A stretch of 64,000 bases of DNA. Source: Methylophaga sp. Lineage in GTDB: Bacteria > Pseudomonadota > Gammaproteobacteria > Nitrosococcales > Methylophagaceae. Every line of letters begins with the position of its first letter. Within the stretch, counting starts at the first letter, position 1. The notes below the pieces were generated by a model. The model was not told where the DNA came from, did not search any database, and saw nothing but the letters and a program-made list of their open reading frames with translations. The stretch covers positions 186,001 to 250,000 of the forward strand of contig DRHW01000002.1 in NCBI GenBank assembly GCA_011053005.1, in the 5' to 3' direction. The position numbers and the translations under genes are program-made. Positions 1-64,000 of the stretch are shown in pieces.

Positions 1-1
1 A

Positions 2-274
2 CTCAAGGTGATTAATACCGCTAATATTGTACTTCCACTTGAGCATCGACATAATCTAGCAACACCCAGTTTTCTTATTATAATAGGTCAAGGTAATTTT
101 GCTTTAAGTTGTCATAAAATCAATACCGTCATTAACCTACTACCCGAAGATATTCGCTGGCGTAAAAATATGACAAGCAGACCTTGGTTAGCAGGTATCG
201 CTATGAAAAAAAACTGTAGTATTGTTTCTCTTGATGGCTTAGTAAACTTACTAAGCCCTATAAATTTGGCATGA
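2..274 (+). CDS. CheW-domain protein, 3' end only (ParP-like)
   Basis: The reading frame is open from the window edge to the TGA at 272-274, so the gene begins upstream and only about 90 C-terminal residues are seen. They read as the end of a CheW-like beta-barrel domain, with the segment FLIIIGQGNFALSCHKI followed by a Trp-Leu-Ala-Gly-Ile strand. In polar-flagellated gammaproteobacteria a CheW-domain protein of the ParP type lies directly before cheW and a DUF2802 gene, which is the order here. Its role would be to couple chemoreceptor arrays to CheA or the ParC polar landmark. The CheW-domain call is fairly safe. The ParP assignment is inferred from gene order. Confidence 0.7.
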   Translation, partial: LKVINTANIVLPLEHRHNLATPSFLIIIGQGNFALSCHKINTVINLLPEDIRWRKNMTSRPWLAGIAMKKNCSIVSLDGLVNLLSPINLA

Positions 275-369
275 ACCGTGCTTTTAATATATCAATTCAT
301 CGGCTGTCAGTAATTTGTCAGCCATTACTTTTACAGGCAAAACGTCACGATGTTTAAGGTTGAAAAATA

Positions 370-840
370 ATGAGCGAAAAAGATGGTGAAGTAAACGATC
401 CTATTTTGCAGTGGGTGACCTACCAGCTGGCAGATGAAACCTATGGCATTAATGTAATGCAGGTACAAGAAGTGCTTCGTATTACTGAAATAGCACCAGT
501 GCCCGGAGCACCTAGTTATGTTTTAGGAATTATTAATTTACGTGGTAATGTGGTGACCGTGATTGATACCCGAAGCCGCTTTGGCTTAATGGCTAAAGAA
601 AGTAATGACGATCAGTCTAGAATTATTATCGTTGAAGTCAATGGCAATGTTATAGGCATGTTAGTAGATAGTGTTGCTGAAGTTGTTTATCTCCACCAAT
701 CTGAAATTGATTCAGTTCCAGTGGTCAATAATGATGACAGTTCACGCTTTATTCAAGGTGTTTGTAGCCGAGAAAACCAGTTATTAATTTTAGTTGATGT
801 AAATAAATTTTTAACTGAAGAAGAAGCTTCTGAGTTTTAG
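370..840 (+). CDS. cheW: chemotaxis coupling protein CheW
   Basis: CheW is the cytoplasmic adaptor linking methyl-accepting chemoreceptors to the histidine kinase CheA. The 156-residue length is normal for the family. A single CheW domain fills about residues 14-150, with the expected opening WVTYQLADETYGINVMQVQE, the central APVPGAPSYVLGIINLRGNV turn and the closing LLILVDVNKFL strand. It lies 95 bases after a second CheW-domain gene and 9 bases before a small ORF, on the same strand as the DUF2802 gene, so it is probably part of a chemotaxis operon that begins left of the window. Confidence in the family is very high. Confidence 0.95.
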   Translation: MSEKDGEVNDPILQWVTYQLADETYGINVMQVQEVLRITEIAPVPGAPSYVLGIINLRGNVVTVIDTRSRFGLMAKESNDDQSRIIIVEVNGNVIGMLVDSVAEVVYLHQSEIDSVPVVNNDDSSRFIQGVCSRENQLLILVDVNKFLTEEEASEF

Positions 841-849
841 TGATAAGAC

Positions 850-1029
850 ATGGCTGATATACCTATTACACCGACTCAGCCACTGACACCGATATCACCT
901 GTGGCTGTACCGCCGGATGATAAGCGGCATGAAAAGCATAAACAACCGTCTGATGACAATGAAAAATCCGACAACAGTAGCAACAGCAAAAAAAAGCCAG
1001 ATAAAGGGCTATTTGATGAATATGCATAA
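850..1029 (+). CDS. small charged protein in the chemotaxis operon
   Basis: This is a 59-residue ORF starting with ATG 9 bases after the cheW stop and ending 18 bases before the DUF2802 gene. It is Pro/Thr-rich at the N terminus, strongly charged and Ser/Asn/Lys-rich in the middle, and ends KGLFDEYA. It has no membrane segment or recognisable fold and is probably disordered. The tight fit between two genes of the same operon and the distinctive C-terminal tail suggest it is a real gene. I recall small proteins ending in a similar Asp-Glu-Tyr tail at this place in related genomes, but that is memory and not a search result. Function unknown. Confidence 0.55.
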   Translation: MADIPITPTQPLTPISPVAVPPDDKRHEKHKQPSDDNEKSDNSSNSKKKPDKGLFDEYA

Positions 1030-1047
1030 TATTCAGGAGACAATAAA

Positions 1048-1437
1048 ATGACTACACTAATTATCGTCATGGCAATGACTATCATCAGCCTGCTTGTCAG
1101 TCATGCATGCTACCGTCTATATAAATTAAACAAACAACAAACAGCCAAAATTGTTAGTTTGCAAAGCCAATTGGCGGTGTTATGTGCTGGCGCTGTCGGA
1201 ACAGATGAACGTATTGTTCGTTTTGAACAAACGCTTCATAAATTAAAAGAACAACAACATACACTCGATCTTGGCACAAATACCCAACAAGGTTATGACC
1301 ATGCTATTCGTTTAGCTCGTAAAGGCGCAAGCATTAACCAACTAATTGATAATTGTAATTTAAGTGATGAAGAAGCCCATCTGATTAGTCGTCTGCATAG
1401 CAGAGATTATCAAACAATGACGCAGGATCTACATTAA
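1048..1437 (+). CDS. DUF2802 membrane-anchored coiled-coil protein
   Basis: The protein has 129 residues. An N-terminal hydrophobic anchor (about residues 2-20) is followed by a likely coiled coil (about 25-75) and a C-terminal region containing GYDHAIRLARKGASINQLI and a DEEAHLISRLH helix. This matches the DUF2802 family found immediately after cheW in Pseudomonas- and Vibrio-type chemotaxis operons. Its function is not established. CAGGAGA at 1034-1040 is a good ribosome binding site for this ATG. It is the last gene of the chemotaxis run, and a converging flagellar gene pair follows. Confidence 0.8.
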   Translation: MTTLIIVMAMTIISLLVSHACYRLYKLNKQQTAKIVSLQSQLAVLCAGAVGTDERIVRFEQTLHKLKEQQHTLDLGTNTQQGYDHAIRLARKGASINQLIDNCNLSDEEAHLISRLHSRDYQTMTQDLH

Positions 1438-1475
1438 AATCATTTGGTTAGAGAATAGATGACGGACTAATATTA

Positions 1476-1757
1476 TTATTTTTTAGGTTTTACTACCGGT
1501 ACTTTTCCGGAAATAATATACGCATAAGCAATCACTTCAGCGACAACCCGATACAACAAGGGTGGAATTTCTTCACCCAGCTCTAATTCACCCAATAATG
1601 CGGCTAACATCATATCTTCTCGTAGTGGCACGCCATGTTCTTTAGCAATACGGATAATTTCTTCTGCAATATCACCCTCACCTGACGCAGTAACTATCGG
1701 AGCATTTTCGCCATCATATTGTAATGCGATCGCTCTTAATGGCATTTCCTCGCTCAT
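1476..1757 (-). CDS. FlhB C-terminal-domain-like protein (FlhX type)
   Basis: This 93-residue protein corresponds to the cytoplasmic C-terminal domain of the flagellar export protein FlhB without its membrane part. The pattern RAIALQYDGENAPIVTASGEGDIAEEIIRIAKEHG is broken here at the point where FlhB has the self-cleaving Asn-Pro-Thr-His motif: AIALQYDG precedes and NAPIVTASG replaces it. So it should be a non-cleaving stand-alone domain, probably interacting with the FliK-like protein encoded just upstream, with which it overlaps by 4 bases. Such short paralogues occur beside fliK-like genes in many gammaproteobacteria. Confidence 0.8.
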   Translation of the reverse strand: MSEEMPLRAIALQYDGENAPIVTASGEGDIAEEIIRIAKEHGVPLREDMMLAALLGELELGEEIPPLLYRVVAEVIAYAYIISGKVPVVKPKK

Positions 1758-3379
1758 ACCGTAATATCCACAAATGAAGTTGCAACAGTATCGTCGTTAC
1801 TAGCACTAAGAATCCTTTTTACCTCATCACAAGCACAACTGATATGGCTAACCGATACATTCAATTTTGCCAATGTTTCATTTAATAATGGTAAATGTGC
1901 TTCGAGTAATTGTGCACTTTCTGGCCTTTCTGCTCGAATCATCACTTTGACATCTTCGCCATGTAATATCACATTCGCTTGTACCGGTCCCAGATTCTGC
2001 GTATCAAGACATAGCTGAACTTGCCATTGTTGATCATCCTGCTCATCTTGTTTTTTTTGCTTGTCGATCTGTACCTGTAATAGATCGACATTTTGTTTAT
2101 CTTTAATCGGCAAATCAAATAACCAGCTGTTCGCCACATTACTCGCTTCAGGCTCTTTGAGCATTGATAATTGATTAAGCTGTAGCTTTTTATGAACACT
2201 ATCAACTTCTTTAAATAAGTCTATTAGCTCAGATAATTGCAAAGGTATTTGCCGATTAGCTGAAGCCGTCAACTGTGTTTGTTGCTGATGCGATAGTGAT
2301 TTAGTCAATAATTGTATTAATGCATTAGCTTGGTCTTGGTTCGTAATTGCTGATAATACGGTTTGAACAGCATTATTAGCGGTAGGATTTTTACCGGATA
2401 ATAAAACATTAAGCAACTGGGCTGGTGATATTCCCTGTGACAATAATGCCGACAACACTTGTGCTGGAAGTTTGTTGATAGGTTGTAAGCCCAATTCAGC
2501 TTTAGATTGATTAATCACACCTTCTAGGCTATTCAATAAGCGTGTTACGTTCACTTTAAAATCTTGATTCATCGCATTAGGCGTTTTAAGTAACTGGCTT
2601 TCAGTAAAGACGCCTGATGTGGCTAAGGCCTGCTTTAGAACGTTAGTTTCAGTCACCGCGGATTTATCTAACGTATTAGTGACCAGCTGTTGCAGTGCAG
2701 CTTGTACCGGAGGAGGTAGCTGTTGTTTATTGGCCGTAGACAACATTTTATCTAAATTAACCGAAGCCAATGATTGTGGCAATAATTGTCGTATACGATC
2801 AATAATAAGCTGCTCACGTGTAGGAGCTTGTTCGGTGCGTAGTTGAATAGATAAAGGCTTGGTATTGACGATATCCATCATCAATTTATCACCAAGCTGA
2901 TAGGATTTTGAAAGCTGAGTAATATCAATATCAAATTGTTGAAGCGGCTGCTTAATGCCTGTAGTAAGGTTATTCAATGCTGTCGTTTGCACAAGGAGCC
3001 TATTTTCGGCCAGTATTTTTATCACTTCTACTGACATTTGTTGACCAGCTTTTAAGCTTAATATTTCAGGTAAACGATTCGTCAAGCTATCAAGTGGAAT
3101 GGTAGGTTTGGTATCTGGTGTAGGAGGCACGACTTTTAATGCAAGTTTCCCCTGTTCAAGTACCACTTCTAGCTGTAATTTTTGACCTGCTTGCAAATCA
3201 ACAGAGGTACGAATATTAAGTGAACTATCCGCTATTTTAATCGTCACCACTTCTCCCGCAGATGCTGGCTTAACAACCGTAGATTCTAATTGTTGACCGA
3301 CAGTAAGATTCGCTAATAATTTTTTAGGAATATCTTGAGTTGAACCGACAGGAGTTTGTACTGATTGCTGAATAAACAC
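1754..3379 (-). CDS. fliK: flagellar hook-length control protein, FliK family
   Basis: FliK proteins act as a molecular ruler and switch the export substrate from hook to filament. The 541 residues are Gln/Leu/Thr-rich and low in aromatic residues, with a long variable middle (about 150-430). The C-terminal domain (about 440-525) shows the family pattern: WQVQLCLDTQNLGPVQANVIL, then MIRAERPESAQLLEAHLPLL and LNVSVSHISC. It forms a two-gene unit with the FlhB-like gene. Canonical fliK usually sits in the main fli cluster, so this may be a second, FliK-like paralogue. The main cluster is outside the window, so I cannot tell. Confidence 0.75.
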   Translation of the reverse strand: MFIQQSVQTPVGSTQDIPKKLLANLTVGQQLESTVVKPASAGEVVTIKIADSSLNIRTSVDLQAGQKLQLEVVLEQGKLALKVVPPTPDTKPTIPLDSLTNRLPEILSLKAGQQMSVEVIKILAENRLLVQTTALNNLTTGIKQPLQQFDIDITQLSKSYQLGDKLMMDIVNTKPLSIQLRTEQAPTREQLIIDRIRQLLPQSLASVNLDKMLSTANKQQLPPPVQAALQQLVTNTLDKSAVTETNVLKQALATSGVFTESQLLKTPNAMNQDFKVNVTRLLNSLEGVINQSKAELGLQPINKLPAQVLSALLSQGISPAQLLNVLLSGKNPTANNAVQTVLSAITNQDQANALIQLLTKSLSHQQQTQLTASANRQIPLQLSELIDLFKEVDSVHKKLQLNQLSMLKEPEASNVANSWLFDLPIKDKQNVDLLQVQIDKQKKQDEQDDQQWQVQLCLDTQNLGPVQANVILHGEDVKVMIRAERPESAQLLEAHLPLLNETLAKLNVSVSHISCACDEVKRILSASNDDTVATSFVDITV

Positions 3380-3451
3380 GATAACATCAGCCCACTTTTA
3401 TTAAACACAATGCTAGTATAGCAAGATGACCAATCTCTGAATCAACACATC

Positions 3452-4351
3452 ATGAATCGACAAATAACATTATGGTATACACGAAGACATGGTGGCACTA
3501 TCCTTGGCCCGTTTTCTGAATCAGTGATTACAAATCATTTCCTACTCGGACGACTCAACGCCGATGATGAAGTCAGTACCGACCAAGTCAACTGGCAACT
3601 TATTTACAGTCAATCTCAATTAAAATCAAACCATCGTTTTTTAACTGACAAGCAGGCTCAAAAATATCTTAATGAACGAGATGGCTTTGATCGACGCTAT
3701 CCCTTAGACATGATGGAAGATGATCCTCTATTGCAACGTCGTTATAATACTCGTCGCGCTGAGGAAAATGAGGATGACATTCAAAGTCGACAATTACGCA
3801 GTCTCATCATGCAAAAATTTCGGCAACAAAAACAAGCTATTTTCTGGCCTTTGGTTATCATTTTTTCTATTTTGACCCTGATTTTTATTTTAACCATCAT
3901 CTATGCTAAACCGTTTCCATCACCATTAGGTAGTTGTGATACGCCCGCCACATCAAACGTTAATTGGACTAATTGTCTAAAACCTCAATTGAATCTTCAA
4001 AACAAAATACTCAACAATGCACAGTTGAGAAACAGCCAACTAGTGGGGTCAAACATGATGAATGTTACGTTAACAAATGCTGATTTAGCGTATGCCGATC
4101 TGCGTTTTACCAATCTAAGTTACAGTCACTTGCAAGATGGTCAACTACTCGGTGCTAATCTTAAAAACGCAGATTTAAGTTATGCCGATTTAACGAATGC
4201 TAACTTATCATATACCGATCTTACCGGTGCTAATCTTGGCGGGAGTAAATTAGATAATGCGCGGTTTGATAATGCTATCTGGGTTGACGGTCTGATATGT
4301 GCGCCACAGTCTATTGGCCAATGCATTAGAACTGTGCATCCAAAGCCTTAA
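3452..4351 (+). CDS. GYF-like domain / transmembrane / pentapeptide-repeat protein
   Basis: The 299 residues fall into three parts. Residues 1-52 resemble the GYF_2 domain (WYTRRHGGTILGPFSESVI and a later Trp-Gln-Leu-Ile). Residues 55-128 are charged and Arg-rich, followed by one transmembrane helix at about 130-152. Residues about 180-270 form a pentapeptide-repeat beta-helix of A(D/N)Lxx units, such as NADLSYADLTNANLSYTDL. The helix would place the charged domain in the cytoplasm and the repeat domain in the periplasm. Two Cys pairs flank the repeats. It stands alone on the plus strand and its 3' end overlaps the convergent yjdF-like gene by 26 bases. Function unknown. Pentapeptide repeats alone do not define one. 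Confidence 0.75.
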   Translation: MNRQITLWYTRRHGGTILGPFSESVITNHFLLGRLNADDEVSTDQVNWQLIYSQSQLKSNHRFLTDKQAQKYLNERDGFDRRYPLDMMEDDPLLQRRYNTRRAEENEDDIQSRQLRSLIMQKFRQQKQAIFWPLVIIFSILTLIFILTIIYAKPFPSPLGSCDTPATSNVNWTNCLKPQLNLQNKILNNAQLRNSQLVGSNMMNVTLTNADLAYADLRFTNLSYSHLQDGQLLGANLKNADLSYADLTNANLSYTDLTGANLGGSKLDNARFDNAIWVDGLICAPQSIGQCIRTVHPKP

Positions 4352-4955
4352 GCTGACGATCATGCGTTCGACTTAGGGTCAACTGAGCGACCACACTGCC
4401 ACAAAGCGCTAAAAACATATCCCATTGTGCATCCCAGTTATCGCCTTGAGTGCCTAAAAAAGCTTCTGCTGCTTGTTCATTAATAACCGCCGTCCACCAT
4501 TCAATTAGCTCGTAACTAGCACTGATCGCCAAACTAATGGCACAGGCGATGGCAAATAACCACTTCCCACGTTGTAATGGCGATGTCCTTAATAACAATT
4601 CACGTCCTACGATTGCAGGCACCACGCCTTGCATAAAATGGCCCATACGATCGTAGTGATTCCGCGCCAAATCAAATTCAACTTGGATCCAATCAAATAA
4701 TGGATTTGCCGCGTAGCTGTAATAACCACCGATGATGAGGATCAACCCAAAAATAGCGAATAACCTGTAACTTAATATCGTCAGGGGAAAGCGTCTAAAA
4801 GTAGAACCTAACACCAGCAAGCCAATCATTACTGGAAAGGTCTCTAAAAGCCATGTTAGACGATCGGCAACCGGATCAATACCTGACAAAATCAAACTGA
4901 CCAGCATAAAATAAAACCAAAATTTAGCTTCTTGAATCTGAGTCGTCGTCAACAT
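4326..4955 (-). CDS. YjdF/DUF2238 family membrane protein
   Basis: The protein has 209 residues with about six hydrophobic segments spread along its length. It carries the DUF2238 signature of polar residues between helices: RNHYDRMGHFMQGVVPAIVGRELLLR and the Tyr-Glu-Leu-Ile-Glu-Trp-Trp block near residue 150, followed by LGTQGDNWDAQWDMFLAL. Inner-membrane proteins of this family have no established function. The start is 11 bases after the apaG stop, so it is probably the last gene of the pgl-glk-apaG operon. Its 3' end overlaps the convergent pentapeptide gene. Confidence 0.85.
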   Translation of the reverse strand: MLTTTQIQEAKFWFYFMLVSLILSGIDPVADRLTWLLETFPVMIGLLVLGSTFRRFPLTILSYRLFAIFGLILIIGGYYSYAANPLFDWIQVEFDLARNHYDRMGHFMQGVVPAIVGRELLLRTSPLQRGKWLFAIACAISLAISASYELIEWWTAVINEQAAEAFLGTQGDNWDAQWDMFLALCGSVVAQLTLSRTHDRQLKALDAQF

Positions 4956-4965
4956 GAGATATCGC

Positions 4966-5361
4966 CTAATGTAGAGTTTGGGGTGCAGCTAAAGTAAACG
5001 GAGGTATATCGACTTCAAAGCGTTCACCGCTATCATTAACCATCATATAATGGCCTTGCATCATACCTACGGGCGTATCTAACATGGCTGCACTGGTATA
5101 TGTGAATTCTTCTTCTGGTGCCAGATAGGGATGAAGCCCCACCACACCATCGCCTTCTACTTCTTGCTCAATGCCATCTCCACCGGTTATCTTCCAGTAG
5201 CGAGAAATTAAGCGAGCAGAATTAGAACCCGCGTTTTTAATCGTAATTTTGTAGGAAAATAAATAGCGGGCTTTTTTAGGATCTGATTCCTGATCCAAGT
5301 AAGTGGCTTCGACATTTATCGCGATATTATTATTCATTTGTTTTGTGTTCTCATGCGTCAT
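4966..5361 (-). CDS. apaG: ApaG protein
   Basis: The protein has 131 residues and an immunoglobulin-like fold. Family signatures are seen: YLFSYKITIKNAGSNSARLISRYW, the GDGVVGLHPYLAPEEEFTYTS block and MQGHYMMV near the C terminus. ApaG was linked to Co2+ resistance and Mg2+ efflux in enterics, and its molecular role remains uncertain. In many proteobacteria it is next to apaH. Here it instead abuts glk, overlapping at a single base, so translation is likely coupled. Confidence 0.9.
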   Translation of the reverse strand: MTHENTKQMNNNIAINVEATYLDQESDPKKARYLFSYKITIKNAGSNSARLISRYWKITGGDGIEQEVEGDGVVGLHPYLAPEEEFTYTSAAMLDTPVGMMQGHYMMVNDSGERFEVDIPPFTLAAPQTLH

Positions 5362-6347
5362 TATACAATTATTTTTTGTGCCAATAACCGCGCACCGAGT
5401 AGACCTACTTTAGGCTGAATGATCAAATGTACAGGTATCTTTTCCAGCAATGGCTGCATTCGCCCTTTTGCCAAAAATGAATTAATAAAAAGTCCTTGTT
5501 TAAATCGTTCAATATTTTTTGCTGCTATACCACCAGCAAGATACAAACCACCACGTGGCGTTGTAGTGAGTGCCAAATTACCCGCCTGTGCTCCATAGAT
5601 CTGAATAAATAAATCCAGTGCCTCTACTGCCAAACCATCTTGCTGATGATTAGCAAACTCACTAATAGCGGCAGCGGGATCACCCGCCATCATCGCTTGA
5701 TGAAGTTGAGGATTTTCACCTTCTTGTTCATATGCGCGCAAAAAATGATAAATAGTGACTAATCCGGCACCTGACACCACACGTTCATAAGAAACATGAC
5801 CAAAGCGTTGAATCAAATGTTCAAGTAATAAAATCTGTTTATTATTGGTCGGCGCAAAATCGGTATGACCCCCTTCCGTTGACACAACGTGCCAACCATT
5901 AGAAGTAGGAAATAATAATGCTTGTCCTAAGCCTGTTCCAGCGCCGATTATCGCCCGAGGCATTGTTTGATCAGGCTCACCTTGCTGTAAGGTAACTATT
6001 TCATTTTCAGTAAGACAGCTAATGCCATGTGCAACCGCTTCAAAATCATTACATAAATAGACATTATCTAATTTAAAATGATGCGCTAATTCATCAGCAT
6101 TTAATTGCCAAGGCAAATTAGTCACATTAGCATTACGGCCAGACACTGGCCCTGCTACAGCAAAACACGCTCGTTTGATCATGCAGAGTTTGATTTGATC
6201 TTGAGCTAAAAACTCGGCCAAAACCAAATCAAATCGTGCAAACTGCTGGCTGACATATTCTTTCTCGGATAAAACATCACCATTTTCCGTCGTTAACTGA
6301 AATAAGGTTTTTGTTCCACCAATGTCTGCCACCAGCACATGTGTCAT
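5361..6347 (-). CDS. glk: glucokinase
   Basis: Glk phosphorylates glucose to glucose 6-phosphate with ATP in the cytoplasm. The 328 residues match the length of the E. coli-type Glk family. The N-terminal phosphate-binding motif VADIGGTKTLFQL, the sugar-binding LCNDFEAVAHGI, GAGTGLGQALL and the GGHTDFAP segment with its catalytic region are all present, as is LYLAGGIAAKN near the C terminus. It lies 2 bases after pgl, an arrangement that would feed glucose 6-phosphate into the oxidative pentose phosphate or Entner-Doudoroff route. A methylotroph with the ribulose monophosphate cycle would use the same branch. Confidence 0.93.
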   Translation of the reverse strand: MTHVLVADIGGTKTLFQLTTENGDVLSEKEYVSQQFARFDLVLAEFLAQDQIKLCMIKRACFAVAGPVSGRNANVTNLPWQLNADELAHHFKLDNVYLCNDFEAVAHGISCLTENEIVTLQQGEPDQTMPRAIIGAGTGLGQALLFPTSNGWHVVSTEGGHTDFAPTNNKQILLLEHLIQRFGHVSYERVVSGAGLVTIYHFLRAYEQEGENPQLHQAMMAGDPAAAISEFANHQQDGLAVEALDLFIQIYGAQAGNLALTTTPRGGLYLAGGIAAKNIERFKQGLFINSFLAKGRMQPLLEKIPVHLIIQPKVGLLGARLLAQKIIV

Positions 6348-6349
6348 GG

Positions 6350-7060
6350 CTATTGCTGACCAGCGGCCGCTTTATCCATATACCAATAATATTCGCCTTG
6401 TGGTGCTAAACGCTGAACAGGCAAACCCTGTACTGCATCTGTCGTAATATCACGCACAATATCTGCTTTGGCTTCACCAGCAATAAATACAATCACTTGT
6501 CTTGCCGCATTAATGGTTGGATACGTCATACTTACCCGCCATGACTGAAATTTATCAACATATAGACTGGTAGTCATCGTGGTCGCATCTAACGCCGCTG
6601 TGTCAGGAAACAACGAAGCAATATGACCATCAGGCCCTAATCCTAATAAGACAAGATCTAAAGGTTGGTCTTGCAATATCTCTTTCATCACTCGGCAATA
6701 GCGAATAGCCACTTCAGGTGCTACACCCTCTTCGGTCGGCATACGATGAACATTATCTTGTGGAATCGGTACGTGATTGATCATCGCTTCACGTGCCATT
6801 TTAAAATTACTTTCATCATGACTCGGTAATACACAACGCTCATCGCCAAAAAATAAATGAACACGAGTCCAATCTATTTGTTCGACATAGGGAGAGGTAG
6901 CTAGTTTTTGATACAAACCTTTTGGCGTTGAACCACCAGCAAGTGCAACATGAAATACACCTCGTTTTGCAATCGCAGATCGTGCTGCACTTACAAACTG
7001 TTCTGCTGCTGCCTCAATAAGGCTTGGCGTGTCGGCCAATATTTTCTGTGTTGCTTTCAT
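6350..7060 (-). CDS. pgl: 6-phosphogluconolactonase
   Basis: Pgl hydrolyses 6-phosphoglucono-1,5-lactone to 6-phosphogluconate. The 236 residues carry the DevB/NagB-like fold with FHVALAGGSTPKGLYQKL near residue 40, HLFFGDERCVLPSHDESNFKMAR in the middle, and LLGLGPDGHIASLFPDT as the active-site segment. It is the first gene of a minus-strand operon with glk, apaG and the yjdF-like gene. The zwf partner normally found beside it is not in the window. Confidence 0.92.
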   Translation of the reverse strand: MKATQKILADTPSLIEAAAEQFVSAARSAIAKRGVFHVALAGGSTPKGLYQKLATSPYVEQIDWTRVHLFFGDERCVLPSHDESNFKMAREAMINHVPIPQDNVHRMPTEEGVAPEVAIRYCRVMKEILQDQPLDLVLLGLGPDGHIASLFPDTAALDATTMTTSLYVDKFQSWRVSMTYPTINAARQVIVFIAGEAKADIVRDITTDAVQGLPVQRLAPQGEYYWYMDKAAAGQQ

Positions 7061-7466
7061 CTTTATCCTCTGTTTCTTTTCAAACCATTCATAATGCTAA
7101 TATTTTTAATTATTTATATCGCTAACTCGTGACCATCTAGCTGATGATAGAGGCAGGATAATAATGCTTTATAACTAAAAATGACTAATTCTATTTTCAA
7201 AAATAACGATCATCCAATCGGCATTAATCAAATAATGCCTTTTAAAATACCATCACATGTCATTATTTAGTAACTATTTAATGTGTTATTCGATGGCACG
7301 ATAAAATTAATGCCTCTTAATCTGATGCGCATACTTATTTAGTATCTTAGTTTCAGGATAAATGAAGTCATCATGTTGACGTTCAATTTGTTAGTGATAA
7401 ACAACGAAAATTGATAATAAAATAAACATCCGTCTTTATCATCATAATTTATAAGCAGTGCAAATA
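7061..7466. other. intergenic region, 5' side of pgl
   Basis: About 400 bases of A+T-rich sequence separate pgl from the tRNA-Ser terminator. I find no convincing ORF on either strand, no tRNA and no strong hairpin. The pgl operon promoter must lie here, but I cannot place it with confidence. A small RNA cannot be excluded. Confidence 0.4.
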
Positions 7467-7498
7467 ATAAAGCCTCTTAAAAAAGAGGCTTTATTATT
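7463..7498 (-). terminator. intrinsic terminator after tRNA-Ser
   Basis: A perfect inverted repeat with 16-base arms (7463-7478 and 7483-7498) encloses a 4-base AAAA loop. The G+C core is GCCTCTT/AAGAGGC and the outer arms are A/T, so on the minus strand the stem runs directly into a T-rich tail. It lies 5 bases beyond the tRNA-Ser 3' end and would end the birA-coaX-tRNA transcript. The symmetry makes it potentially bidirectional. Confidence 0.85.
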
Positions 7499-7503
7499 CT
7501 GTT

Positions 7504-7593
7504 TGGCGGAGAGCGAGGGATTCGAACCCTCGATAGGGATAAACCTATACACACTTTCCAGGCGTGCGCCTTCGGCCGCTCGGCCAGCTCTCC
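7504..7593 (-). tRNA. serT: tRNA-Ser (anticodon GGA)
   Basis: Read on the minus strand, the sequence begins GGAGAGCTGGCCGAG and ends GCTCTCC-G-CCA. It has a 7-bp acceptor stem, encoded CCA, the GTTCGAATC T-loop and a long variable arm typical of a class II tRNA. The anticodon loop CTGGAAA gives anticodon GGA, which reads UCC and UCU. The anticodon region CACGCCTGGAAAGTGTG is nearly the same as in E. coli tRNA-Ser(GGA). The symbol is a convenience label. Isoacceptor naming differs between species. Confidence 0.95.
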
Positions 7594-7650
7594 ATAAGGG
7601 TGCAGAAGATTACATTAGATTAATCAATCTGACAAATATCATTAACGAGG

Positions 7651-8868
7651 CTATTGATGCAGCTCAACAGTTTCTGCGATTTCTACTTCTTTAAGTGATT
7701 CAACAGATGTTGTTTCTTCAACCACTTTAGCTATTTCAGCTACTTTTGGTTTTTCAACTACTTTTGGTTTTTCAACTGATTTTGTTTCTTTAACTGCTTT
7801 TGGTTTTTCGACTGCTTTTGCTTCTTCAACTGCTTTTGTTTCTTCAACTGCTTTTGTTTCTTCAACTGCTTTTGTTTCTTCAACTGCTTTTGTTTCTTCA
7901 ACTGCTTTTGTTTCTTCAACTGCTTTTGTTTCTTCAACTGCTTTTGGTTTTTCAACTGCTTTTGTTTCTTCAACTGCTTTTGTTTCTTCAACTGCTTTTG
8001 GTTTTTCAACTGCTTTTGTTTCTTCAACTGCTTTTGGTTTTTCAGCTGCTATTTTGTCATCAGCTCCTTGAGTTGTTTCAACTGCTTTTTTTTCTTCAAC
8101 TGCCTCTGGCTTTCTAGGCTGTCTATCACCTTGTCGAGCATAATAACCTAAGCCTTTCAAAACGATATCTGGATAGTGAGCAATAAATGAAGGTAATAAA
8201 GGCATAACAAGTTCGGCATCACCACCTGTAATAATGAAACGTATACGATTATTAAACTGCTCATTTAAATCATCAACGATACGTTCAAGACTTGCTGTGA
8301 CCATATACAAAGTACCGCATTGCACAGCGCTTTGAGTATTAACGGCTAAAGTTTTAAACTCTTTCTCTTCTATTACGTCAGTTAGATTACTAGTATTGCT
8401 AGTCAACGCATGCCGCATTAATGTGATGCCGGGTAAAATCATTCCGCCTTGATGCGCACCATATTTAGTCACTACATCAATCGTAATGGCCGTGCCACAA
8501 TCAATAATACACGTCGCTTGTCTAGCATGTTGTCGTGCTGCAATTAATGCTAACCAACGATCAACACCTAATTTATCAGCTTGTTGATAAGCATTGGTTA
8601 CACCAAAACGCTTTTGTTCGCTGCTAATAAATTTAGGGGTGATTTGCCACTTTTTTTCTGACCAATCTGTCAAATGTTCAGCAATTTTGTCTCCACCAAC
8701 ATTCGATACGAAAACTGAGTCAATGTCAGTCAGCTCTTTCCATTCATTGGTAAATGCAGTTTTGATGCCGGTTTTTTTACGATCAAAGCTATGTGATTCT
8801 GTAAATCGACCTGAATCTAACGTTGTCCATTTAATACGGGAATTGCCAATATCTACTAATAATTTCAT
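7651..8868 (-). CDS. coaX: type III pantothenate kinase with C-terminal hexapeptide-repeat tail
   Basis: CoaX carries out the first step of coenzyme A synthesis, phosphorylating pantothenate with ATP. Residues 1-245 are a complete type III kinase: LLVDIGNSRIKW (phosphate binding), GVDRWLALIAAR, CIIDCGTAITIDVV and IITGGDAELV. The usual family length is about 250, but this protein has 405 residues. The extra 160 residues are about 20 copies of a six-residue unit, mostly AVEETK or AVEKPK, highly charged and probably helical or disordered. It overlaps birA by 4 bases (ATGA), so translation is coupled. The kinase call is secure. The role of the tail is unknown. Confidence 0.93.
   Translation of the reverse strand: MKLLVDIGNSRIKWTTLDSGRFTESHSFDRKKTGIKTAFTNEWKELTDIDSVFVSNVGGDKIAEHLTDWSEKKWQITPKFISSEQKRFGVTNAYQQADKLGVDRWLALIAARQHARQATCIIDCGTAITIDVVTKYGAHQGGMILPGITLMRHALTSNTSNLTDVIEEKEFKTLAVNTQSAVQCGTLYMVTASLERIVDDLNEQFNNRIRFIITGGDAELVMPLLPSFIAHYPDIVLKGLGYYARQGDRQPRKPEAVEEKKAVETTQGADDKIAAEKPKAVEETKAVEKPKAVEETKAVEETKAVEKPKAVEETKAVEETKAVEETKAVEETKAVEETKAVEETKAVEEAKAVEKPKAVKETKSVEKPKVVEKPKVAEIAKVVEETTSVESLKEVEIAETVELHQ
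7654..8049 (-). repeat. 18-bp in-frame tandem repeat in coaX
   Basis: About 20 tandem copies of an 18-base unit make up this segment. The plus-strand consensus is close to TGTTTCTTCAACTGCTTT. The central copies (about 7840-7940) are nearly identical, while those at both ends have diverged, as expected for a repeat growing by slippage or unequal exchange. Because the unit length is a multiple of three, copy-number change keeps the coaX frame, and other frames also stay open through it. It is a coding minisatellite, not a CRISPR array: there are no unique spacers. Confidence 0.95.
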
Positions 8869-9668
8869 GATGCAAACCTAATACTAACGTGGCTATTCGA
8901 TAAGGTGTGCAATGTATTGTCATACTCATAGCGTAATTCGCCCCGCTCAGTAATGCCTCGGGCAATAACATGGAGAGTATCTTTATCGCTGATTAGGTTA
9001 ACGGAATGATTAGCAAGTGCATCATATTGCGGCCATTGTGGAAGAAAGTCAGTTAAACCGCGGTGTTGAAAGTGTTCTAATGTTGTGATCATATTTTGAA
9101 TTATTTTTCCTGCCAGCCCATTTCTACAGGGTATCTCAGTACAAAGCTGTTGAAGACTGGTGGTAGGTTGATGAATTTTATTTTTCGTAGCAGTTGGAAG
9201 CTTAAAGTTAAGGCCAATGCCAACGACAGTATTTTGATTTTTACCGAATCGTGATTCTACTAGAATTCCGGCGAGCTTTTGTCTTTTATATAACACATCA
9301 TTCGGCCATTTCAACTGTAAGTCATTGATTCCTTCAGTTTTGAGGGTTTCAATCAAACTAATTCCCACAGCAATACTAAGTCCTTCACTGACCGTTTCTG
9401 CGGGAAATGGCCAAAAAATCGATAAATATAAGTTGCCAACTGAAGGCGATTGCCATGGGTCACCTCGTCGACCTCGCCCCGCCGTTTGTGTTTCACTAAG
9501 ACAAATTGCTGGCGAAATCTGCCCTTCGCTAAAGCGTTGCCACAAAATGTCATTGGTTGAAGCTACGGATTGATGAATGAAAATATCGTCCAGTTTTCGG
9601 CGTGTATTGGGTTCAATGGCTGCTTCAATGGCGGTCAATGATAAAGGCTGAAAGTCGTGTATCGTCAA
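8865..9668 (-). CDS. birA: biotin--[acetyl-CoA-carboxylase] ligase, no HTH domain
   Basis: BirA joins biotin to the carrier lysine of acetyl-CoA carboxylase through biotinoyl-AMP. The catalytic domain is complete: SVASTNDILW, TAGRGRRGDPW (adenylate binding), LKWPNDVLY, KLAGILVESR and VVGIGLNFK. The protein has 267 residues, against about 320 for E. coli BirA. The roughly 60-residue N-terminal winged-helix domain that represses the bio operon is missing, because the ligase domain begins within the first 30 residues. This BirA should therefore be enzyme only. It is followed immediately by coaX, a common pairing. Confidence 0.93.
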   Translation of the reverse strand: MTIHDFQPLSLTAIEAAIEPNTRRKLDDIFIHQSVASTNDILWQRFSEGQISPAICLSETQTAGRGRRGDPWQSPSVGNLYLSIFWPFPAETVSEGLSIAVGISLIETLKTEGINDLQLKWPNDVLYKRQKLAGILVESRFGKNQNTVVGIGLNFKLPTATKNKIHQPTTSLQQLCTEIPCRNGLAGKIIQNMITTLEHFQHRGLTDFLPQWPQYDALANHSVNLISDKDTLHVIARGITERGELRYEYDNTLHTLSNSHVSIRFAS

Positions 9669-9836
9669 AATATTAAGCTGTTTATATAAAAGTAAGTTGC
9701 TTAGTCTATCAATTGCACACGACTATTGTGTACTTAAATACGCAATAGTTTTAGGCCATTAATGTTAAACTTTATCGCTTAATCACTACTTAATATGCTG
9801 ATAGGTAACAATAAATGATAAGCACTAATATTTAAT

Positions 9837-10601
9837 ATGAATCTTATCGATAGCCATTGCCATCTGGACTTTCAAACCTTTGATGTTGATCGTGCAGAGA
9901 TTTTAGCTCATTGCCAACAGCTAAAAATCAGCCATATTGTCGTTGTTGGCGTTATGGCAAATACTTGGCAACGTTTACTTGAGCTTTGTGACCAATCCGA
10001 TTTATTACATCCCGCATTAGGTTTACATCCTTTATTTATGGGTGAACATAAAGCAGAACATTTGGCACAGCTAAAAAGCTTAACACTCACTTCTCGCCCT
10101 GTTGCCATCGGTGAAATCGGTTTGGATTTTTATCTGCCTGAACATGATAAACAAGCACAAATCGACCTATTCACCGCACAGTTGAATATCGCCCAACAAG
10201 CCGAATTACCCGTATTACTTCATGTTCGTAAGGCACATGACGAAACTATAAGCTTGCTTAAAAAACACCGTGTCGTTGGCGGTATTGTTCATGCGTTTAA
10301 TGGCAGTCTGCAACAAGCAGAACACTACCAAAAACTAGGGTTTGTATTCGGTATCGGCGGTGTTATTACTCATACTAAAGCAACACGTTTACGAACATTA
10401 TTCAGCCAATTGCCGCTATCCAGCATTGTATTAGAAACTGATGCGCCTGATATGCCTTTGTCTGAGATGCAAGATTCTAGAAATACTCCGGAAAATATTC
10501 CTAAAATACTTGCCGAATTGGCATCGCTTCGTTCTGAAAGCGAACAACAAATTGCTACAATAACCACTGATAATGCAAAACGAATTTTAAATTTGAAATG
10601 A
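9837..10601 (+). CDS. TatD family metal-dependent hydrolase
   Basis: The 254 residues form a TIM-barrel hydrolase of the TatD family, with metal-binding IDSHCHLDFQTF at the N terminus, AIGEIGLDFYLPEH, LPVLLHVRKAHDET, GGIVHAFNGSLQQA and VLETDAPDMPL. Family members are 3'-5' exonucleases or other phosphoesterases. The paralogue cannot be told from sequence alone, though the short AFNGS region resembles the YjjV group. The stop overlaps the next gene by 4 bases (ATGA), and a run of plus-strand housekeeping genes begins here. Confidence 0.9.
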   Translation: MNLIDSHCHLDFQTFDVDRAEILAHCQQLKISHIVVVGVMANTWQRLLELCDQSDLLHPALGLHPLFMGEHKAEHLAQLKSLTLTSRPVAIGEIGLDFYLPEHDKQAQIDLFTAQLNIAQQAELPVLLHVRKAHDETISLLKKHRVVGGIVHAFNGSLQQAEHYQKLGFVFGIGGVITHTKATRLRTLFSQLPLSSIVLETDAPDMPLSEMQDSRNTPENIPKILAELASLRSESEQQIATITTDNAKRILNLK

Positions 10602-11101
10602 ATCACTTAAAATACTTAAATGCCTACCCCGATACTGTTCAAGATCAAGTTCGTGATTTAATCGCTAACAAAAAACTCGGTGAGTTATTGTTAAAAAAAT
10701 ATCCAAATGTGCATGATATTAAAACTAATAAAGCGCTATATGCTTATGTTATTGACTTAAAAAACCAATTTATTCGTCAATCCAGTCCGCTTAGCAAAGT
10801 GATTTATGATGATAAATTGGATGTGCTGCACCAAGCGTTAGGTTTACATACCTTTGTATCACGCGTTCAGGGTAATAAGTTAAAAGCCAAAAATGAGATG
10901 CGTATTGGTTCTGTCTTTAAAACCGCACCTAGTCAATTTTTAACGATGATCGTGGTACATGAATTGGCCCATTTAAAAGAGAAAGATCACAACAAAGCAT
11001 TTTATAAATTATGTACTTATATGGAGCCCAATTATCATCAGCTAGAATTTGATATGCGCCTTTATCTAACGTACTTAGATCGTGTCGGAAAATTGTATTA
11101 G
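10598..11101 (+). CDS. YgjP-like (WLM/DUF45) metallopeptidase domain protein
   Basis: The protein has 167 residues. The zinc motif VVHELAHLKEKDHNKAFY lies near residue 125, with the two His and Glu of HELAH and a third likely ligand in the following Asp-His. The C-terminal LYLTYLDRVGKLY is typical of the YgjP/SprT-like metal-dependent hydrolase group. Substrate unknown. It overlaps the tatD-family gene by 4 bases and is likely co-transcribed with it. Confidence 0.8.
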   Translation: MNHLKYLNAYPDTVQDQVRDLIANKKLGELLLKKYPNVHDIKTNKALYAYVIDLKNQFIRQSSPLSKVIYDDKLDVLHQALGLHTFVSRVQGNKLKAKNEMRIGSVFKTAPSQFLTMIVVHELAHLKEKDHNKAFYKLCTYMEPNYHQLEFDMRLYLTYLDRVGKLY

Positions 11102-11156
11102 TCGTATTTAAATATTTAAAAGTGACGCTGTTATTGATCGTCCCGCTAAGGAATAA

Positions 11157-11678
11157 ATGAAACAATCCCAAGTAAGCCTCGGCTTAGTGAATCCTAAAAG
11201 TCCTGATAATGTTGGATCTGTATTACGTGCAGCAGCTAATTATCGTGTTGATAGAGTCTTTTATACGGGCGATCGCTACCCGAGAGCCATTGAACGTAAA
11301 GCAAGATCAGTCGATATGAGCCGTAAAATTAGCAAAGACGTTTTAATTTCATCAGCAGAAAATCTTTTAGATGCTGTTACTGAAAATATGAAAATCGTTT
11401 GTGTGGAATTTGCCATTAACGCTATTCCTCTACCTGAATACCAACATCCAGAAAGTGCGATGTATATTTTCGGCCCAGAAGATGGCTCGATTGACCAAGA
11501 GATTATCGATCAAGCTGATGCCGTCGTTTATGTGCCTACTGTAGGGTGTATGAACTTGTCTGCATCGGTCAATGTACTACTTTATGATCGGCTAGTAAAA
11601 GCGGCTAACTATGATGCTAACAATGCGTTAATTCGTGAAAACAGAGATACCAATAATCGTTTAAAAGTGCTTTGCTAA
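11157..11678 (+). CDS. SpoU/TrmH-family RNA methyltransferase
   Basis: The 173 residues include the three SpoU (SPOUT) motifs: GLVNPKSPDNVGSVLRAA at the start, YIFGPEDGSIDQ near residue 105, and VYVPTVGCMNLSASVNVLLYD near 130. These form the knotted S-adenosylmethionine site. There is no N-terminal RNA-binding extension, so this is a minimal methyltransferase. The modified RNA position cannot be told, as TrmL- and TrmH-type enzymes look alike at this level. The 3' end lies just before tcdA, another tRNA-modification gene. Confidence 0.85.
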   Translation: MKQSQVSLGLVNPKSPDNVGSVLRAAANYRVDRVFYTGDRYPRAIERKARSVDMSRKISKDVLISSAENLLDAVTENMKIVCVEFAINAIPLPEYQHPESAMYIFGPEDGSIDQEIIDQADAVVYVPTVGCMNLSASVNVLLYDRLVKAANYDANNALIRENRDTNNRLKVLC

Positions 11679-11686
11679 GGATAACC

Positions 11687-12424
11687 ATGACAAACCAAAA
11701 TCCACTATTTGAACGTACACAGATTATCATTGGTGATCTAGGTATCGAACGATTAGAAAAAAGCCATGTCTTTCTTGCCGGCATAGGCGGTGTTGGCTCT
11801 TTCACTGCTGAAGCACTCGCACGAATGGGGGTGGGTGAAATAACATTGGTTGATCATGATGTCGTCTCGGCTTCTAATATCAATCGACAATTAATCGCAT
11901 TGAATTCAACCGTCGGTCAGCTCAAAGTTGAAGTAATGGCAGAACGCATTAGAGATATAAACCCAGCCTGTAAAATAAATATTATTACTGATTTTCTATC
12001 ACCCACAACTATTCCAGATGTTATTACACCTGATTATGATGTTATCGTTGATGCGATTGACAGCATGGCAAGTAAAACAAAATTAATGGCGACGGCCTGG
12101 CATAAAAACATACCTATTTTTTCCAGCATGGGCGCAGGCGGTAAACTCGATCCAACCCTTATTCGTACTGGCGACATTATGGATACATCAATGTGTAAGT
12201 TGGCTAAACAGTTACGCGGTCACATGCGACGTAATGGCGTAGGTCGCGGCATTCAAACTGTTTATTCTATCGAGTCACCACAACCTGCATTGCCACCAGA
12301 AGCGGTCGCTCATGGCCGACCACGTGCCGTCAATGGCACGATGAGTTATATGCCTTCAATCTTTGGTCTAACATTAGCTGGCATGGTGACCAATCATATT
12401 ATTGGCGATGCTCGACGTGTCTGA
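11687..12424 (+). CDS. tcdA: tRNA threonylcarbamoyladenosine dehydratase
   Basis: TcdA (CsdL/YgdL) cyclises t6A37 of ANN-decoding tRNAs to ct6A using ATP. The E1-like nucleotide-binding motif VFLAGIGGVGSFTAEALARMG, the ITLVDHDVVSASNINRQ segment and VDAIDSMASKTKLM fit the family. I chose ATG 11687 over an in-frame TTG at 11672 because AAGG at 11677-11680 sits correctly before it. The length is then 245 residues. The 3' end overlaps the next gene by 17 bases. Partners csdA and csdE are not in the window. Confidence 0.92.
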   Translation: MTNQNPLFERTQIIIGDLGIERLEKSHVFLAGIGGVGSFTAEALARMGVGEITLVDHDVVSASNINRQLIALNSTVGQLKVEVMAERIRDINPACKINIITDFLSPTTIPDVITPDYDVIVDAIDSMASKTKLMATAWHKNIPIFSSMGAGGKLDPTLIRTGDIMDTSMCKLAKQLRGHMRRNGVGRGIQTVYSIESPQPALPPEAVAHGRPRAVNGTMSYMPSIFGLTLAGMVTNHIIGDARRV

Positions 12425-12923
12425 TTCTGATCCTACTCATGTTTTAAACTGTAGCCCACAACAGCAACAGCAACTCTCTCTTTTACTTAAACCTTATGGT
12501 ATTGAAATTGAATCCGTTGCAGAACATGATGCGATTCAAGGCAGTTTTTTTGGTGAGCGTGAAGCAGGATTAATTGGCAATAAACTCTATCTTCGCCACG
12601 ACACACCAATCCATTCAGCATTACATGAAGCCGGCCATTATATATGTATGGATCCAGCTAGACGTGAAAAGCTAAATACCGATGCAGAAGGTGATTATGA
12701 CGAAGAAAATGGCGTGTGTTATTTGCAAATATTACTCGCCGACCATTTAGCCGATGTTGGAAGTGATCGCATGATGAGCGATATGGATAGCTGGGGTTAT
12801 ACTTTTCGATTAGGCTCAGCCAAAGCATGGTTTGAACACGATGCAGATGATGCTAGACAATGGCTAACTCACCATCAAATAATTGATGAGAATCAAAAAC
12901 CCACTTGGCATTATAGACAGTAA
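12408..12923 (+). CDS. conserved hypothetical protein with HEAGH motif
   Basis: The likely start is the ATG at 12408, inside the end of tcdA, giving 171 residues. The central segment SALHEAGHYICMDPARRE contains HExxH, the zinc-protease signature, and the following 30 residues are acidic (TDAEGDYDEENG). A later LADHLADVGSDRMMSDMDSWGYTF may supply a third ligand. It is not a clear member of a family I can name. The overlap with tcdA suggests translational coupling. It could be a small metallopeptidase or a non-catalytic relative. Confidence 0.7.
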   Translation: MLDVSDSDPTHVLNCSPQQQQQLSLLLKPYGIEIESVAEHDAIQGSFFGEREAGLIGNKLYLRHDTPIHSALHEAGHYICMDPARREKLNTDAEGDYDEENGVCYLQILLADHLADVGSDRMMSDMDSWGYTFRLGSAKAWFEHDADDARQWLTHHQIIDENQKPTWHYRQ

Positions 12924-13149
12924 GAACGCTTAAAATAATCGTTGTATCGGCCAATAAAACAGACTGAAATCAACTTGTTATTCATATTATTTATCACTCT
13001 CAACGCTTAACATTTACGCGCCAAAAAAATAGCCATCTCCCTAGTTTTATTATAGTATCAAGTCATAATGTTTAAGTTTTTATGCACTTATCGTTATAAC
13101 TGGCTTGATTTGATATCAATAATAATTAATTACTCTAAAGGAAGAATCT

Positions 13150-13548
13150 ATGAGCTTTGTAAGTGAATTTAAAAGCTTTGCAATGAAAGGCAATGTTGTT
13201 GACATGGCTGTTGGTATTATCATCGGTGCTGCATTCGGTAAAATTGTCGCTTCATTAGTAAAAGATATCATCATGCCTCCAATCGGTATGTTGGTAGGTG
13301 GTGTTAACTTTTCGGAGCTTGCATACGTCATGCAAGAAGCACAAGGTGATATTGCTGCAGTTACTATTAATTACGGTTTATTCATCCAATCTATCGTTGA
13401 TTTTATGATTGTCGCCTTTGCGATCTTCATGGCTATCAAGGTCATGAACTCACTTAAAAAGAAAGAAGAAGCAGCGCCTGCCGCACCCGCTGCGCCATCA
13501 ACAGAAGTTGTTTTGCTAACAGAAATTAGAGATCTGCTTAAACGCTGA
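13150..13548 (+). CDS. mscL: large-conductance mechanosensitive channel
   Basis: MscL is the pentameric inner-membrane channel that opens under extreme membrane tension to release solutes on osmotic downshock. The 132 residues include the near-invariant N-terminal helix and first membrane helix ([20 protein letters not shown]), a short periplasmic loop, the second helix (about 75-97) and a C-terminal bundle ending [14 protein letters not shown]. An AAAGGA ribosome binding site lies just upstream. It is monocistronic, followed by a strong terminator. Confidence 0.97.
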
Positions 13549-13591
13549 TCTGCTTAAAAAGATTCAATCAGATGATTGATTTAAACAATTT

Positions 13592-13638
13592 AAATCAACA
13601 ACAGTGGCTTTAAATATTAAAGCCACTGTTGTTGATTT
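13592..13638. terminator. bidirectional intrinsic terminator between mscL and the lipid ABC operon
   Basis: A perfect 20-base inverted repeat (13592-13611 and 13619-13638) has a 7-base A/T loop. The core GTGGCTTT pairs with AAAGCCAC. The outer arms end in A-runs on one side and T-runs on the other, so it can terminate mscL on the plus strand and the convergent lipoprotein operon on the minus strand. Confidence 0.88.
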
Positions 13639-13691
13639 TGTCATTCTAAGCATAGACGTATAAAACACACTTAGATTCAATCTTAACTCAC

Positions 13692-14336
13692 TTACTTTTC
13701 AGGTAAGTTTCTAATCGCTTGCTCTAACCACATTTGCAAATCATTCACCATTAATTTGCTTGCTTTATTAATAGCCATCGTCGCTTGTTTGGCATTGCTT
13801 TGATCCGCTATCACTTCTTTTGTAAATTGCTTAGAAGCAATCAGCTTTTTATCAGTTGGATCGATCAAATAAAAGATAACTGATACCACACCCGTTGTTT
13901 TAGTTTCATCCGCTTGAAGATGATGACTAAAGTCTACTAAAGTCGATTCTAGGACGAGATCGGCATTTGCTCTTGTACCTACCTGCACCACAGCTGAAAT
14001 AAGCGGACTTTGATCGAGTGATTGCTGAAGGTAGCTACTTAATAATTTACTAGGATTGTCACTCCAGCGACTGTAAGCATAGCTATTAAAGCCATAATCC
14101 ATATCTCTATAGACAATGCCTGTTCCTAACAATCCTTGTGGACTGCGAATCGGCGACAATTCAAGTATCATCGCTTTAGCATCTTTCATCCTGGTAGGTG
14201 CTGTTGATGTCTCCATCAGCTGAGAAAGCGTATAAACATCAATCGCAGGACTAGGCGTTGGATTAATAATGCTACAACCTGACAGCCAAATCGTTGCAAG
14301 TATTGTCCATAAAAGAAATTGTTTATTTTTCACCAC
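13692..14336 (-). CDS. ABC-type transport auxiliary lipoprotein (PqiC/MlaABC-associated type)
   Basis: The 214 residues start at GTG 14336. An N-terminal signal with the lipobox WLSGC gives a lipoprotein after cleavage at Cys 21. The mature part carries the pattern of the ABC-transport auxiliary lipoprotein family: DVYTLSQ near the N terminus, AMILELSPIRSPQGLLGTGIVYRDMDYGFNSY, SRWSDNPSKLLSSYL and LVLESTLVDFSHHL. It is the last gene of a four-gene lipid-transport operon and overlaps the MCE gene by 14 bases. It probably links the MCE ring to the outer membrane. Confidence 0.85.
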   Translation of the reverse strand: MVKNKQFLLWTILATIWLSGCSIINPTPSPAIDVYTLSQLMETSTAPTRMKDAKAMILELSPIRSPQGLLGTGIVYRDMDYGFNSYAYSRWSDNPSKLLSSYLQQSLDQSPLISAVVQVGTRANADLVLESTLVDFSHHLQADETKTTGVVSVIFYLIDPTDKKLIASKQFTKEVIADQSNAKQATMAINKASKLMVNDLQMWLEQAIRNLPEK

Positions 14337-15318
14337 GATCGCCCTCGCCTGGCCCTAATTTTGTTTTGGTACTTTTCAAAAATAAGTCACTCGGACTTGT
14401 TTCAACTTTTCTAGCAGTGCGTTGTAAATCGACGACTAAAATTTCCATTTCAGAAAGAAGTTGTTGAAAAGAGTTTAAGCTTTGTGACACTTCTTGCGGT
14501 ATGCCTTTGCCCGAATCTACATAATTCTGCTGAAAACTCGCTGTCATACTTGTGACGCTTTGTGAGGCCAGATCAATTTCAGATAAGGTGTGACTGAAGT
14601 CTGTCTGCATAATCTGAATATTTCCAGCTACATCATCAGTAAGAGCTGCGACACTCTGAGCCGCTTGCGAGATATTCTTAAAGGCCTCATTGATATTTTT
14701 TTCAGCCACCACACCTTGTTCAATCAATTTGGCAATTTGTGGTTGATATTCATTAAACCCTGTTAATGCTAATTTAGTCTGTTCTAAAATACCGGCAACA
14801 TTAGTCAAATTATCAGTACTGAGTAACAAATCTATTCTTTGTAAAACAGTTGCTGAGTTAGCGGCAAGATCATTCAACGTTTTTTCAATATTTGAAAATG
14901 TTGATGCTGATTCTGCTATCTCAGGAATATCGCCTTCATGTTCAGGTTTAAGGCGTGGCGAATCTTTACCACTACCCATCAATTCAATAAAAGCGAGGCC
15001 TGTAACACCGTAGAACCTAAGTGAAGCACGCGTATTAAGTTTAACTGGAATCCCTTGGCGAATTTCCAATAACAACATAACTTGCTCTGGATTCTCGGGG
15101 TTAATCGCAACCTTGGTCACTCGACCAACATCAACGCCCATATATTTAACTGACGCGTCTGCACTAAGTCCTGATACTGATTCAGTCATATAGACTTTGT
15201 AATGATCAAATTGCTGATTGCCCGTATTTTTGCTGAGCCAATAAAGAAATACCAACGATCCTGTCAGTAAAATAGCGACAAATAAGCCAACAATTGTATA
15301 GTTAAGTTTACTTTCCAT
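14323..15318 (-). CDS. MCE/MlaD-family substrate-binding protein
   Basis: The 331 residues have one N-terminal transmembrane anchor (about 8-28) and an MCE domain (about 40-115; FDHYKVYMTESVSGLSADASVKYMGVDVGRV), followed by a long helical tail (about 140-320). Such proteins form hexameric rings in the periplasm that carry lipids between membranes. It is much longer than E. coli MlaD (183 residues), so the tail may build a needle-like tube as in longer MCE proteins. It sits between the ATPase and lipoprotein genes. Confidence 0.88.
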   Translation of the reverse strand: MESKLNYTIVGLFVAILLTGSLVFLYWLSKNTGNQQFDHYKVYMTESVSGLSADASVKYMGVDVGRVTKVAINPENPEQVMLLLEIRQGIPVKLNTRASLRFYGVTGLAFIELMGSGKDSPRLKPEHEGDIPEIAESASTFSNIEKTLNDLAANSATVLQRIDLLLSTDNLTNVAGILEQTKLALTGFNEYQPQIAKLIEQGVVAEKNINEAFKNISQAAQSVAALTDDVAGNIQIMQTDFSHTLSEIDLASQSVTSMTASFQQNYVDSGKGIPQEVSQSLNSFQQLLSEMEILVVDLQRTARKVETSPSDLFLKSTKTKLGPGEGDRGEK

Positions 15319-16075
15319 TTTGTATACGAGCCAAACCTCGTTTTCCTCTAAAAAATGCTTTAACGTCAGGATGTTCTGACTGGTTCACGTCATCAAGCGT
15401 ACCTTCTACAATCACTTTCTTCTCTCCTAAAACAGCTAAACGATCCACGGTTGTCCAAATAGAATCTAAATCATGCGTCACCATGACGATCGTTAATTCG
15501 AGCATATCTCGCAATTTAAGAATAAGTTCATCAAATGCAGCGGCACCTACCGGATCAAGCCCTGAGGTAGGCTCATCTAAAAATAATAATTTAGGATCCA
15601 TCGATAATGCTCTGGCCAACGATGCACGTTTAATCATTCCGCCACTCAATTCAGCGGGATAGAGTAACCCAACATGCGGTGGTAAACCCACCATACTGAT
15701 TTTCATTCTGACTATATCATCAATCAAAGCAGCAGGAAGTTCTGTATATTCTTTCAAACCGATGGCGACATTTTCAGCAACTGTTAACGACGAAAACAAA
15801 GCGCCATTTTGAAATAACACGCCCCATTGTCGTCTCAAACAATCTTTATCCTCATTACTACTCGTTAAAATATTCTGACCAAGAATTGTAATATCACCTT
15901 CTTTCGGTGTTAACAACATAATCATTTCTTTTAATAATGTTGATTTTCCTGATCCGCTGCCACCTAATAAACCATAGATCTCACCTTGCTTAACATGCAA
16001 ACTGACACCATCGTGCACACGATTTGGTCCAAACTGTGTCACAACATTTTTGACCGTAATAATAGAACTACTCAA
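15308..16075 (-). CDS. MlaF-type ABC transporter ATP-binding protein
   Basis: The protein has 255 residues. Walker A is LLGGSGSGKSTLL near residue 35, the signature motif is the unusual LSGGMIKRASLARALS, and Walker B is LLFLDEPTSGLDPVGAAAF. The GGM variant of the ABC signature is characteristic of MlaF-type lipid transporters. The start codon is TTG, overlapping the permease stop as TTGA, so translation is coupled. It powers the transporter formed with the upstream permease. Confidence 0.9.
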   Translation of the reverse strand: MSSSIITVKNVVTQFGPNRVHDGVSLHVKQGEIYGLLGGSGSGKSTLLKEMIMLLTPKEGDITILGQNILTSSNEDKDCLRRQWGVLFQNGALFSSLTVAENVAIGLKEYTELPAALIDDIVRMKISMVGLPPHVGLLYPAELSGGMIKRASLARALSMDPKLLFLDEPTSGLDPVGAAAFDELILKLRDMLELTIVMVTHDLDSIWTTVDRLAVLGEKKVIVEGTLDDVNQSEHPDVKAFFRGKRGLARIQNGK

Positions 16076-17214
16076 ATGCCCATTTCCGTTAAGATAACTG
16101 AAAAAATTGCATCACATGCAATCACGAGGAAAATAGCATTCACCACACTTATTGTCGTGTATCGACCAATACTTTCAGTATTTTTTTCAACTTGAAATCC
16201 ACGAAAACAACTAATAATACCAATCAATAGTGCAAAAAATGGCGCTTTAATAAGGCCGATAACAACCTGCTTAACTTCCAACACATTTTGCAAACGATGA
16301 AAGAATTCTGAAAATGATAACTGTAAATGCACTTGGGAAATAACCATACCTGCAAAGATACCCACAATATCAGCCAGAAAAACCAGTAATGGTAAGGCAA
16401 TCATTAATGCCAAAATACGAGGTATAACTAAAAAATGATGTGGATGAAACCCCATAGTTCGCATCGCATCCATTTCTTCAGTAATCTTCATCACACCTAG
16501 TTGCGCGGTATAAGCCGAACCTGTTCGACCTGCCACAACAATCGCCGTAATCAATGGTGCTAATTCTCTTGTCAGAGAGATCCCTATCATTTCAACAATG
16601 AAAATGTTGGCACCAAACTTTTCTAGCTGAACCGCCCCTTGATAGGTAATGACGACACCAATTAAGAAACTAGTTACAACAATGATAGGTATGGCACGAA
16701 CACCCGACTCTTCGATATTTTTTACTATTGAACCATAGCGAATACTTAAGGGATGACGCAATGATTTAACAAAAACAGTAGTGGTTTCGCCAAAGAAAGT
16801 AAAAAACAATAATAATTCAGAAAAGAAATCGCTAGTTAATTTCCCTAATTTGTAAAAAGGGTTAGAGGGCGATTTTTGAGGTTGAACATCTGCTTGATCA
16901 ATATTCTCACGTAATAACTCGCTGAGCTGTCGGTTATTTTCTGTTTCACCTTCAACGGTAACCGTACAATTATTGGCAACTAATACATCATGATAATGTA
17001 AAAATAACATCATGCCAGCTGAATCTATTTCGCCAATATTGGCCACATCCCACTGAATAGTTTGCTGACTATAAGCGCTTAACATAGACGCTAATTTAGT
17101 AGCTAGATCATGAATGCCAGCAACAGTCCAATCACCGGTACTTGTTAATGTAACGCTATTTCCAGTGCTCTGACTCGTTGAGATATCAGCTTTGGTCGTT
17201 CCTATAGATGGCAC
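16072..17214 (-). CDS. MlaE-family permease with N-terminal STAS domain
   Basis: The 380 residues combine two modules usually made separately as MlaB and MlaE. Residues 1-105 are a STAS domain (WDVANIGEIDSAGMMLFLHYHD). Residues about 130-378 are an MlaE permease with five or six hydrophobic segments and the conserved ITAIVVAGRTGSAYTAQLG and EEMDAMRTMGFHPHHFLVIPR cytoplasmic segments. The start is GTG at 17214 with AAGGAAG about 9 bases upstream. It is the first gene of the operon. No MlaC-like shuttle follows, so this is the PqiC-lipoprotein type of lipid transporter and not the canonical mla operon. Confidence 0.88.
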   Translation of the reverse strand: MPSIGTTKADISTSQSTGNSVTLTSTGDWTVAGIHDLATKLASMLSAYSQQTIQWDVANIGEIDSAGMMLFLHYHDVLVANNCTVTVEGETENNRQLSELLRENIDQADVQPQKSPSNPFYKLGKLTSDFFSELLLFFTFFGETTTVFVKSLRHPLSIRYGSIVKNIEESGVRAIPIIVVTSFLIGVVITYQGAVQLEKFGANIFIVEMIGISLTRELAPLITAIVVAGRTGSAYTAQLGVMKITEEMDAMRTMGFHPHHFLVIPRILALMIALPLLVFLADIVGIFAGMVISQVHLQLSFSEFFHRLQNVLEVKQVVIGLIKAPFFALLIGIISCFRGFQVEKNTESIGRYTTISVVNAIFLVIACDAIFSVILTEMGI

Positions 17215-17442
17215 TTATTAACTTCCTTTATCACACCCAAAAACTGAACATACATGCTCGTCAAATCGTTTTTTATTAGTTGGTCGAACTTCAGCTTTTA
17301 AACAAAAACCACCTTCATCACGTTTGATAGTGAAGCCCAGTAACTATCCTAATGTATTTCGTATTTATTGTCTTGTTTAAGCTAAGTATTTTAAAACAAC
17401 GGTATTTAAAGTCCGAGCCACAATCATATAAAAATGACAGGC

Positions 17443-17491
17443 AAAAAAAAGTAACCATGTAACATTATAAAATCATAATGTTACTGGTTAC
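17443..17491 (-). terminator. intrinsic terminator of ppsA
   Basis: A long hairpin has arms 17451-17468 and 17475-17491 (GTAACC plus GTAACATTAT pairing with ATAATGTTAC plus GGTTAC, with one small internal mismatch) and a 6-base loop. On the minus strand the stem is followed by eight T residues (17450-17443). It lies 46 bases after the ppsA stop. The remaining 230 bases to the lipid-transport operon hold that operon's upstream region, where I see no gene. Confidence 0.88.
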
Positions 17492-17537
17492 CTTCTTTGG
17501 CATTCATTGCTGAATACCGTTTATGGCTAACGAGTGA

Positions 17538-19892
17538 TTAGTTAGCTAAATCTTGCCATGTAGAAATAACAGTATCTGGATTTAGCGAGATACTAGTAAT
17601 GCCTTTATCTAATAACCATTTTGCTAAATCAGGGTGATCAGATGGGCCTTGACCACAAATACCAACATATTTACCGGCATCTTTACAGGCTGTAATCGCC
17701 ATGTCTAATAATGCCAAAACAGCAGGATTACGTTCATCAAATGAACCAGCAACTAAAGATGAATCACGATCCAACCCTAATGTTAGCTGAGTCATATCAT
17801 TTGAGCCGATAGAAAAACCATCAAAATATTCTAAAAATTCTGAGGCTAAAACGGCATTAGAAGGTAACTCGCACATCATAATGATGCGCAATCCATTTTT
17901 ACCACGTTCAAGACCATTTTCTTTCATGATTTCAATAACAGAAGCTGCTTCTGCTGTTGTACGTACAAATGGAATCATCAGTTCAACATTGGTAAAGCCC
18001 ATGTCATCACGAACGCGTTTCATCGCTTTACATTCAAGTTCAAAACATTCTCTAAAGTCATCAGAAATATAACGAGCCGCCCCCCTGAACCCAATCATCG
18101 GATTTTCTTCATGAGGTTCAAAATCAGCACCACCAATCAGATTAGCATATTCGTTTGATTTAAAATCAGACATACGGACAATCACTTTTTTAGGACTAAA
18201 CGAAGCGGCGATTGTTGATACACCTTCAACGATTCGGCTGACATAAAATTCAACAGGATCACCATAGGCAGTTGTTCTTTCAGCAATTATTTTCTTAACA
18301 GCATCAGACATTTTATCGGCATTAAGTAATGCTTTAGGATGAATTCCGACCATGTTATTAATGATGAACTCTAAACGCGCTAAACCAACGCCATCATTTG
18401 GTAATTGAGCAAATGAAAATGCGCGATCTGGATTACCCACATTCATCATGATCTTAACTGGAATTTCTGGCATTTCGTTCATTTTACGAAGATTATAATC
18501 AAAATCTAACAAGCCTTCGTAGATATGACCTTCGTCACCTTCTGAACACGATACCGTTACATCAGAACCATCTACTAAAAGTTCAGTTGCATCGCCACAA
18601 CCTACAACGGCAGGAACGCCAAGTTCACGTGCAATGATCGCAGCATGACAAGTACGACCACCACGATTAGTGATAATAGCTGAAGAGATTTTCATGATCG
18701 GTTCCCAATCAGGATCCGTCATATCCGTCAGTAAAACATCGCCTTCTTCAAATTGATCCATTTGGTCTAGGCTAGTGAATAATCTAACGCGACCTTTACC
18801 AATTTTTTTACCAATTGAACGACCTACCGCTAATACATTGCTACGTTCTTTTAATACATATTCTTCAATAACATTTTGTTGTTGGCTTTGAACGGTTTCA
18901 GGACGTGCTTGAACGATGTAAATTTGATTATCGATACCATCTTTTGCCCATTCGATATCCATCGGTCGTTTGTAATGTTGTTCAATCGTAACGACTACTT
19001 TTGCCAAGGTTTCAATTTCATCATCTGTTAAAGAAAACAACACGCGTTGTTCCGCTTCAACATCTACTGTTTTAACAGGATTACCTGCTACGCCAGAATA
19101 GATCATTTTGATCGCTTTTTGACCTAATGTACGACGTAATACCGCTGGACGACCTGCAGCAAGTGTTTGTTTATGAACATAAAACTCATCAGGGTTAACC
19201 GCGCCCTGTACAACCATTTCACCAAGACCGTAACTACCAGTGATAAAGACCACATCTCGGAAACCACTTTCAGTATCTAAACTAAACGCAACACCAGAGC
19301 TTGCAATATCAGAACGAACCATCTTCTGAATACCAGCAGATAAAGCAACTTCATTATGATCAAAACCTTGATGCTCACGATATGAGATAGCGCGATCATT
19401 AAATAAAGAAGCAAATACTTCACGAATTGATTGTTTGATATTCGCTAGGCCAGATACATTCAAAAATGTTTCTTGTTGTCCAGCAAATGAAGCATCAGGT
19501 AAATCTTCAGCTGTTGCTGATGAACGCACTGCCCAAGTTGCTTCTGTACCATATTCTTTTTCTAATTTTCCATAAGCTTCATCAATCGCTTTTTCCATTG
19601 CTGCAGGAAACGGAACTTCATTTATCCAGCGACGAATATCACTACCTGTCGATTGTAAAGCCGCGATATCTGTAATATCTAACTTATGTAAACGTTCAGC
19701 AATTCTATCTTTCAATCCATCTTGAACAAGAAACTCGCGATATGCATCTGCAGTTGTTGCAAAACCACCAGGAACTGACACACCTAAAGGCGCCAGATTT
19801 TGTAACATCTCGCCTAATGAAGCATTTTTGCCACCGACTCTTGGAACATCTTCCATGCTCAACTGGTCTAATTCGACTACATACTCAATCAT
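17538..19892 (-). CDS. ppsA: phosphoenolpyruvate synthase
   Basis: PpsA converts pyruvate, ATP and water to phosphoenolpyruvate, AMP and phosphate, a gluconeogenic step. The 784 residues cover the N-terminal ATP-grasp domain ([32 protein letters not shown]), the swivelling phosphohistidine domain with catalytic His in [16 protein letters not shown], and the C-terminal PEP-binding barrel ([32 protein letters not shown]). It lies 61 bases after its regulator ppsR on the same strand and has a clear terminator. Confidence 0.96.
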
Positions 19893-19953
19893 TATTTAAA
19901 GTCCTCGTTTACATCAAGTTATTAATTTATATATATTTTAGTTCTAACCTTAG

Positions 19954-20817
19954 TTAGACATCTGTTTCTGCGATGCCAAACTTCATAGCTTGAACAACAT
20001 AAGTTGCAATTTCTTCGATAGACGTATCCGTTGTCTCAAATACCGGAATTTTTGCATGTTCAAACATTTCTTCTGAAATTCTTACTTCACGCTCACAAAC
20101 CTTTAGCGACGAATAATCACTATTTGGTCGACGCGCTCGCCTTATTTTACTTAAAGGCACTACCTTTATCGTCAGTGCAACAAGCTTATGCCTATGTTTT
20201 AATAAAAAATCCGGCAACACATTTTTATCTAAATCTTCTTCAGTCAAAGGATAGTTACTAACTTTGAGTGAGAAGTTCATTGCTAAATAGAGGCTAGTTG
20301 GTGTTTTACCGCAACGTGAAACGCCGACTAAAATCACATCCGCTTCATCGTATTGATCGTAACGCACGCCGTCATCATGTGATAATGAATAATCGATAGC
20401 ATCAAGTCGCTGCTGATAGCTTAGATTACCAGAAATCCCACTACTGCCCTGAAATTTTCCTTGTACATGAGATGAGGCCTCTCCGAATGCTTGTTCCATT
20501 GGATCTAAAAAAGCATTGAAGAGATTAATAATACAAGCTTCTGTACTTTTAAGAATACGCTGCCCATTTTCATCTACTAATGTGCTAAAAACGATAGGTT
20601 GCTTGCCTGACATTCTAAATGCGGTTTTAATTCTATTACTGGCAATCGTCGCCTTTTCTCGCGTATCAATAAAAGACAAGGTAACAATTTGATAACGTTG
20701 ATTAGGAAATTGAGCTAATAAAGTTTTGCCATAATGCGCCGCACTAAGGCCTGTCCTATCAGATACAAAAAAAACTGTACGTAATATTTCTTCTTCATTC
20801 AAACTGGAATCACTCAT
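19954..20817 (-). CDS. ppsR: PEP synthase regulatory protein (kinase/pyrophosphorylase)
   Basis: PpsR (DUF299) inactivates PpsA by ADP-dependent phosphorylation and restores it by phosphate-dependent dephosphorylation. The 287 residues from ATG 20817 include VFFVSDRTGLSAAHYGKTLLAQFP, the P-loop-like VGVSRCGKTPTSLYLA and YPLTEEDL. The frame is open 22 codons further upstream, but the family usually begins just before this domain, so I prefer the internal ATG. In E. coli ppsA and its regulator are divergent. Here regulator and target appear to share one transcript. Confidence 0.92.
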   Translation of the reverse strand: MSDSSLNEEEILRTVFFVSDRTGLSAAHYGKTLLAQFPNQRYQIVTLSFIDTREKATIASNRIKTAFRMSGKQPIVFSTLVDENGQRILKSTEACIINLFNAFLDPMEQAFGEASSHVQGKFQGSSGISGNLSYQQRLDAIDYSLSHDDGVRYDQYDEADVILVGVSRCGKTPTSLYLAMNFSLKVSNYPLTEEDLDKNVLPDFLLKHRHKLVALTIKVVPLSKIRRARRPNSDYSSLKVCEREVRISEEMFEHAKIPVFETTDTSIEEIATYVVQAMKFGIAETDV

Positions 20818-21201
20818 TTCCACACCTAAAAACACTAAAATTATGGCGGAATAACTCGATACTTTATGAGTTATTTCAGGCAATCTATGATAAATAATCC
20901 CCTCATCATACCCAGCATGAGACCACGATGCTATTTTTTATATTCGTGAAGATAAGCTAGCACATCATATCCCGTGTAATGTCTTCGTACTTTCCAACTT
21001 TATTATGCTTGAAAAATACTACTTTAAATGCATAATTTTAAGTAATTTATAAGCCGCAAGATACTTTCTTGATTGGCAAGTAAAGGATATCGAATTACAT
21101 ACTTATCTTTTATCTAGTAGCAATATATGCGACCAATAGTTTTTAACTTTGACGGTTTATTTTTCTGGTATCGCTCTATATTCCGAAATGTATTCACACT
21201 A
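20818..21201. other. intergenic region between parC and ppsR
   Basis: About 380 bases, A+T-rich. It must hold the ppsR-ppsA promoter and the 3' end of the parE-parC transcript. I see a weak AGCAT/ATGCT hairpin followed by a T-run near 20914-20939 on the plus strand, but no gene there to terminate, and no ORF or RNA gene that I would support. Confidence 0.35.
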
Positions 21202-23442
21202 TTATTCAGATAATTCAACATTCGTTACTTTTTGCAAACCACGAGGCAATTTACTACCACGTTTGCCTCGTTCGCCAGCATAATGCGCCAAATCAGTAGG
21301 TTTGAGAGTTAAATGTCGTTTGCCAGCATGAATGGTTAAGCTACGTTCCGTAGGAATCAATGTGACAGAATATAATGATTCTTGTTGGGCAATAAATCGC
21401 GCTTGAGGAATATTGATTAAACGCACACCTTTACCTTTATTCATCAAAGGCATTTCATTCGCTGAGAAGACTAATAAACGGCCATCGCCCGTCGTCACCG
21501 CAAGTCGATCCGTCTCCATATTATCCATCCATAATATCGGTAAGACTTCTGCACCTTTGGGTAAATTAAATAAGGTTTTACCCGCTTTGTTTTTAGCTAA
21601 TAGATTATCTAATGTCGTTACAAATCCATAACCTGCGGTATTGGATAACAATATTGTTGCTTCTAAATCACCGGCAATTACGGCGACAAATCGCGCTTCT
21701 GACGGGGTTTGGAATCGACCACTTAGCGGTTCACCCTGCCCGCGTGCTGAAGGCAAGCTATGAGCCAATACAGAGTAACTTCGCCCGGTCGAATCTAAGA
21801 ATATAATCTGTTGATTACTACGTGCCTTAACTGAGGACATATAACGATCGCCAGTGCGAAAATTGAGTGATGTAGGATCAACATCATGACCTTTAGCCGC
21901 GCGTACCCATCCACTTTCAGATAACACAATCGTTAAAGGTTCTGTAGGCAATAATTCGCTTTCACTTAACGCTTTTGCCAGTGTACGCTCCACAATGATT
22001 GAACGGCGATCATCACCAAATTTTTCAGCATCTGCAGTCAACTCTTTACGAATTAAATTCTTTAATTTAGTTTCTGAACCTAACAATAATTCTAGTGCTT
22101 TCTGTTCTTTGGTAAGTTCGTCGATCTCACCACGGATTTTCATTTCTTCCAGCTTGGCTAAATGGCGTAATTTCAACTCCAAAATAGCTTCTGCTTGACG
22201 CTCGCTAATACCAAACCGTTCCATCAATACCGGTTTAGGCTCGTCTTCGCTACGAATAATAGCGATGACTTCATCAATGTTGAGATAAGCAGTCAGCAAA
22301 CCTTCTAATACATGCAAACGATCAATGATTTTATTTAAGCGATATTGCAAGCGGCGACGTACAGTTTCAGTACGGTAGGTGAGCCATTCCACCAACAAAT
22401 CACGTAGATTTTTAACTTGTGGTCGACCATCTAAACCAATCATATTCATATTGACACGATGGCTACGCTCAAGATCCGTCGTGGCAAACAAATGTAACAT
22501 CAAGTCTTCAACATCAACACGGTTTGAACGCGGTACGATCATCAGTCTGACTGGATTTTCATGATCAGACTCATCACGTAAATCTGCCACCATCGGTAAT
22601 TTTTTATTATTCATTTGAGCAGCAATTTGCTCAATCACTTTGGCACCCGATACCTGATAAGGCAGCGCATTGATAATAATATTGCCGTCTTCTTTTACAT
22701 AACAAGCACGTTGGCGAACACTACCACGGCCTGTGGCATATATTTTCAATAAGTCTTCACGTGAAGAAATAATCTCGCCGCCCGTAGGGAAATCAGGACC
22801 TTGAATATGTTCCATCAATTCGTCGAGGTTTGCAGTCGGTTTTTTTAATAAAGCCAAACAGGCATTCACCACTTCACGTAAATTATGAGGTGGAATATCT
22901 GTCGCCATACCTACGGCAATACCACTACCACCATTCATTAGAATATTTGGTAATCGAGCTGGCAATAACGTTGGCTCATTCATTGTGCCATCGAAATTAG
23001 GTTGCCATTCGACCGTACCTTGGCCTAATTCGCTTAATAAAGTTTGGGCATAAGCCGTCAATTTTGATTCGGTATACCGCATCGCAGCAAATGATTTAGG
23101 ATCATCCATTGACCCCCAGTTACCCTGTCCATCTACTAATGGATGACGATAAGAAAACGGCTGCGCCATCAACACCATCGCTTCATAGCACGCCGAATCA
23201 CCATGCGGATGATATTTACCTAATACATCACCGACGGTACGGGCTGATTTTTTATGCTTCGATGTTGAACTTAAACCCAACTCCGACATGGCATAAATAA
23301 TACGGCGTTGAACGGGTTTCAAACCATCACCTACATGTGGCAACGCTCGATCCAAAATAACGTACATTGAGTAATCTAGGTAAGCCTTTTCGGTGAAATC
23401 GCGTACTGGTAATAGTTCTAAATCATCGATTAATGATGTCAT
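21202..23442 (-). CDS. parC: DNA topoisomerase IV subunit A
   Basis: ParC is the DNA cleavage and rejoining subunit of topoisomerase IV, which unlinks daughter chromosomes. The 746 residues from ATG 23442 contain [29 protein letters not shown], the quinolone-resistance region ([19 protein letters not shown]) and the active-site Tyr in [11 protein letters not shown] shortened beta-propeller C-terminal domain follows from about 500, as is usual for ParC compared with GyrA. Ser/Asp at the quinolone hot spot (HGDSACYE) is the sensitive type. The ORF could start 14 codons earlier, inside parE, but [16 protein letters not shown] is the normal N terminus. Confidence 0.95.
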
Positions 23443-23464
23443 CGTGAAGATCTCTTTATCATAT

Positions 23465-25369
<1,905 letters not shown>

Positions 25370-25441
25370 TTAATTATTTTGTACGAAGAGTATCAGGATA
25401 AAAGGTCATCATACAATAATGAAATCCATAAGTTCAGATCA

Positions 25442-25467
25442 CTCGCGATATCGCTCGATATCGCGAG
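25442..25467. promoter_or_regulatory. 26-bp palindrome upstream of parE
   Basis: A perfect inverted repeat has arms CTCGCGATATCG (25442-25453) and CGATATCGCGAG (25456-25467), separated by CT. It lies 85 bases upstream of the parE start and 114 bases beyond the ampD stop. It is G+C-richer than its surroundings. A T-rich stretch follows only on the plus strand, where there is no gene to terminate, so an operator or a structured RNA leader is as likely as a terminator. Confidence 0.45.
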
Positions 25468-25580
25468 GCTTTATTTGCTGTTTTTATTTATTAACGGCTA
25501 TTATCAACCAATATTTTTCAAGTAAACAATGTCTGTAATAACGGTGTTTGGAATACAATTAACCGCTAAGGACAATGATC

Positions 25581-26150
25581 TTATTTGTTTAATAAAGCAG
25601 ATAAATAATCCCAATCAAAATAAGGGCCTGGATCAGTTTTTCTATCTGGCGCAATATGTTGATGACCGATAATCGTTTTAGGCGTTATTTTGGGATATGT
25701 TCGAGATAAACATTGAATCACTTCAACTAATCCCATGTATTGTTGTTGTTCAAAATGTTGGTCGTCGCAGCCTTCTAATTCAATGCCTATAGTAAAGTCA
25801 TTACAACGTTCTCTACCGTTCCAACATGAAACGCCAGCATGCCAAGCTCGCTTGTCAAACGGCACATATTGAATGATTTCGCCATCACGTCGAATCAGCA
25901 CATGCGCCGACACTTTGATTTCTGCAATAGGCTCGAAATAAGGATGGGCAGTTGGATCTAATCTATTTAAAAAAAGATCATCAATCCAACCACCACCAAA
26001 ATCACCCGGCGGTAAACTAATATTATGGATAACAATACCACTTATATCATCACTTACTGGCCGGAGATCTTGATTAGGTGACGCACGATAAGTGATGCCT
26101 TTAAGTAAGTTATTTACGCAAACTAGTTGAGCGTGATGTTGTAATACCAT
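25581..26150 (-). CDS. ampD: 1,6-anhydro-N-acetylmuramyl-L-alanine amidase
   Basis: AmpD is the cytoplasmic zinc amidase that removes peptides from anhydro-muropeptides in cell-wall recycling and so lowers AmpC inducer levels. The 189 residues include GIVIHNISLPPGDFGGGWID (first zinc His), AWHAGVSCWNGRERCNDFTIGIELEG, and GHQHIAPDRKTDPGPYFDW (second His and Asp ligand). There is no signal peptide, as expected for AmpD. It is divergent from nadC, the usual neighbour in gammaproteobacteria. Confidence 0.95.
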   Translation of the reverse strand: MVLQHHAQLVCVNNLLKGITYRASPNQDLRPVSDDISGIVIHNISLPPGDFGGGWIDDLFLNRLDPTAHPYFEPIAEIKVSAHVLIRRDGEIIQYVPFDKRAWHAGVSCWNGRERCNDFTIGIELEGCDDQHFEQQQYMGLVEVIQCLSRTYPKITPKTIIGHQHIAPDRKTDPGPYFDWDYLSALLNK

Positions 26151-26329
26151 ATGACCTCTTTAATCGTTCAAACCGTTACGCAGACTAATTTACCATTATC
26201 GACAATAAGTTCGTACCTTCGGGATAAAAGGCTATTCCAAAAGACATCGATTAGGCAAAAAAGATAGAAAATTTTGCTGTCACCCGTTACCCTTAGCACC
26301 TTTAATATTTATTGAAAGGCGCTTTGCTG

Positions 26330-27172
26330 ATGACAATCGAAAACACCATACCGGATGAATTTATAATTGCTCAAGCCAAGTTAGCCTTGCTCGAAGATCT
26401 TGGAGCACAAGATTTAACTGCAGATTTGATCCCAATTAATACCTTAGCAAATGCATCGATAATGACACGTGAGAATGCCACGCTGTGCGGACAAGTATGG
26501 CTAGAAAATGTATTCAAACTGCTTGATCCTAACATCACTGTTAACTGGTTTTTTAATGATGGCGAACAGATGCAAGCAAATAATGTAATTTGCACCTTGC
26601 ATGGTCCGGCGAGAACCTTGCTTACTGGCGAACGAACCGCAATGAATTTTATCCAAACCCTTTCAGCTACTGCCACCTTAGCAAGACAATACACCGATCA
26701 AGTAACTGGCTTAGCGGTTCAAATACTAGATACCCGTAAAACGATTCCTGGTCTACGTACGGCGCAAAAATATGCAGTACGTTGTGGCGGTGGATATAAC
26801 CATCGTATGGGCTTGTATGATGGTATTTTAATCAAAGAAAACCATATCAATGCCGCGGGTTCGATTGCTGCTGCGGTAAACCAAGCACGACAATTACATC
26901 AAGGCATTGCCATTGAGGTAGAAGTTGAAAGCTTTGATGAATTAGAACAAGCCTTAATGGCACAGGCAGATATTATTTTGCTTGATAACTTTGATATTCC
27001 TGCCTTAATAAAAGCCGTTGACTTGAACCAAGGTAAAGCAAAATTAGAAGCATCAGGCGGCATCACATTAAACAATGTACGTGAGATTGCAGAAACGGGC
27101 GTTGACCGTATTTCAATTGGTGCTATTACCAAAGATATTCGCGCCATCGACTTATCGATGCGATTTATTTAA
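26330..27172 (+). CDS. nadC: nicotinate-nucleotide pyrophosphorylase (quinolinate phosphoribosyltransferase)
   Basis: NadC makes nicotinate mononucleotide from quinolinate and PRPP in de novo NAD synthesis. The 280 residues from ATG 26330 contain ALLEDLGAQDLTADLIP, LTGERTAMNFIQTLSATAT, ILDTRKTIPGLRTAQKYAVRCGGGYNHR (quinolinate binding), ILIKENHI and LEASGGITLNNVREIAETGVD. A TTG at 26312 is in frame and could also serve. AAAGG at 26314-26318 sits closer to the ATG choice. It is divergent from ampD and no nadA or nadB is nearby. Confidence 0.95.
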   Translation: MTIENTIPDEFIIAQAKLALLEDLGAQDLTADLIPINTLANASIMTRENATLCGQVWLENVFKLLDPNITVNWFFNDGEQMQANNVICTLHGPARTLLTGERTAMNFIQTLSATATLARQYTDQVTGLAVQILDTRKTIPGLRTAQKYAVRCGGGYNHRMGLYDGILIKENHINAAGSIAAAVNQARQLHQGIAIEVEVESFDELEQALMAQADIILLDNFDIPALIKAVDLNQGKAKLEASGGITLNNVREIAETGVDRISIGAITKDIRAIDLSMRFI

Positions 27173-27228
27173 TTTAAGTTGATATTTAGTTTTAACAATC
27201 TAAATTAACGCCAAGCTTCATTAAAAAG

Positions 27229-27254
27229 CCGTGATGTTATTACTAGCATCACGG
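27229..27254 (-). terminator. hairpin after the PepSY gene
   Basis: Arms CCGTGATG (27229-27236) and CATCACGG (27247-27254) flank a 10-base loop. On the minus strand the stem is followed by CTTTTTA, giving a modest intrinsic terminator 19 bases after the tandem-PepSY gene stop. It may also slow read-through from the convergent nadC. Confidence 0.65.
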
Positions 27255-27273
27255 TATGTTAAATCTATATTCT

Positions 27274-27783
27274 TTATTCCAAACCAACTTGCCAAAGCTC
27301 ACTATGCGCTTCTACGATGTCACCAGATGTTGCATCCACTTCAATTTTCATTTGTTGACCACCCATCGTCGTATCAATATCAAATTCATAAGTCGCTGCG
27401 CCGTTAGACTCAATTTCATACTCAACTTCAACGATTTCACCGGGGTAAACGGCTAATGCTGTTTTACGAGCTTCGGCTTCATTTACTTTTGCCTTCGATT
27501 TAAATAATGGATGATTTACATTATCGACTTCGCGCTCAATTTCAGAAATAACGACCCGATGGGCATCACATGATATATCCCAATCCGAACCATCTATGCC
27601 ACGAATATCAAACTCATAAACATGATCACTTTCTACGCTTATCATTTCGACTTTGACCACTTGCCCTGGTCTTTCAACTAAGGCTGCTGCCAAACATTTT
27701 TCAAAATAATGTGGTTTTTCTTCAGCCAATACACTATTAGACATAAGCATTAACACAGCAGACAGGATGACTATTTTTTTCAC
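27274..27783 (-). CDS. exported tandem PepSY-domain protein
   Basis: The 169 residues start with a clear signal peptide (residues 1-20, cleavage after SVLA). The mature protein contains two PepSY-like repeats: about 24-95 ([37 protein letters not shown]) and about 98-165 ([46 protein letters not shown]). Asp and Glu are abundant in both. Two Cys residues may form a disulphide in the first repeat. It lies about 107 bases after the TonB-dependent receptor gene on the same strand, though a terminator-like hairpin separates them. Small periplasmic tandem-PepSY proteins beside TonB receptors include a lanthanide-binding protein of a methylotroph, so metal binding is a reasonable but unproven guess. 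Confidence 0.8.
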
Positions 27784-27824
27784 TCTTAATCTCCAAAATA
27801 TAGTTAATCACCATTTAGTAGCTA

Positions 27825-27865
27825 TAAAAAAACCCAAGTCACTGATAAACACAATGACTTGGGTT
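27825..27865 (-). terminator. intrinsic terminator of the TonB-dependent receptor gene
   Basis: Arms at 27831-27841 and 27855-27865 (AACCCAAGTCA pairing with TGACTTGGGTT) enclose a 13-base loop. On the minus strand the stem runs into a run of T residues (27832-27826). It lies 24 bases after the receptor stop and just before the PepSY gene, so it would reduce transcription from receptor into PepSY gene. Confidence 0.82.
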
Positions 27866-27889
27866 AGTTTTCAAGCTATTTTTAAATGA

Positions 27890-30238
27890 TTACATTGATA
27901 CTTTAATACCGATCCAGCCAGCGCGAGGCGCACCGGCACCAACGAAGCGAGGATCTTCAAAATCAAACCCTGGCGCTTCATCTGGTTCACCATATAAACC
28001 AAATGTTTCATACTCGCTATCAAAGAGGTTATCAACTTTTGCAAAGAACTGCACATTGTCATTAAGTTTATAACGACTATGTAAGTTCACAACTTTGTAT
28101 GCACTAATCTTCTTGTCCTCATTAGCTTCATCGCCTCTATAGTACTGACTAGAGTGATATGAAGCTGTTAAGCCAAGAGAGAACTGTTGATTAAAGTGGT
28201 AGTCTGCTCCAATTTTCACATTATGAGCAGGAATTCCCGGCAAACGATCGCCTTTGTTAACAGTAAAGGTTTCTAAATTATCTTCTACTTCACGAGCATA
28301 TTGGAATTTATCTTCAAATGTAGCACGTACATAAGAGTAATTTGCAAACCAATCAAATTTATCAACTTCACCAAATAGACCTAGCTCTAATCCAGCTCGA
28401 GCCGTCTTGTCAATATTATCAAAATTACCAGTTCTTAATCGTGGATCAGCTGGATCATCTTCAGTGGCCGGGAAGAAGAACAAGTCATCCTTTAGCTCAG
28501 TGTAATAAACATTAGCATTCCAATTAACACCAGTATTGTTTCCTCGTAGGCCGGCTTCAACGGTTCTTGCAACAACGTCATCTAACGGTGGATCTGCTAA
28601 AAATGAGTTAGGTAATGCACAGCTGATTTGCTCTGCTCGAGAATCATCTTGTGCACATGTCAACTCTGAAGGGCTTGGCGCACGGTTTGACTCGCTGTAG
28701 CTACCATATACGCTTAGATTATCTTGAATTGCATAGGTTAAGCCAACCGAAGGATTAAAACGTGTGAATACATGGGTATCACCTGTTTCGTTCAAATTCT
28801 GCTCTCCCCCCTTACTCGAACCTGAAATATCAATTGCGATACGGTTATAACGTCCACCTACAGTTAATGCAAGTTTCTCGGTCAACGACATAGTATCGGT
28901 GAAAAACAAACTAAACGTTTCAGTTTCAATATCACCATCAACAATTGTTTCATCAATTATAAAACCGGTACCATTTGTGCCTCGGCTCGAAGTAAATTGT
29001 GCTACTTCAGATTGAGAAGTATATTTAACATCAGAACGATCGTAACTGGCGCCCACAATTAACTGATTTTCTTTGCCAAATAAATTCTTAAGAAACGTTG
29101 ATTGTAATCCAAAACCATAACTATCTTGCTTCGTTTCACTAGTATTATTCAGAGCCACATCATCGTCATCGGCAAAACCAAGAGCAGCAGCATTGTTTGT
29201 GAGTATTTCGTCATCGCCATCAAAAACACCATCTACACCATCTTCATCTTCACCAAGATCATTACCGATAACGGATAACTCTGAACCATCGCCGTTAAAT
29301 GTTGAACGATCACTAGAACGATAATACGTATTTGCTGACAGCATCACTTGGTCATTAAGCCAGTGCGAACCATTCAACGTAAACATTCGGAGCTCATTTT
29401 GAGTATTATCAGGATGAGTAAATACGGCTTTACGATCCATATCAACAAGCTCAACAGGCGAAGCACCATTACCATTAAGATCACTATCAACCAGAGTGAT
29501 ACCTAAATCTAATGACGTGCCTTCATTTCTATAACTTAAATTAGAGAAAAATTGCTCTACGCGGGACGGAGAAAAGTCACGCCAACCATCTTCTTTGGTA
29601 ATTGCACCTGTAGCAAAATAACCAAATTTACCATCGTTACCACCACTTGAGACAGTCATAGAATCACGACCAAATGATCCAGTATAAGCTTCTAACTCAT
29701 GACCTTCATGCGTAAAACCATTTTTGGTTTGAATTGATAAAGCACCGCCCAATGTATTCAAACCAAAAAGAGGATTAGAGCCTGGCATTAAATTCATGCT
29801 GGCAATAGCTGATTCAGGAATCAATTCAAAATTAATTGCATCTCCAAAAGGTTCGTTAGCACGAACACCATCAATATATACAGACAATCCTTGTGAGTTA
29901 CCTACCAAAGGAGAAGCAGTAAAACCGCGATATTTCAAATCAGGCTGGAAGGGGTTATTTTGTGCTTGATTTAAACTGACGCTGCCCAATGTTTTATTCA
30001 TAAAATCAGATAAATCTAGCGCCTGAACGCGCTCTAAATCTTCTGACGTCGCAGATTGAACATTACTAGCAATCATATCCGCAGGTAAGCCAACACCATG
30101 CAATGGTGTTGTTCCTATGACTTGAATATTGCTTAACTCAACATTGTCTTCTGCAGCAAAAGCAGTACCACTCATCATTGCTGAAATCAGCATGAGTGAT
30201 AACGCTTTGCGTTTAGATGGTATATACATAATTCGCAT
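27890..30238 (-). CDS. TonB-dependent outer-membrane receptor
   Basis: The 782 residues have a signal peptide (about 1-29, cleavage at AFAAED), a TonB-box-like segment (NVELSNIQVIG), a plug domain (about 50-175, with NPLFGLNTLGGALSIQTKNGF) and a 22-strand barrel ending in the terminal Met preceded by aromatic and Ile residues (GWIGIKVSM). The plug is of the NQAQNNPFQPDLKYRGF type. Residues 315-362 form a very acidic loop with an EF-hand-like run (LGEDEDGVDGVFDGDDE), a possible metal site. Substrate unknown: no siderophore or cobalamin genes are nearby and no riboswitch is seen upstream. An exported tandem-PepSY gene follows. Confidence 0.9.
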   Translation of the reverse strand: MRIMYIPSKRKALSLMLISAMMSGTAFAAEDNVELSNIQVIGTTPLHGVGLPADMIASNVQSATSEDLERVQALDLSDFMNKTLGSVSLNQAQNNPFQPDLKYRGFTASPLVGNSQGLSVYIDGVRANEPFGDAINFELIPESAIASMNLMPGSNPLFGLNTLGGALSIQTKNGFTHEGHELEAYTGSFGRDSMTVSSGGNDGKFGYFATGAITKEDGWRDFSPSRVEQFFSNLSYRNEGTSLDLGITLVDSDLNGNGASPVELVDMDRKAVFTHPDNTQNELRMFTLNGSHWLNDQVMLSANTYYRSSDRSTFNGDGSELSVIGNDLGEDEDGVDGVFDGDDEILTNNAAALGFADDDDVALNNTSETKQDSYGFGLQSTFLKNLFGKENQLIVGASYDRSDVKYTSQSEVAQFTSSRGTNGTGFIIDETIVDGDIETETFSLFFTDTMSLTEKLALTVGGRYNRIAIDISGSSKGGEQNLNETGDTHVFTRFNPSVGLTYAIQDNLSVYGSYSESNRAPSPSELTCAQDDSRAEQISCALPNSFLADPPLDDVVARTVEAGLRGNNTGVNWNANVYYTELKDDLFFFPATEDDPADPRLRTGNFDNIDKTARAGLELGLFGEVDKFDWFANYSYVRATFEDKFQYAREVEDNLETFTVNKGDRLPGIPAHNVKIGADYHFNQQFSLGLTASYHSSQYYRGDEANEDKKISAYKVVNLHSRYKLNDNVQFFAKVDNLFDSEYETFGLYGEPDEAPGFDFEDPRFVGAGAPRAGWIGIKVSM

Positions 30239-30393
30239 TACTCTCTATTAGTTATAATTATAAAAAAATTACTACAAGCAGATTTAATGCCAACAACGTT
30301 TTCCGCTTAGTATCAGTCAGTTAAAAAACTAATTTTTTATAAAATCAACTAATTGGTTGTTTTCAGCCATCGCTATTGGTTTTTTATAACCAC

Positions 30394-31773
30394 TTAGAAC
30401 CAAGCAAGGCTTTTATGCAAGGTGACGACATGACCAATAATAACGAGTGTTGGCGCAATAGGTTGTTCGCGCTCTGCAACATTCGGTAATTCAGCAATAG
30501 TACTGATCCACACTTTTTGATTTTCTGTCGTTCCTTGTTGCACTAAAGCAGCAGGCGTATCGGCGGGTAAACCATGTTTCAATAATTGTTGACTCAAGGT
30601 TGGTAACCCAGCTAACCCCATATATACAACAACCGTTTGTCTCGGTTGGACTAAGGCTGACCAATTCAAATCTAACTCGCCTTCTTTCAACTGTCCGGTT
30701 ACAAAGATGCAACTTTGTGAATAATCACGATGAGTAAGAGGAATACCCGCATAACTTGCACAACCTGATGCGGCAGTAATTCCCGGCACAACTTGGAAAG
30801 GTATCTTCGCCTCGGCAAGGGTGGCAATTTCTTCTCCGCCACGACCAAAGATAAATGGATCACCACCTTTCAGCCGTAATACACGCTTGCCTTGTTGAGC
30901 ATGTTCTAACAATAATTGATTAATTTCATCCTGACGGACCGCATGCCAAGCACGTTGTTTGCCGACATAAATCAGTTCAGCTTCACGGCGAACTAAATCT
31001 AACACTTCTTTGCTGACTAAACGATCATAAAACACCACATCAGCTTGCTGCATCAACCTGAGTGCTTTGAAAGTCAGCAATTCAGGATCGCCCGGCCCAG
31101 CTCCTACAAGATACACTTCACCTCGTTGTAATTCGACATCATCGTTGTTTGCAAGCAACGCGTTTAATGTTTGTTCGCCTAATTCATCACGACCTGCCAG
31201 TACATGATCAGCCACTTTGCCTTGCAGCACAGTTTCCCAAAACCGGCGTCGCATCGCCAGCGTCGATAATTTCTCTTTTACTACATCGCGATAACGCCCT
31301 ACTAATTCAGCGAGTCGACCATAACTAGGTGGAATTAACGTTTCCAATCTTGCTCTTAATTGGCGAGCCAAAATAGGTGATTGACCACCGCTTGATATCG
31401 CAACCACAATCGGCGAACGATCGAGAATCGAAGGCAAAATAAAATCACATAACTCGGGACTATCCACCACATTAACTAAAATATTTTTGGCTTTTGCTTG
31501 ATCATAAACATCGCGATTAACCGCTTCATCATTAGTCGCGGCAATCACTAATAGCTGATCAGATAATTGTTCGCCAATAAATAAACTGTTCAACCAAACA
31601 GCTTCACCTGCATCGATCATTGATTTTGTTGATACTGATATTTCAGGCGCTACTATCGTTACATTTGCATTCGCTTTTCTTAATAATCCAGCTTTGCGAG
31701 CGGCAATTTCACCACCGCCTACAACAAGACATGCTCGATCTTTAAGATCAACAAATAGCGGTAAATATTCCAT
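30394..31773 (-). CDS. cysG: siroheme synthase (trifunctional CysG)
   Basis: CysG converts uroporphyrinogen III to siroheme, the cofactor of sulphite and nitrite reductases. The 459 residues contain the N-terminal dehydrogenase/ferrochelatase module (ACLVVGGGEIAARKAGLL; AISSGGQSPILARQLR, with the regulatory Ser) and the C-terminal methyltransferase (EVYLVGAGPGDPELLTFKALR; KGGDPFIFGRGGEE; VVPGITAASGCASYAGIPLTHR). Both modules look intact. It follows the DUF1223 gene by 8 bases and ends the pyrG-to-cysG run. Confidence 0.95.
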   Translation of the reverse strand: MEYLPLFVDLKDRACLVVGGGEIAARKAGLLRKANANVTIVAPEISVSTKSMIDAGEAVWLNSLFIGEQLSDQLLVIAATNDEAVNRDVYDQAKAKNILVNVVDSPELCDFILPSILDRSPIVVAISSGGQSPILARQLRARLETLIPPSYGRLAELVGRYRDVVKEKLSTLAMRRRFWETVLQGKVADHVLAGRDELGEQTLNALLANNDDVELQRGEVYLVGAGPGDPELLTFKALRLMQQADVVFYDRLVSKEVLDLVRREAELIYVGKQRAWHAVRQDEINQLLLEHAQQGKRVLRLKGGDPFIFGRGGEEIATLAEAKIPFQVVPGITAASGCASYAGIPLTHRDYSQSCIFVTGQLKEGELDLNWSALVQPRQTVVVYMGLAGLPTLSQQLLKHGLPADTPAALVQQGTTENQKVWISTIAELPNVAEREQPIAPTLVIIGHVVTLHKSLAWF

Positions 31774-31781
31774 CTTTATTT

Positions 31782-32561
31782 TTATTCTTTATTGGTTAAC
31801 GGTAAGGATAAGCCTTGCAATACAAAACCATCGTTTAAGTTTTGCACCACGGCAACAAGCTTAAGATTATCTCGGTGCCAAGCTTCATCCAATTTTATCT
31901 CGGTCGACACAGTTGTTTCGCCATCACTATTCAATTTAAAAGGACCTAACCACTTTCTAACTAAATGCTGATGGTTAAATGTGGCGCCCGCATTATCGCC
32001 ACCAGCGACTTTACTGATGATGTCATCTTCCGTTACCGCAAGATATAACACGGAGAATTGACGATTTTCAGTACCATCAATGTTGATAGATGCAGTAGCG
32101 CTTAGTTGATTATTGTCTTGCGAAACTGCCAGCCCAATCTGAGCTTCTGGCGTAAAACCATTCACCGCTTTCACGACATCTTTCACATATTTCTGCCAGT
32201 TATGAATAACTTCACCACTGATCACAAACTCTGGCGTATAAATAGTTTGATATAAATTAAGTCGTGCTAATTGACGTTGCCGCTCAGAAAAAACCGGGCT
32301 GGCAAAACGATCTATCCAGCCTTTTTTGTCATCTAAATAATCAATGTGGAAACCCAAGATGATGAGCTGCTCATCTGTGATGCCTTGTTGAGGCAATGTT
32401 TCTACCCAACGATCAGCCGCAGGACATAAGCCACAGCCTTCGGATGTAAATAATTCAAGTACAGCGATTTGGGTATCAGTGCTTTGCGCTTGCCATGTTT
32501 GAGCGAACAATACCGTTGGCAATAAACATAACAAAGTGAATATCTGTTTAAATCTCAACAT
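31782..32561 (-). CDS. DUF1223 exported thioredoxin-like protein
   Basis: The 259 residues have a signal peptide (about 1-20, cleavage after LFAQ), then the DUF1223 motif VAVLELFTSEGCGLCPAADRWV-like segment with a CGLC pair at the end of a thioredoxin-like strand. Next comes FHIDYLDDKKGWIDRFASPVFSERQRQLARL, typical of the family, and YTPEFVISG. Family function is unestablished. A periplasmic thiol or metal role is suggested by the CxxC. It lies between truD and cysG, 17 and 8 bases from them, so it is probably co-transcribed. Confidence 0.85.
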   Translation of the reverse strand: MLRFKQIFTLLCLLPTVLFAQTWQAQSTDTQIAVLELFTSEGCGLCPAADRWVETLPQQGITDEQLIILGFHIDYLDDKKGWIDRFASPVFSERQRQLARLNLYQTIYTPEFVISGEVIHNWQKYVKDVVKAVNGFTPEAQIGLAVSQDNNQLSATASINIDGTENRQFSVLYLAVTEDDIISKVAGGDNAGATFNHQHLVRKWLGPFKLNSDGETTVSTEIKLDEAWHRDNLKLVAVVQNLNDGFVLQGLSLPLTNKE

Positions 32562-32578
32562 GATAAATGACCTTATGG

Positions 32579-33673
32579 TTATGGAGACTCATTATTTGAG
32601 ATAGCTTCAGCAACATCAGAGTTTCGATGTTGGGCATCGCTAATCACCGCTAACTCTCGCATTACCGCCGTAGCATAACTGCCAGCAGGTAAAAAGAACG
32701 TTAATTCTAACTGATTATCAGCCATAAATTGCCATTTAAAATCAGCAGGATACAGACGCATAGCACGACGCTCTTGGCTCATACCCGCTTTTTCTAAACC
32801 TTGTTGCCAGGCTTGCCAGTCAGCTAACACGGCTTGTTCAACAGCTAAACTATCACCATGAACCAGCGGATTACCTCGTCCCCACATTGGCCCAGTTGGA
32901 TGAACATCCATTGTAGCTAATCGGGTCTTTAAGGTTTGATCAATATCATCAACCACAAATGAACTGGCTTTAGTCCCTGCCAATAACATTACATCACCGA
33001 CTAATGCTTGATTCCATTGACCCATTTTAATGCGTTCTGCTAGAACAAGGTTAAACAACCAAGATCGCGCTGCGGATAGATAAATACTTTTTTGATTGCG
33101 TTTACGGGGTGCTTTACCAGTTGAAAACCAGTGCTCAACACGATATAAATTACCTGCTTGATGACCAAAACGCTGTTCAGCAAAATAATTCGGCACGCCT
33201 TGTTGTTGGATCTTATTGAGTGATGATTCCCACAATGCTTTATCACCTTGCAGATCGGTCAAACGTAAGGTGAATGTATTGCCAGCAAGCACACCTCGTT
33301 TTAATTTTTTACCATGACGCGTTTGTTCGATAATCTGAATATCATCTGTTTCAAATGCCGACCAATCTGGTTCTGCAAAACCTTCTAAGTTAATGCTAAA
33401 CCATTGGCGAGTCACCGCATGACGATCTTTCAACCCTGCAAAACCAACAGCGACTTGGTGCACGCCAGCAAATTTTGCTAACTCAAGCGCTAACCAATCA
33501 GTATTAATGCCGCGTTTTTGAATGTTTAACCAAACATGACCACCACCGCCATCAGGTTCAAAGGGTAATTGTTCATCGACTTGGAAAAATTCACGTTGGC
33601 TACGAATCGTTGCCGAACACGATAAAGCATCAGAATTAATATGTGGTAAAACAGCAAAGTCGAAACTGTGCAT
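32579..33673 (-). CDS. truD: tRNA pseudouridine(13) synthase
   Basis: TruD makes pseudouridine 13 in tRNA-Glu. The 364 residues show REFFQVDEQLPFEPDGGGGHVW, the catalytic Asp in FAGLKDRHAVTRQWFSI, VPNYFAEQRFGHQAGNL and GPMWGRGNPLVHGD, which includes the inserted TruD subdomain pattern. It follows ispF by 2 bases, as in many gammaproteobacteria. The surE-pcm-nlpD-rpoS genes that commonly follow truD are absent here and are replaced by a DUF1223 gene and cysG. Confidence 0.94.
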   Translation of the reverse strand: MHSFDFAVLPHINSDALSCSATIRSQREFFQVDEQLPFEPDGGGGHVWLNIQKRGINTDWLALELAKFAGVHQVAVGFAGLKDRHAVTRQWFSINLEGFAEPDWSAFETDDIQIIEQTRHGKKLKRGVLAGNTFTLRLTDLQGDKALWESSLNKIQQQGVPNYFAEQRFGHQAGNLYRVEHWFSTGKAPRKRNQKSIYLSAARSWLFNLVLAERIKMGQWNQALVGDVMLLAGTKASSFVVDDIDQTLKTRLATMDVHPTGPMWGRGNPLVHGDSLAVEQAVLADWQAWQQGLEKAGMSQERRAMRLYPADFKWQFMADNQLELTFFLPAGSYATAVMRELAVISDAQHRNSDVAEAISNNESP

Positions 33674-33675
33674 GT

Positions 33676-34155
33676 TTAGTCTTTTTTCTTAATGAGTACA
33701 ACAGCATGAGCAGCGATACCTTCTTCCCTGCCGACAAAGCCTAACTTTTCAGTCGTAGTAGCTTTGACATTAATCGCATCAATACCGACAGCAAGATCTT
33801 CTGCTAACTTAGCACGCATTGCAGGAATAAAGGGCGCAAGTTTAGGCGCTTGAGCGGCAATAGTGCTATCAATATTGCTCACTTGCCAGCCACGTTCTGC
33901 TAAATCATTGATAACACGACGTAATAATATACGGCTATCAATATTTTTAAAGCTGGCATCAGTATCAGGAAAATGATGACCAATATCCCACAAACCTGCC
34001 GCGCCTAATAATGCATCACAAATCGCGTGAATAAGTACATCGCCATCAGAATGCGCATCTAAACCATGAGTATGCGGAATGGTTTCCCCCCCGATAATAA
34101 GCGGTCTATTTTCTGCAAATTTATGAACATCATAACCGTGACCTATTCTCATCAC
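33676..34155 (-). CDS. ispF: 2-C-methyl-D-erythritol 2,4-cyclodiphosphate synthase
   Basis: IspF forms the cyclic diphosphate in the non-mevalonate isoprenoid pathway. The 159 residues include [11 protein letters not shown] (zinc Asp and His), [28 protein letters not shown] and [21 protein letters not shown]. It overlaps ispD by 4 bases, the common coupled ispD-ispF pair. Confidence 0.96.
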
Positions 34156-34859
34156 ATTTCTCTATTTTGGAGTTGTAGAAATAAACTGGCTAGTGCGAGA
34201 TCTTGTGGCACGGTGATTTTAATATTATCGGAATGTCCTTCAACTATCAGCGGTTTTAAACCAGCCAATTCCATAGCACTGGCTTCATCAGTCACCGATA
34301 ATTGTTGTTGTTTAGCGCTGTCCAATGCCGATTTTAATGCCTGCAAACGAAACATTTGTGGTGTTGATGCTCGCCATAAACCTTGCCGACAAACGGTTTC
34401 TGTTATTGCAGATTCCGCATCAACACGCTTAACCGTGTCATTAACAGGAATACCTAAAATTCCGCCTACTTGATGGTTTATCAACGTCGACAACATCAAA
34501 TCAATATCTTGATGACGTAAACAAGGTCTAGCAGCGTCATGTACTAATACCCAAGGATTTTCAGTACTCAATGTCGATAAATAGTGCAACGCATTAAAAA
34601 CCGAGTCGGCGCGTTCATTGCCGCCATCTACAACGTAAATAGGACAGGTTGACGGTAAGTTTAATGTCGCCCAATAAGGATCATGTTCTGCAACTGCAAC
34701 AATCAATCCTGTAATGTGTGGATGTGATGCTAAACGTTCTAAAGTGTGTTCAAGTACCGTTTTGTCATCAAGCAATAAATATTGCTTGGGGCGATCGGCC
34801 TGCATTCTTGCGCCAATGCCAGCTGCGGGCACAATGGCCCACACCTGTTCATTGTTCAC
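34152..34859 (-). CDS. ispD: 2-C-methyl-D-erythritol 4-phosphate cytidylyltransferase
   Basis: IspD transfers CMP to methylerythritol phosphate. The 235 residues contain the nucleotidyltransferase loop [45 protein letters not shown] and [10 protein letters not shown]. The start overlaps the end of ftsB by 11 bases. It forms the usual ftsB-ispD-ispF cluster. Confidence 0.96.
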
Positions 34860-35136
34860 TCTTAGCTTCTTCGATGATCTGAAAAAAAGTTTCTTCTCGT
34901 TTAATCATTCCCATATCGTTTCGTGCACGTTCTTCCAACGCATCCAAACCGCTTTTTAAATCATGCACATCAGCCGCTAATAACTGATTTCGTTTTTCCA
35001 GCACATCATTGCCTTGCTGTTGAACGTCGACTTGATGATGCAAATATAAAACACTAGGTAATCCATCATGACTAAACCACAAGCGATACTGTAATAAAAC
35101 TAAGATCACCGCTAGAAAAATCATTAGTGCTTTCAT
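34849..35136 (-). CDS. ftsB: cell division protein FtsB
   Basis: FtsB is a bitopic inner-membrane protein that joins FtsL and FtsQ in the divisome. The 95 residues have an N-terminal hydrophobic helix (about 3-20) directly followed by YRLWFSHDGLPSVLYL and a coiled coil (about 32-68) with LKSGLDALEERARNDMGMIKREETFFQI, the family end motif. It lies 10 bases after eno on the same strand, as in E. coli. Confidence 0.93.
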   Translation of the reverse strand: MKALMIFLAVILVLLQYRLWFSHDGLPSVLYLHHQVDVQQQGNDVLEKRNQLLAADVHDLKSGLDALEERARNDMGMIKREETFFQIIEEAKSEQ

Positions 35137-35146
35137 GGTTTCATGC

Positions 35147-36442
<1,296 letters not shown>

Positions 36443-36500
36443 TTAGAGCTTATGCTAGCTAACAATTTATATTTAACGTGGTGACGGTGTTTTTAGTCCG

Positions 36501-37339
36501 TTAACCAATCAATGAATCTTCAATAAAGTCATGCTTTTTAACCGTCGTATCGATGGCTAATAATGTTTCAAGCAAGGCTTCCATTTTATCTAATGGCCAT
36601 GAATTCGCACCATCACTTAAGGCTTGTTCAGGATCAGGATGCGTTTCCATAAAGACACCCGCAACACCAACGGATACCGCAGCACGTGCTAATACAGGAA
36701 CAAATTCGCGTTGACCGCCTGATGAACCACCCATTCCGCCTGGTTGTTGCACTGAATGTGTTGCATCAAATACGACAGGGCAATCCATTGCACGCATGAT
36801 AGGCAAACCACGCATGTCTGAAATCAAAGTATTGTAACCAAATGAAGTGCCGCGGTCGCACAACATAATTTGATTATTACCAGTTGATTTTGCTTTTTCT
36901 GCAACATGTTTCATATCCCAAGGGGCAAGAAATTGACCTTTTTTGATATTCACCGGTAAGCCTTGGCTACACACATCTAAAATAAAGCTGGTTTGACGGC
37001 ATAAAAATGCAGGTGTTTGCAAAATATCAACCACGCTGGCCACTTCAGCTAATGGTGAGTATTCGTGAACATCGGTTAAAACAGGTACGCCGTATTCTTT
37101 TTTCACTTTTTCTAAAATAGCTAAGCCTTTTTCAATACCTGGACCACGGTAGCTATTGACAGATGTTCTATTGGCTTTATCAAACGACGATTTGTAGATA
37201 AAGTGAATGCCCAAGCGATCCGTCATTTCTTTTAAACGACCGGCCACATCCATCGTCATTTGTTCGCTTTCAATAACACACGTACCAGCGATTAAAAATA
37301 GTGGTTGTTTACCGCCAACTTCTTTGCCACATAATTCCA

Positions 37340-37340
<1 letters not shown>
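36501..37340 (-). CDS. kdsA: 3-deoxy-8-phosphooctulonate synthase
   Basis: KdsA condenses PEP with arabinose 5-phosphate to make KDO 8-phosphate for lipopolysaccharide. The 279 residues include [71 protein letters not shown] and [12 protein letters not shown], and near the end [20 protein letters not shown]. The first base of its start codon coincides with the last base of pyrG, so the two are tightly coupled. Confidence 0.96.
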
Positions 37341-39533
<2,193 letters not shown>

Positions 39534-39683
39534 ATGCATTTAATAACCAAACAACCCGATAAAATAAAACCAACATCAACATTATTTTATAGCTATCCAT
39601 TGCATCAGACTCTCCTCAATAAATTACTTGCAATAATCACTCATAAAACGGTGGAACACTATTGCAGGAGAATGCCTCGATAA
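39534..39683 (+). CDS. possible 49-residue small ORF or degraded gene 5' end
   Basis: ATG 39534 is preceded by AAGGAG at 39519-39524 at good spacing, and the frame runs 49 codons to TAA at 39681. The product is basic, with a hydrophobic centre (LLNKLLAIITH) and no family I recognise. It is in the same frame as the broken GGDEF-EAL gene that begins 84 bases later, separated by several stops. It may therefore be the decayed original 5' end of that gene, or chance. Low confidence. Confidence 0.25.
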   Translation: MHLITKQPDKIKPTSTLFYSYPLHQTLLNKLLAIITHKTVEHYCRRMPR

Positions 39684-39767
39684 ATATTTTACAAAACTCA
39701 AAAAAACTCATACGCTTTACAAAAACCGTCTAAATATCAATTTTAAATCAAATGACACTGGTAATTT

Positions 39768-42350
39768 GTGGCTACAGATGAAATAACTAAGAATCGACAA
39801 ACACAAGCTGCACTAATTAATAAAAGCACATTACAGAATGCCATTTTCAACAGTGCTAATTTCTCCAGTATTGCTACAGATGCTCATGGCGTTATTCAGA
39901 TATTTAACGTCGGTGCTGAGCGTATGTTGGGCTATTCGGCTACTGAGGTAATGAACAAAATCACGCCAGCTAATATTTCAGATACACAAGAAATATATGA
40001 GTGAGCTGAGGCGCTCAGTATCGAATTTGGTACCGTTATTTCAGCAGGCTTTGAGACATTGGTATACAAAGCATCACGCGGCATCGAAGATATTTATGAG
40101 CTAACTTATATCCGAAAAGATGGTAGTCGTTTTCCAGCCGTAGTATCAATCACAGCACTGCGTGATGAGAGAAACACTATTATCGGCTATTTATTAATTG
40201 GCACAGATAACACTGCACGTAAAAATACTGAGAAAGCACTAGCTCGAGCAAATGCTTTGCAGAATGCCATTTTTAATAGTGCTGATTTTTCAAGTATTGC
40301 CACTGATGCTAATGGTGTCATTCAAATCTTCAATACCGGCGCCGAGCGGATGCTGGGCTACTCAGCTATTGATGTTATCAACAAAATTACGCCTGCAGAT
40401 ATCTCTGACACAAAGCAAGTTATTGCTCGTGCAGAAGCACTTAGTTTGGAACTTGGGACAGCGATTACTGCCGGCTTTGAAACATTGGTGTACAAGGCAT
40501 CTCGGTGCATCGATGATAAATACGAACTGAATTTTGTCTGCAAAGATGGTACTCATTTTCCTGCCACCGTATCGGTATCGGCATTACGTGATGAAAGAGA
40601 AGCGATCATTGGTTACCTACTGATCGCTACTAATAATACTGCGTTGGAACAAGCGGCTAAAATTCGACTGCAACTCGCAGCTAGCGTATTCACTCATGCT
40701 GCTGAAGGCATCGCTATAACTGATGAACAGGGCACAATTATTGATGTTAATGATACTTTTATCGACATTACAAGCTACGCTAAAGACGAGTGTCTAGGCC
40801 AAGGCTGGAGTATGTTTAGCTCTGACAAACAGTCAGCAGCATTTTATGCCGACATGTGGGAGATATTACAAGCAAAAGGCTTGTGGATTGGTGAAGCCTG
40901 GAACCGTCGTAAAAATGGTGAGTTGTACGCTGAGATGAAAACCATCAGCGCAGTTCGCGATGCGCATGGTGTGACAACCAATTATGTTGTCTTATGTAGC
41001 GATATTACGCAGATGAAAGAACACCAAGATCAGCTAGAACATATTGCTAATTTTGACGTTTTAACAGGCTTGCCAAATCGTTCGTTACTTGCTGATCGCC
41101 TTAGACAAGCAATGGTGCAATGCCAACGCAGACATGAGTCATTAGCAGTCGTCTTTCTGGATATCGATAACTTCAAAGCCATCAATGACAAACACGGCCA
41201 CAGCGTAGGTGATGAATTGCTTATTATCGTATCTCAACGCTTAAAAGAAGCCTTACGTGGAGGTGATACGCTTGCAAGATTAGGTGGTGATGAGTTTATC
41301 GCAGTGCTCGCCAACTTAGTCAACGCCGAAGATTGTCAGCCGGTATTAAAACGATTATTACTTGCCACATCTGAACTTATCGTAGTGGATGACATCGTAT
41401 TAAATATTTCGGCCAGTATTGGGGTTACGCTTTATCCTCAAGATGGTGCTGACGCCGATCAACTTATCCGGCACGCTGATCAAGCAATGTATTTAGCTAA
41501 AGAAGCAGGTAAAAATTGTTATCACTTATTTGATACCGCTCATGATGATGCCATCAAAATCCAACGTGAAAGCATTGGGGATATTCGCTCAGGTCTTGAT
41601 AGACGAGAATTTGTCTTACATTATCAACCTAAAGTAAATATGCACACAGGCGAAGTGATCGGTGTAGAAGCTCTAATTCGTTGGCAACATCCTACAAGAG
41701 GCTTAATTGCGCCTATTCACTTTTTACCCATAATAGAAGATCATGCCATTAGTCTAGAGATAGGTGAATGGATTATTGATGAGGCATTAAGACAACTAAG
41801 CGAATGGCAAAACATCTCAATTATATTGCCAATTAGTGTCAATATCAGTGCTCATCAATTACAACAATCTGATTTTGTTTCAAGATTAGAGATGCTATTG
41901 ACAGCACACGCTGATGTTTCACCACATCATTTAGAACTAGAAGTATTAGAAACCAGTTCATTAACCGACATTAATCATGTAACAGCAACCATGAATGCTT
42001 GTTGTAAACTTGGTGTTCATTTTGCTTTGGATGATTTTGGTACTGGTTATTCATCTCTTACTTATCTTCGACGTCTACCGGCAAGCTTAATTAAAATTGA
42101 CCAAAGCTTTGTGCGAGACATGTTGGATGATCCAGAGGATTTAGCGATAGTGGAAGGTGTAATAAGCTTAGCTAAAGCCTTTCACCGTAAAGTCATTGCT
42201 GAGGGAGTTGAAACAATTGAACACGGCACGACATTATTACAACTAGGCTGCCAATTAGCTCAAGGTTACGGCATTGCTCGGCCAATGCCTGCAAGTGATA
42301 TCCCTCAATGGTTAGATAATTGGCAGCCTGATGACGCTTGGAATGTTTAA
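39768..42350 (+). pseudogene. PAS-PAS-PAS-GGDEF-EAL protein interrupted by an in-frame TGA
   Basis: The frame from GTG 39768 encodes a cyclic-di-GMP enzyme of about 860 residues but contains TGA at 40002-40004. After it the same frame continues open to 42350. Around the stop, ISDTQEIYE-stop-AEALSIEFG aligns with the second PAS copy, ISDTKQVIARAEALSLELG, so the stop replaces an Arg codon, a single CGA-to-TGA change. Domains: PAS1 39830-40200, PAS2 40250-40640, PAS3 40670-41020, GGDEF with intact RLGGDEFIAVL, and EAL with GVEALIRWQHP and LDDFGTGYSS. No ribosome binding site precedes the GTG. A shortened protein from an internal start after 40004 could still be active. A sequencing error is possible. 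Confidence 0.75.
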
Positions 42351-42791
42351 TAACTCGCTAACTCAGTGCTATTTTTCATTATCAGCTAAAAAAGAAAAAG
42401 CTAGTAACCGATCATGTTGAAGGTAAATAATAATGACAAAATATACGGCAGATAAATGTCATGTTGCCACTAATTAAGATTTTTTTCTCTCAATGCAGTT
42501 CCACCAACATGAATGAGTAGCAGCAATGACATTAAGTCTTAATCACAATGCGTTTGGTCATCGAGTTGTACCATCATTTTCTACTAGAGGAACCCTGAAA
42601 ATAAAACGGCTGTCATAACCGATTGAATCAATTTAATTCAGCAAAAAAGGTCGTCATCACTGACTTAAATCTAGCTAAGATTTCGTTGAAAAGTCTCTTT
42701 ATATTGAGCAAAAAATTCAGCTTAAGGCCTAATAAGTAGCCACTTTATCTTAGGTTATTTATCAGGGAGATTGTAAAAGAGAATTGATTGT
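42351..42791. other. intergenic region between converging signalling genes
   Basis: This 440-base stretch lies between the convergent 3' ends of the GGDEF-EAL gene and the HPt gene. It holds short overlapping open frames only. One 20-codon minus-strand frame (42470-42532) looks like the end of a hydrophobic protein but has no upstream extension. I see no clear terminator or RNA gene. It is probably decayed sequence. Confidence 0.35.
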
Positions 42792-43148
42792 TCAATTATC
42801 TTTTAACAATGAAGAAAATTGACGCGCATCGTGTTCAATTTGACTAATAAAATCTTTAATAAATGCTACATTGAAATTATCGTTGATTAGATGATTTTCA
42901 ATCTCTGCTGCCTTTTGCGAAATTAATTGACAACAGATTGTGACCGACGAGCCCTTAATTTTATGGGCTAGAGAAAGGACCTGTCTTTTGTCTTCTAACA
43001 CAAGTGCCTCTTTGAGACTTTCTATCATTTGGCTAAGTTGTTTGATGTATAGACTCATTAGTTGCTCAACTAATACAGTGTCGTTATCTACACGGCCTAG
43101 TAACTGAGCTTTATCAAATAGCATCTTATTATCCATTATCTTCTCCAT
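42792..43148 (-). CDS. HPt-domain phosphotransfer protein
   Basis: The 118 residues form a single histidine phosphotransfer four-helix bundle (about residues 15-112). The phosphorylated His is in VLSLAHKIKGSSVTI near residue 62. The helix QLMSLYIKQLSQMIESLKEAL precedes and QLISQKAAEIENHL follows. It would shuttle phosphate between the receiver of the hybrid kinase encoded just upstream and the response regulator-EAL protein. The gap to the kinase gene is about 110 bases, on the same strand. Confidence 0.88.
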   Translation of the reverse strand: MEKIMDNKMLFDKAQLLGRVDNDTVLVEQLMSLYIKQLSQMIESLKEALVLEDKRQVLSLAHKIKGSSVTICCQLISQKAAEIENHLINDNFNVAFIKDFISQIEHDARQFSSLLKDN

Positions 43149-43258
43149 GTAACGGCTGAAAACCTACATTTATATACGCTATATTAAGAGGGACACATAA
43201 GCGACGAGCTGCATTTGAACGAAGTTACATGTACCAGCGAAACTCAAGATGTTATTGG

Positions 43259-45517
43259 TTAAATACTATAAGAGGTATCCTCTGAAGGTAGCCATTTCTT
43301 TAGTTTCTCAACTAACACTTCCGGATCAATGGGTTTAGAGAGATAGTCACTCATACCTGCGCTAATACATTCCTCCGCTGCGCCTTCCATCGCATTTGCA
43401 GTCAGTGCAATTATAGGAACAGTACTATCGATATCACCCGTAACATCTGAACGAATAAGTTTAGTTGCCTGATAACCATCCATTACGGGCATCATGCAGT
43501 CCATTAAAACTAAGGCGTATTGACGATTTTTGAGTTTATTTAATGCTTCTTGGCCATTTTCTGCCAGCTCTACGGTTAATCCAAACTTACCTAATAAGGC
43601 TATAGCCACTTGTTGATTGATAATATCATCTTCAACAAGCAATACATGTCCCTTCATTTGATGTGAACGATAAAGTGATGATGCTCTTAAGTCTTGATTC
43701 TCAGATATATTATCGCCCGTTACTGAAAGAATAGCGTTGTACAATTCAGATGGTGCAATCGGCTTAACAATAGAAACATCTGCAAATTGTTGGCGTTGTT
43801 GTTTGTGATTTTGTAACGTTAGCGAATTAGTCATGATAACTTTGCAGCCATTCTTCTTGATTCTCTCAATTTTAGAAAAGTCATTATGATTAACCATCTT
43901 AGAATCAAGTATAACCACCATCGTCATTGATGATGACACCTTCTCAATTAATTGAACAAGCTCCTCCAAATCATGAGAAACTTTAGCTTCCATTCCCCAG
44001 CTGGCTAATAATGCAGTAAGATATTCCAGATATTTAGGATGCCCAAAGCAGATAAGCATTTGATTATCAATCGGTTTAAAGGTGGTTTGTTCTAGCGCCT
44101 CTGCTAGTTCACACTCAATAGTAAAACTAAATTGGCTCCCCTGTCCTAGCACAGAAGAGACCACAAGCTTTCCTCCCATTCTGCTGACTAATTCAGAACA
44201 AATGGTCAGACCCAAGCCGGTTCCTCCCGTGTGCCGTGTCAGACTATTATCAACTTGTTTAAAGCGTTTAAAGATGTTGGCGGTCTGTGATTCTGGAATA
44301 CCACTACCTGTATCATTTACAGCAAAGGTAAGTTCTACTGTATCCGCTTTAAATATCTTATTAATGGTCACATCTACCACGCCCACATCAGTGAATTTAA
44401 TGGCATTACTAACAAGATTGGTCATTACTTGACGCAACCGAATACCATCTACTTTAACAATGCAGTTTTGGATAGGATTGCCAGGGCACAGTAGGTCTAT
44501 TGATTTTGCATTTGCTTCCGCTTCGTAGAGCCGACCAACATCAACAATAAGCTGTTCAATATTGACGTTAGTTTTTTGGAAGGTTAATTGGCCGGACTCT
44601 ATTTTGGAAATATCCAGAATATCATTAATAATACGAAGTAATTTTTCTGCACTTTTACGAGATTGTGTTAAAAAATAATTCTGTTGTTGATCTAGGTTTG
44701 TATCTTGTAATAAGGTCAACATCCCTAATACACCGTTCATAGGTGTCCGAATCTCATGGCTCATATTGGCAAGGAAAGTTGCCTGTGCTTGTTTAGAAGC
44801 GTGGGCTTTAATAGCAAAGGCATTAGCTAAACTCAAGGCTTTGCGTGTAGTCATCGTTGACCATATACCGACAAAAGTGAGAATAATAATTGGAATAGAA
44901 ACCAGTAGTACATTATTACTCACAGCATTCAATTCCACTAATTGTTGATTCGTCCTATCAATTGACTTAGCCATTGTTGAATCGGTATGTTTTTTCAATG
45001 ACTCTAGCGCTTTCATTGCGACTGAATCATCCGTTCTTACAAGCGAATCTAACTCTTTGACGGATGCACCATTTTGAACGGCTAATTCTGCTATATCAAT
45101 TTTGCTGAAGTATTCATTTAGGGTAGCAATAACATCCTCTAAATCGGCTAGTAATATCGGCTCATCCTTCAACAACACTTTAAGTTGACTATATTGATTT
45201 TCGATGATGTCTTTATGCGTGCGTAATTGGTCAAGATAGACAGGGGTTTGTCGAATCACATAATTCTTAAAATCATGAATAAATCCACCATAACCCGCAT
45301 GATAAACAAGTAAATAAAGCGCATTTTTTATGGGGTCTTGTTTCGTTTTAATATCATGCCATTCTTGCTGGAGTGCACGTTCTTTATTAATCACGGATAG
45401 GCTAGAAAAGACTAATACGCTCAAAGTTATTATGCTACTGATCAGTAAAACCATCAGCTTAAACTTTAGATCTGATGTCGCCTTTTGTTCTGATAATTGT
45501 CTGTTACTATTTCGCAT
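43259..45517 (-). CDS. hybrid sensor histidine kinase with two receiver domains
   Basis: The 752 residues span two membrane helices (about 20-42 and 205-225) flanking a periplasmic sensor of about 160 mostly helical residues. Then come HisKA with [19 protein letters not shown], HATPase ([32 protein letters not shown]), a first receiver (about 500-605) that is divergent but keeps ILDSKM and VKPIAPSEL, and a second canonical receiver (about 625-745) with [14 protein letters not shown], phosphorylated Asp in [13 protein letters not shown] and the LSKPIDPE lysine. There is no HPt domain in the protein itself; one is encoded next door. Confidence 0.9.
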
Positions 45518-45549
45518 AATGAGATGCTCAAGAAAGAGTATTGTAGGAC

Positions 45550-47625
45550 TTAATCAACAGTATCCGCTTCATTAATCAAGGCAAGACAGGTCGACAGTGG
45601 CATGGGGCGATAAAAATAATAGCCTTGTATCTCATCGCAACTCGTACCTGATAAATATTGAACTTGAGCATAGGTTTCAACACCCTCTGCAACAATAGTT
45701 AAGCCCATCGCTCGCGCCATCGCACATATAGAATCAACCAGAGGATAATCACCATCGGCATCAATGATATCGTCGATGAAGGATTTATCAATTTTTAGCT
45801 CAGCCATTGGCAAACGATGAATATAACGAAGGTTTGATTGTCCGGTTCCAAAATCATCAATGGAAATTGAAAAGTTAGATCGTGTCAGCATTTCAAGTTT
45901 TTCGGCGACAAGGCTAATATCATCGGCAACCATAGATTCCGTTAGTTCAAATCTAATTAAATTATTCGCAATCTTGTATGCATCACAAATATCCTCGACT
46001 TTAGTGACAAAATGATTATCTGATAACTGACGAAGACTAAGATTAACGCTCACCCGCCTCCTCTTAGTGAGCGGAATTTGACTTAGGAATAAACAGGCTT
46101 GTTGAATAACAAAATAACCGATATCGATAATGGCGCTAGTATTTTCAGCAAGTCCAATAAATTCCTGTAAACCGATATCAGGATATTCTTCACTATTCCA
46201 TCGCAGCAGTATTTCAAAAGAAGTGATATTGCCAGTGAGGTTTACTTTAGGTTGTATCGCCACGGAGAGTTCAAAGTAATTAGGATCTGCAAGTAACAAC
46301 TGCGAAATAGAAGCCAAATCGATTCTATGGCTATAGTGGGTATCATCCGCAACGATGAAATGACCTCGGTCAGCATTATGTTTCGCAATAGTGAGTGACA
46401 TTTCCAGCAATTGAAGTAAAGGTTTATGTTTAATCTCATCCATTGTGCTGATCAGCGATGTCGCTGTCATTGATAACCTGATATTAAACTGATGATCAAC
46501 CGATTTGATCATGTCCTTTATTGCTAGCTCGACAAGGGCACTTTTTCCATATGCGTCCTCACCATCTTCCATAAAGGCACAAAGCAAAAAACGATCACTC
46601 ATCAAACGGTAGGCTTTCAATCGTTTCAGTATGCAAAGATTTCCAATACCACTAGCTAGTTTTATCAGTAATTTATCACACCATTCGTGACCATAAAGTA
46701 TGTTTAAATTGTGAAAATCATCTAAATCTACCATCATCGCAAAGATGACACCTTGTGTTCGCTCAGTAGAAATCTGCTTATCAAAATCAAGATGAAAAGC
46801 AGTCAACGTATTCAGCCCGGTCAAGGAATCAAACATAGCTCGTTTTACAAGCGATGCTTGGATTGCACGTTTTTCTGTTAAATCTCTAATTACTAACAGA
46901 TAGTGTTTGCCTAAAATATCACTATATTCTGATGAGTTAAACTCAATAGAAAGTGGCTTACCTAGCTTAGTATTTACATTAAATTCTGTTGGCACAGCCA
47001 GCAATAAATAGTCATCTACTGGTCTATGATTTTGCGGAAATGGGTCATTATCATCAAAAGGGATAAGAAGCTTAATATTCTGTCCAATAAGTTCATCTTT
47101 TTGATAGCCGAATAAGTTGAGACAATATTGATTAACTAATTCGATTTCCCCCTGATTATCGCTCACAATCACCGCTTCCGAAAGCATGCCAAGAACGTTT
47201 GAAAACTTACTTTCGATATCTTTAGCTCTTGCGTTAATTGTTGGCGCTACCAACCGTTCTTGTCGTTCTAATAGGGCGGTAATTCGACTTTGTAAGAGTT
47301 TATAGTCAAAGGGTTTGGATAAAAAGTCATCGGCGCCGCTGCGAATTGCACGCAAATGGCTCTCTCTATCGGTGGTTGATGTAATCACAATAATTGGAAT
47401 ATGAAAGTATTTCTCGTCAGACTTTAGTGCGCTGATGACATCAAAACCATCAAAATCAGGCAGGCCTAAATCGAGCAAAATAATATCGGGTTCAATATCA
47501 TAAGTCATGGCTATTGCAGCTTGAGCGGTCGTTGCAACGTAGCTCACGCCGAGCTGATTTGTCAGCTTTTGCATAGCGGCAATAGCAACAGCCTCATCTT
47601 CAACAATCAATATTTTGTTTGTCAT
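45550..47625 (-). CDS. response regulator with PAS, degenerate GGDEF and EAL domains
   Basis: The 691 residues begin with a canonical receiver (1-125; [14 protein letters not shown], phosphorylated Asp in [21 protein letters not shown]), then PAS (about 135-255). The GGDEF-like domain (about 265-420) has its active site replaced by [13 protein letters not shown], so it should not make c-di-GMP. The EAL domain (about 430-685) has [44 protein letters not shown] and IQGYYFYRP, so metal and catalytic residues are kept and phosphodiesterase activity is likely. It is the first gene of the trio with the hybrid kinase (32 bases on) and HPt protein. Confidence 0.9.
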
Positions 47626-47908
47626 TCTACATCCCTTAAGTTCGATTCCATTAGTCGACTGTGGGTTAAAAGCCTATAACTGAGACTTGTTAAAGCATTT
47701 TATTTCTCTATGACTCTTTTGATACAGCTACAGATTGCTTATCCTAAAACGGCCTATGATAAGTAATGATTACATACCATTTTAATGTGTTTTAATCAAG
47801 TTCGTCTTGCTACTTCATAGATATTAAGATAATGATTGTTTAATAGCAAACAGATTGTAAACTGGTTATCAAACCATTTTATTTTTCAGCAATTAAAGGT
47901 AAAAAACC

Positions 47909-48439
47909 TTGATCAAATATACCGCTGCCATATTATTTAGCCTTCTAATCACTGCTTGTTCGAACAATGACTGGCAAACGGCAAGTCGTGAATCTGCTGG
48001 CATAGCACCTAACCCAGTCGAAGAAAAATCGGCGGTCATTGAAGTTTATGCTGCTGATGCATTTAGTTGGCGAGGCTGGTTTGCCGTTCATACTTGGATT
48101 GCGATAAAAGCAAAAAATGCATCTGAATATACGGTTTATGAAGTAGTAGGATGGCGCATCAAACGTGGCTTACCAGCATTAACTAAGTACACAACAACTA
48201 CGCCAGATCGATACTGGTATGGTGCCAAACCTAGTAAAGTTCTGTCATTAAAAGGTGAAAAAGCCGCAGCACTTATCCCAAAAGTCACCGACGCTATCGG
48301 TCATTATCCTTGGTCTAATGAATACACACTTTTCCCCGGTCCAAATAGTAATACATTTCCTGCATGGGTAGGCTTGCAAGTGGGTGAACTCGGCTTAAAG
48401 ATGCCTTTTCGTGCAATTGGTAGCGGTTATGCTGAATAG
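47909..48439 (+). CDS. DUF3750 lipoprotein
   Basis: The 176 residues start at TTG 47909, preceded by AAAGGT. No ATG start is available upstream in the frame. The N terminus is a signal with lipobox LITAC, giving a lipoprotein at Cys 17. The DUF3750 pattern is clear: IEVYAADAFSWRGWFAVHTWIAIK, YEVVGWRIKRG, DRYWYGAKPSKVLSLKGEKA and YTLFPGPNSNTFPAWVG. Family function is unknown. The His and Cys-free conserved core suggests an enzyme-like fold, but I would not go further. Confidence 0.82.
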   Translation: MIKYTAAILFSLLITACSNNDWQTASRESAGIAPNPVEEKSAVIEVYAADAFSWRGWFAVHTWIAIKAKNASEYTVYEVVGWRIKRGLPALTKYTTTTPDRYWYGAKPSKVLSLKGEKAAALIPKVTDAIGHYPWSNEYTLFPGPNSNTFPAWVGLQVGELGLKMPFRAIGSGYAE

Positions 48440-48583
48440 CCAGCAGGCTTTCACCTGATGAGTTAAAGCATATTTAATCGCACATCAATACGATAGAACA
48501 ACATCTTGGTCTTGATAACAAATTTATCGGTTTGTTATGCTGGCAATAGAATCTTAACATCCCAATCTAGGAGTTTCCGACTT

Positions 48584-49534
48584 ATGGAGTTATTGCAAAA
48601 ACTGGCCGAAAGTCTTGATTATGTTTCGCTAATTAACACTTCCTTACGGATCACATTCATACTTTTTATTGCTTGGTTTTTGACCTTCCTTCTAAAAAGA
48701 ACACTCATTAAATTAGAAGTCATATGGATTAGTCGCTCAGCACATTCTGGCGAGTCATCATCTGAAGCCAAGAAACGAATTGAAACGATCGTTAGATTAC
48801 TCAGACAAGCAGGATTACTTGCATTATGGATTACCATGGCTTTGGTTATCTTCCGCGAAGTAGGTCTTGAAATTGGTCCAATATTAGCCAGTGCAGGTAT
48901 TTTAGGTCTTGCTGTCGGTTTTGGTGCTCAAAACCTAGTACGTGATTTTATTGCCGGTTTTTTCATGATTTTGGAAAATCAGATCCGTGTCGGTGATGTT
49001 GTCATTATTAACGATACAGGTGGCTTGGTAGAACGCATAAATTTTAGAACAACCGTATTAAGAGATGTTCAGGGCGTTGTTCATTATTTTCAAAACGGTA
49101 ATATATCTTCATTGAGTAATATGACCAGTGATTGGTCGGCCTATGTTTTTGATATTGGTGTTGCCTATAAAGAAAATACGGATGTGGTGGCCAGTAAAAT
49201 TCAGGAGGTAATCGATTCTATGATGTCAGATGAACAATATAAGCAGCTGATTATTGATCAACCAGAAATTTTCGGTGTCGATAAACTGGATGACTCAGCC
49301 GTTATTATTAAAGGTCGGATTAAAACATTACCTATTCAACAGTGGACTGTTGGCCGAGAGTTTTTGAGACGCATCAAATTTGCTTTTGATGAGGCGAAAA
49401 TCGAAATTCCTTTTCCACATAGCACCCTTTATTTTGGCGAAGACAGCAAACCTTTTGATGTCACGATGATGCAATCAAAATCAGACATTACTTTAACGAA
49501 GCCGAGTAGCGAACGTCCAGTCACTGAAGAGTAG
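48584..49534 (+). CDS. MscS-family mechanosensitive ion channel
   Basis: The 316 residues from ATG 48584 (TAGGAG at 48568-48573) have three membrane segments (about 18-38, 75-95 and 100-130). The pore-lining third helix and following segment ILASAGILGLAVGFGAQNLVRDFIAGFFMILE are typical of MscS, then IRVGDVVIINDTGGLVERINFRTTVLRD of the beta domain and the C-terminal cage ending IEIPFPHSTLYFG. It protects against osmotic downshock or carries another ion flux. The frame extends 26 codons upstream, without a binding site. Confidence 0.9.
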   Translation: MELLQKLAESLDYVSLINTSLRITFILFIAWFLTFLLKRTLIKLEVIWISRSAHSGESSSEAKKRIETIVRLLRQAGLLALWITMALVIFREVGLEIGPILASAGILGLAVGFGAQNLVRDFIAGFFMILENQIRVGDVVIINDTGGLVERINFRTTVLRDVQGVVHYFQNGNISSLSNMTSDWSAYVFDIGVAYKENTDVVASKIQEVIDSMMSDEQYKQLIIDQPEIFGVDKLDDSAVIIKGRIKTLPIQQWTVGREFLRRIKFAFDEAKIEIPFPHSTLYFGEDSKPFDVTMMQSKSDITLTKPSSERPVTEE

Positions 49535-49656
49535 AACGATTAAGTATCAGTAAAATGATTATTTGCATTCACGACAATGCCATAGCGGCGTTTGGTTTCG
49601 TTGCCAATTAAGGCGTCCAACACACCTTAAATTACTGCTTTATTCATCCTTTTTGT

Positions 49657-49782
49657 TTAACAAGGACCTTTCTTAGCCCGCATTGGAGCAAGATCTATTT
49701 GAGCGGCAAAGCTATTGGCAAATAAAGAAAAGCCGGCCAATGAAAAAATAACGACTGAAGCAATTGGAATTATAAAAATAAT
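49657..49782 (-). CDS. possible 41-codon exported-peptide ORF (no ATG start)
   Basis: Directly after the efflux outer-membrane gene stop, the minus strand reads ATT-ATT-TTT and stays open 41 codons. GGGAGGT lies 5 bases before. The product would be a textbook signal peptide (IIPIASVVIFSLAGF, then ANSFAAQ) with a 14-residue mature end that closes KKGPC. Without an ATG, GTG or TTG near the binding site it is either started at ATT, started at an internal TTG, or is a decayed gene end. Low confidence. Confidence 0.25.
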   Translation of the reverse strand: MIFIIPIASVVIFSLAGFSLFANSFAAQIDLAPMRAKKGPC

Positions 49783-51165
49783 CTATACCTCCCACTCCCC
49801 CCCTAAAACTTTAAAGAGGTTAATACTATTGCTCAGTAATATCTGTTTAAGTTGAACTAAAACCTGTTCTGCATCAAACATGCCTCGTTGCGCATCAAGC
49901 AATTCAAGGTAGTTTGCTATCCCGCTGTCGTAGCGACGTGTTGCCAGCCTTAAGCGCTCTCGTTCTACCTCAAAGACTTTATTTTGTGCCTCTATTTGCT
50001 TATCAAGTTGCATTCTAGCTACTAAGATATTTGAAACCTCGCTAAAAGCAGTTTGAATTACTTTTTCGTATTCAGCTATAGCGATATTTTTTCGTACTTT
50101 GACTAAGTCTAAATTAGATTGATTCCTACTATAATTAAAAATGGGAATTGTTAATTGAGGTGCGAAGCTCCATGATTGATCCGCGCCACCACTAAACAAT
50201 TGAGAGAAGCTATTACTGATTAACCCAATGTTAGTGGTGAGTTGTATGCGTGGAAAAAATGCAGCTTTTGCTGCTCCAATATTAGCGTTAGCTGCTTTCA
50301 ATCTGTGTTCCGCAGCTCGAATATCAGGCCGTCGCTCTATGAGATCTGATGGCACTCCAACGGGCAAAGCAGAAAATTTCAAAGTAGCCAGTGACTCACT
50401 TGCTGCCAATTTCATCGTTTGATCGCCCACAAGCAAATTTAAGGTATTCATTGCTTGTAATTGCTCTCTTTTTAAGGCTGCAAGACTAGCGCGTACCGTT
50501 TCGAGTTGTAGCTCTGCAGTTTTAAGATCAATTGTCGTATCTATGCCGGCAGAAAAGCGGCGATTAATGCGGGCAAGTCCAACTTCCCGTGAGAGCATTG
50601 TCTCTTGAGTAATCCTAAGTCTTTCGGTCAGTGAACGTACATTTAGATAGTTGACGGCAACCTCTGCAATTAAGCTAGTGCGAGTCGTTTGCTGGGCCTC
50701 TTCAGTTGCAAAATATTCTTCTAATGCTGCATTTGAAAGACTTTTTACACGTCCAAATAAGTCTAATTCAAAATTGCTCATGCCTAAGCCAACACGATAT
50801 AAACTTGCTTTGGAAGATTGCCCTCCAGATAAAAGTGTACGGCTACGCTCATAATCAGCAGTGCCGTTTATTGTTGGCAGTGTGTCGGAGCGCTGTATAC
50901 CATACTGGGCTCTGGCCTCTTCGATGCGTAAAACTGAGATTTTGTAGTCTCGGTTATTCTTTAAAGAGGCTTTAATAAATCGCTGCAACTCGGGATCTAT
51001 AAAGTACTGTTGCCAGCTATTTGGCATACTAAGGTTATCTGCTTCTTGCGTTGCTGGATAGTTCGCAGGTGCCGGTGAGATAGGTTGTACATATTCAGGT
51101 ATTAATGAACATGCAGTTAGGTTCAATCCAAAAAGCAAAATACTACACTTTAGTGCTGTTTTCAT
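49783..51165 (-). CDS. RND efflux outer-membrane lipoprotein (OprM/TolC type)
   Basis: The 460 residues have a lipoprotein signal (lipobox LNLTAC, Cys 19) and two outer-membrane efflux repeats of the NodT type: SWQQYFIDPELQRFIKASLKNNRDYKI, YRVGLGMSNFELDLFGRVKSL, LNLLVG, VGVPSDLIERRPDIRAAEHRLKAANANIGAAKAAFFPRIQL (broken here only by description) and GIANYLELLDAQRGMFDAEQ. It forms the trimeric exit duct of the pump. The start overlaps the RND gene by 4 bases. Confidence 0.93.
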   Translation of the reverse strand: MKTALKCSILLFGLNLTACSLIPEYVQPISPAPANYPATQEADNLSMPNSWQQYFIDPELQRFIKASLKNNRDYKISVLRIEEARAQYGIQRSDTLPTINGTADYERSRTLLSGGQSSKASLYRVGLGMSNFELDLFGRVKSLSNAALEEYFATEEAQQTTRTSLIAEVAVNYLNVRSLTERLRITQETMLSREVGLARINRRFSAGIDTTIDLKTAELQLETVRASLAALKREQLQAMNTLNLLVGDQTMKLAASESLATLKFSALPVGVPSDLIERRPDIRAAEHRLKAANANIGAAKAAFFPRIQLTTNIGLISNSFSQLFSGGADQSWSFAPQLTIPIFNYSRNQSNLDLVKVRKNIAIAEYEKVIQTAFSEVSNILVARMQLDKQIEAQNKVFEVERERLRLATRRYDSGIANYLELLDAQRGMFDAEQVLVQLKQILLSNSINLFKVLGGEWEV

Positions 51166-54100
51166 GGGAGGTCGCTTTCTTGTTTTTTCGGCCTTTTAAG
51201 ATAATGACCAACAGTTGTAAAAAATAAAGGCACTAGAAAAATGGCCAATAAAGTAGCAGTGATTATTCCACCTAACACACCAGTACCAATTGCAGCTTGC
51301 GCTCCAGATGCCGCTCCTGTAGCGACAGCTAGTGGTAAAACTCCTACTCCAAATGCAAGAGATGTCATGATGATAGGGCGCAAGCGCAACCGGGCAGCTT
51401 CAAGCGTTGCTTCAATGACTCCCATGCCCTCATTGAAGTTATTTTTGGCAAACTCTACAATTAGAATGGCATTTTTAGCAGATAAACCTATCGTTGCAAT
51501 CAAGCCAACCTTGAAATAGATGTCATTAGGCATGCCCCTTAACGTCACCCCTAATAGTGCCCCTAGGACACCTAATGGAATTACAAGAATAACTGCAAAC
51601 GGAATCAACCAACTTTCATAAAGGGCAGCAAGCGCTAAGAATACAATTAGAATTGATAAACCAAACAAGATTGGTGCCTGAGCTCCTGAAATTTGTTCCT
51701 CATATGACTGGCCAGACCAGTCAAACCCCACGCCACTCTTTAAGGTAGAGGCAATCCGTTCAATCTCACTCATCGCTTCACCACTGCTATGACCTGCGGC
51801 AGCGTTACCATTGATAGTGAATGATGGAAAACCGTTATATCTTGTTAGTTGAGGTAACCCTACAGTCCACTCCATTGTAACGAAAGCAGCTACTGGCACA
51901 AGATTGCCACTGCTACTTTTCACTCTCAAGTTCCTTACATCATCAATGTTAAGTCTATTTTTGCCATCTGCTTGCACAATCACTCGACGAATTTGAGAGC
52001 CATGCATAAAATCACCGATGTATTCTGAACCAAACATAGTGGATAAAGTAGCGTTAATTTCATCCATTGTGATGCCTAGCGCCATGGCTTTGGGCCGGTC
52101 AATATCCAAATTAATAAGTGGAGCCTCACCAAGTCCGGCGAAAGTAACGTCTGTTAAAACAGGATTTTTAGCTCCATCCGCTAACAACTTGTCCCTAGCT
52201 TCTGCAAGCACTTTAAGACCGACTCCAGCCCTGTCTTGTAACCGCAAATCAAATCCATTTGATGAGCCAAGTTCAGGTAAGGGTGGTGTATTGATTGCAA
52301 AAACCGTAAGATTATTCCTGCCATAAAAATGGCTATTCACGCGGGCGACAATAGATTGAACTTGTTTTTCAGCGCCTTTGCGCTCACTCCAATCTTTTAG
52401 TGTTACAAATATCATTCCACTGCTTGGACTACTACCATAGTTGCTAAAACCACCAACCTCATAAGCATATGCGACTGGCTCATTTTCTAGTAAGTATTTT
52501 CCAACTTCACCTAGTGCGACTTGTGTTTCTTTCATCGTAGCGCCTTCTGGAAGCATAACCATGACCATGAAGTCACCTTGATCTTCATCTGGTAGAAATG
52601 CAGTTGGTAATTTCATAAACATCATCACTACGGCAATAACGATTAGTCCATATACAAAAAACCATCGCAGAGGACGCTTTAATATTTTGCCTATGCTACG
52701 TTCATAACGTTTGTTGAAAGAGACAAAGCTACGGTTGAACCATCCAAAAAACCCCGTTTTTTCGTGGTGTTCTTTATGTATTGGTTTCAGTAAAGTAGCG
52801 CATAATGCTGGCGTTAGCGATAGTGCCAAGAAGGCGGAGAATGCAATCGACACGGCAAGTGTTAATGCAAATTGACGGTAAATATTACCAACAGCACCAC
52901 TAAAGAACGCCATTGGCAAAAATACTGAAGTAAGTATTACTGTGATACCAATAATAGCCCCACTAATCTGTTTCATTGCTTTCATCGTCGCTTGGAAAGG
53001 GGGTAGTTCCTCTTCAACCATAATGCGTTCCACATTTTCCACTACTACAATTGCATCATCCACAATAATCCCTATGGCCAACACCATCCCAAACATGGTG
53101 AGCACGTTTATTGAAAAACCAAATAGATACATCACGGCAAATGTACCCAATAGTGCAATAGGCACGACTATAGTAGGAATTAGTGTGGCCCTAAAATTCT
53201 GCATAAAAAGATACATAACGAGGAATACCAGAGCGATTGCCTCAAGCAGTGTATGTACGACTTTTTCAATAGAAATTTGAACAAAGGAAGAAGTATCATA
53301 TGGGATTTGATAACTGACCCCAGTTGGGAAGTATCGACTCAATTCATCCATAGTCGTCTTGATACGTTTAACTGTTGCTACAGCGTTTGAACCAGGGGCC
53401 ATCTTAATTGCAAGACCTGCAGCATTATTTCCATTCACTCGCGAGGAAATACTATAGTCACTTCCACCATATTCAATTCGAGCAACTTCTTTTAAAGTAA
53501 TTACTGAACCATCACTTTTAGTCCGTAATGGAATATTTTCAAAGTCTTCAGGTGTTATTAAAGTACTATCTGCCATAATATTGGCACTGATAGTTGCATT
53601 TTCAGGCACTCCTCCCGTTCCAATTTCTCCAACTGTCACGCGCGCATTATGGCTTCGGATTGCAGAAAGAATATCCGATGTAGAAAAATTAAGAGATGTC
53701 AGCTTTGCTGGATCTAACCATATCCGCATTGCATACTCAGGACTAAATGATTGGACTTTACCTACGCCCTCTACTCTTCGTAACGCTTGGAGGACATTTG
53801 AGGATAAAATTTCACCTAACTCAATTTCAGTTAGCCGATTATTCTCTGATGTGATGGATACAACCATTTGAATGCTATCTACAGACTTCTCTACTGAAAT
53901 ACCATTTCGTCGAACTACCTCTGGCAATCTTGCTTCAACTGTTTTCAAGCGATTTTGTACTTCAATAGCGGCAAGATCTGAATTTGCACCCTGCCGAAAA
54001 GTTAGGCTAATGGATGCCGAACTTGGGCTGCTACTAGCAGATGTATACATTAAATTTGGTGCACCGTTCATTTCCCGCTCAATCACAGCTGTAACGGTTT

Positions 54101-54275
54101 CTTCAACAACACGTGCTGAAGCTCCCGGATATGAAGCACTAACATTTATTACAGGCGGTGCAATATCTGGATATTGCGCCACGGGCAAACCTTGTATAGC
54201 AAGCAAGCCTGCGAGGATAATAAGCAGTGAAATTACCCATGCAAAAACCGGGCGTTTAATAAAAAAACTAGCCAT
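51162..54275 (-). CDS. RND multidrug efflux transporter, AcrB/MexB (HAE1) type
   Basis: The 1037 residues match the length of AcrB. There are twelve membrane helices in two halves, with the proton-relay Asp pair in GIIVDDAIVVVENVER (helix 4) and the Lys in TIGLSAKNAILIVEFAK (helix 10). Porter-domain segments LPVAQYPDIAPPVINVSASYPGA and MVMVMLPEGATMKETQVAL are typical. It takes drugs or other amphiphiles from the periplasm and inner membrane, exchanging for protons. It lies between the adaptor and outer-membrane genes. Substrates cannot be told from sequence. Confidence 0.95.
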   Translation of the reverse strand: MASFFIKRPVFAWVISLLIILAGLLAIQGLPVAQYPDIAPPVINVSASYPGASARVVEETVTAVIEREMNGAPNLMYTSASSSPSSASISLTFRQGANSDLAAIEVQNRLKTVEARLPEVVRRNGISVEKSVDSIQMVVSITSENNRLTEIELGEILSSNVLQALRRVEGVGKVQSFSPEYAMRIWLDPAKLTSLNFSTSDILSAIRSHNARVTVGEIGTGGVPENATISANIMADSTLITPEDFENIPLRTKSDGSVITLKEVARIEYGGSDYSISSRVNGNNAAGLAIKMAPGSNAVATVKRIKTTMDELSRYFPTGVSYQIPYDTSSFVQISIEKVVHTLLEAIALVFLVMYLFMQNFRATLIPTIVVPIALLGTFAVMYLFGFSINVLTMFGMVLAIGIIVDDAIVVVENVERIMVEEELPPFQATMKAMKQISGAIIGITVILTSVFLPMAFFSGAVGNIYRQFALTLAVSIAFSAFLALSLTPALCATLLKPIHKEHHEKTGFFGWFNRSFVSFNKRYERSIGKILKRPLRWFFVYGLIVIAVVMMFMKLPTAFLPDEDQGDFMVMVMLPEGATMKETQVALGEVGKYLLENEPVAYAYEVGGFSNYGSSPSSGMIFVTLKDWSERKGAEKQVQSIVARVNSHFYGRNNLTVFAINTPPLPELGSSNGFDLRLQDRAGVGLKVLAEARDKLLADGAKNPVLTDVTFAGLGEAPLINLDIDRPKAMALGITMDEINATLSTMFGSEYIGDFMHGSQIRRVIVQADGKNRLNIDDVRNLRVKSSSGNLVPVAAFVTMEWTVGLPQLTRYNGFPSFTINGNAAAGHSSGEAMSEIERIASTLKSGVGFDWSGQSYEEQISGAQAPILFGLSILIVFLALAALYESWLIPFAVILVIPLGVLGALLGVTLRGMPNDIYFKVGLIATIGLSAKNAILIVEFAKNNFNEGMGVIEATLEAARLRLRPIIMTSLAFGVGVLPLAVATGAASGAQAAIGTGVLGGIITATLLAIFLVPLFFTTVGHYLKRPKKQESDLP

Positions 54276-54312
54276 ATATTTCTCAGTTAAATAGATTTTA
54301 AGGAGTGTTTGG

Positions 54313-55443
54313 CTAGTTAGCCACTTTGACTAGAGTGCCAGGCGCTAACATTCTAGGGTTGGATGTTATGACTCTTTCACCGCCTTTAAGTCCGCTAGTT
54401 ACAATCCAGTTATTTCCCACCAAACCATCCGCGGTTACAGTGACGCTGGCCACCTTGTTATCCTTATTGATCACCAACACACTGGCGCCACCAGCCGTAC
54501 GAATAAGTGCATCACGAGGAACCCGAGCAGTATTATTCTTAAACCCTTGATCAAAACGTACTTGTACATAAGCACCTGGCAATAGTTCATGCTCTGAATT
54601 ATCAAATAGAGCACGCATAGCAACAGTATCTGTACTAATATCTACAGCTTGGTCTGAAAAGAACAACTTTCCAGGTTTACTGTACTTAGAACCATCTGGA
54701 AAAATTATGTCAACTTTGATGTTCTTTAGTGCGATGGCGCCAGCCTCACCAGATTTAACTGCACGTTGCATTGCCATCACATCTGATGCTGATTGTGAAA
54801 AATTTACATATATCGGGTTTATCTGTTCGACAGTAGTTAATGGAGTGGTTGAGTCTTGTCCTACTAAAGCACCTTCGGTTACCAACGCGCGCCTAGCGCG
54901 TCCATCTATAGGCGATGTAACCCTAGAGTAACCAAGGTCAAGTTTAGCTTTGTCTAACTTAGCCTTCGCAATAAGTTGTTCGGCTTTCGCTTGCAACTCC
55001 TCTGATATAGCGGATTTATAATCTCGCTCACTAATCGAATGATCATTAGATAAATCCTTGTAACGATCTAATTTATCTTTTGCATTAGCATAATTAGATT
55101 CGGCACCAGCTAGGACTGCTGCTGCTTCATTTTTAGCAACTGTTAGTATCTCTGGATTAATGAGGAACAAAGGCGTGCCTTTTTTAACATCTTGACCTTC
55201 TTGATACAAACGCTCAGTCACAATACCTGCGACACGAGCACGCACCTCGGCTTGCCTGTAGGCCTCTAGCCTGCCTGGTAATTCAACACTTATCATGAAA
55301 GGCTCTAATTTAGTCGTTACTACTGTCACCTCTTGAACTACTTCACCTGCAGTTTTCTGTTCTGATTTATCGTTACAACCAGTTAGAATGATGCTAGCTG
55401 TAATTAGAACAATCGTTCCTAGAGTACAAATTCGTCGGTTCAT
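54313..55443 (-). CDS. RND efflux periplasmic adaptor (membrane fusion lipoprotein)
   Basis: The 376 residues have a lipoprotein signal (IILTGC, Cys 22), then a barrel-sandwich domain (EVRARVAGIVTERLYQEGQDVKKGTPLF), an alpha-hairpin (about 100-165), the second lipoyl half (YSRVTSPIDGRARRALVTEGALVG) and a beta-barrel with ELLPGAYVQVRFDQG. This is the AcrA/MexA/TtgA pattern. It is the first gene of the three-gene pump operon and is transcribed away from the tetR-type regulator. Confidence 0.93.
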   Translation of the reverse strand: MNRRICTLGTIVLITASIILTGCNDKSEQKTAGEVVQEVTVVTTKLEPFMISVELPGRLEAYRQAEVRARVAGIVTERLYQEGQDVKKGTPLFLINPEILTVAKNEAAAVLAGAESNYANAKDKLDRYKDLSNDHSISERDYKSAISEELQAKAEQLIAKAKLDKAKLDLGYSRVTSPIDGRARRALVTEGALVGQDSTTPLTTVEQINPIYVNFSQSASDVMAMQRAVKSGEAGAIALKNIKVDIIFPDGSKYSKPGKLFFSDQAVDISTDTVAMRALFDNSEHELLPGAYVQVRFDQGFKNNTARVPRDALIRTAGGASVLVINKDNKVASVTVTADGLVGNNWIVTSGLKGGERVITSNPRMLAPGTLVKVAN

Positions 55444-55496
55444 TTAATTCTCAGTTTTAAGAGGTATTTACAGAAAGCGACATTTTGCATGAATAA

Positions 55497-55530
55497 AACT
55501 AATTAATCAATCACGAACGATTAATTAGTT
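55497..55530. promoter_or_regulatory. operator-like inverted repeat in the efflux/TetR divergent promoter region
   Basis: Perfect 12-base arms AACTAATTAATC (55497-55508) and GATTAATTAGTT (55519-55530) flank a 10-base spacer. The site lies 54 bases upstream of the adaptor gene start and 41 bases upstream of the tetR-type gene start, the ideal place for a repressor to control both. The size is that of a TtgR/AcrR-type operator. Binding is inferred, not shown. Confidence 0.7.
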
Positions 55531-55570
55531 ACTGATATAATATTTCCTATTTTTAAGGAGTTTAAAAACG

Positions 55571-56185
55571 ATGGCCAGGAAAACTAAAGAAGACTCACAA
55601 CTGACTAGAGATCTAATCCTTAATGCCGCAGAATTAATAATTTATAAAAAAGGAATGAGTTATACCACCATGGCAGATATCGCAGATGAAGCTAAAATGT
55701 CTAGGGGTGCTATATATGGGCATTACAAAAATAAAGTTGAAGTAGCAATTTCAATGGTGATTCACGCATTTGAAAGTATTGAAATACTAAAGATGGAGGA
55801 TGGCCAGACTTATCTTGATTACCTATATCATCAAGGTATCCTAGAATTACATCAAGCGATTGAACCCAGTCATATCCAACGTGTTTTCTGTATTCTTTAT
55901 GCATTACATGATGAGGATGTTGAGTTGCTGTCTCTGAGGCAGGATTGGGAAAATTCACGTTTCATTAGAATTGAAAATTGCCTGTTAGAAGCAGTTGCTC
56001 ATAATGAGTTACCCGAAAATCTAGATTCAAAACTAGCTACGTTATACCTTCAAACTTTGCTTGATGGCATATTTTCCACCATATATTGGAATGGTAATTG
56101 CCCAGAAAATAAATGGGAACTTGCCGAAGAGCTATACCAAATTGGGTTTGAATCGATGAAGACGTCTAAAAAATTCTACCCATAG
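55571..56185 (+). CDS. TetR/AcrR-family transcriptional repressor of the efflux operon
   Basis: The 204 residues begin with a TetR helix-turn-helix (RDLILNAAELIIYKKGMSYT, then MADIADEAKMSRGAIYGHYKNK) and continue with an all-helical ligand-binding domain. AAGGAG at 55555-55560 is the ribosome binding site. The start MARKTKEDSQLTRD is close to AcrR and TtgR, which are divergent repressors of RND pumps. By position it should repress the pump genes and itself until a pump substrate binds. Confidence 0.92.
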   Translation: MARKTKEDSQLTRDLILNAAELIIYKKGMSYTTMADIADEAKMSRGAIYGHYKNKVEVAISMVIHAFESIEILKMEDGQTYLDYLYHQGILELHQAIEPSHIQRVFCILYALHDEDVELLSLRQDWENSRFIRIENCLLEAVAHNELPENLDSKLATLYLQTLLDGIFSTIYWNGNCPENKWELAEELYQIGFESMKTSKKFYP

Positions 56186-56252
56186 AGCCTTACTTTGATA
56201 AGAGTCCAGTATGGAAATACTTAAAATATTCGCATGGACTTCCCAGCTTTCA

Positions 56253-56870
56253 CTAGACAGTCTGTAATTCCGAAAAATACGTCTTCTCAAATGTAGCAGG
56301 CGAAACACCGCCTGTATGAGAATGACGCTTTATCGGATTGTAAAACATTTCTATAAAGTTAAATATCTCTGCCTTTGCATCGTTTCTTGTCGAATATATC
56401 TTTTTTCGAATAATTCGCTTTTTAATTGTAGCGAAAAAGCTTTCTGCAACGGCATTGTCATGACAATTACCACGACGGCTCATTGATGGCCTTAGCTTAT
56501 TTTCTTTCAAAAAGGCCAAATAATCAGCACTTCCATATTGACTACCTTGATCGCTATGAACGAGGACCTCTTGTTTCGGTTGACGTCGATACACGGCCAT
56601 CATTAATGCGTTAATCACGAGACGTTTATCCATATTCTTATCCATCGACCATCCAACAATCCGTAGTGAAAATAAATCCATGACCGTTGCCACATACAAA
56701 AAACCTTCGTAAGAGCAGATGTAGATAATATCACTCACCCAATGGGTATTATCTTGTTCAGGATTAAACTGTCGGTCGAGCAGATTAGGTGCAAGAAGAT
56801 GTGCCTAACTGCATTAGGATAATAATGTTTCCGTGATGGTTCTGACAAATGTAGTTTGCCATTGTGCCCC
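56253..56870 (-). pseudogene. truncated, frameshifted IS3-family transposase (OrfB C-terminal part)
   Basis: The intact stretch (56253-56738 and continuing upstream in frame to about 56795) encodes the rve integrase core: NTHWVSDIIYI with the first Asp, LVHSDQGSQYGS with the second, and SRRGNCHDNAVAESFFATIKKR with Glu. These are the complete DDE residues. Upstream, residues resembling RKHYYPNAVRH continue only in another frame, so there is a frameshift near 56795, and the N-terminal HTH part and OrfA are missing. The stop codon lies in a likely terminal repeat (TGGACTTCCCAGCTTTCACT, from 56235). No matching left end is seen, so the element is an immobile remnant. Confidence 0.8.
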
Positions 56871-56871
56871 C

Positions 56872-56899
56872 AAAGTGTGGGCACTTAGTGCCACACTTT
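56872..56899. repeat. strong 28-bp hairpin at the edge of the IS remnant
   Basis: AAAGTGTGGGCAC (56872-56884) pairs with GTGCCACACTTT (56888-56899) with one bulged G and a TTA loop. No T-run follows on either strand, so it is not a simple terminator. It lies just where recognisable transposase sequence ends, and may mark the deletion or insertion point. Confidence 0.55.
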
Positions 56900-56929
56900 A
56901 AGAGTATTGAGGATTTCATTTTTTGTTAG

Positions 56930-56955
56930 ACTGTTGTTTAGCAACAGTTTTTATC
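56930..56955. terminator. small hairpin downstream of tRNA-Leu
   Basis: ACTGTTG (56930-56936) pairs with CAACAGT (56942-56948) around TTTAG, 12 bases beyond the tRNA-Leu 3' end. A T-run follows on the plus strand. The tRNA lies on the minus strand, where no T-run follows, so a termination role for the tRNA transcript is uncertain. Confidence 0.35.
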
Positions 56956-56960
56956 ATTTT

Positions 56961-57046
56961 TGGTGCCGATGGGCGGACTCGAACCGCCATGGACTATGTC
57001 CACCACCCCCTCAAGATGGCGTGTCTACCAATTTCACCACATCGGC
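56961..57046 (-). tRNA. leuU: tRNA-Leu (anticodon GAG)
   Basis: Read on the minus strand, it starts GCCGATGTGGTGAAATTGG and ends CATCGGC-A-CCA, with the GTTCGAGTC T-loop and a long variable arm. The anticodon stem CCATC/GGTGG encloses loop TTGAGGG, giving anticodon GAG (reads CUC and CUU). It lies 16 bases after secG on the same strand, the usual gammaproteobacterial order. The symbol follows E. coli naming. Confidence 0.95.
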
Positions 57047-57062
57047 TATATTTGTGTATCGC

Positions 57063-57383
57063 TTATGGCAAATCAGGTAGATCTGCTGGCGCTTCTTTTA
57101 CTGTTTCTGTCATCGGTACTTTTGTAATACTGTCTACGGTATCTGTTTGACCAGAAAAGTAAGCTAGCGTTAGACTTGTTAAAAAGAAAATAGTAGCTAG
57201 AAGAGCACTGCTTCTTGATAAAAATGATGTCGAGCCTTGACTACCAAATACGCTTGATGATGCCCCACCGCCACCACCTAGAGCAGCAGCACCTGCATCA
57301 GCTCCTTTGCCATGCTGAATAAGGATCAAGCCAACTAACAGGAGTGAAACGACAATATGTAAAACAAGAATGATTGAATTCAT
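57063..57383 (-). CDS. secG: preprotein translocase subunit SecG
   Basis: SecG is the small SecYEG subunit that eases SecA cycling. The 106 residues have two membrane helices (about 3-22 and 56-76) joined by the conserved loop LILIQHGKGADAGAAALGGG and GASSSVFGSQGS. The C-terminal tail is Asp/Pro-rich. It follows tpiA by 18 bases. Confidence 0.94.
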   Translation of the reverse strand: MNSIILVLHIVVSLLLVGLILIQHGKGADAGAAALGGGGGASSSVFGSQGSTSFLSRSSALLATIFFLTSLTLAYFSGQTDTVDSITKVPMTETVKEAPADLPDLP

Positions 57384-57401
57384 TTTTTAAAAACCTAAAT
57401 A

Positions 57402-58178
57402 CTAACTACATGCTGCCTGACAAATTTTCACGAACTCGACGGCATCTAATGATGCACCACCAACAAGTCCGCCATCAATATCTGGCATTGAAAATAACGG
57501 TGCGGCATTATCTCCTTTAACGCTTCCCCCGTAAAGTATTTGTATTGATTCAGCTGTAGCTGGATCATGTTTTGCAAGTCGTTCACGCATGAAAGAATGG
57601 ACTTCTTGCGCCCATTCAGGGGATGCAGACTTGCCTGTGCCAATTGCCCAGACAGGCTCATACGCTAATACTGTCTGCGCCAAAGCTTTAGCACCATTTT
57701 TATTTATCAAAATATCTAATAAGCGTGCAACCACTTCTTCTGTTTGTCCTGTTGCATGCTCTTCAGGTGTTTCGCCAATACATAAAATAGGCGTGACGCC
57801 TTCTGAAAGCGCCATTTCATATTTCTCAGCAACAATATTATCGAGCACATTTTGATCTAAATCTAATTCAGCATATAAACAACGCCGTTCAGAATGGCCG
57901 ATTAATACATACTTGCAACCAAAGTCTTTCAACATAGCGGCTGAGATTTCACCGGTATAAGCGCCTTGTCTAAACTGTGACAAATTTTGTGTGCCCCAAG
58001 ATAATCCTGAGCCTTGCAATGCCATTTGTACCTGTTGCAAATACACAGCTGAGGGAAATATTGCGACTTCAGCTGAAATAAACGTATTCTTCTGGGCTAA
58101 GATCTTACCCAGTAAGAGTGCATTACTGGCACTAGTGCCGTTCATCTTCCAATTTCCAGCAACTAACGGTTTACGCAC
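57402..58178 (-). CDS. tpiA: triosephosphate isomerase
   Basis: TpiA interconverts dihydroxyacetone phosphate and glyceraldehyde 3-phosphate. Motifs: PLVAGNWKMNG, YVLIGHSERR (catalytic His), LAYEPVWAIGTGKSA (catalytic Glu) and LYGGSVKG, with LVGGASLDAVEF. I prefer GTG 58178 (258 residues) over ATG 58208, because AGGA lies 8 bases before the GTG and the family starts directly at RKPLVAGNWK. The longer form would have ten extra residues with no family counterpart. It lies between glmM and secG, as in many relatives. Confidence 0.93.
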   Translation of the reverse strand: MRKPLVAGNWKMNGTSASNALLLGKILAQKNTFISAEVAIFPSAVYLQQVQMALQGSGLSWGTQNLSQFRQGAYTGEISAAMLKDFGCKYVLIGHSERRCLYAELDLDQNVLDNIVAEKYEMALSEGVTPILCIGETPEEHATGQTEEVVARLLDILINKNGAKALAQTVLAYEPVWAIGTGKSASPEWAQEVHSFMRERLAKHDPATAESIQILYGGSVKGDNAAPLFSMPDIDGGLVGGASLDAVEFVKICQAACS

Positions 58179-58398
58179 TATGACATCCTGATTAACTATA
58201 TTGAACATGCGAGATTACCGACTCATTTCTAATAAAGCAATTAATCAATAAACAAATATTTACTACGAAAACAATATATGAATTTAATAAAACCTCAATG
58301 ATTCACTCTATAAAATGAGTTAAAAATAGTGATTACACATAATACTGATCACAAACTATCATTAACTTTGTGCTTATTTAGATCATCTAGGCTCTATT

Positions 58399-59742
58399 TT
58401 AAAGTAAGGTTTCAATCACTGTTGCAAGCTCTGTCGCGAGTTGATTAATTAATGCTGCATCTCTCCCTTCAACCATAACTCTAATAACTGGTTCAGTTCC
58501 CGAAGGTCGTAATAAAACTCGGCCGTTATTGCCTAATTTAGCTTCAACGGCTTTGATTGCAGCATTGACTTCTTCGTGCTCAGCTAAATTAACCACTTTG
58601 TTAACGCGAACATTGATTAATCGTTGGGGAAATTTAGTCACCGCCGATCGAAGTTCATTTAAGGTAATGCCGGTTTCTTGCATTTCTGCTAGCACTTGTA
58701 GCGCAGCAACAATGCCATCACCAGTTGTGGTTTTATCTAAACAAATAATATGGCCTGATGCTTCCCCACCGACGGTAGCACCTGTTTCTTTCAACATTTC
58801 CATCACATAACGATCGCCAACTTTTGCGCGATGCAGCGCTATATTATACGACTCTAAAGCCTGTTCTAGACCTAAGTTAGACATCAAAGTGCCAACAACA
58901 ATAGGATGTTCGTTACCAGCACGTTGCTGTGCACGTGCAATAATAAATAAAAGCTCATCGCCATCAACCAGTTCACCACGATGATCAACCATAATTAACC
59001 GATCACCATCGCCATCTAAAGCAATACCTAGATCGGCTTTGTTCTCAAGAACAGCTGCTTGCAGTAGTCTTGGCTCCGTTGAACCGCAGTCTTTATTAAT
59101 ATTTAAGCCATTCGGCTCAGCGCCCATCACCACGACTTCGGCACCCAACTCTCTAAACACATTAGGCGCAATGTGATAGGTTGCCCCATGGGCACAATCA
59201 ACAACCAGCTTTAAATTTGAAAAAGCTAATTTTGAAGATACGGTGCTTTTACAAAATTCTATGTAACGTCCAGCAGCATCATCGATCCGGTAAGCTTTAC
59301 CTAATAGGGCTGATTCTACAGTCACTAAAGGCTGATCCATCATCGCTTCAATTTCAAGTTCTATCGATTCAGGTAATTTAGTGCCTTCGCCAGAAAAAAA
59401 CTTGATACCGTTATCCTGATATGGATTGTGTGATGCGCTGATAACGATGCCTGCTTGGGCATGGAATGTACGCGTCAAATACGCAACAGCTGGTGTCGGC
59501 ATTGGACCTAATAAATAGACATCAACACCAGCAGCAGATAAGCCCGCTTGTAAGGCTGATTCAAACATATAGCCAGAAATTCGAGTATCTTTGCCAATCA
59601 GCACTTTGCTTCTGTGTTCTTTTGCAAACACATTACCTATTGCCCAGCCTAGTTTAAGCACAAATTCTGGCGTAATAGAACCGTCACCCACACGACCACG
59701 GATCCCATCAGTTCCAAAATAACGTCTTACTTGTTCAGTCAA
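58399..59742 (-). CDS. glmM: phosphoglucosamine mutase
   Basis: GlmM converts glucosamine 6-phosphate to glucosamine 1-phosphate for cell-wall precursors. The 447 residues have [16 protein letters not shown], the phosphoserine loop [19 protein letters not shown], the metal loop [14 protein letters not shown], the sugar loop GGEASGHII and the phosphate site [17 protein letters not shown]. It overlaps folP by 8 bases. A gap of 220 bases to tpiA may hold a second promoter. Confidence 0.97.
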
Positions 59743-60574
59743 TATTTTTCACCTTCATTACATGGTCACACATCATAATGGCTTGCACTGTTTCACGTAC
59801 ATCATGACTACGAATTATTTTTGCACCTTGCCATACTGATATTGCTGCCAATGACAAACTAGCCGCTAAACGCTCTTCTACAGTTACTTTTAGTAATTTA
59901 CCAATCATCGATTTACGAGAAACGCCTACTAATACAGGCAAATCTAACGCAATGAGATTAGACAGATGTTTCATTAATAAAAGATTATGTGTCGCGCGTT
60001 TACCAAAACCAAAACCGGGATCTAGAATGAGCTTATCTCGAGCAATGCCTGCTTGTTCACAGGCATTTTTCCGTTCCAATAAAAATGCAATAACATCAGC
60101 TACTACATCATCATATTGAGGAGCATCTTGCATTGTTTGCGGTGTGCCTTGGCTATGCATTAAGCAGATTGGAACATCGCAATCAACCGCTGCCTGCATT
60201 GCACCACTAACTTGCAAGGCGCGTACATCATTAATCATACCTGCGCCAGCTTTAATCGCCGCACGCATGACTTCAGGCTTACTGGTATCAATTGAAATTG
60301 GAATATCAAGTTCACTATGAATCGCCTGAATTACCGGCACCACACGAGCAATCTCTTCTTCTACTGATACCACTTTAGCACCTGGTCGTGTTGACTCGCC
60401 GCCAACATCAATAATGCCTGCGCCATCGGCTACCATTCTTTTAGCCTGAGCCAAAGCAGCATCTGCTGCAATAAACTCACCACCATCTGAAAAAGAATCT
60501 GGCGTAACATTTAAAATCCCCATCACTTGGGGATGTGTTAAATCTAACGGTTTACCGGCACAATCTAGAATCAT
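59735..60574 (-). CDS. folP: dihydropteroate synthase
   Basis: FolP joins p-aminobenzoate to dihydropterin pyrophosphate and is the sulphonamide target. The 279 residues include [68 protein letters not shown] and [15 protein letters not shown], all intact. It lies 9 bases after ftsH, the normal ftsH-folP-glmM cluster. Confidence 0.96.
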
Positions 60575-60583
60575 TAGATGATC

Positions 60584-62491
60584 CTAATTTAATTGATCCG
60601 CAGGTTTTCCAGATGTTTCAGAATCAGCCGAAGATGAATCTTGAGGCGGTGTCGAAGAACTATCTGTCCAATCTTTTGGTGCGCCCGGTTCACGACCTTC
60701 CATAATCGCATCAATTTGGTCACTATCAATCGTTTCATACTTAACTAATAACGCCGTCATCGCATGTAATTTATCAATATTGTCCGTCAACATTTTTTCA
60801 GCACGCTGATAATTACGATTGATAAGAGTACGAATATCTTCATCGATTTTTTTAGCTGTTAAATCAGAAACAGACTTATGTTGTGTGACAGAACGGCCTA
60901 AGAAAACTTCACCTTCATCTTCACCATAAGACATCGGTCCCATATTGTCAGACAAGCCCCACTTAGTCACCATGTCATGCGCTAATTTTGTCGCCCGTTG
61001 AATATCATTTGATGCACCTGTCGTTACAGAGTCAACGCCATAGATTAATTCTTCAGCAATCCGTCCACCATACAAACTTGAAATCTGACTTTCTAACTGT
61101 TTTTTGCTCAAACTGTATTTATCTTCCGTCGGTAGGAACATGGTGACACCTAATGCACGTCCACGAGGAATAATACTCACTTTGTAAACCGGATCATGCT
61201 CAGGCACTAAACGACCTACAATAGCGTGACCTGCTTCGTGATAGGCCGTCATTTCTTTTTCTTTTTCATTCATAACCATAGAGCGACGTTCAGAGCCCAT
61301 CATGATTTTGTCTTTGGCCTTTTCCATGTCTTCCATTTCGACCAATCGTTTGTTTGTTCTAGCCGCAAATAAAGCAGCTTCATTAACTAAGTTAGCTAAA
61401 TCAGCACCGGAAAAACCTGGCGTACCACGAGCAATCAGTGATGCTTGAACATTATCCGCAGCAGGCACATTACCTAAATGAACTTTCAGGATTTGCTCTC
61501 TACCGCGAATATCTGGTAATGGCACGACCACTTGGCGATCAAAACGGCCTGGACGTAATAAAGCAGGATCTAATACATCTGGACGATTCGTCGCAGCAAT
61601 CACGATCACACCTTCATTACCTTCGAATCCATCCATCTCAACTAATAATTGGTTTAACGTTTGTTCACGTTCATCATTACCGCCACCTACACCCGCACCA
61701 CGATGGCGACCAACGGCATCGATTTCATCGATAAAGATAATGCAAGGCGCGTGTTTTTTCGCTTGTTCAAACATGTCACGCACACGTGATGCACCAACAC
61801 CCACAAACATTTCAACGAAATCTGAACCTGAAATACTAAAGAAAGGTACTTTTGCTTCACCAGCAATCGCTTTAGCAAGCAATGTTTTACCTGTACCTGG
61901 CGAACCAACCATCAAAATACCGCGTGGAATTTTACCGCCTAATTTTTGGAATTTACTAGGTTCACGCAAGAATTCAACAAGTTCACTCACTTCTTCTTTA
62001 GCTTCTTCAACACCGGCGACATCTTTAAACGTCACTTTAACTTGATCTTCGTTCAGCAATTTTGCTTTGCTTTTGCCAAAAGACATTGGGTTTTTACCAC
62101 CGCCGCCCCCTTGCATTTGACGCATGAAGAAAATCCACACACCAATCAGTAACAACATTGGGAACCATGAAATAAAGATCTGCATTAACAAACCAGTTTG
62201 TTCAGCTGGTTTAGCTTGAATACTTACGCCATTATTCAGTAAGTCACCCATCAAACCTGCGTCATAATCAGGACTGTATGTCGTGAACGCACTACCATCA
62301 GTCTTCTTCCCGGTAATGGTTTTACCTTGAATATCCACAGCGGATACCGCACCATTTTTCACATCGGATATGAAGGTGGAATAATCGATTTCGCCTTGTT
62401 TGGCTTTTTGGGGTCCAAAATTGTTGAACACCGACATCAACACTATCGCGATGACGACCCATAAAACGATATTTTTCATCATGTCATTCAA
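60584..62491 (-). CDS. ftsH: ATP-dependent zinc metalloprotease FtsH
   Basis: FtsH is the membrane-anchored AAA+ protease that degrades LpxC, sigma-32 and damaged membrane proteins. The 635 residues have two membrane helices (about 5-22 and 100-122) with a periplasmic domain between, Walker [19 protein letters not shown], Walker [13 protein letters not shown], the second region of homology [20 protein letters not shown], and the zinc motif [11 protein letters not shown]. The C-terminal tail is Ser/Asp-rich. It follows rlmE by 23 bases. Confidence 0.97.
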
Positions 62492-62514
62492 TGTTTGTTA
62501 CCTCTGTAACGTAA

Positions 62515-63132
62515 TTATTTTAGGCCACGGCCGAGTAAATAAACTTCCCGACTACGTGGTCGTGATGCATCTGGTTTTCGTGTAACAACTTTTTTGAAGC
62601 CCTCTCGCATTGCTTTGAGATAAGCATCAAAACCTTCACCTTGAAATACTTTTACCAAGAAACAACCTTGTTTACTTAAGTTTTCTAAAGCAAAATCTAA
62701 CGCAAGTTCAACTAAATGCATACTGCTAGGCTGATCAATTGAGTCTACACCCGTTATATTGGGGGCCATATCTGATAATACAAGGTCTATTTGTTGACCA
62801 TTTAATACTACCATCAGTTCATCTAACACGGAATCCTCACGAAAATCACCTTGAATAAAGTGAACGCCCGATAATGGTGTCATCGGTAATATATCTAAAG
62901 CAATCACCGTTCCTTTTTCATTCATCTTGCGAAGTGCGTAATCTGACCATCCGCCAGGGGCAGATCCCAAGTCCACCACCGCCATTTTGGGCTGGATTAA
63001 TTTATCTTTTTTATCTATTTCTTCTAACTTAAATGTCGCTCGCGATCGATAACCTGCTTTTTGAGCCATTTTGACGTAATGATCATCAAAATGTTCTCTC
63101 ATCCAATCATTACTGGATTTACTTCTAGCCAT
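62515..63132 (-). CDS. rlmE: 23S rRNA 2'-O-ribose methyltransferase (U2552)
   Basis: RlmE (FtsJ/RrmJ) methylates U2552 in the A-loop of 23S rRNA late in 50S assembly. The 205 residues have the catalytic tetrad: Lys in [13 protein letters not shown], Asp in [13 protein letters not shown], Lys in [13 protein letters not shown] and Glu in [13 protein letters not shown]. The SAM motif is [16 protein letters not shown]. The rlmE-ftsH order is conserved in gammaproteobacteria. Confidence 0.96.
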
Positions 63133-63137
63133 ACGAC

Positions 63138-63599
63138 TTAAGTCCTTACTTCACTCGTTTTTTTATCCGTACTAACGACTAGTGCCAAACCTAATAAGCT
63201 GAGAACAATATAAAGATTTTTGCTGACCGAGTGCAATAGATCAAACTGTCCAACTACAGAATCATCACCTGAGTGAATTATGTTTTTGACGATTTGAATT
63301 TCTGGCTGTAAATAAAAATTAAAAACTAGCGTCAATAGCACCATAACTATTACCAGCCAAAAACGCCATAGACCGATAACCTGCTTGCCATGAACAATCA
63401 TTTTACTGATTAGCAAAATAGAGCCGCAGCCTAGACCCAATATATTGACCGCAGAAAATAAGTGTCCAGCGTAATTGCCTGCTAAAACGACATCACCTAA
63501 ATTAGCAAAGGCCATTGGAACAGCGATATAACCAATGGCTAACAGACTACCAACCCATAAAGTCAGTAATAAACGCTCGCCTAATAAATTAGATAACAT
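63138..63599 (-). CDS. DUF4149 (TMEM205-like) membrane protein
   Basis: The 153 residues have four hydrophobic helices (about 10-30, 48-65, 78-98 and 125-142). The DUF4149 pattern includes [35 protein letters not shown] and [20 protein letters not shown]. Function unknown. Its place between greA and rlmE is the usual one in many gammaproteobacteria, next to the position held by yhbY, which is absent here. Confidence 0.82.
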
Positions 63600-63607
63600 C
63601 AGATTAT

Positions 63608-64000
63608 TTATGACTCATAACGAATAGCAACAATCTCATATTCAATTGCGCCACTAGGTGCATTAACGACAGCAATATCATCAACTTCTTTACCAATTAA
63701 AGCCCGTGCAATCGGTGATGAAATAGAAATTCGATTTTTCTTAATATCTGATTCATAATCACCAACAATTTGATAAGTGACTTTATCTTCATTATCAATA
63801 TTCAATAATTCGACAGTCACCCCAAATACCACTCGACCATCACGTGGCAAAGAAGCAGGATCGATGATTTGTGCGTTAGACAACACTCCTTCTAATTCTT
63901 GAATACGACCTTCGATAAAGCTTTGTTGTTCTTTAGCGGCATGATATTCAGCATTTTCTTTCAAATCACCATGTGCACGTGCTTCAGAAATAGCCGCAAC
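63608..64000 (-). CDS. greA: transcription elongation factor GreA, 3' part
   Basis: GreA binds RNA polymerase and stimulates cleavage of backtracked transcripts. The frame is open to the window edge. The visible part begins [21 protein letters not shown], so about 30 N-terminal residues lie outside. The acidic tip ([11 protein letters not shown]) of the coiled coil and the C-terminal FKBP-like domain ([28 protein letters not shown]) are present. It lies 8 bases before the DUF4149 gene. Confidence 0.95.

Follow-up and report, generated by a model that had tools for sequence, protein, structure and literature searches.

A charged, variable C-terminal tail on the type III pantothenate kinase CoaX of Methylophagaceae, ending at a promoter-like site of tRNA-Ser

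Results

CoaX catalyzes the first step of coenzyme A synthesis. In Methylophagaceae, a family of marine bacteria that feed on methyl compounds, a charged, low-complexity C-terminal tail follows its kinase core in 37 of 38 distinct loci, and across the family its composition is kept while its sequence is not conserved. In the window, i.e., the whole 64,000-nucleotide stretch of Methylophaga sp. DNA that was analyzed, the tail is encoded largely by an 18-bp tandem array, and the 3′ end of coaX abuts or, in relatives, overlaps a promoter-like site of the neighboring tRNA-Ser gene. From these sequences we consider that the charged and probably disordered tail may be kept for a bulk property while its repeats drift by slippage, a reading to which we assign a probability of about 0.5.

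Kinase core and repeat tail of the window CoaX

The features of the locus, in window coordinates, are as follows.

7651..8868, minus strand: coaX open reading frame, type III pantothenate kinase plus C-terminal tail (405 aa; PF03309 and TIGR00671 above cut-off)
8119..8868, minus strand: kinase core, residues 1-250 (AlphaFold2 pLDDT, PDB relatives)
7654..8118, minus strand: C-terminal tail, residues 251-405 (composition, pLDDT)
7699..8103, minus strand: 18-bp in-frame tandem array, 22.5 copies, unit GCAGTTGAAGAAACAAAA / GCAGTTGAAAAACCAAAA (TRF)
8865..9668, minus strand: birA-type biotin ligase open reading frame (PF03099, 70.8 bits; TIGR00121, 177.1 bits)
7630..7635, minus strand: putative -35 box TTGTCA of tRNA-Ser, 15 bases past the coaX stop codon
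7607..7612, minus strand: putative -10 box TAATCT of tRNA-Ser, after a 17-base spacer (inferred from conservation)
7504..7593, minus strand: tRNA-Ser (GGA) (ARAGORN)

By profile match, the core is an intact-looking type III pantothenate kinase. PF03309 covers residues 3-199 (161.8 bits; cut-off, 24.7) and TIGR00671 residues 3-240 (128 bits; cut-off, 58.2); the score against the NCBIfam equivalog NF009866 was 275.2, below its cut-off of 360. Residues D6, G8, N9, D103, R104, and W105, which we take to belong to the catalytic region, are invariant across 41 aligned CoaX sequences. The PDB relatives 2f9t, 5b8h, and 4o5f align with residues 3 to about 245, and the upstream birA-type frame overlaps the coaX start by 4 bases. 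A search for type I pantothenate kinase that matched its controls found no match in the window's genome; the type II search matched nothing in its controls and is hence uninformative on this genome.

As a reading made earlier from the window's letters alone (the sequence-only reading) had claimed, kinase and repeats lie in one continuous frame, with no stop codon between them. The tail measures 155 residues instead of the 160 given there, and the interval 7654-8049 assigned to it leaves out its first 23 codons. It is rich in E, K, V, A, and T, lacks F, W, Y, and C altogether, and has a charged fraction of 0.46. The only tandem array that TRF reports in the 64-kb window, at 7699-8103, has a period of 18 and 22.5 copies as assembled, with 84% matches and 0% indels, which makes coaX the carrier of a coding minisatellite. 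For the tail DNA, identity at period 18 is 0.779, against a mean of 0.467 and a maximum of 0.546 in 2,000 codon shuffles. Both of the unit types proposed, AVEETK and AVEKPK, are present, but instead of about 20 such units there are 12 exact ones (9 and 3, respectively), the remainder having diverged; likewise, "nearly perfect" describes the middle of the minisatellite but not its diverged flanks. The array sits within a 286-kb contig, so that no contig break lies behind it. Used as a query, the tail had three matches in its own genome, all coaX, and across 29 genomes of the genera as grouped by the search tool every match with E below 0.001 was a coaX array or the end of a partner contig; another partner contig end (G026:C175) followed at E 0.00105. 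A Pfam LED_rpt identity was dropped for the tail, as the score against the LED repeat PF20854 (19.4 bits) fell below the cut-off of 59.

The final AlphaFold2 model, built on a 41-sequence alignment (A2; mean pLDDT of the single-sequence run, 37.2), predicts a confidently folded core and a disordered tail. Block means of pLDDT are mostly 93-98 up to residue 240, with dips to 61-85 near residues 151-180 and a value of 83 at 241-250, whereas after residue 250 they drop to 39-57 with neither helix nor strand. Predicted disorder together with high charge is the signature of an entropic bristle, and the suggestion that the repeats act as an entropic spacer agrees with this prediction, which would fit spacer and bristle alike.

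Distribution and composition of the tail

Of 36 family genomes searched with PF03309, CoaX was found in 32, the window's own among them. A scan of named genomes covered as close relatives M. aminisulfidivorans, M. sulfidovorans, M. muralis, M. lonarensis, and MAGs labeled Methylophagaceae; 12 of its 18 family loci duplicate genomes of the family set and 6 are additional, giving the 38 distinct loci. A look for the tail in other CoaX proteins, as had been proposed, thus found it nearly throughout the family, the exceptions being G031, which has none, and G029, with just 19 residues. Outside the family, a long tail occurred in 1 of the 62 loci of the named-genome scan (L073) and, in a class survey in which 239 of 276 genomes matched, in 1 of 20 long-frame genomes (G147), these 20 being part of the long frames among the matches listed. 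These counts bear out that CoaX usually ends near residue 250. That the tail is unusual for this enzyme holds outside Methylophagaceae, where it is rare, but within the family it is general, with differing units, and no peculiarity of one strain. The two outside cases, L146 (from G147) and L073 (MAG J048), carry independent A/E/P-rich C-terminal tails. Our literature search found no paper linking Methylophaga with pantothenate kinase, and among the partial records retrieved on type III pantothenate kinase none was titled for a C-terminal extension.

Tails of Methylophaga species are non-repetitive, charged, and of low complexity (29-89 residues), whereas the window's genus and its sister genus have in-frame arrays in which units of 6, 9, 18, or 36 bp recur in tandem. 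Depending on the species, the units read (VEA)n, (VET)n, (VES)n, (VDA)n, (ET)n, (ETAEVV)n, AVEETK, or (AVQPIE)n followed by (AVK)n; within the window's subclade, G029 is an exception to the array, as are G003 and G011 with their degenerate tails. Pooled over 37 loci (2,317 residues), the tails consist of 20.9% E, 16.5% V, 14.6% A, and 11.5% T, and F, W, Y, and C together account for 7 residues, compared with 8.3% of the core. Charged residues make up 25-47% of every family tail, with net charge per residue ranging from -0.33 to +0.19. Stop codons in the other two frames of the tail DNA amount to 2.7% and 12.5% (37 loci). A basic patch (KPRRS/KPRK/RPRRKK) is common to the Methylophaga tails L010, L025, L028, L057, L059, L062, and L065.

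Turnover of the arrays

Unit number and sequence turn over quickly in the window's subclade. In a species pair with 98.0% identical cores the tails measure 138 and 78 aa, and in a second pair, with cores 94.3% identical, 60 and 36 aa; the expected change of repeat number with the frame retained was thus found between close species. Every Ala in the repeat units seen is encoded by GCC in G004 and by GCT in its sister G021, so whole arrays were seemingly replaced after the two split. Of 31 tailed genomes, 8 have a contig that ends within the tail, against 0.30 expected from rounded contig counts (P = 1.8e-10). For five of these (G004, G010, G015, G025, and G026) we found a partner contig that ends in an array of the same kind and leads to tRNA-Ser, so the real arrays of the broken genomes are longer than shown.

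A one-base frame shift stops the tail of G018 (L037 / L167), with 24 perfect AVK units beyond the stop; it is either a real truncation or a sequencing error and, unless the latter applies, CoaX may do with a shorter tail. Rearrangements downstream of coaX are seen in L034 (G023) and L036 (G007), where no tRNA-Ser was found, and in L040 (G017), where tRNA-Ser is displaced.

Selection on the tail

Alignable tails are under purifying selection, weaker than that on the core. Four aligned pairs gave tail dS/dN values of 0.31/0.11, 1.58/0.62, 0.58/0.16, and 0.26/0.14, i.e., dN/dS of about 0.36, 0.39, 0.28, and 0.54 (combined Fisher p, 1.1e-5; a fifth pair, L025/L059, was omitted because dS was saturated), compared with about 0.04-0.07 for the cores of the same pairs. 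Since the non-repetitive Methylophaga tails are among those under purifying selection, the proposal of a neutral, fast-changing tag does not fit by itself. A neutral simulation of nonsense mutations over 22 terminal lineages, with distances from core dS, gave a joint probability of 3.8e-15 for the absence of stops, and the three non-array Methylophaga pairs alone gave about 2e-6 from the same numbers; the simulation ignores indels and array turnover, both of which are able to purge stops. Neutral persistence of the tail looks unlikely. Between neighboring units within arrays, pN/pS ranged from 0.43 to 1.38 and was mostly near 1 (1.38 in the window array), and values near 1 are the expectation without selection. 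On balance, what is kept is an open tail that is charged and non-aromatic, with hardly any constraint on its precise sequence or length.

The gene end and a promoter-like site of tRNA-Ser(GGA)

The proximity of the coaX 3′ end to the tRNA goes beyond the sequence-only reading. The coaX stop codon lies no more than 60 nt from tRNA-Ser in 24 of 25 measured loci, and the frame is therefore open over the whole stretch; in five more loci outside the 25, with a closed tail or no tail, no adjoining tRNA was matched. In the window, TTGTCA-17-TAATCT stands just past the coaX stop codon, followed by 13 bases and then tRNA-Ser. Methylophaga and two further genomes have a homologous site, TTGCCA-17-TA..CT; in all 11 LP-type genomes, TTG CCA encodes the Leu-Pro of LP(EE)AI, or of a variant thereof, at the C-terminus of CoaX. 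The tail-less G031 carries TTGCTA-17-TAATCT in non-coding DNA. The pattern written for the promoter-like site fits 25 of 32 rows and fails in 7, a descriptive count, as it was derived from these very sequences. A generic promoter scan does not list the tRNA-Ser site, because its -10 hexamer, a weak match, agrees with the consensus at just 3 of 6 positions. LPEEAI as a peptide motif was rejected, the same DNA being conserved in the sister genus with the stop codon upstream of it. Since the site is conserved even when non-coding, the constraint would most simply act on the DNA as a tRNA promoter, and the Leu-Pro codons are apparently the -35 box of the putative tRNA-Ser promoter. An origin of the tail from the gene downstream in G031 is unsupported; that 81-aa frame looks unrelated by eye.

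Further observations concern the surroundings of this site. Just beyond tRNA-Ser, at 7463-7498, we noted by eye a perfect 16-bp inverted repeat with a 4-base loop (aataataaagcctctt / aagaggctttattatt), likely the terminator of a birA-coaX-tRNA unit, although it is not among the sites listed by the terminator scan. In G025:C4 (L164 1-500), the promoter-like site and tRNA-Ser stand apart, with ~170 inserted nt between them whose ends are inverted (GGAAGCTCTGAT ... ATCAGATCTTCC), suggestive of the insertion of a small mobile element. A second gene end near a tRNA is found on the minus strand of the window at 57047-57180, where an open reading frame, presumably secG by gene order, ends immediately before tRNA-Leu(GAG).

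Discussion

In our preferred reading, a tail kept for a bulk property, the extension would have begun in the family ancestor, when the coaX frame came to reach the promoter of the neighboring tRNA-Ser(GGA). The result would be a disordered extension between two fixed points, the end of the core and the promoter, a stretch that slippage or unequal recombination may fill and refill with units. Selection would preserve an open frame and a soluble-looking product, charged and with almost no aromatics, for which exact sequence and length hardly matter, and the tail most probably acts as an entropic, solubility-type bristle or by excluded volume on the enzyme. A more far-reaching version, which we regard as distinctly unlikely, is that tail length serves as an evolvable rheostat: a self-expanding in-frame minisatellite pinned between the kinase and the tRNA-Ser promoter would keep producing variants of different length within populations. 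These would adjust how active, or how soluble, the one pantothenate kinase found is, and hence the CoA pool, without change of catalytic residues or promoter.

A serious rival, which we hold possible though short of probable, is that the tail is a tolerated by-product without benefit: the frame ran into the spacer, slippage lengthens it, and selection purges only toxic or sticky frames. The pN/pS values near 1 between array units, the lack of any conserved sequence among tails, the tail-less G031 and the 19-aa tail of G029, and the G018 frame shift would all be expected of such a by-product, but dN/dS of about 0.3-0.5 in alignable tails, the run of 24 of 25 measured tails to the tRNA with no internal stop, and the improbability of neutral persistence without turnover speak against it. 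Less probable again is that the tail serves specifically to tether the enzyme to, or let it interact with, for example, a partner, the membrane, or nucleic acid, in Methylophaga via the basic KPRRS/KPRK patch; this patch recurs in 7 of 9 aligned Methylophaga tails (it is missing from L063 and L064), whereas acidic tails of the (VEA)n type do without it, the unit sequence differs between sister species, and net charge per residue spans -0.33 to +0.19.

Two further alternatives concern the array as DNA or as data. The position of the array, directly upstream of the conserved promoter-like site, would suit an upstream promoter element for tRNA-Ser(GGA); nevertheless, we judge this role very improbable, given that array DNA varies by species while reading frame and residue classes stay, that units of 6 to 36 bp share no common site, and that tail-less G031 has the promoter-like site too, behind an unrelated frame. 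An assembly artifact is scarcely credible: arrays are known to disturb assemblies, according to the available part of PMC6868369, and 8 of 31 relatives break in the tail, but the window array is embedded in its long contig with the frame intact, tails recur in independent assemblies of relatives, and in the five broken genomes with partner contigs the same kind of array continues to tRNA-Ser.

The system matters because one well-understood enzyme occurs naturally with dozens of tails of different units, lengths, and charges. With this series, the open question of whether selection acts on bulk properties of disordered tails independently of sequence becomes directly testable. The system also offers a gene end apparently squeezed against a tRNA promoter, where LPEEAI, though seemingly a protein motif, makes better sense as promoter DNA.

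With known type III pantothenate kinases (PF03309, TIGR00671; PDB 2f9t, 5b8h) the window CoaX shares the core (1-245), the conserved residues, and the birA neighbor; these enzymes usually end 5-14 residues past VLxGL, whereas 155 tandemly repeated residues are added here. The comparisons that follow draw on the available parts of the cited sources. With bacterial coding minisatellites or VNTRs such as the staphylococcal SD repeats (PMC3324548), coaX shares in-frame units in multiples of 3 and fast change of copy number, but the enzyme that bears its array is metabolic and shows no indication of being secreted, and one site is refilled with different units family-wide. Phase-variable simple sequence repeats of Haemophilus (PMC2651432) and Neisseria (PMC5084427) are likewise slippage-prone arrays within genes; unlike these, the coaX units, 18 bp in the window and 6, 9, 18, or 36 bp in relatives, are all divisible by 3, so no on/off switching is expected and coaX is no contingency locus of that type. 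Entropic bristles and disordered solubility tags (PMC11066018) likewise add to a folded protein a disordered tail that is repetitive and charged, although the CoaX tail is natural and hypervariable, and its bristle likeness comes from sequence and predicted disorder. Conserved low-complexity regions of prokaryotic proteins (PMC6821194) are similarly charged segments kept within a clade, but CoaX keeps presence and composition, not sequence. The kinds themselves, coding minisatellite and disordered tail, are thus known; here they occur on a housekeeping enzyme, and the case would gain weight if tail length tunes that enzyme.

Follow-up and report, generated by a model that had tools for sequence, protein, structure and literature searches.

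The closest described counterpart of the small protein discussed here is LanPepSY (LanP) of Methylobacillus flagellatus (Hemmann, 2023, as described in PMC11845868 and PMC12482762), which is credited with up to four lanthanide sites and with being the earliest PepSY protein for which lanthanide binding was demonstrated (PMC11845868). LanPepSY has been described as La-induced, and E. coli cells expressing the protein did not bind more La or Tb (PMC11899968). On the receptor side, the known systems are LutH of Methylorubrum extorquens (PMC7391723) and LanA, a TonB receptor that Methylotuvimicrobium buryatense requires for its lanthanide switch (Groom, 2019, as cited in PMC8788690 and PMC12482762). 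Other PepSY proteins include UipA, which binds uranium and iron according to the title of a paper cited in PMC12714742, and the periplasmic DbfQ of V. cholerae, which controls its kinase; compared with chance, PepSY proteins are strongly over-represented in the vicinity of two-component systems (PMC12714742). The gene pair described below bears on how lanthanides pass the outer membrane and get to XoxF in bacteria other than those with the Methylobacterium lut system.

Here we describe a TonB receptor and a tandem-PepSY protein encoded side by side in a 64,000-nucleotide stretch of DNA (the window), which is C2:186001-250000 of a 2.89-Mb genome that is 99.96% complete. Among relatives with a name, the closest are metagenome-derived Methylophaga genomes, with receptors up to 84% and PepSY proteins ∼66% identical. 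We consider it likely that the two genes form a pair for lanthanide acquisition in a methylotroph of the Methylophaga type, in which the receptor and the acidic periplasmic protein, judged from sequence, very probably capture rare-earth metals for rare-earth-dependent methanol enzymes. This lanthanide reading, raised as a candidate in the first-pass annotation, is largely supported by the likeness of the small protein to LanPepSY, by the DYD-type XoxF enzymes of the host, and by receptor relatives near xoxF, LanP and lanmodulin genes. The pair is conserved through the host family and extends the recently discovered LanPepSY/LutH-like kind, rather than founding a new system.

Both open reading frames lie on the minus strand, and their order, receptor and then an exported protein with two PepSY domains, was confirmed by the letters of the window and by Pfam. 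The receptor (30238..27890, 782 aa) is a TonB-dependent outer-membrane protein by Pfam, placed in a LutH-like superfamily by its tree and its neighbourhoods. Directly after the signal peptide, residues 33–42 form a TonB-box-like stretch, VELSNIQVIG (30113..30142, minus strand), a probable assignment from sequence reading and conservation in the receptor alignment, followed by the plug domain at residues 56–166 (29741..30073, minus strand; PF07715, 1e-10) and the TonB barrel (8.5e-51). The PepSY gene (27783..27274, 169 aa) begins with GTG, preceded by a ribosome-binding-site-like GGAG (27791..27794, minus strand), and its product has an apparent signal peptide at residues 1–20 (27724..27783, minus strand), assigned by inspection; model confidence is below pLDDT 50 at residues 1–22. 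The protein is of the ∼19 kDa exported class, as first noted. By sequence reading only, a cysG-like (siroheme-synthase-like) gene lies upstream of the receptor at 30394-31773, and a convergent nadC lies downstream of the pair.

The small protein carries two PepSY stretches (Pfam, 2.5e-16). Repeat 1 covers residues ∼28–80 (27544..27702, minus strand; from domain profiles, model and alignment) and includes conserved Cys30 and Cys72, and repeat 2 covers residues 99–158 (27310..27489, minus strand; PF03413 and model). The mature protein is small and acidic, with 149 aa, 16.7 kDa, a pI of 4.4, and 33 Asp/Glu vs 13 Lys/Arg. A phmmer search of PDB sequences returned a single close family, 9vy3-9vya (8 entries, 21 chains, E 8.6e-50), with 61% identity to 9vy3 over 143 residues. 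Judged only by its length, C-terminus and style of name, 9vy3 is probably LanPepSY: its 153-residue chain has a C-terminal Glu, in line with the LanPepSY construct D24-E175 (152 residues with a Glu end; PMC11899968) plus one residue. In an alignment of 60 family sequences including 9vy3, Cys30, Cys72 and 14 acidic positions (46, 57, 59, 81, 83, 85, 121, 123, 133, 135, 148, 158, 162 and 169) are conserved, all of them common to 9vy3. A structure model (pLDDT 77) folds as two alpha-beta repeats, and on its predicted strands conserved acidic residues alternate (81/83/85, 121/123 and 133/135), so that their side chains would face one side. These conserved positions may bind Ln3+.

A fold search with the PepSY model returned the PepSY proteins 4exr, YpmB, YpeB and UipA (7ath), and the 9vy3 series was absent from its matches. 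UipA and DbfQ have the PepSY fold in common with the window protein but neither is a close sequence match, and DbfQ, with its single domain, has a kinase as its target. LanPepSY is the better comparison, as an exported tandem-PepSY protein of a methylotroph of the same ∼19 kDa size, with the acidic residues and cysteines of its probable structure kept in the window protein, and with a window host that resembles lanthanide-using methylotrophs in having four DYD XoxF. The window protein differs in coming from Methylophagaceae, a bacterial family in which 32 of 34 loci pair the gene with one for a receptor. Together, these comparisons support the window protein as a member of a LanPepSY-like family. 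The open literature searched contained no report of LanP-like proteins in this lineage, in agreement with the suggestion that such a system had not yet been described there. One paper reports plasmid-borne LanP in methanotrophs; the plasmid collection searched here gave no LanP match.

Five methanol/ethanol quinoproteins of the host genome score above cut-off, four with a WDYD motif and one with WDYA. The Asp of the DYD motif marks the lanthanide type (XoxF), and DYA the calcium MxaF type. By these motifs the host, whose methylotrophy had so far been suspected, carries four XoxF and one MxaF and is a methylotroph of the Methylophaga type. None of the xoxF genes is adjacent to the receptor. Two further receptor relatives are encoded in the host genome (L083 1862-7062, and L084 4559-7692 with L085 3-1745), with 44–46% identity over residues ∼40–317 of the window receptor. 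They lie behind ECF-sigma- and FecR-like genes, resembling signal-transducing TonB receptors, and one of them is apparently split across two contigs.

The association with quinoproteins extends beyond the host. Among 369 evenly drawn Gammaproteobacteria of many families, with a receptor family threshold of E 1e-60, a quinoprotein alcohol dehydrogenase was found in 35 of the 36 receptor-bearing genomes (p 1.6e-30) and in 17 of the 18 PepSY-bearing genomes (p 1.9e-13), and 15 of these 18 also carried the receptor (p 2e-14), with p values that treat related genomes as independent. Within the host family, the receptor was detected in 42 of 57 genomes and methanol dehydrogenase in 42, with the two calls in agreement in 49. 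Six receptor-bearing family genomes that first appeared to lack XoxF were rejected as counter-examples: G160, G415, G409 and G372 carry pieces of XoxF, in several cases at the end of a contig, and a more distant XoxF with DYD is present in G381 and G388. The receptor-bearing genomes G391 and G411, where XoxF is seemingly absent, are 73% and 55% complete, respectively. The broken multi-copy xoxF of G160, G415, G409 and G372 also illustrates how whole-gene presence/absence surveys of draft genomes would miss XoxF.

The receptor is not captured by models of known specificity, as no specific NCBIfam model for siderophore, B12, copper or PQQ receptors reaches its cut-off with the window protein. 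The scores are 141 bits vs 223.5 for the TonB siderophore model (TIGR01783), 90.9 vs 599.7 for the BtuB/TonB-B12 model (TIGR01779), 20.6 vs 472 for the TonB copper model (TIGR01778), and 87 vs 1200 for PqqU (NF041535). The first-pass description of a receptor with no siderophore or cobalamin context needs a small correction as to cobalamin, given the cysG-like gene upstream, but the receptor itself falls far below the BtuB models. Of the findings named there as refuting, neither a genome devoid of methylotrophy genes nor a receptor assigned to a known siderophore or vitamin type was obtained. An AlphaFold model of the receptor (pLDDT 37) was unusable for a fold search. In the receptor tree, a group of 47 rows with support of 94/95 holds all of the rows linked to XoxF, LanP and LanM, and six other TonB receptors fall outside. 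The window row sits within its own family inside this group, so by its placement the receptor is LutH-like and grouped with the xoxF- and LanP-linked receptors.

Gene neighbourhoods tie this receptor group to lanthanide enzymes and proteins. In other families, the receptor lies beside a DYD xoxF in G066, G302 and G342, at distances of 218, 358 and 250 bp, respectively. It also lies within 4 kb of xoxF in G241, in G376 and at another locus of G066. About 0.05 receptor-xoxF neighbours would be expected, taking 36 genomes of 3 Mb with about two xoxF each and 1 kb on either side. In G342, xoxF, the receptor, the PepSY (LanP) gene and a MoxY-type histidine kinase, 35% identical to the kinase upstream of the host's mxaF, fall within 10 kb. 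On plasmids, a receptor relative is found beside a DYD (Ln-type) quinoprotein alcohol dehydrogenase and pqqABCDE in B. multivorans (Burkholderia), and in an alcohol dehydrogenase cluster with DFD in Sphingobium and Novosphingobium. A Methylobacterium nodulans plasmid has the order receptor relative, response regulator, lanmodulin, with the lanmodulin call based on PDB 6mi5 (5e-38) and the NCBIfam LanM model (175 bits, cut-off 135). This arrangement, with the receptor relative two genes from lanmodulin, recalls lutH beside lanM; like LutH, the window receptor is a TonB receptor of a lanthanide-linked superfamily. The likeness to LutH has limits, as the window receptor is just 32% identical to the M. 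nodulans relative and lies outside a lut cluster, with no lut ABC transporter genes or lanM adjoining. LanA is similar in that it is a gammaproteobacterial TonB receptor from the same broad host group.

The same neighbourhoods could be read differently, with PQQ, copper, an iron chelate or some other cargo tied to methanol oxidation entering through the receptor, and with the PepSY protein as a binder of that cargo or of another metal. PQQ import would also explain receptor relatives beside quinoprotein and pqq genes, PqqU is itself a TonB receptor with a weak match to the window protein, the best-scoring generic model is the siderophore subfamily, and a receptor relative in Ideonella lies near copper genes. 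We regard this reading as improbable, given that all four specific models fall far short of their cut-offs and that adjacency to lanmodulin and LanP is left unexplained by import of PQQ or copper. A PQQ receptor in particular was set aside on the PqqU score and this adjacency, together with the pqq genes of genomes such as B. multivorans, in which PQQ synthesis is encoded beside the receptor gene. The Ideonella receptor also falls inside the 47-row group, which indicates that the receptor superfamily need not be uniform. On that plasmid of Ideonella dechloratans (L157, 7839-17924), MbnP, MbnM and a further TonB receptor are encoded at 4–8 kb from the receptor relative, and this region of copper and methanobactin-type genes may represent a copper branch of the superfamily.

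Within the host family, the receptor gene is directly upstream of a type-A PepSY gene on the same strand, at a distance of 55–145 bp, in 32 of 34 loci; one of the two exceptions is a truncated locus. The genes downstream of the pair vary, with nadC in the window and gapdh in L001, and since adjacency is kept while these flanks differ, the pairing is not due to chance. Neighbours by history without joint action would be another account, and the terminator found in most family loci, along with the 14 family genomes that have the receptor without a type-A PepSY gene, would suit it. Such an account is very improbable in view of the retained adjacency beside changing flanks and of receptor-PepSY proximity arising independently, with altered order or strand, in three other families (G235, where the genes are divergent, G085 and G342). 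The 14 genomes do imply that the PepSY partner is dispensable or accessory. For a lanthanide acquisition pair, the conserved pairing is a genetic reason to link LanP with uptake, and its conservation in a marine methylotroph family makes it a small testable unit.

An intrinsic-terminator-like hairpin, with a 14-bp stem followed by a T-run (27865-27831, minus strand), separates the two genes, and a hairpin search found similar ones in 22 of 31 family intergenic gaps, compared with 0.28 in shuffled sequences. With this strong terminator between them, the neighbouring genes are probably regulated separately and are probably not one simple transcript. Expression of lutH in M. extorquens falls fourfold through repression by La (PMC7391723), and by analogy the terminator would allow lutH-like repression of the receptor and LanPepSY-like induction of the binding protein by La in opposite directions. 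Receptor levels would then fall and binding protein levels rise when lanthanide is plentiful. A riboswitch search upstream of the receptor, covering the window and six related loci, found none, and eight sequences upstream of receptor genes had no conserved block that would suggest a shared operator. In Methylophaga nitratireducenticrescens, c-di-GMP riboswitches are reported before pqqA and before a TonB receptor (PMC12530212, Table 4).

The proposed path of the metal begins with the receptor, which would use TonB energy to move Ln3+, either free or as a chelate, through the outer membrane. In the periplasm, the tandem-PepSY protein would bind Ln3+ with the acidic side chains that its two PepSY sheets carry, and may buffer the metal or hand it on to the four XoxF methanol dehydrogenases; the storage role suggested by the first-pass annotation would correspond to this step. 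The main rival for the function of the PepSY protein is sensing, in which it would act as a signalling cofactor that modulates the kinase of the lanthanide switch, much as DbfQ does, and not as a buffer or chaperone. Beyond the known abundance of PepSY proteins near two-component systems and the control of a kinase by DbfQ (PMC12714742), a host paralogue adjoins an operon of PepSY, response regulator and histidine kinase genes, the paralogue in G376 and G418 adjoins regulator and kinase genes similar to the MoxY-type pair of the host, and the PepSY gene of G342 has a MoxY-type kinase in its vicinity. The window pair itself has no adjoining two-component genes, and the tandem form and conserved acidic residues match LanPepSY, a measured lanthanide binder, rather than the single-domain DbfQ. 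Sensing in place of buffering is therefore rather unlikely, and as sensing is compatible with metal binding, it is partly a refinement of the lanthanide-binding role.

The host paralogue is a tandem-PepSY protein encoded at C2:123655-124080 (within L058, which is G000:C2:114000-133000, 6757-10192, minus strand) and is 46% identical to the window protein. Downstream of it are genes for a single-PepSY protein, an OmpR-type regulator and a histidine kinase, and the set may be an operon for sensing metal in the periplasm. Two other genomes of the family (L214 2365-5001 and L215 3835-8351) have the paralogue near genes for a LuxR-type regulator and for a MoxY-like kinase of the type upstream of the host's mxaF, an arrangement that suggests a part for LanP-like proteins in the lanthanide switch.

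A further feature of the receptor is a carboxylate-rich loop at residues 316–364 (29147..29293, minus strand), with 16 Asp/Glu and no Lys/Arg. Per residue, receptors of this clade are more acidic here than in their other loops (−0.33 vs −0.12 in the window receptor), and the median net charge is −16 in the clade of the window receptor vs −5 outside (p 4e-5), with a few rows outside the clade also carrying acidic loops. The LanM-linked receptor of M. nodulans is without the acidic loop, which is another difference from the LutH side. Short turns alternate with long loops in the low-confidence model, and on this basis the acidic loop is probably extracellular. Within this clade, the loop may help gather the cation, which provides a clear prediction. 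A search of the host genome for the IucA/IucC siderophore synthetase family, the type used for methylolanthanin, found no member. With the clade's loop nearly devoid of Lys/Arg and the host without IucA/IucC, direct capture of Ln3+ is conceivable, though less likely than not. The fuller idea, that the acidic-loop receptor subfamily captures lanthanides without a dedicated lanthanophore and passes them directly to the adjacent LanP, in a metallophore-free relay from outer membrane to periplasm, is tentative and on balance doubtful. At the position of the acidic loop of the window receptor, L127 (7117-9444), L129 (7199-9508) and their sister rows have an extremely acidic loop with a conserved Cys pair, for example DDSDFEECEEEENEGFICEEEEGGEEGEEEEEE.
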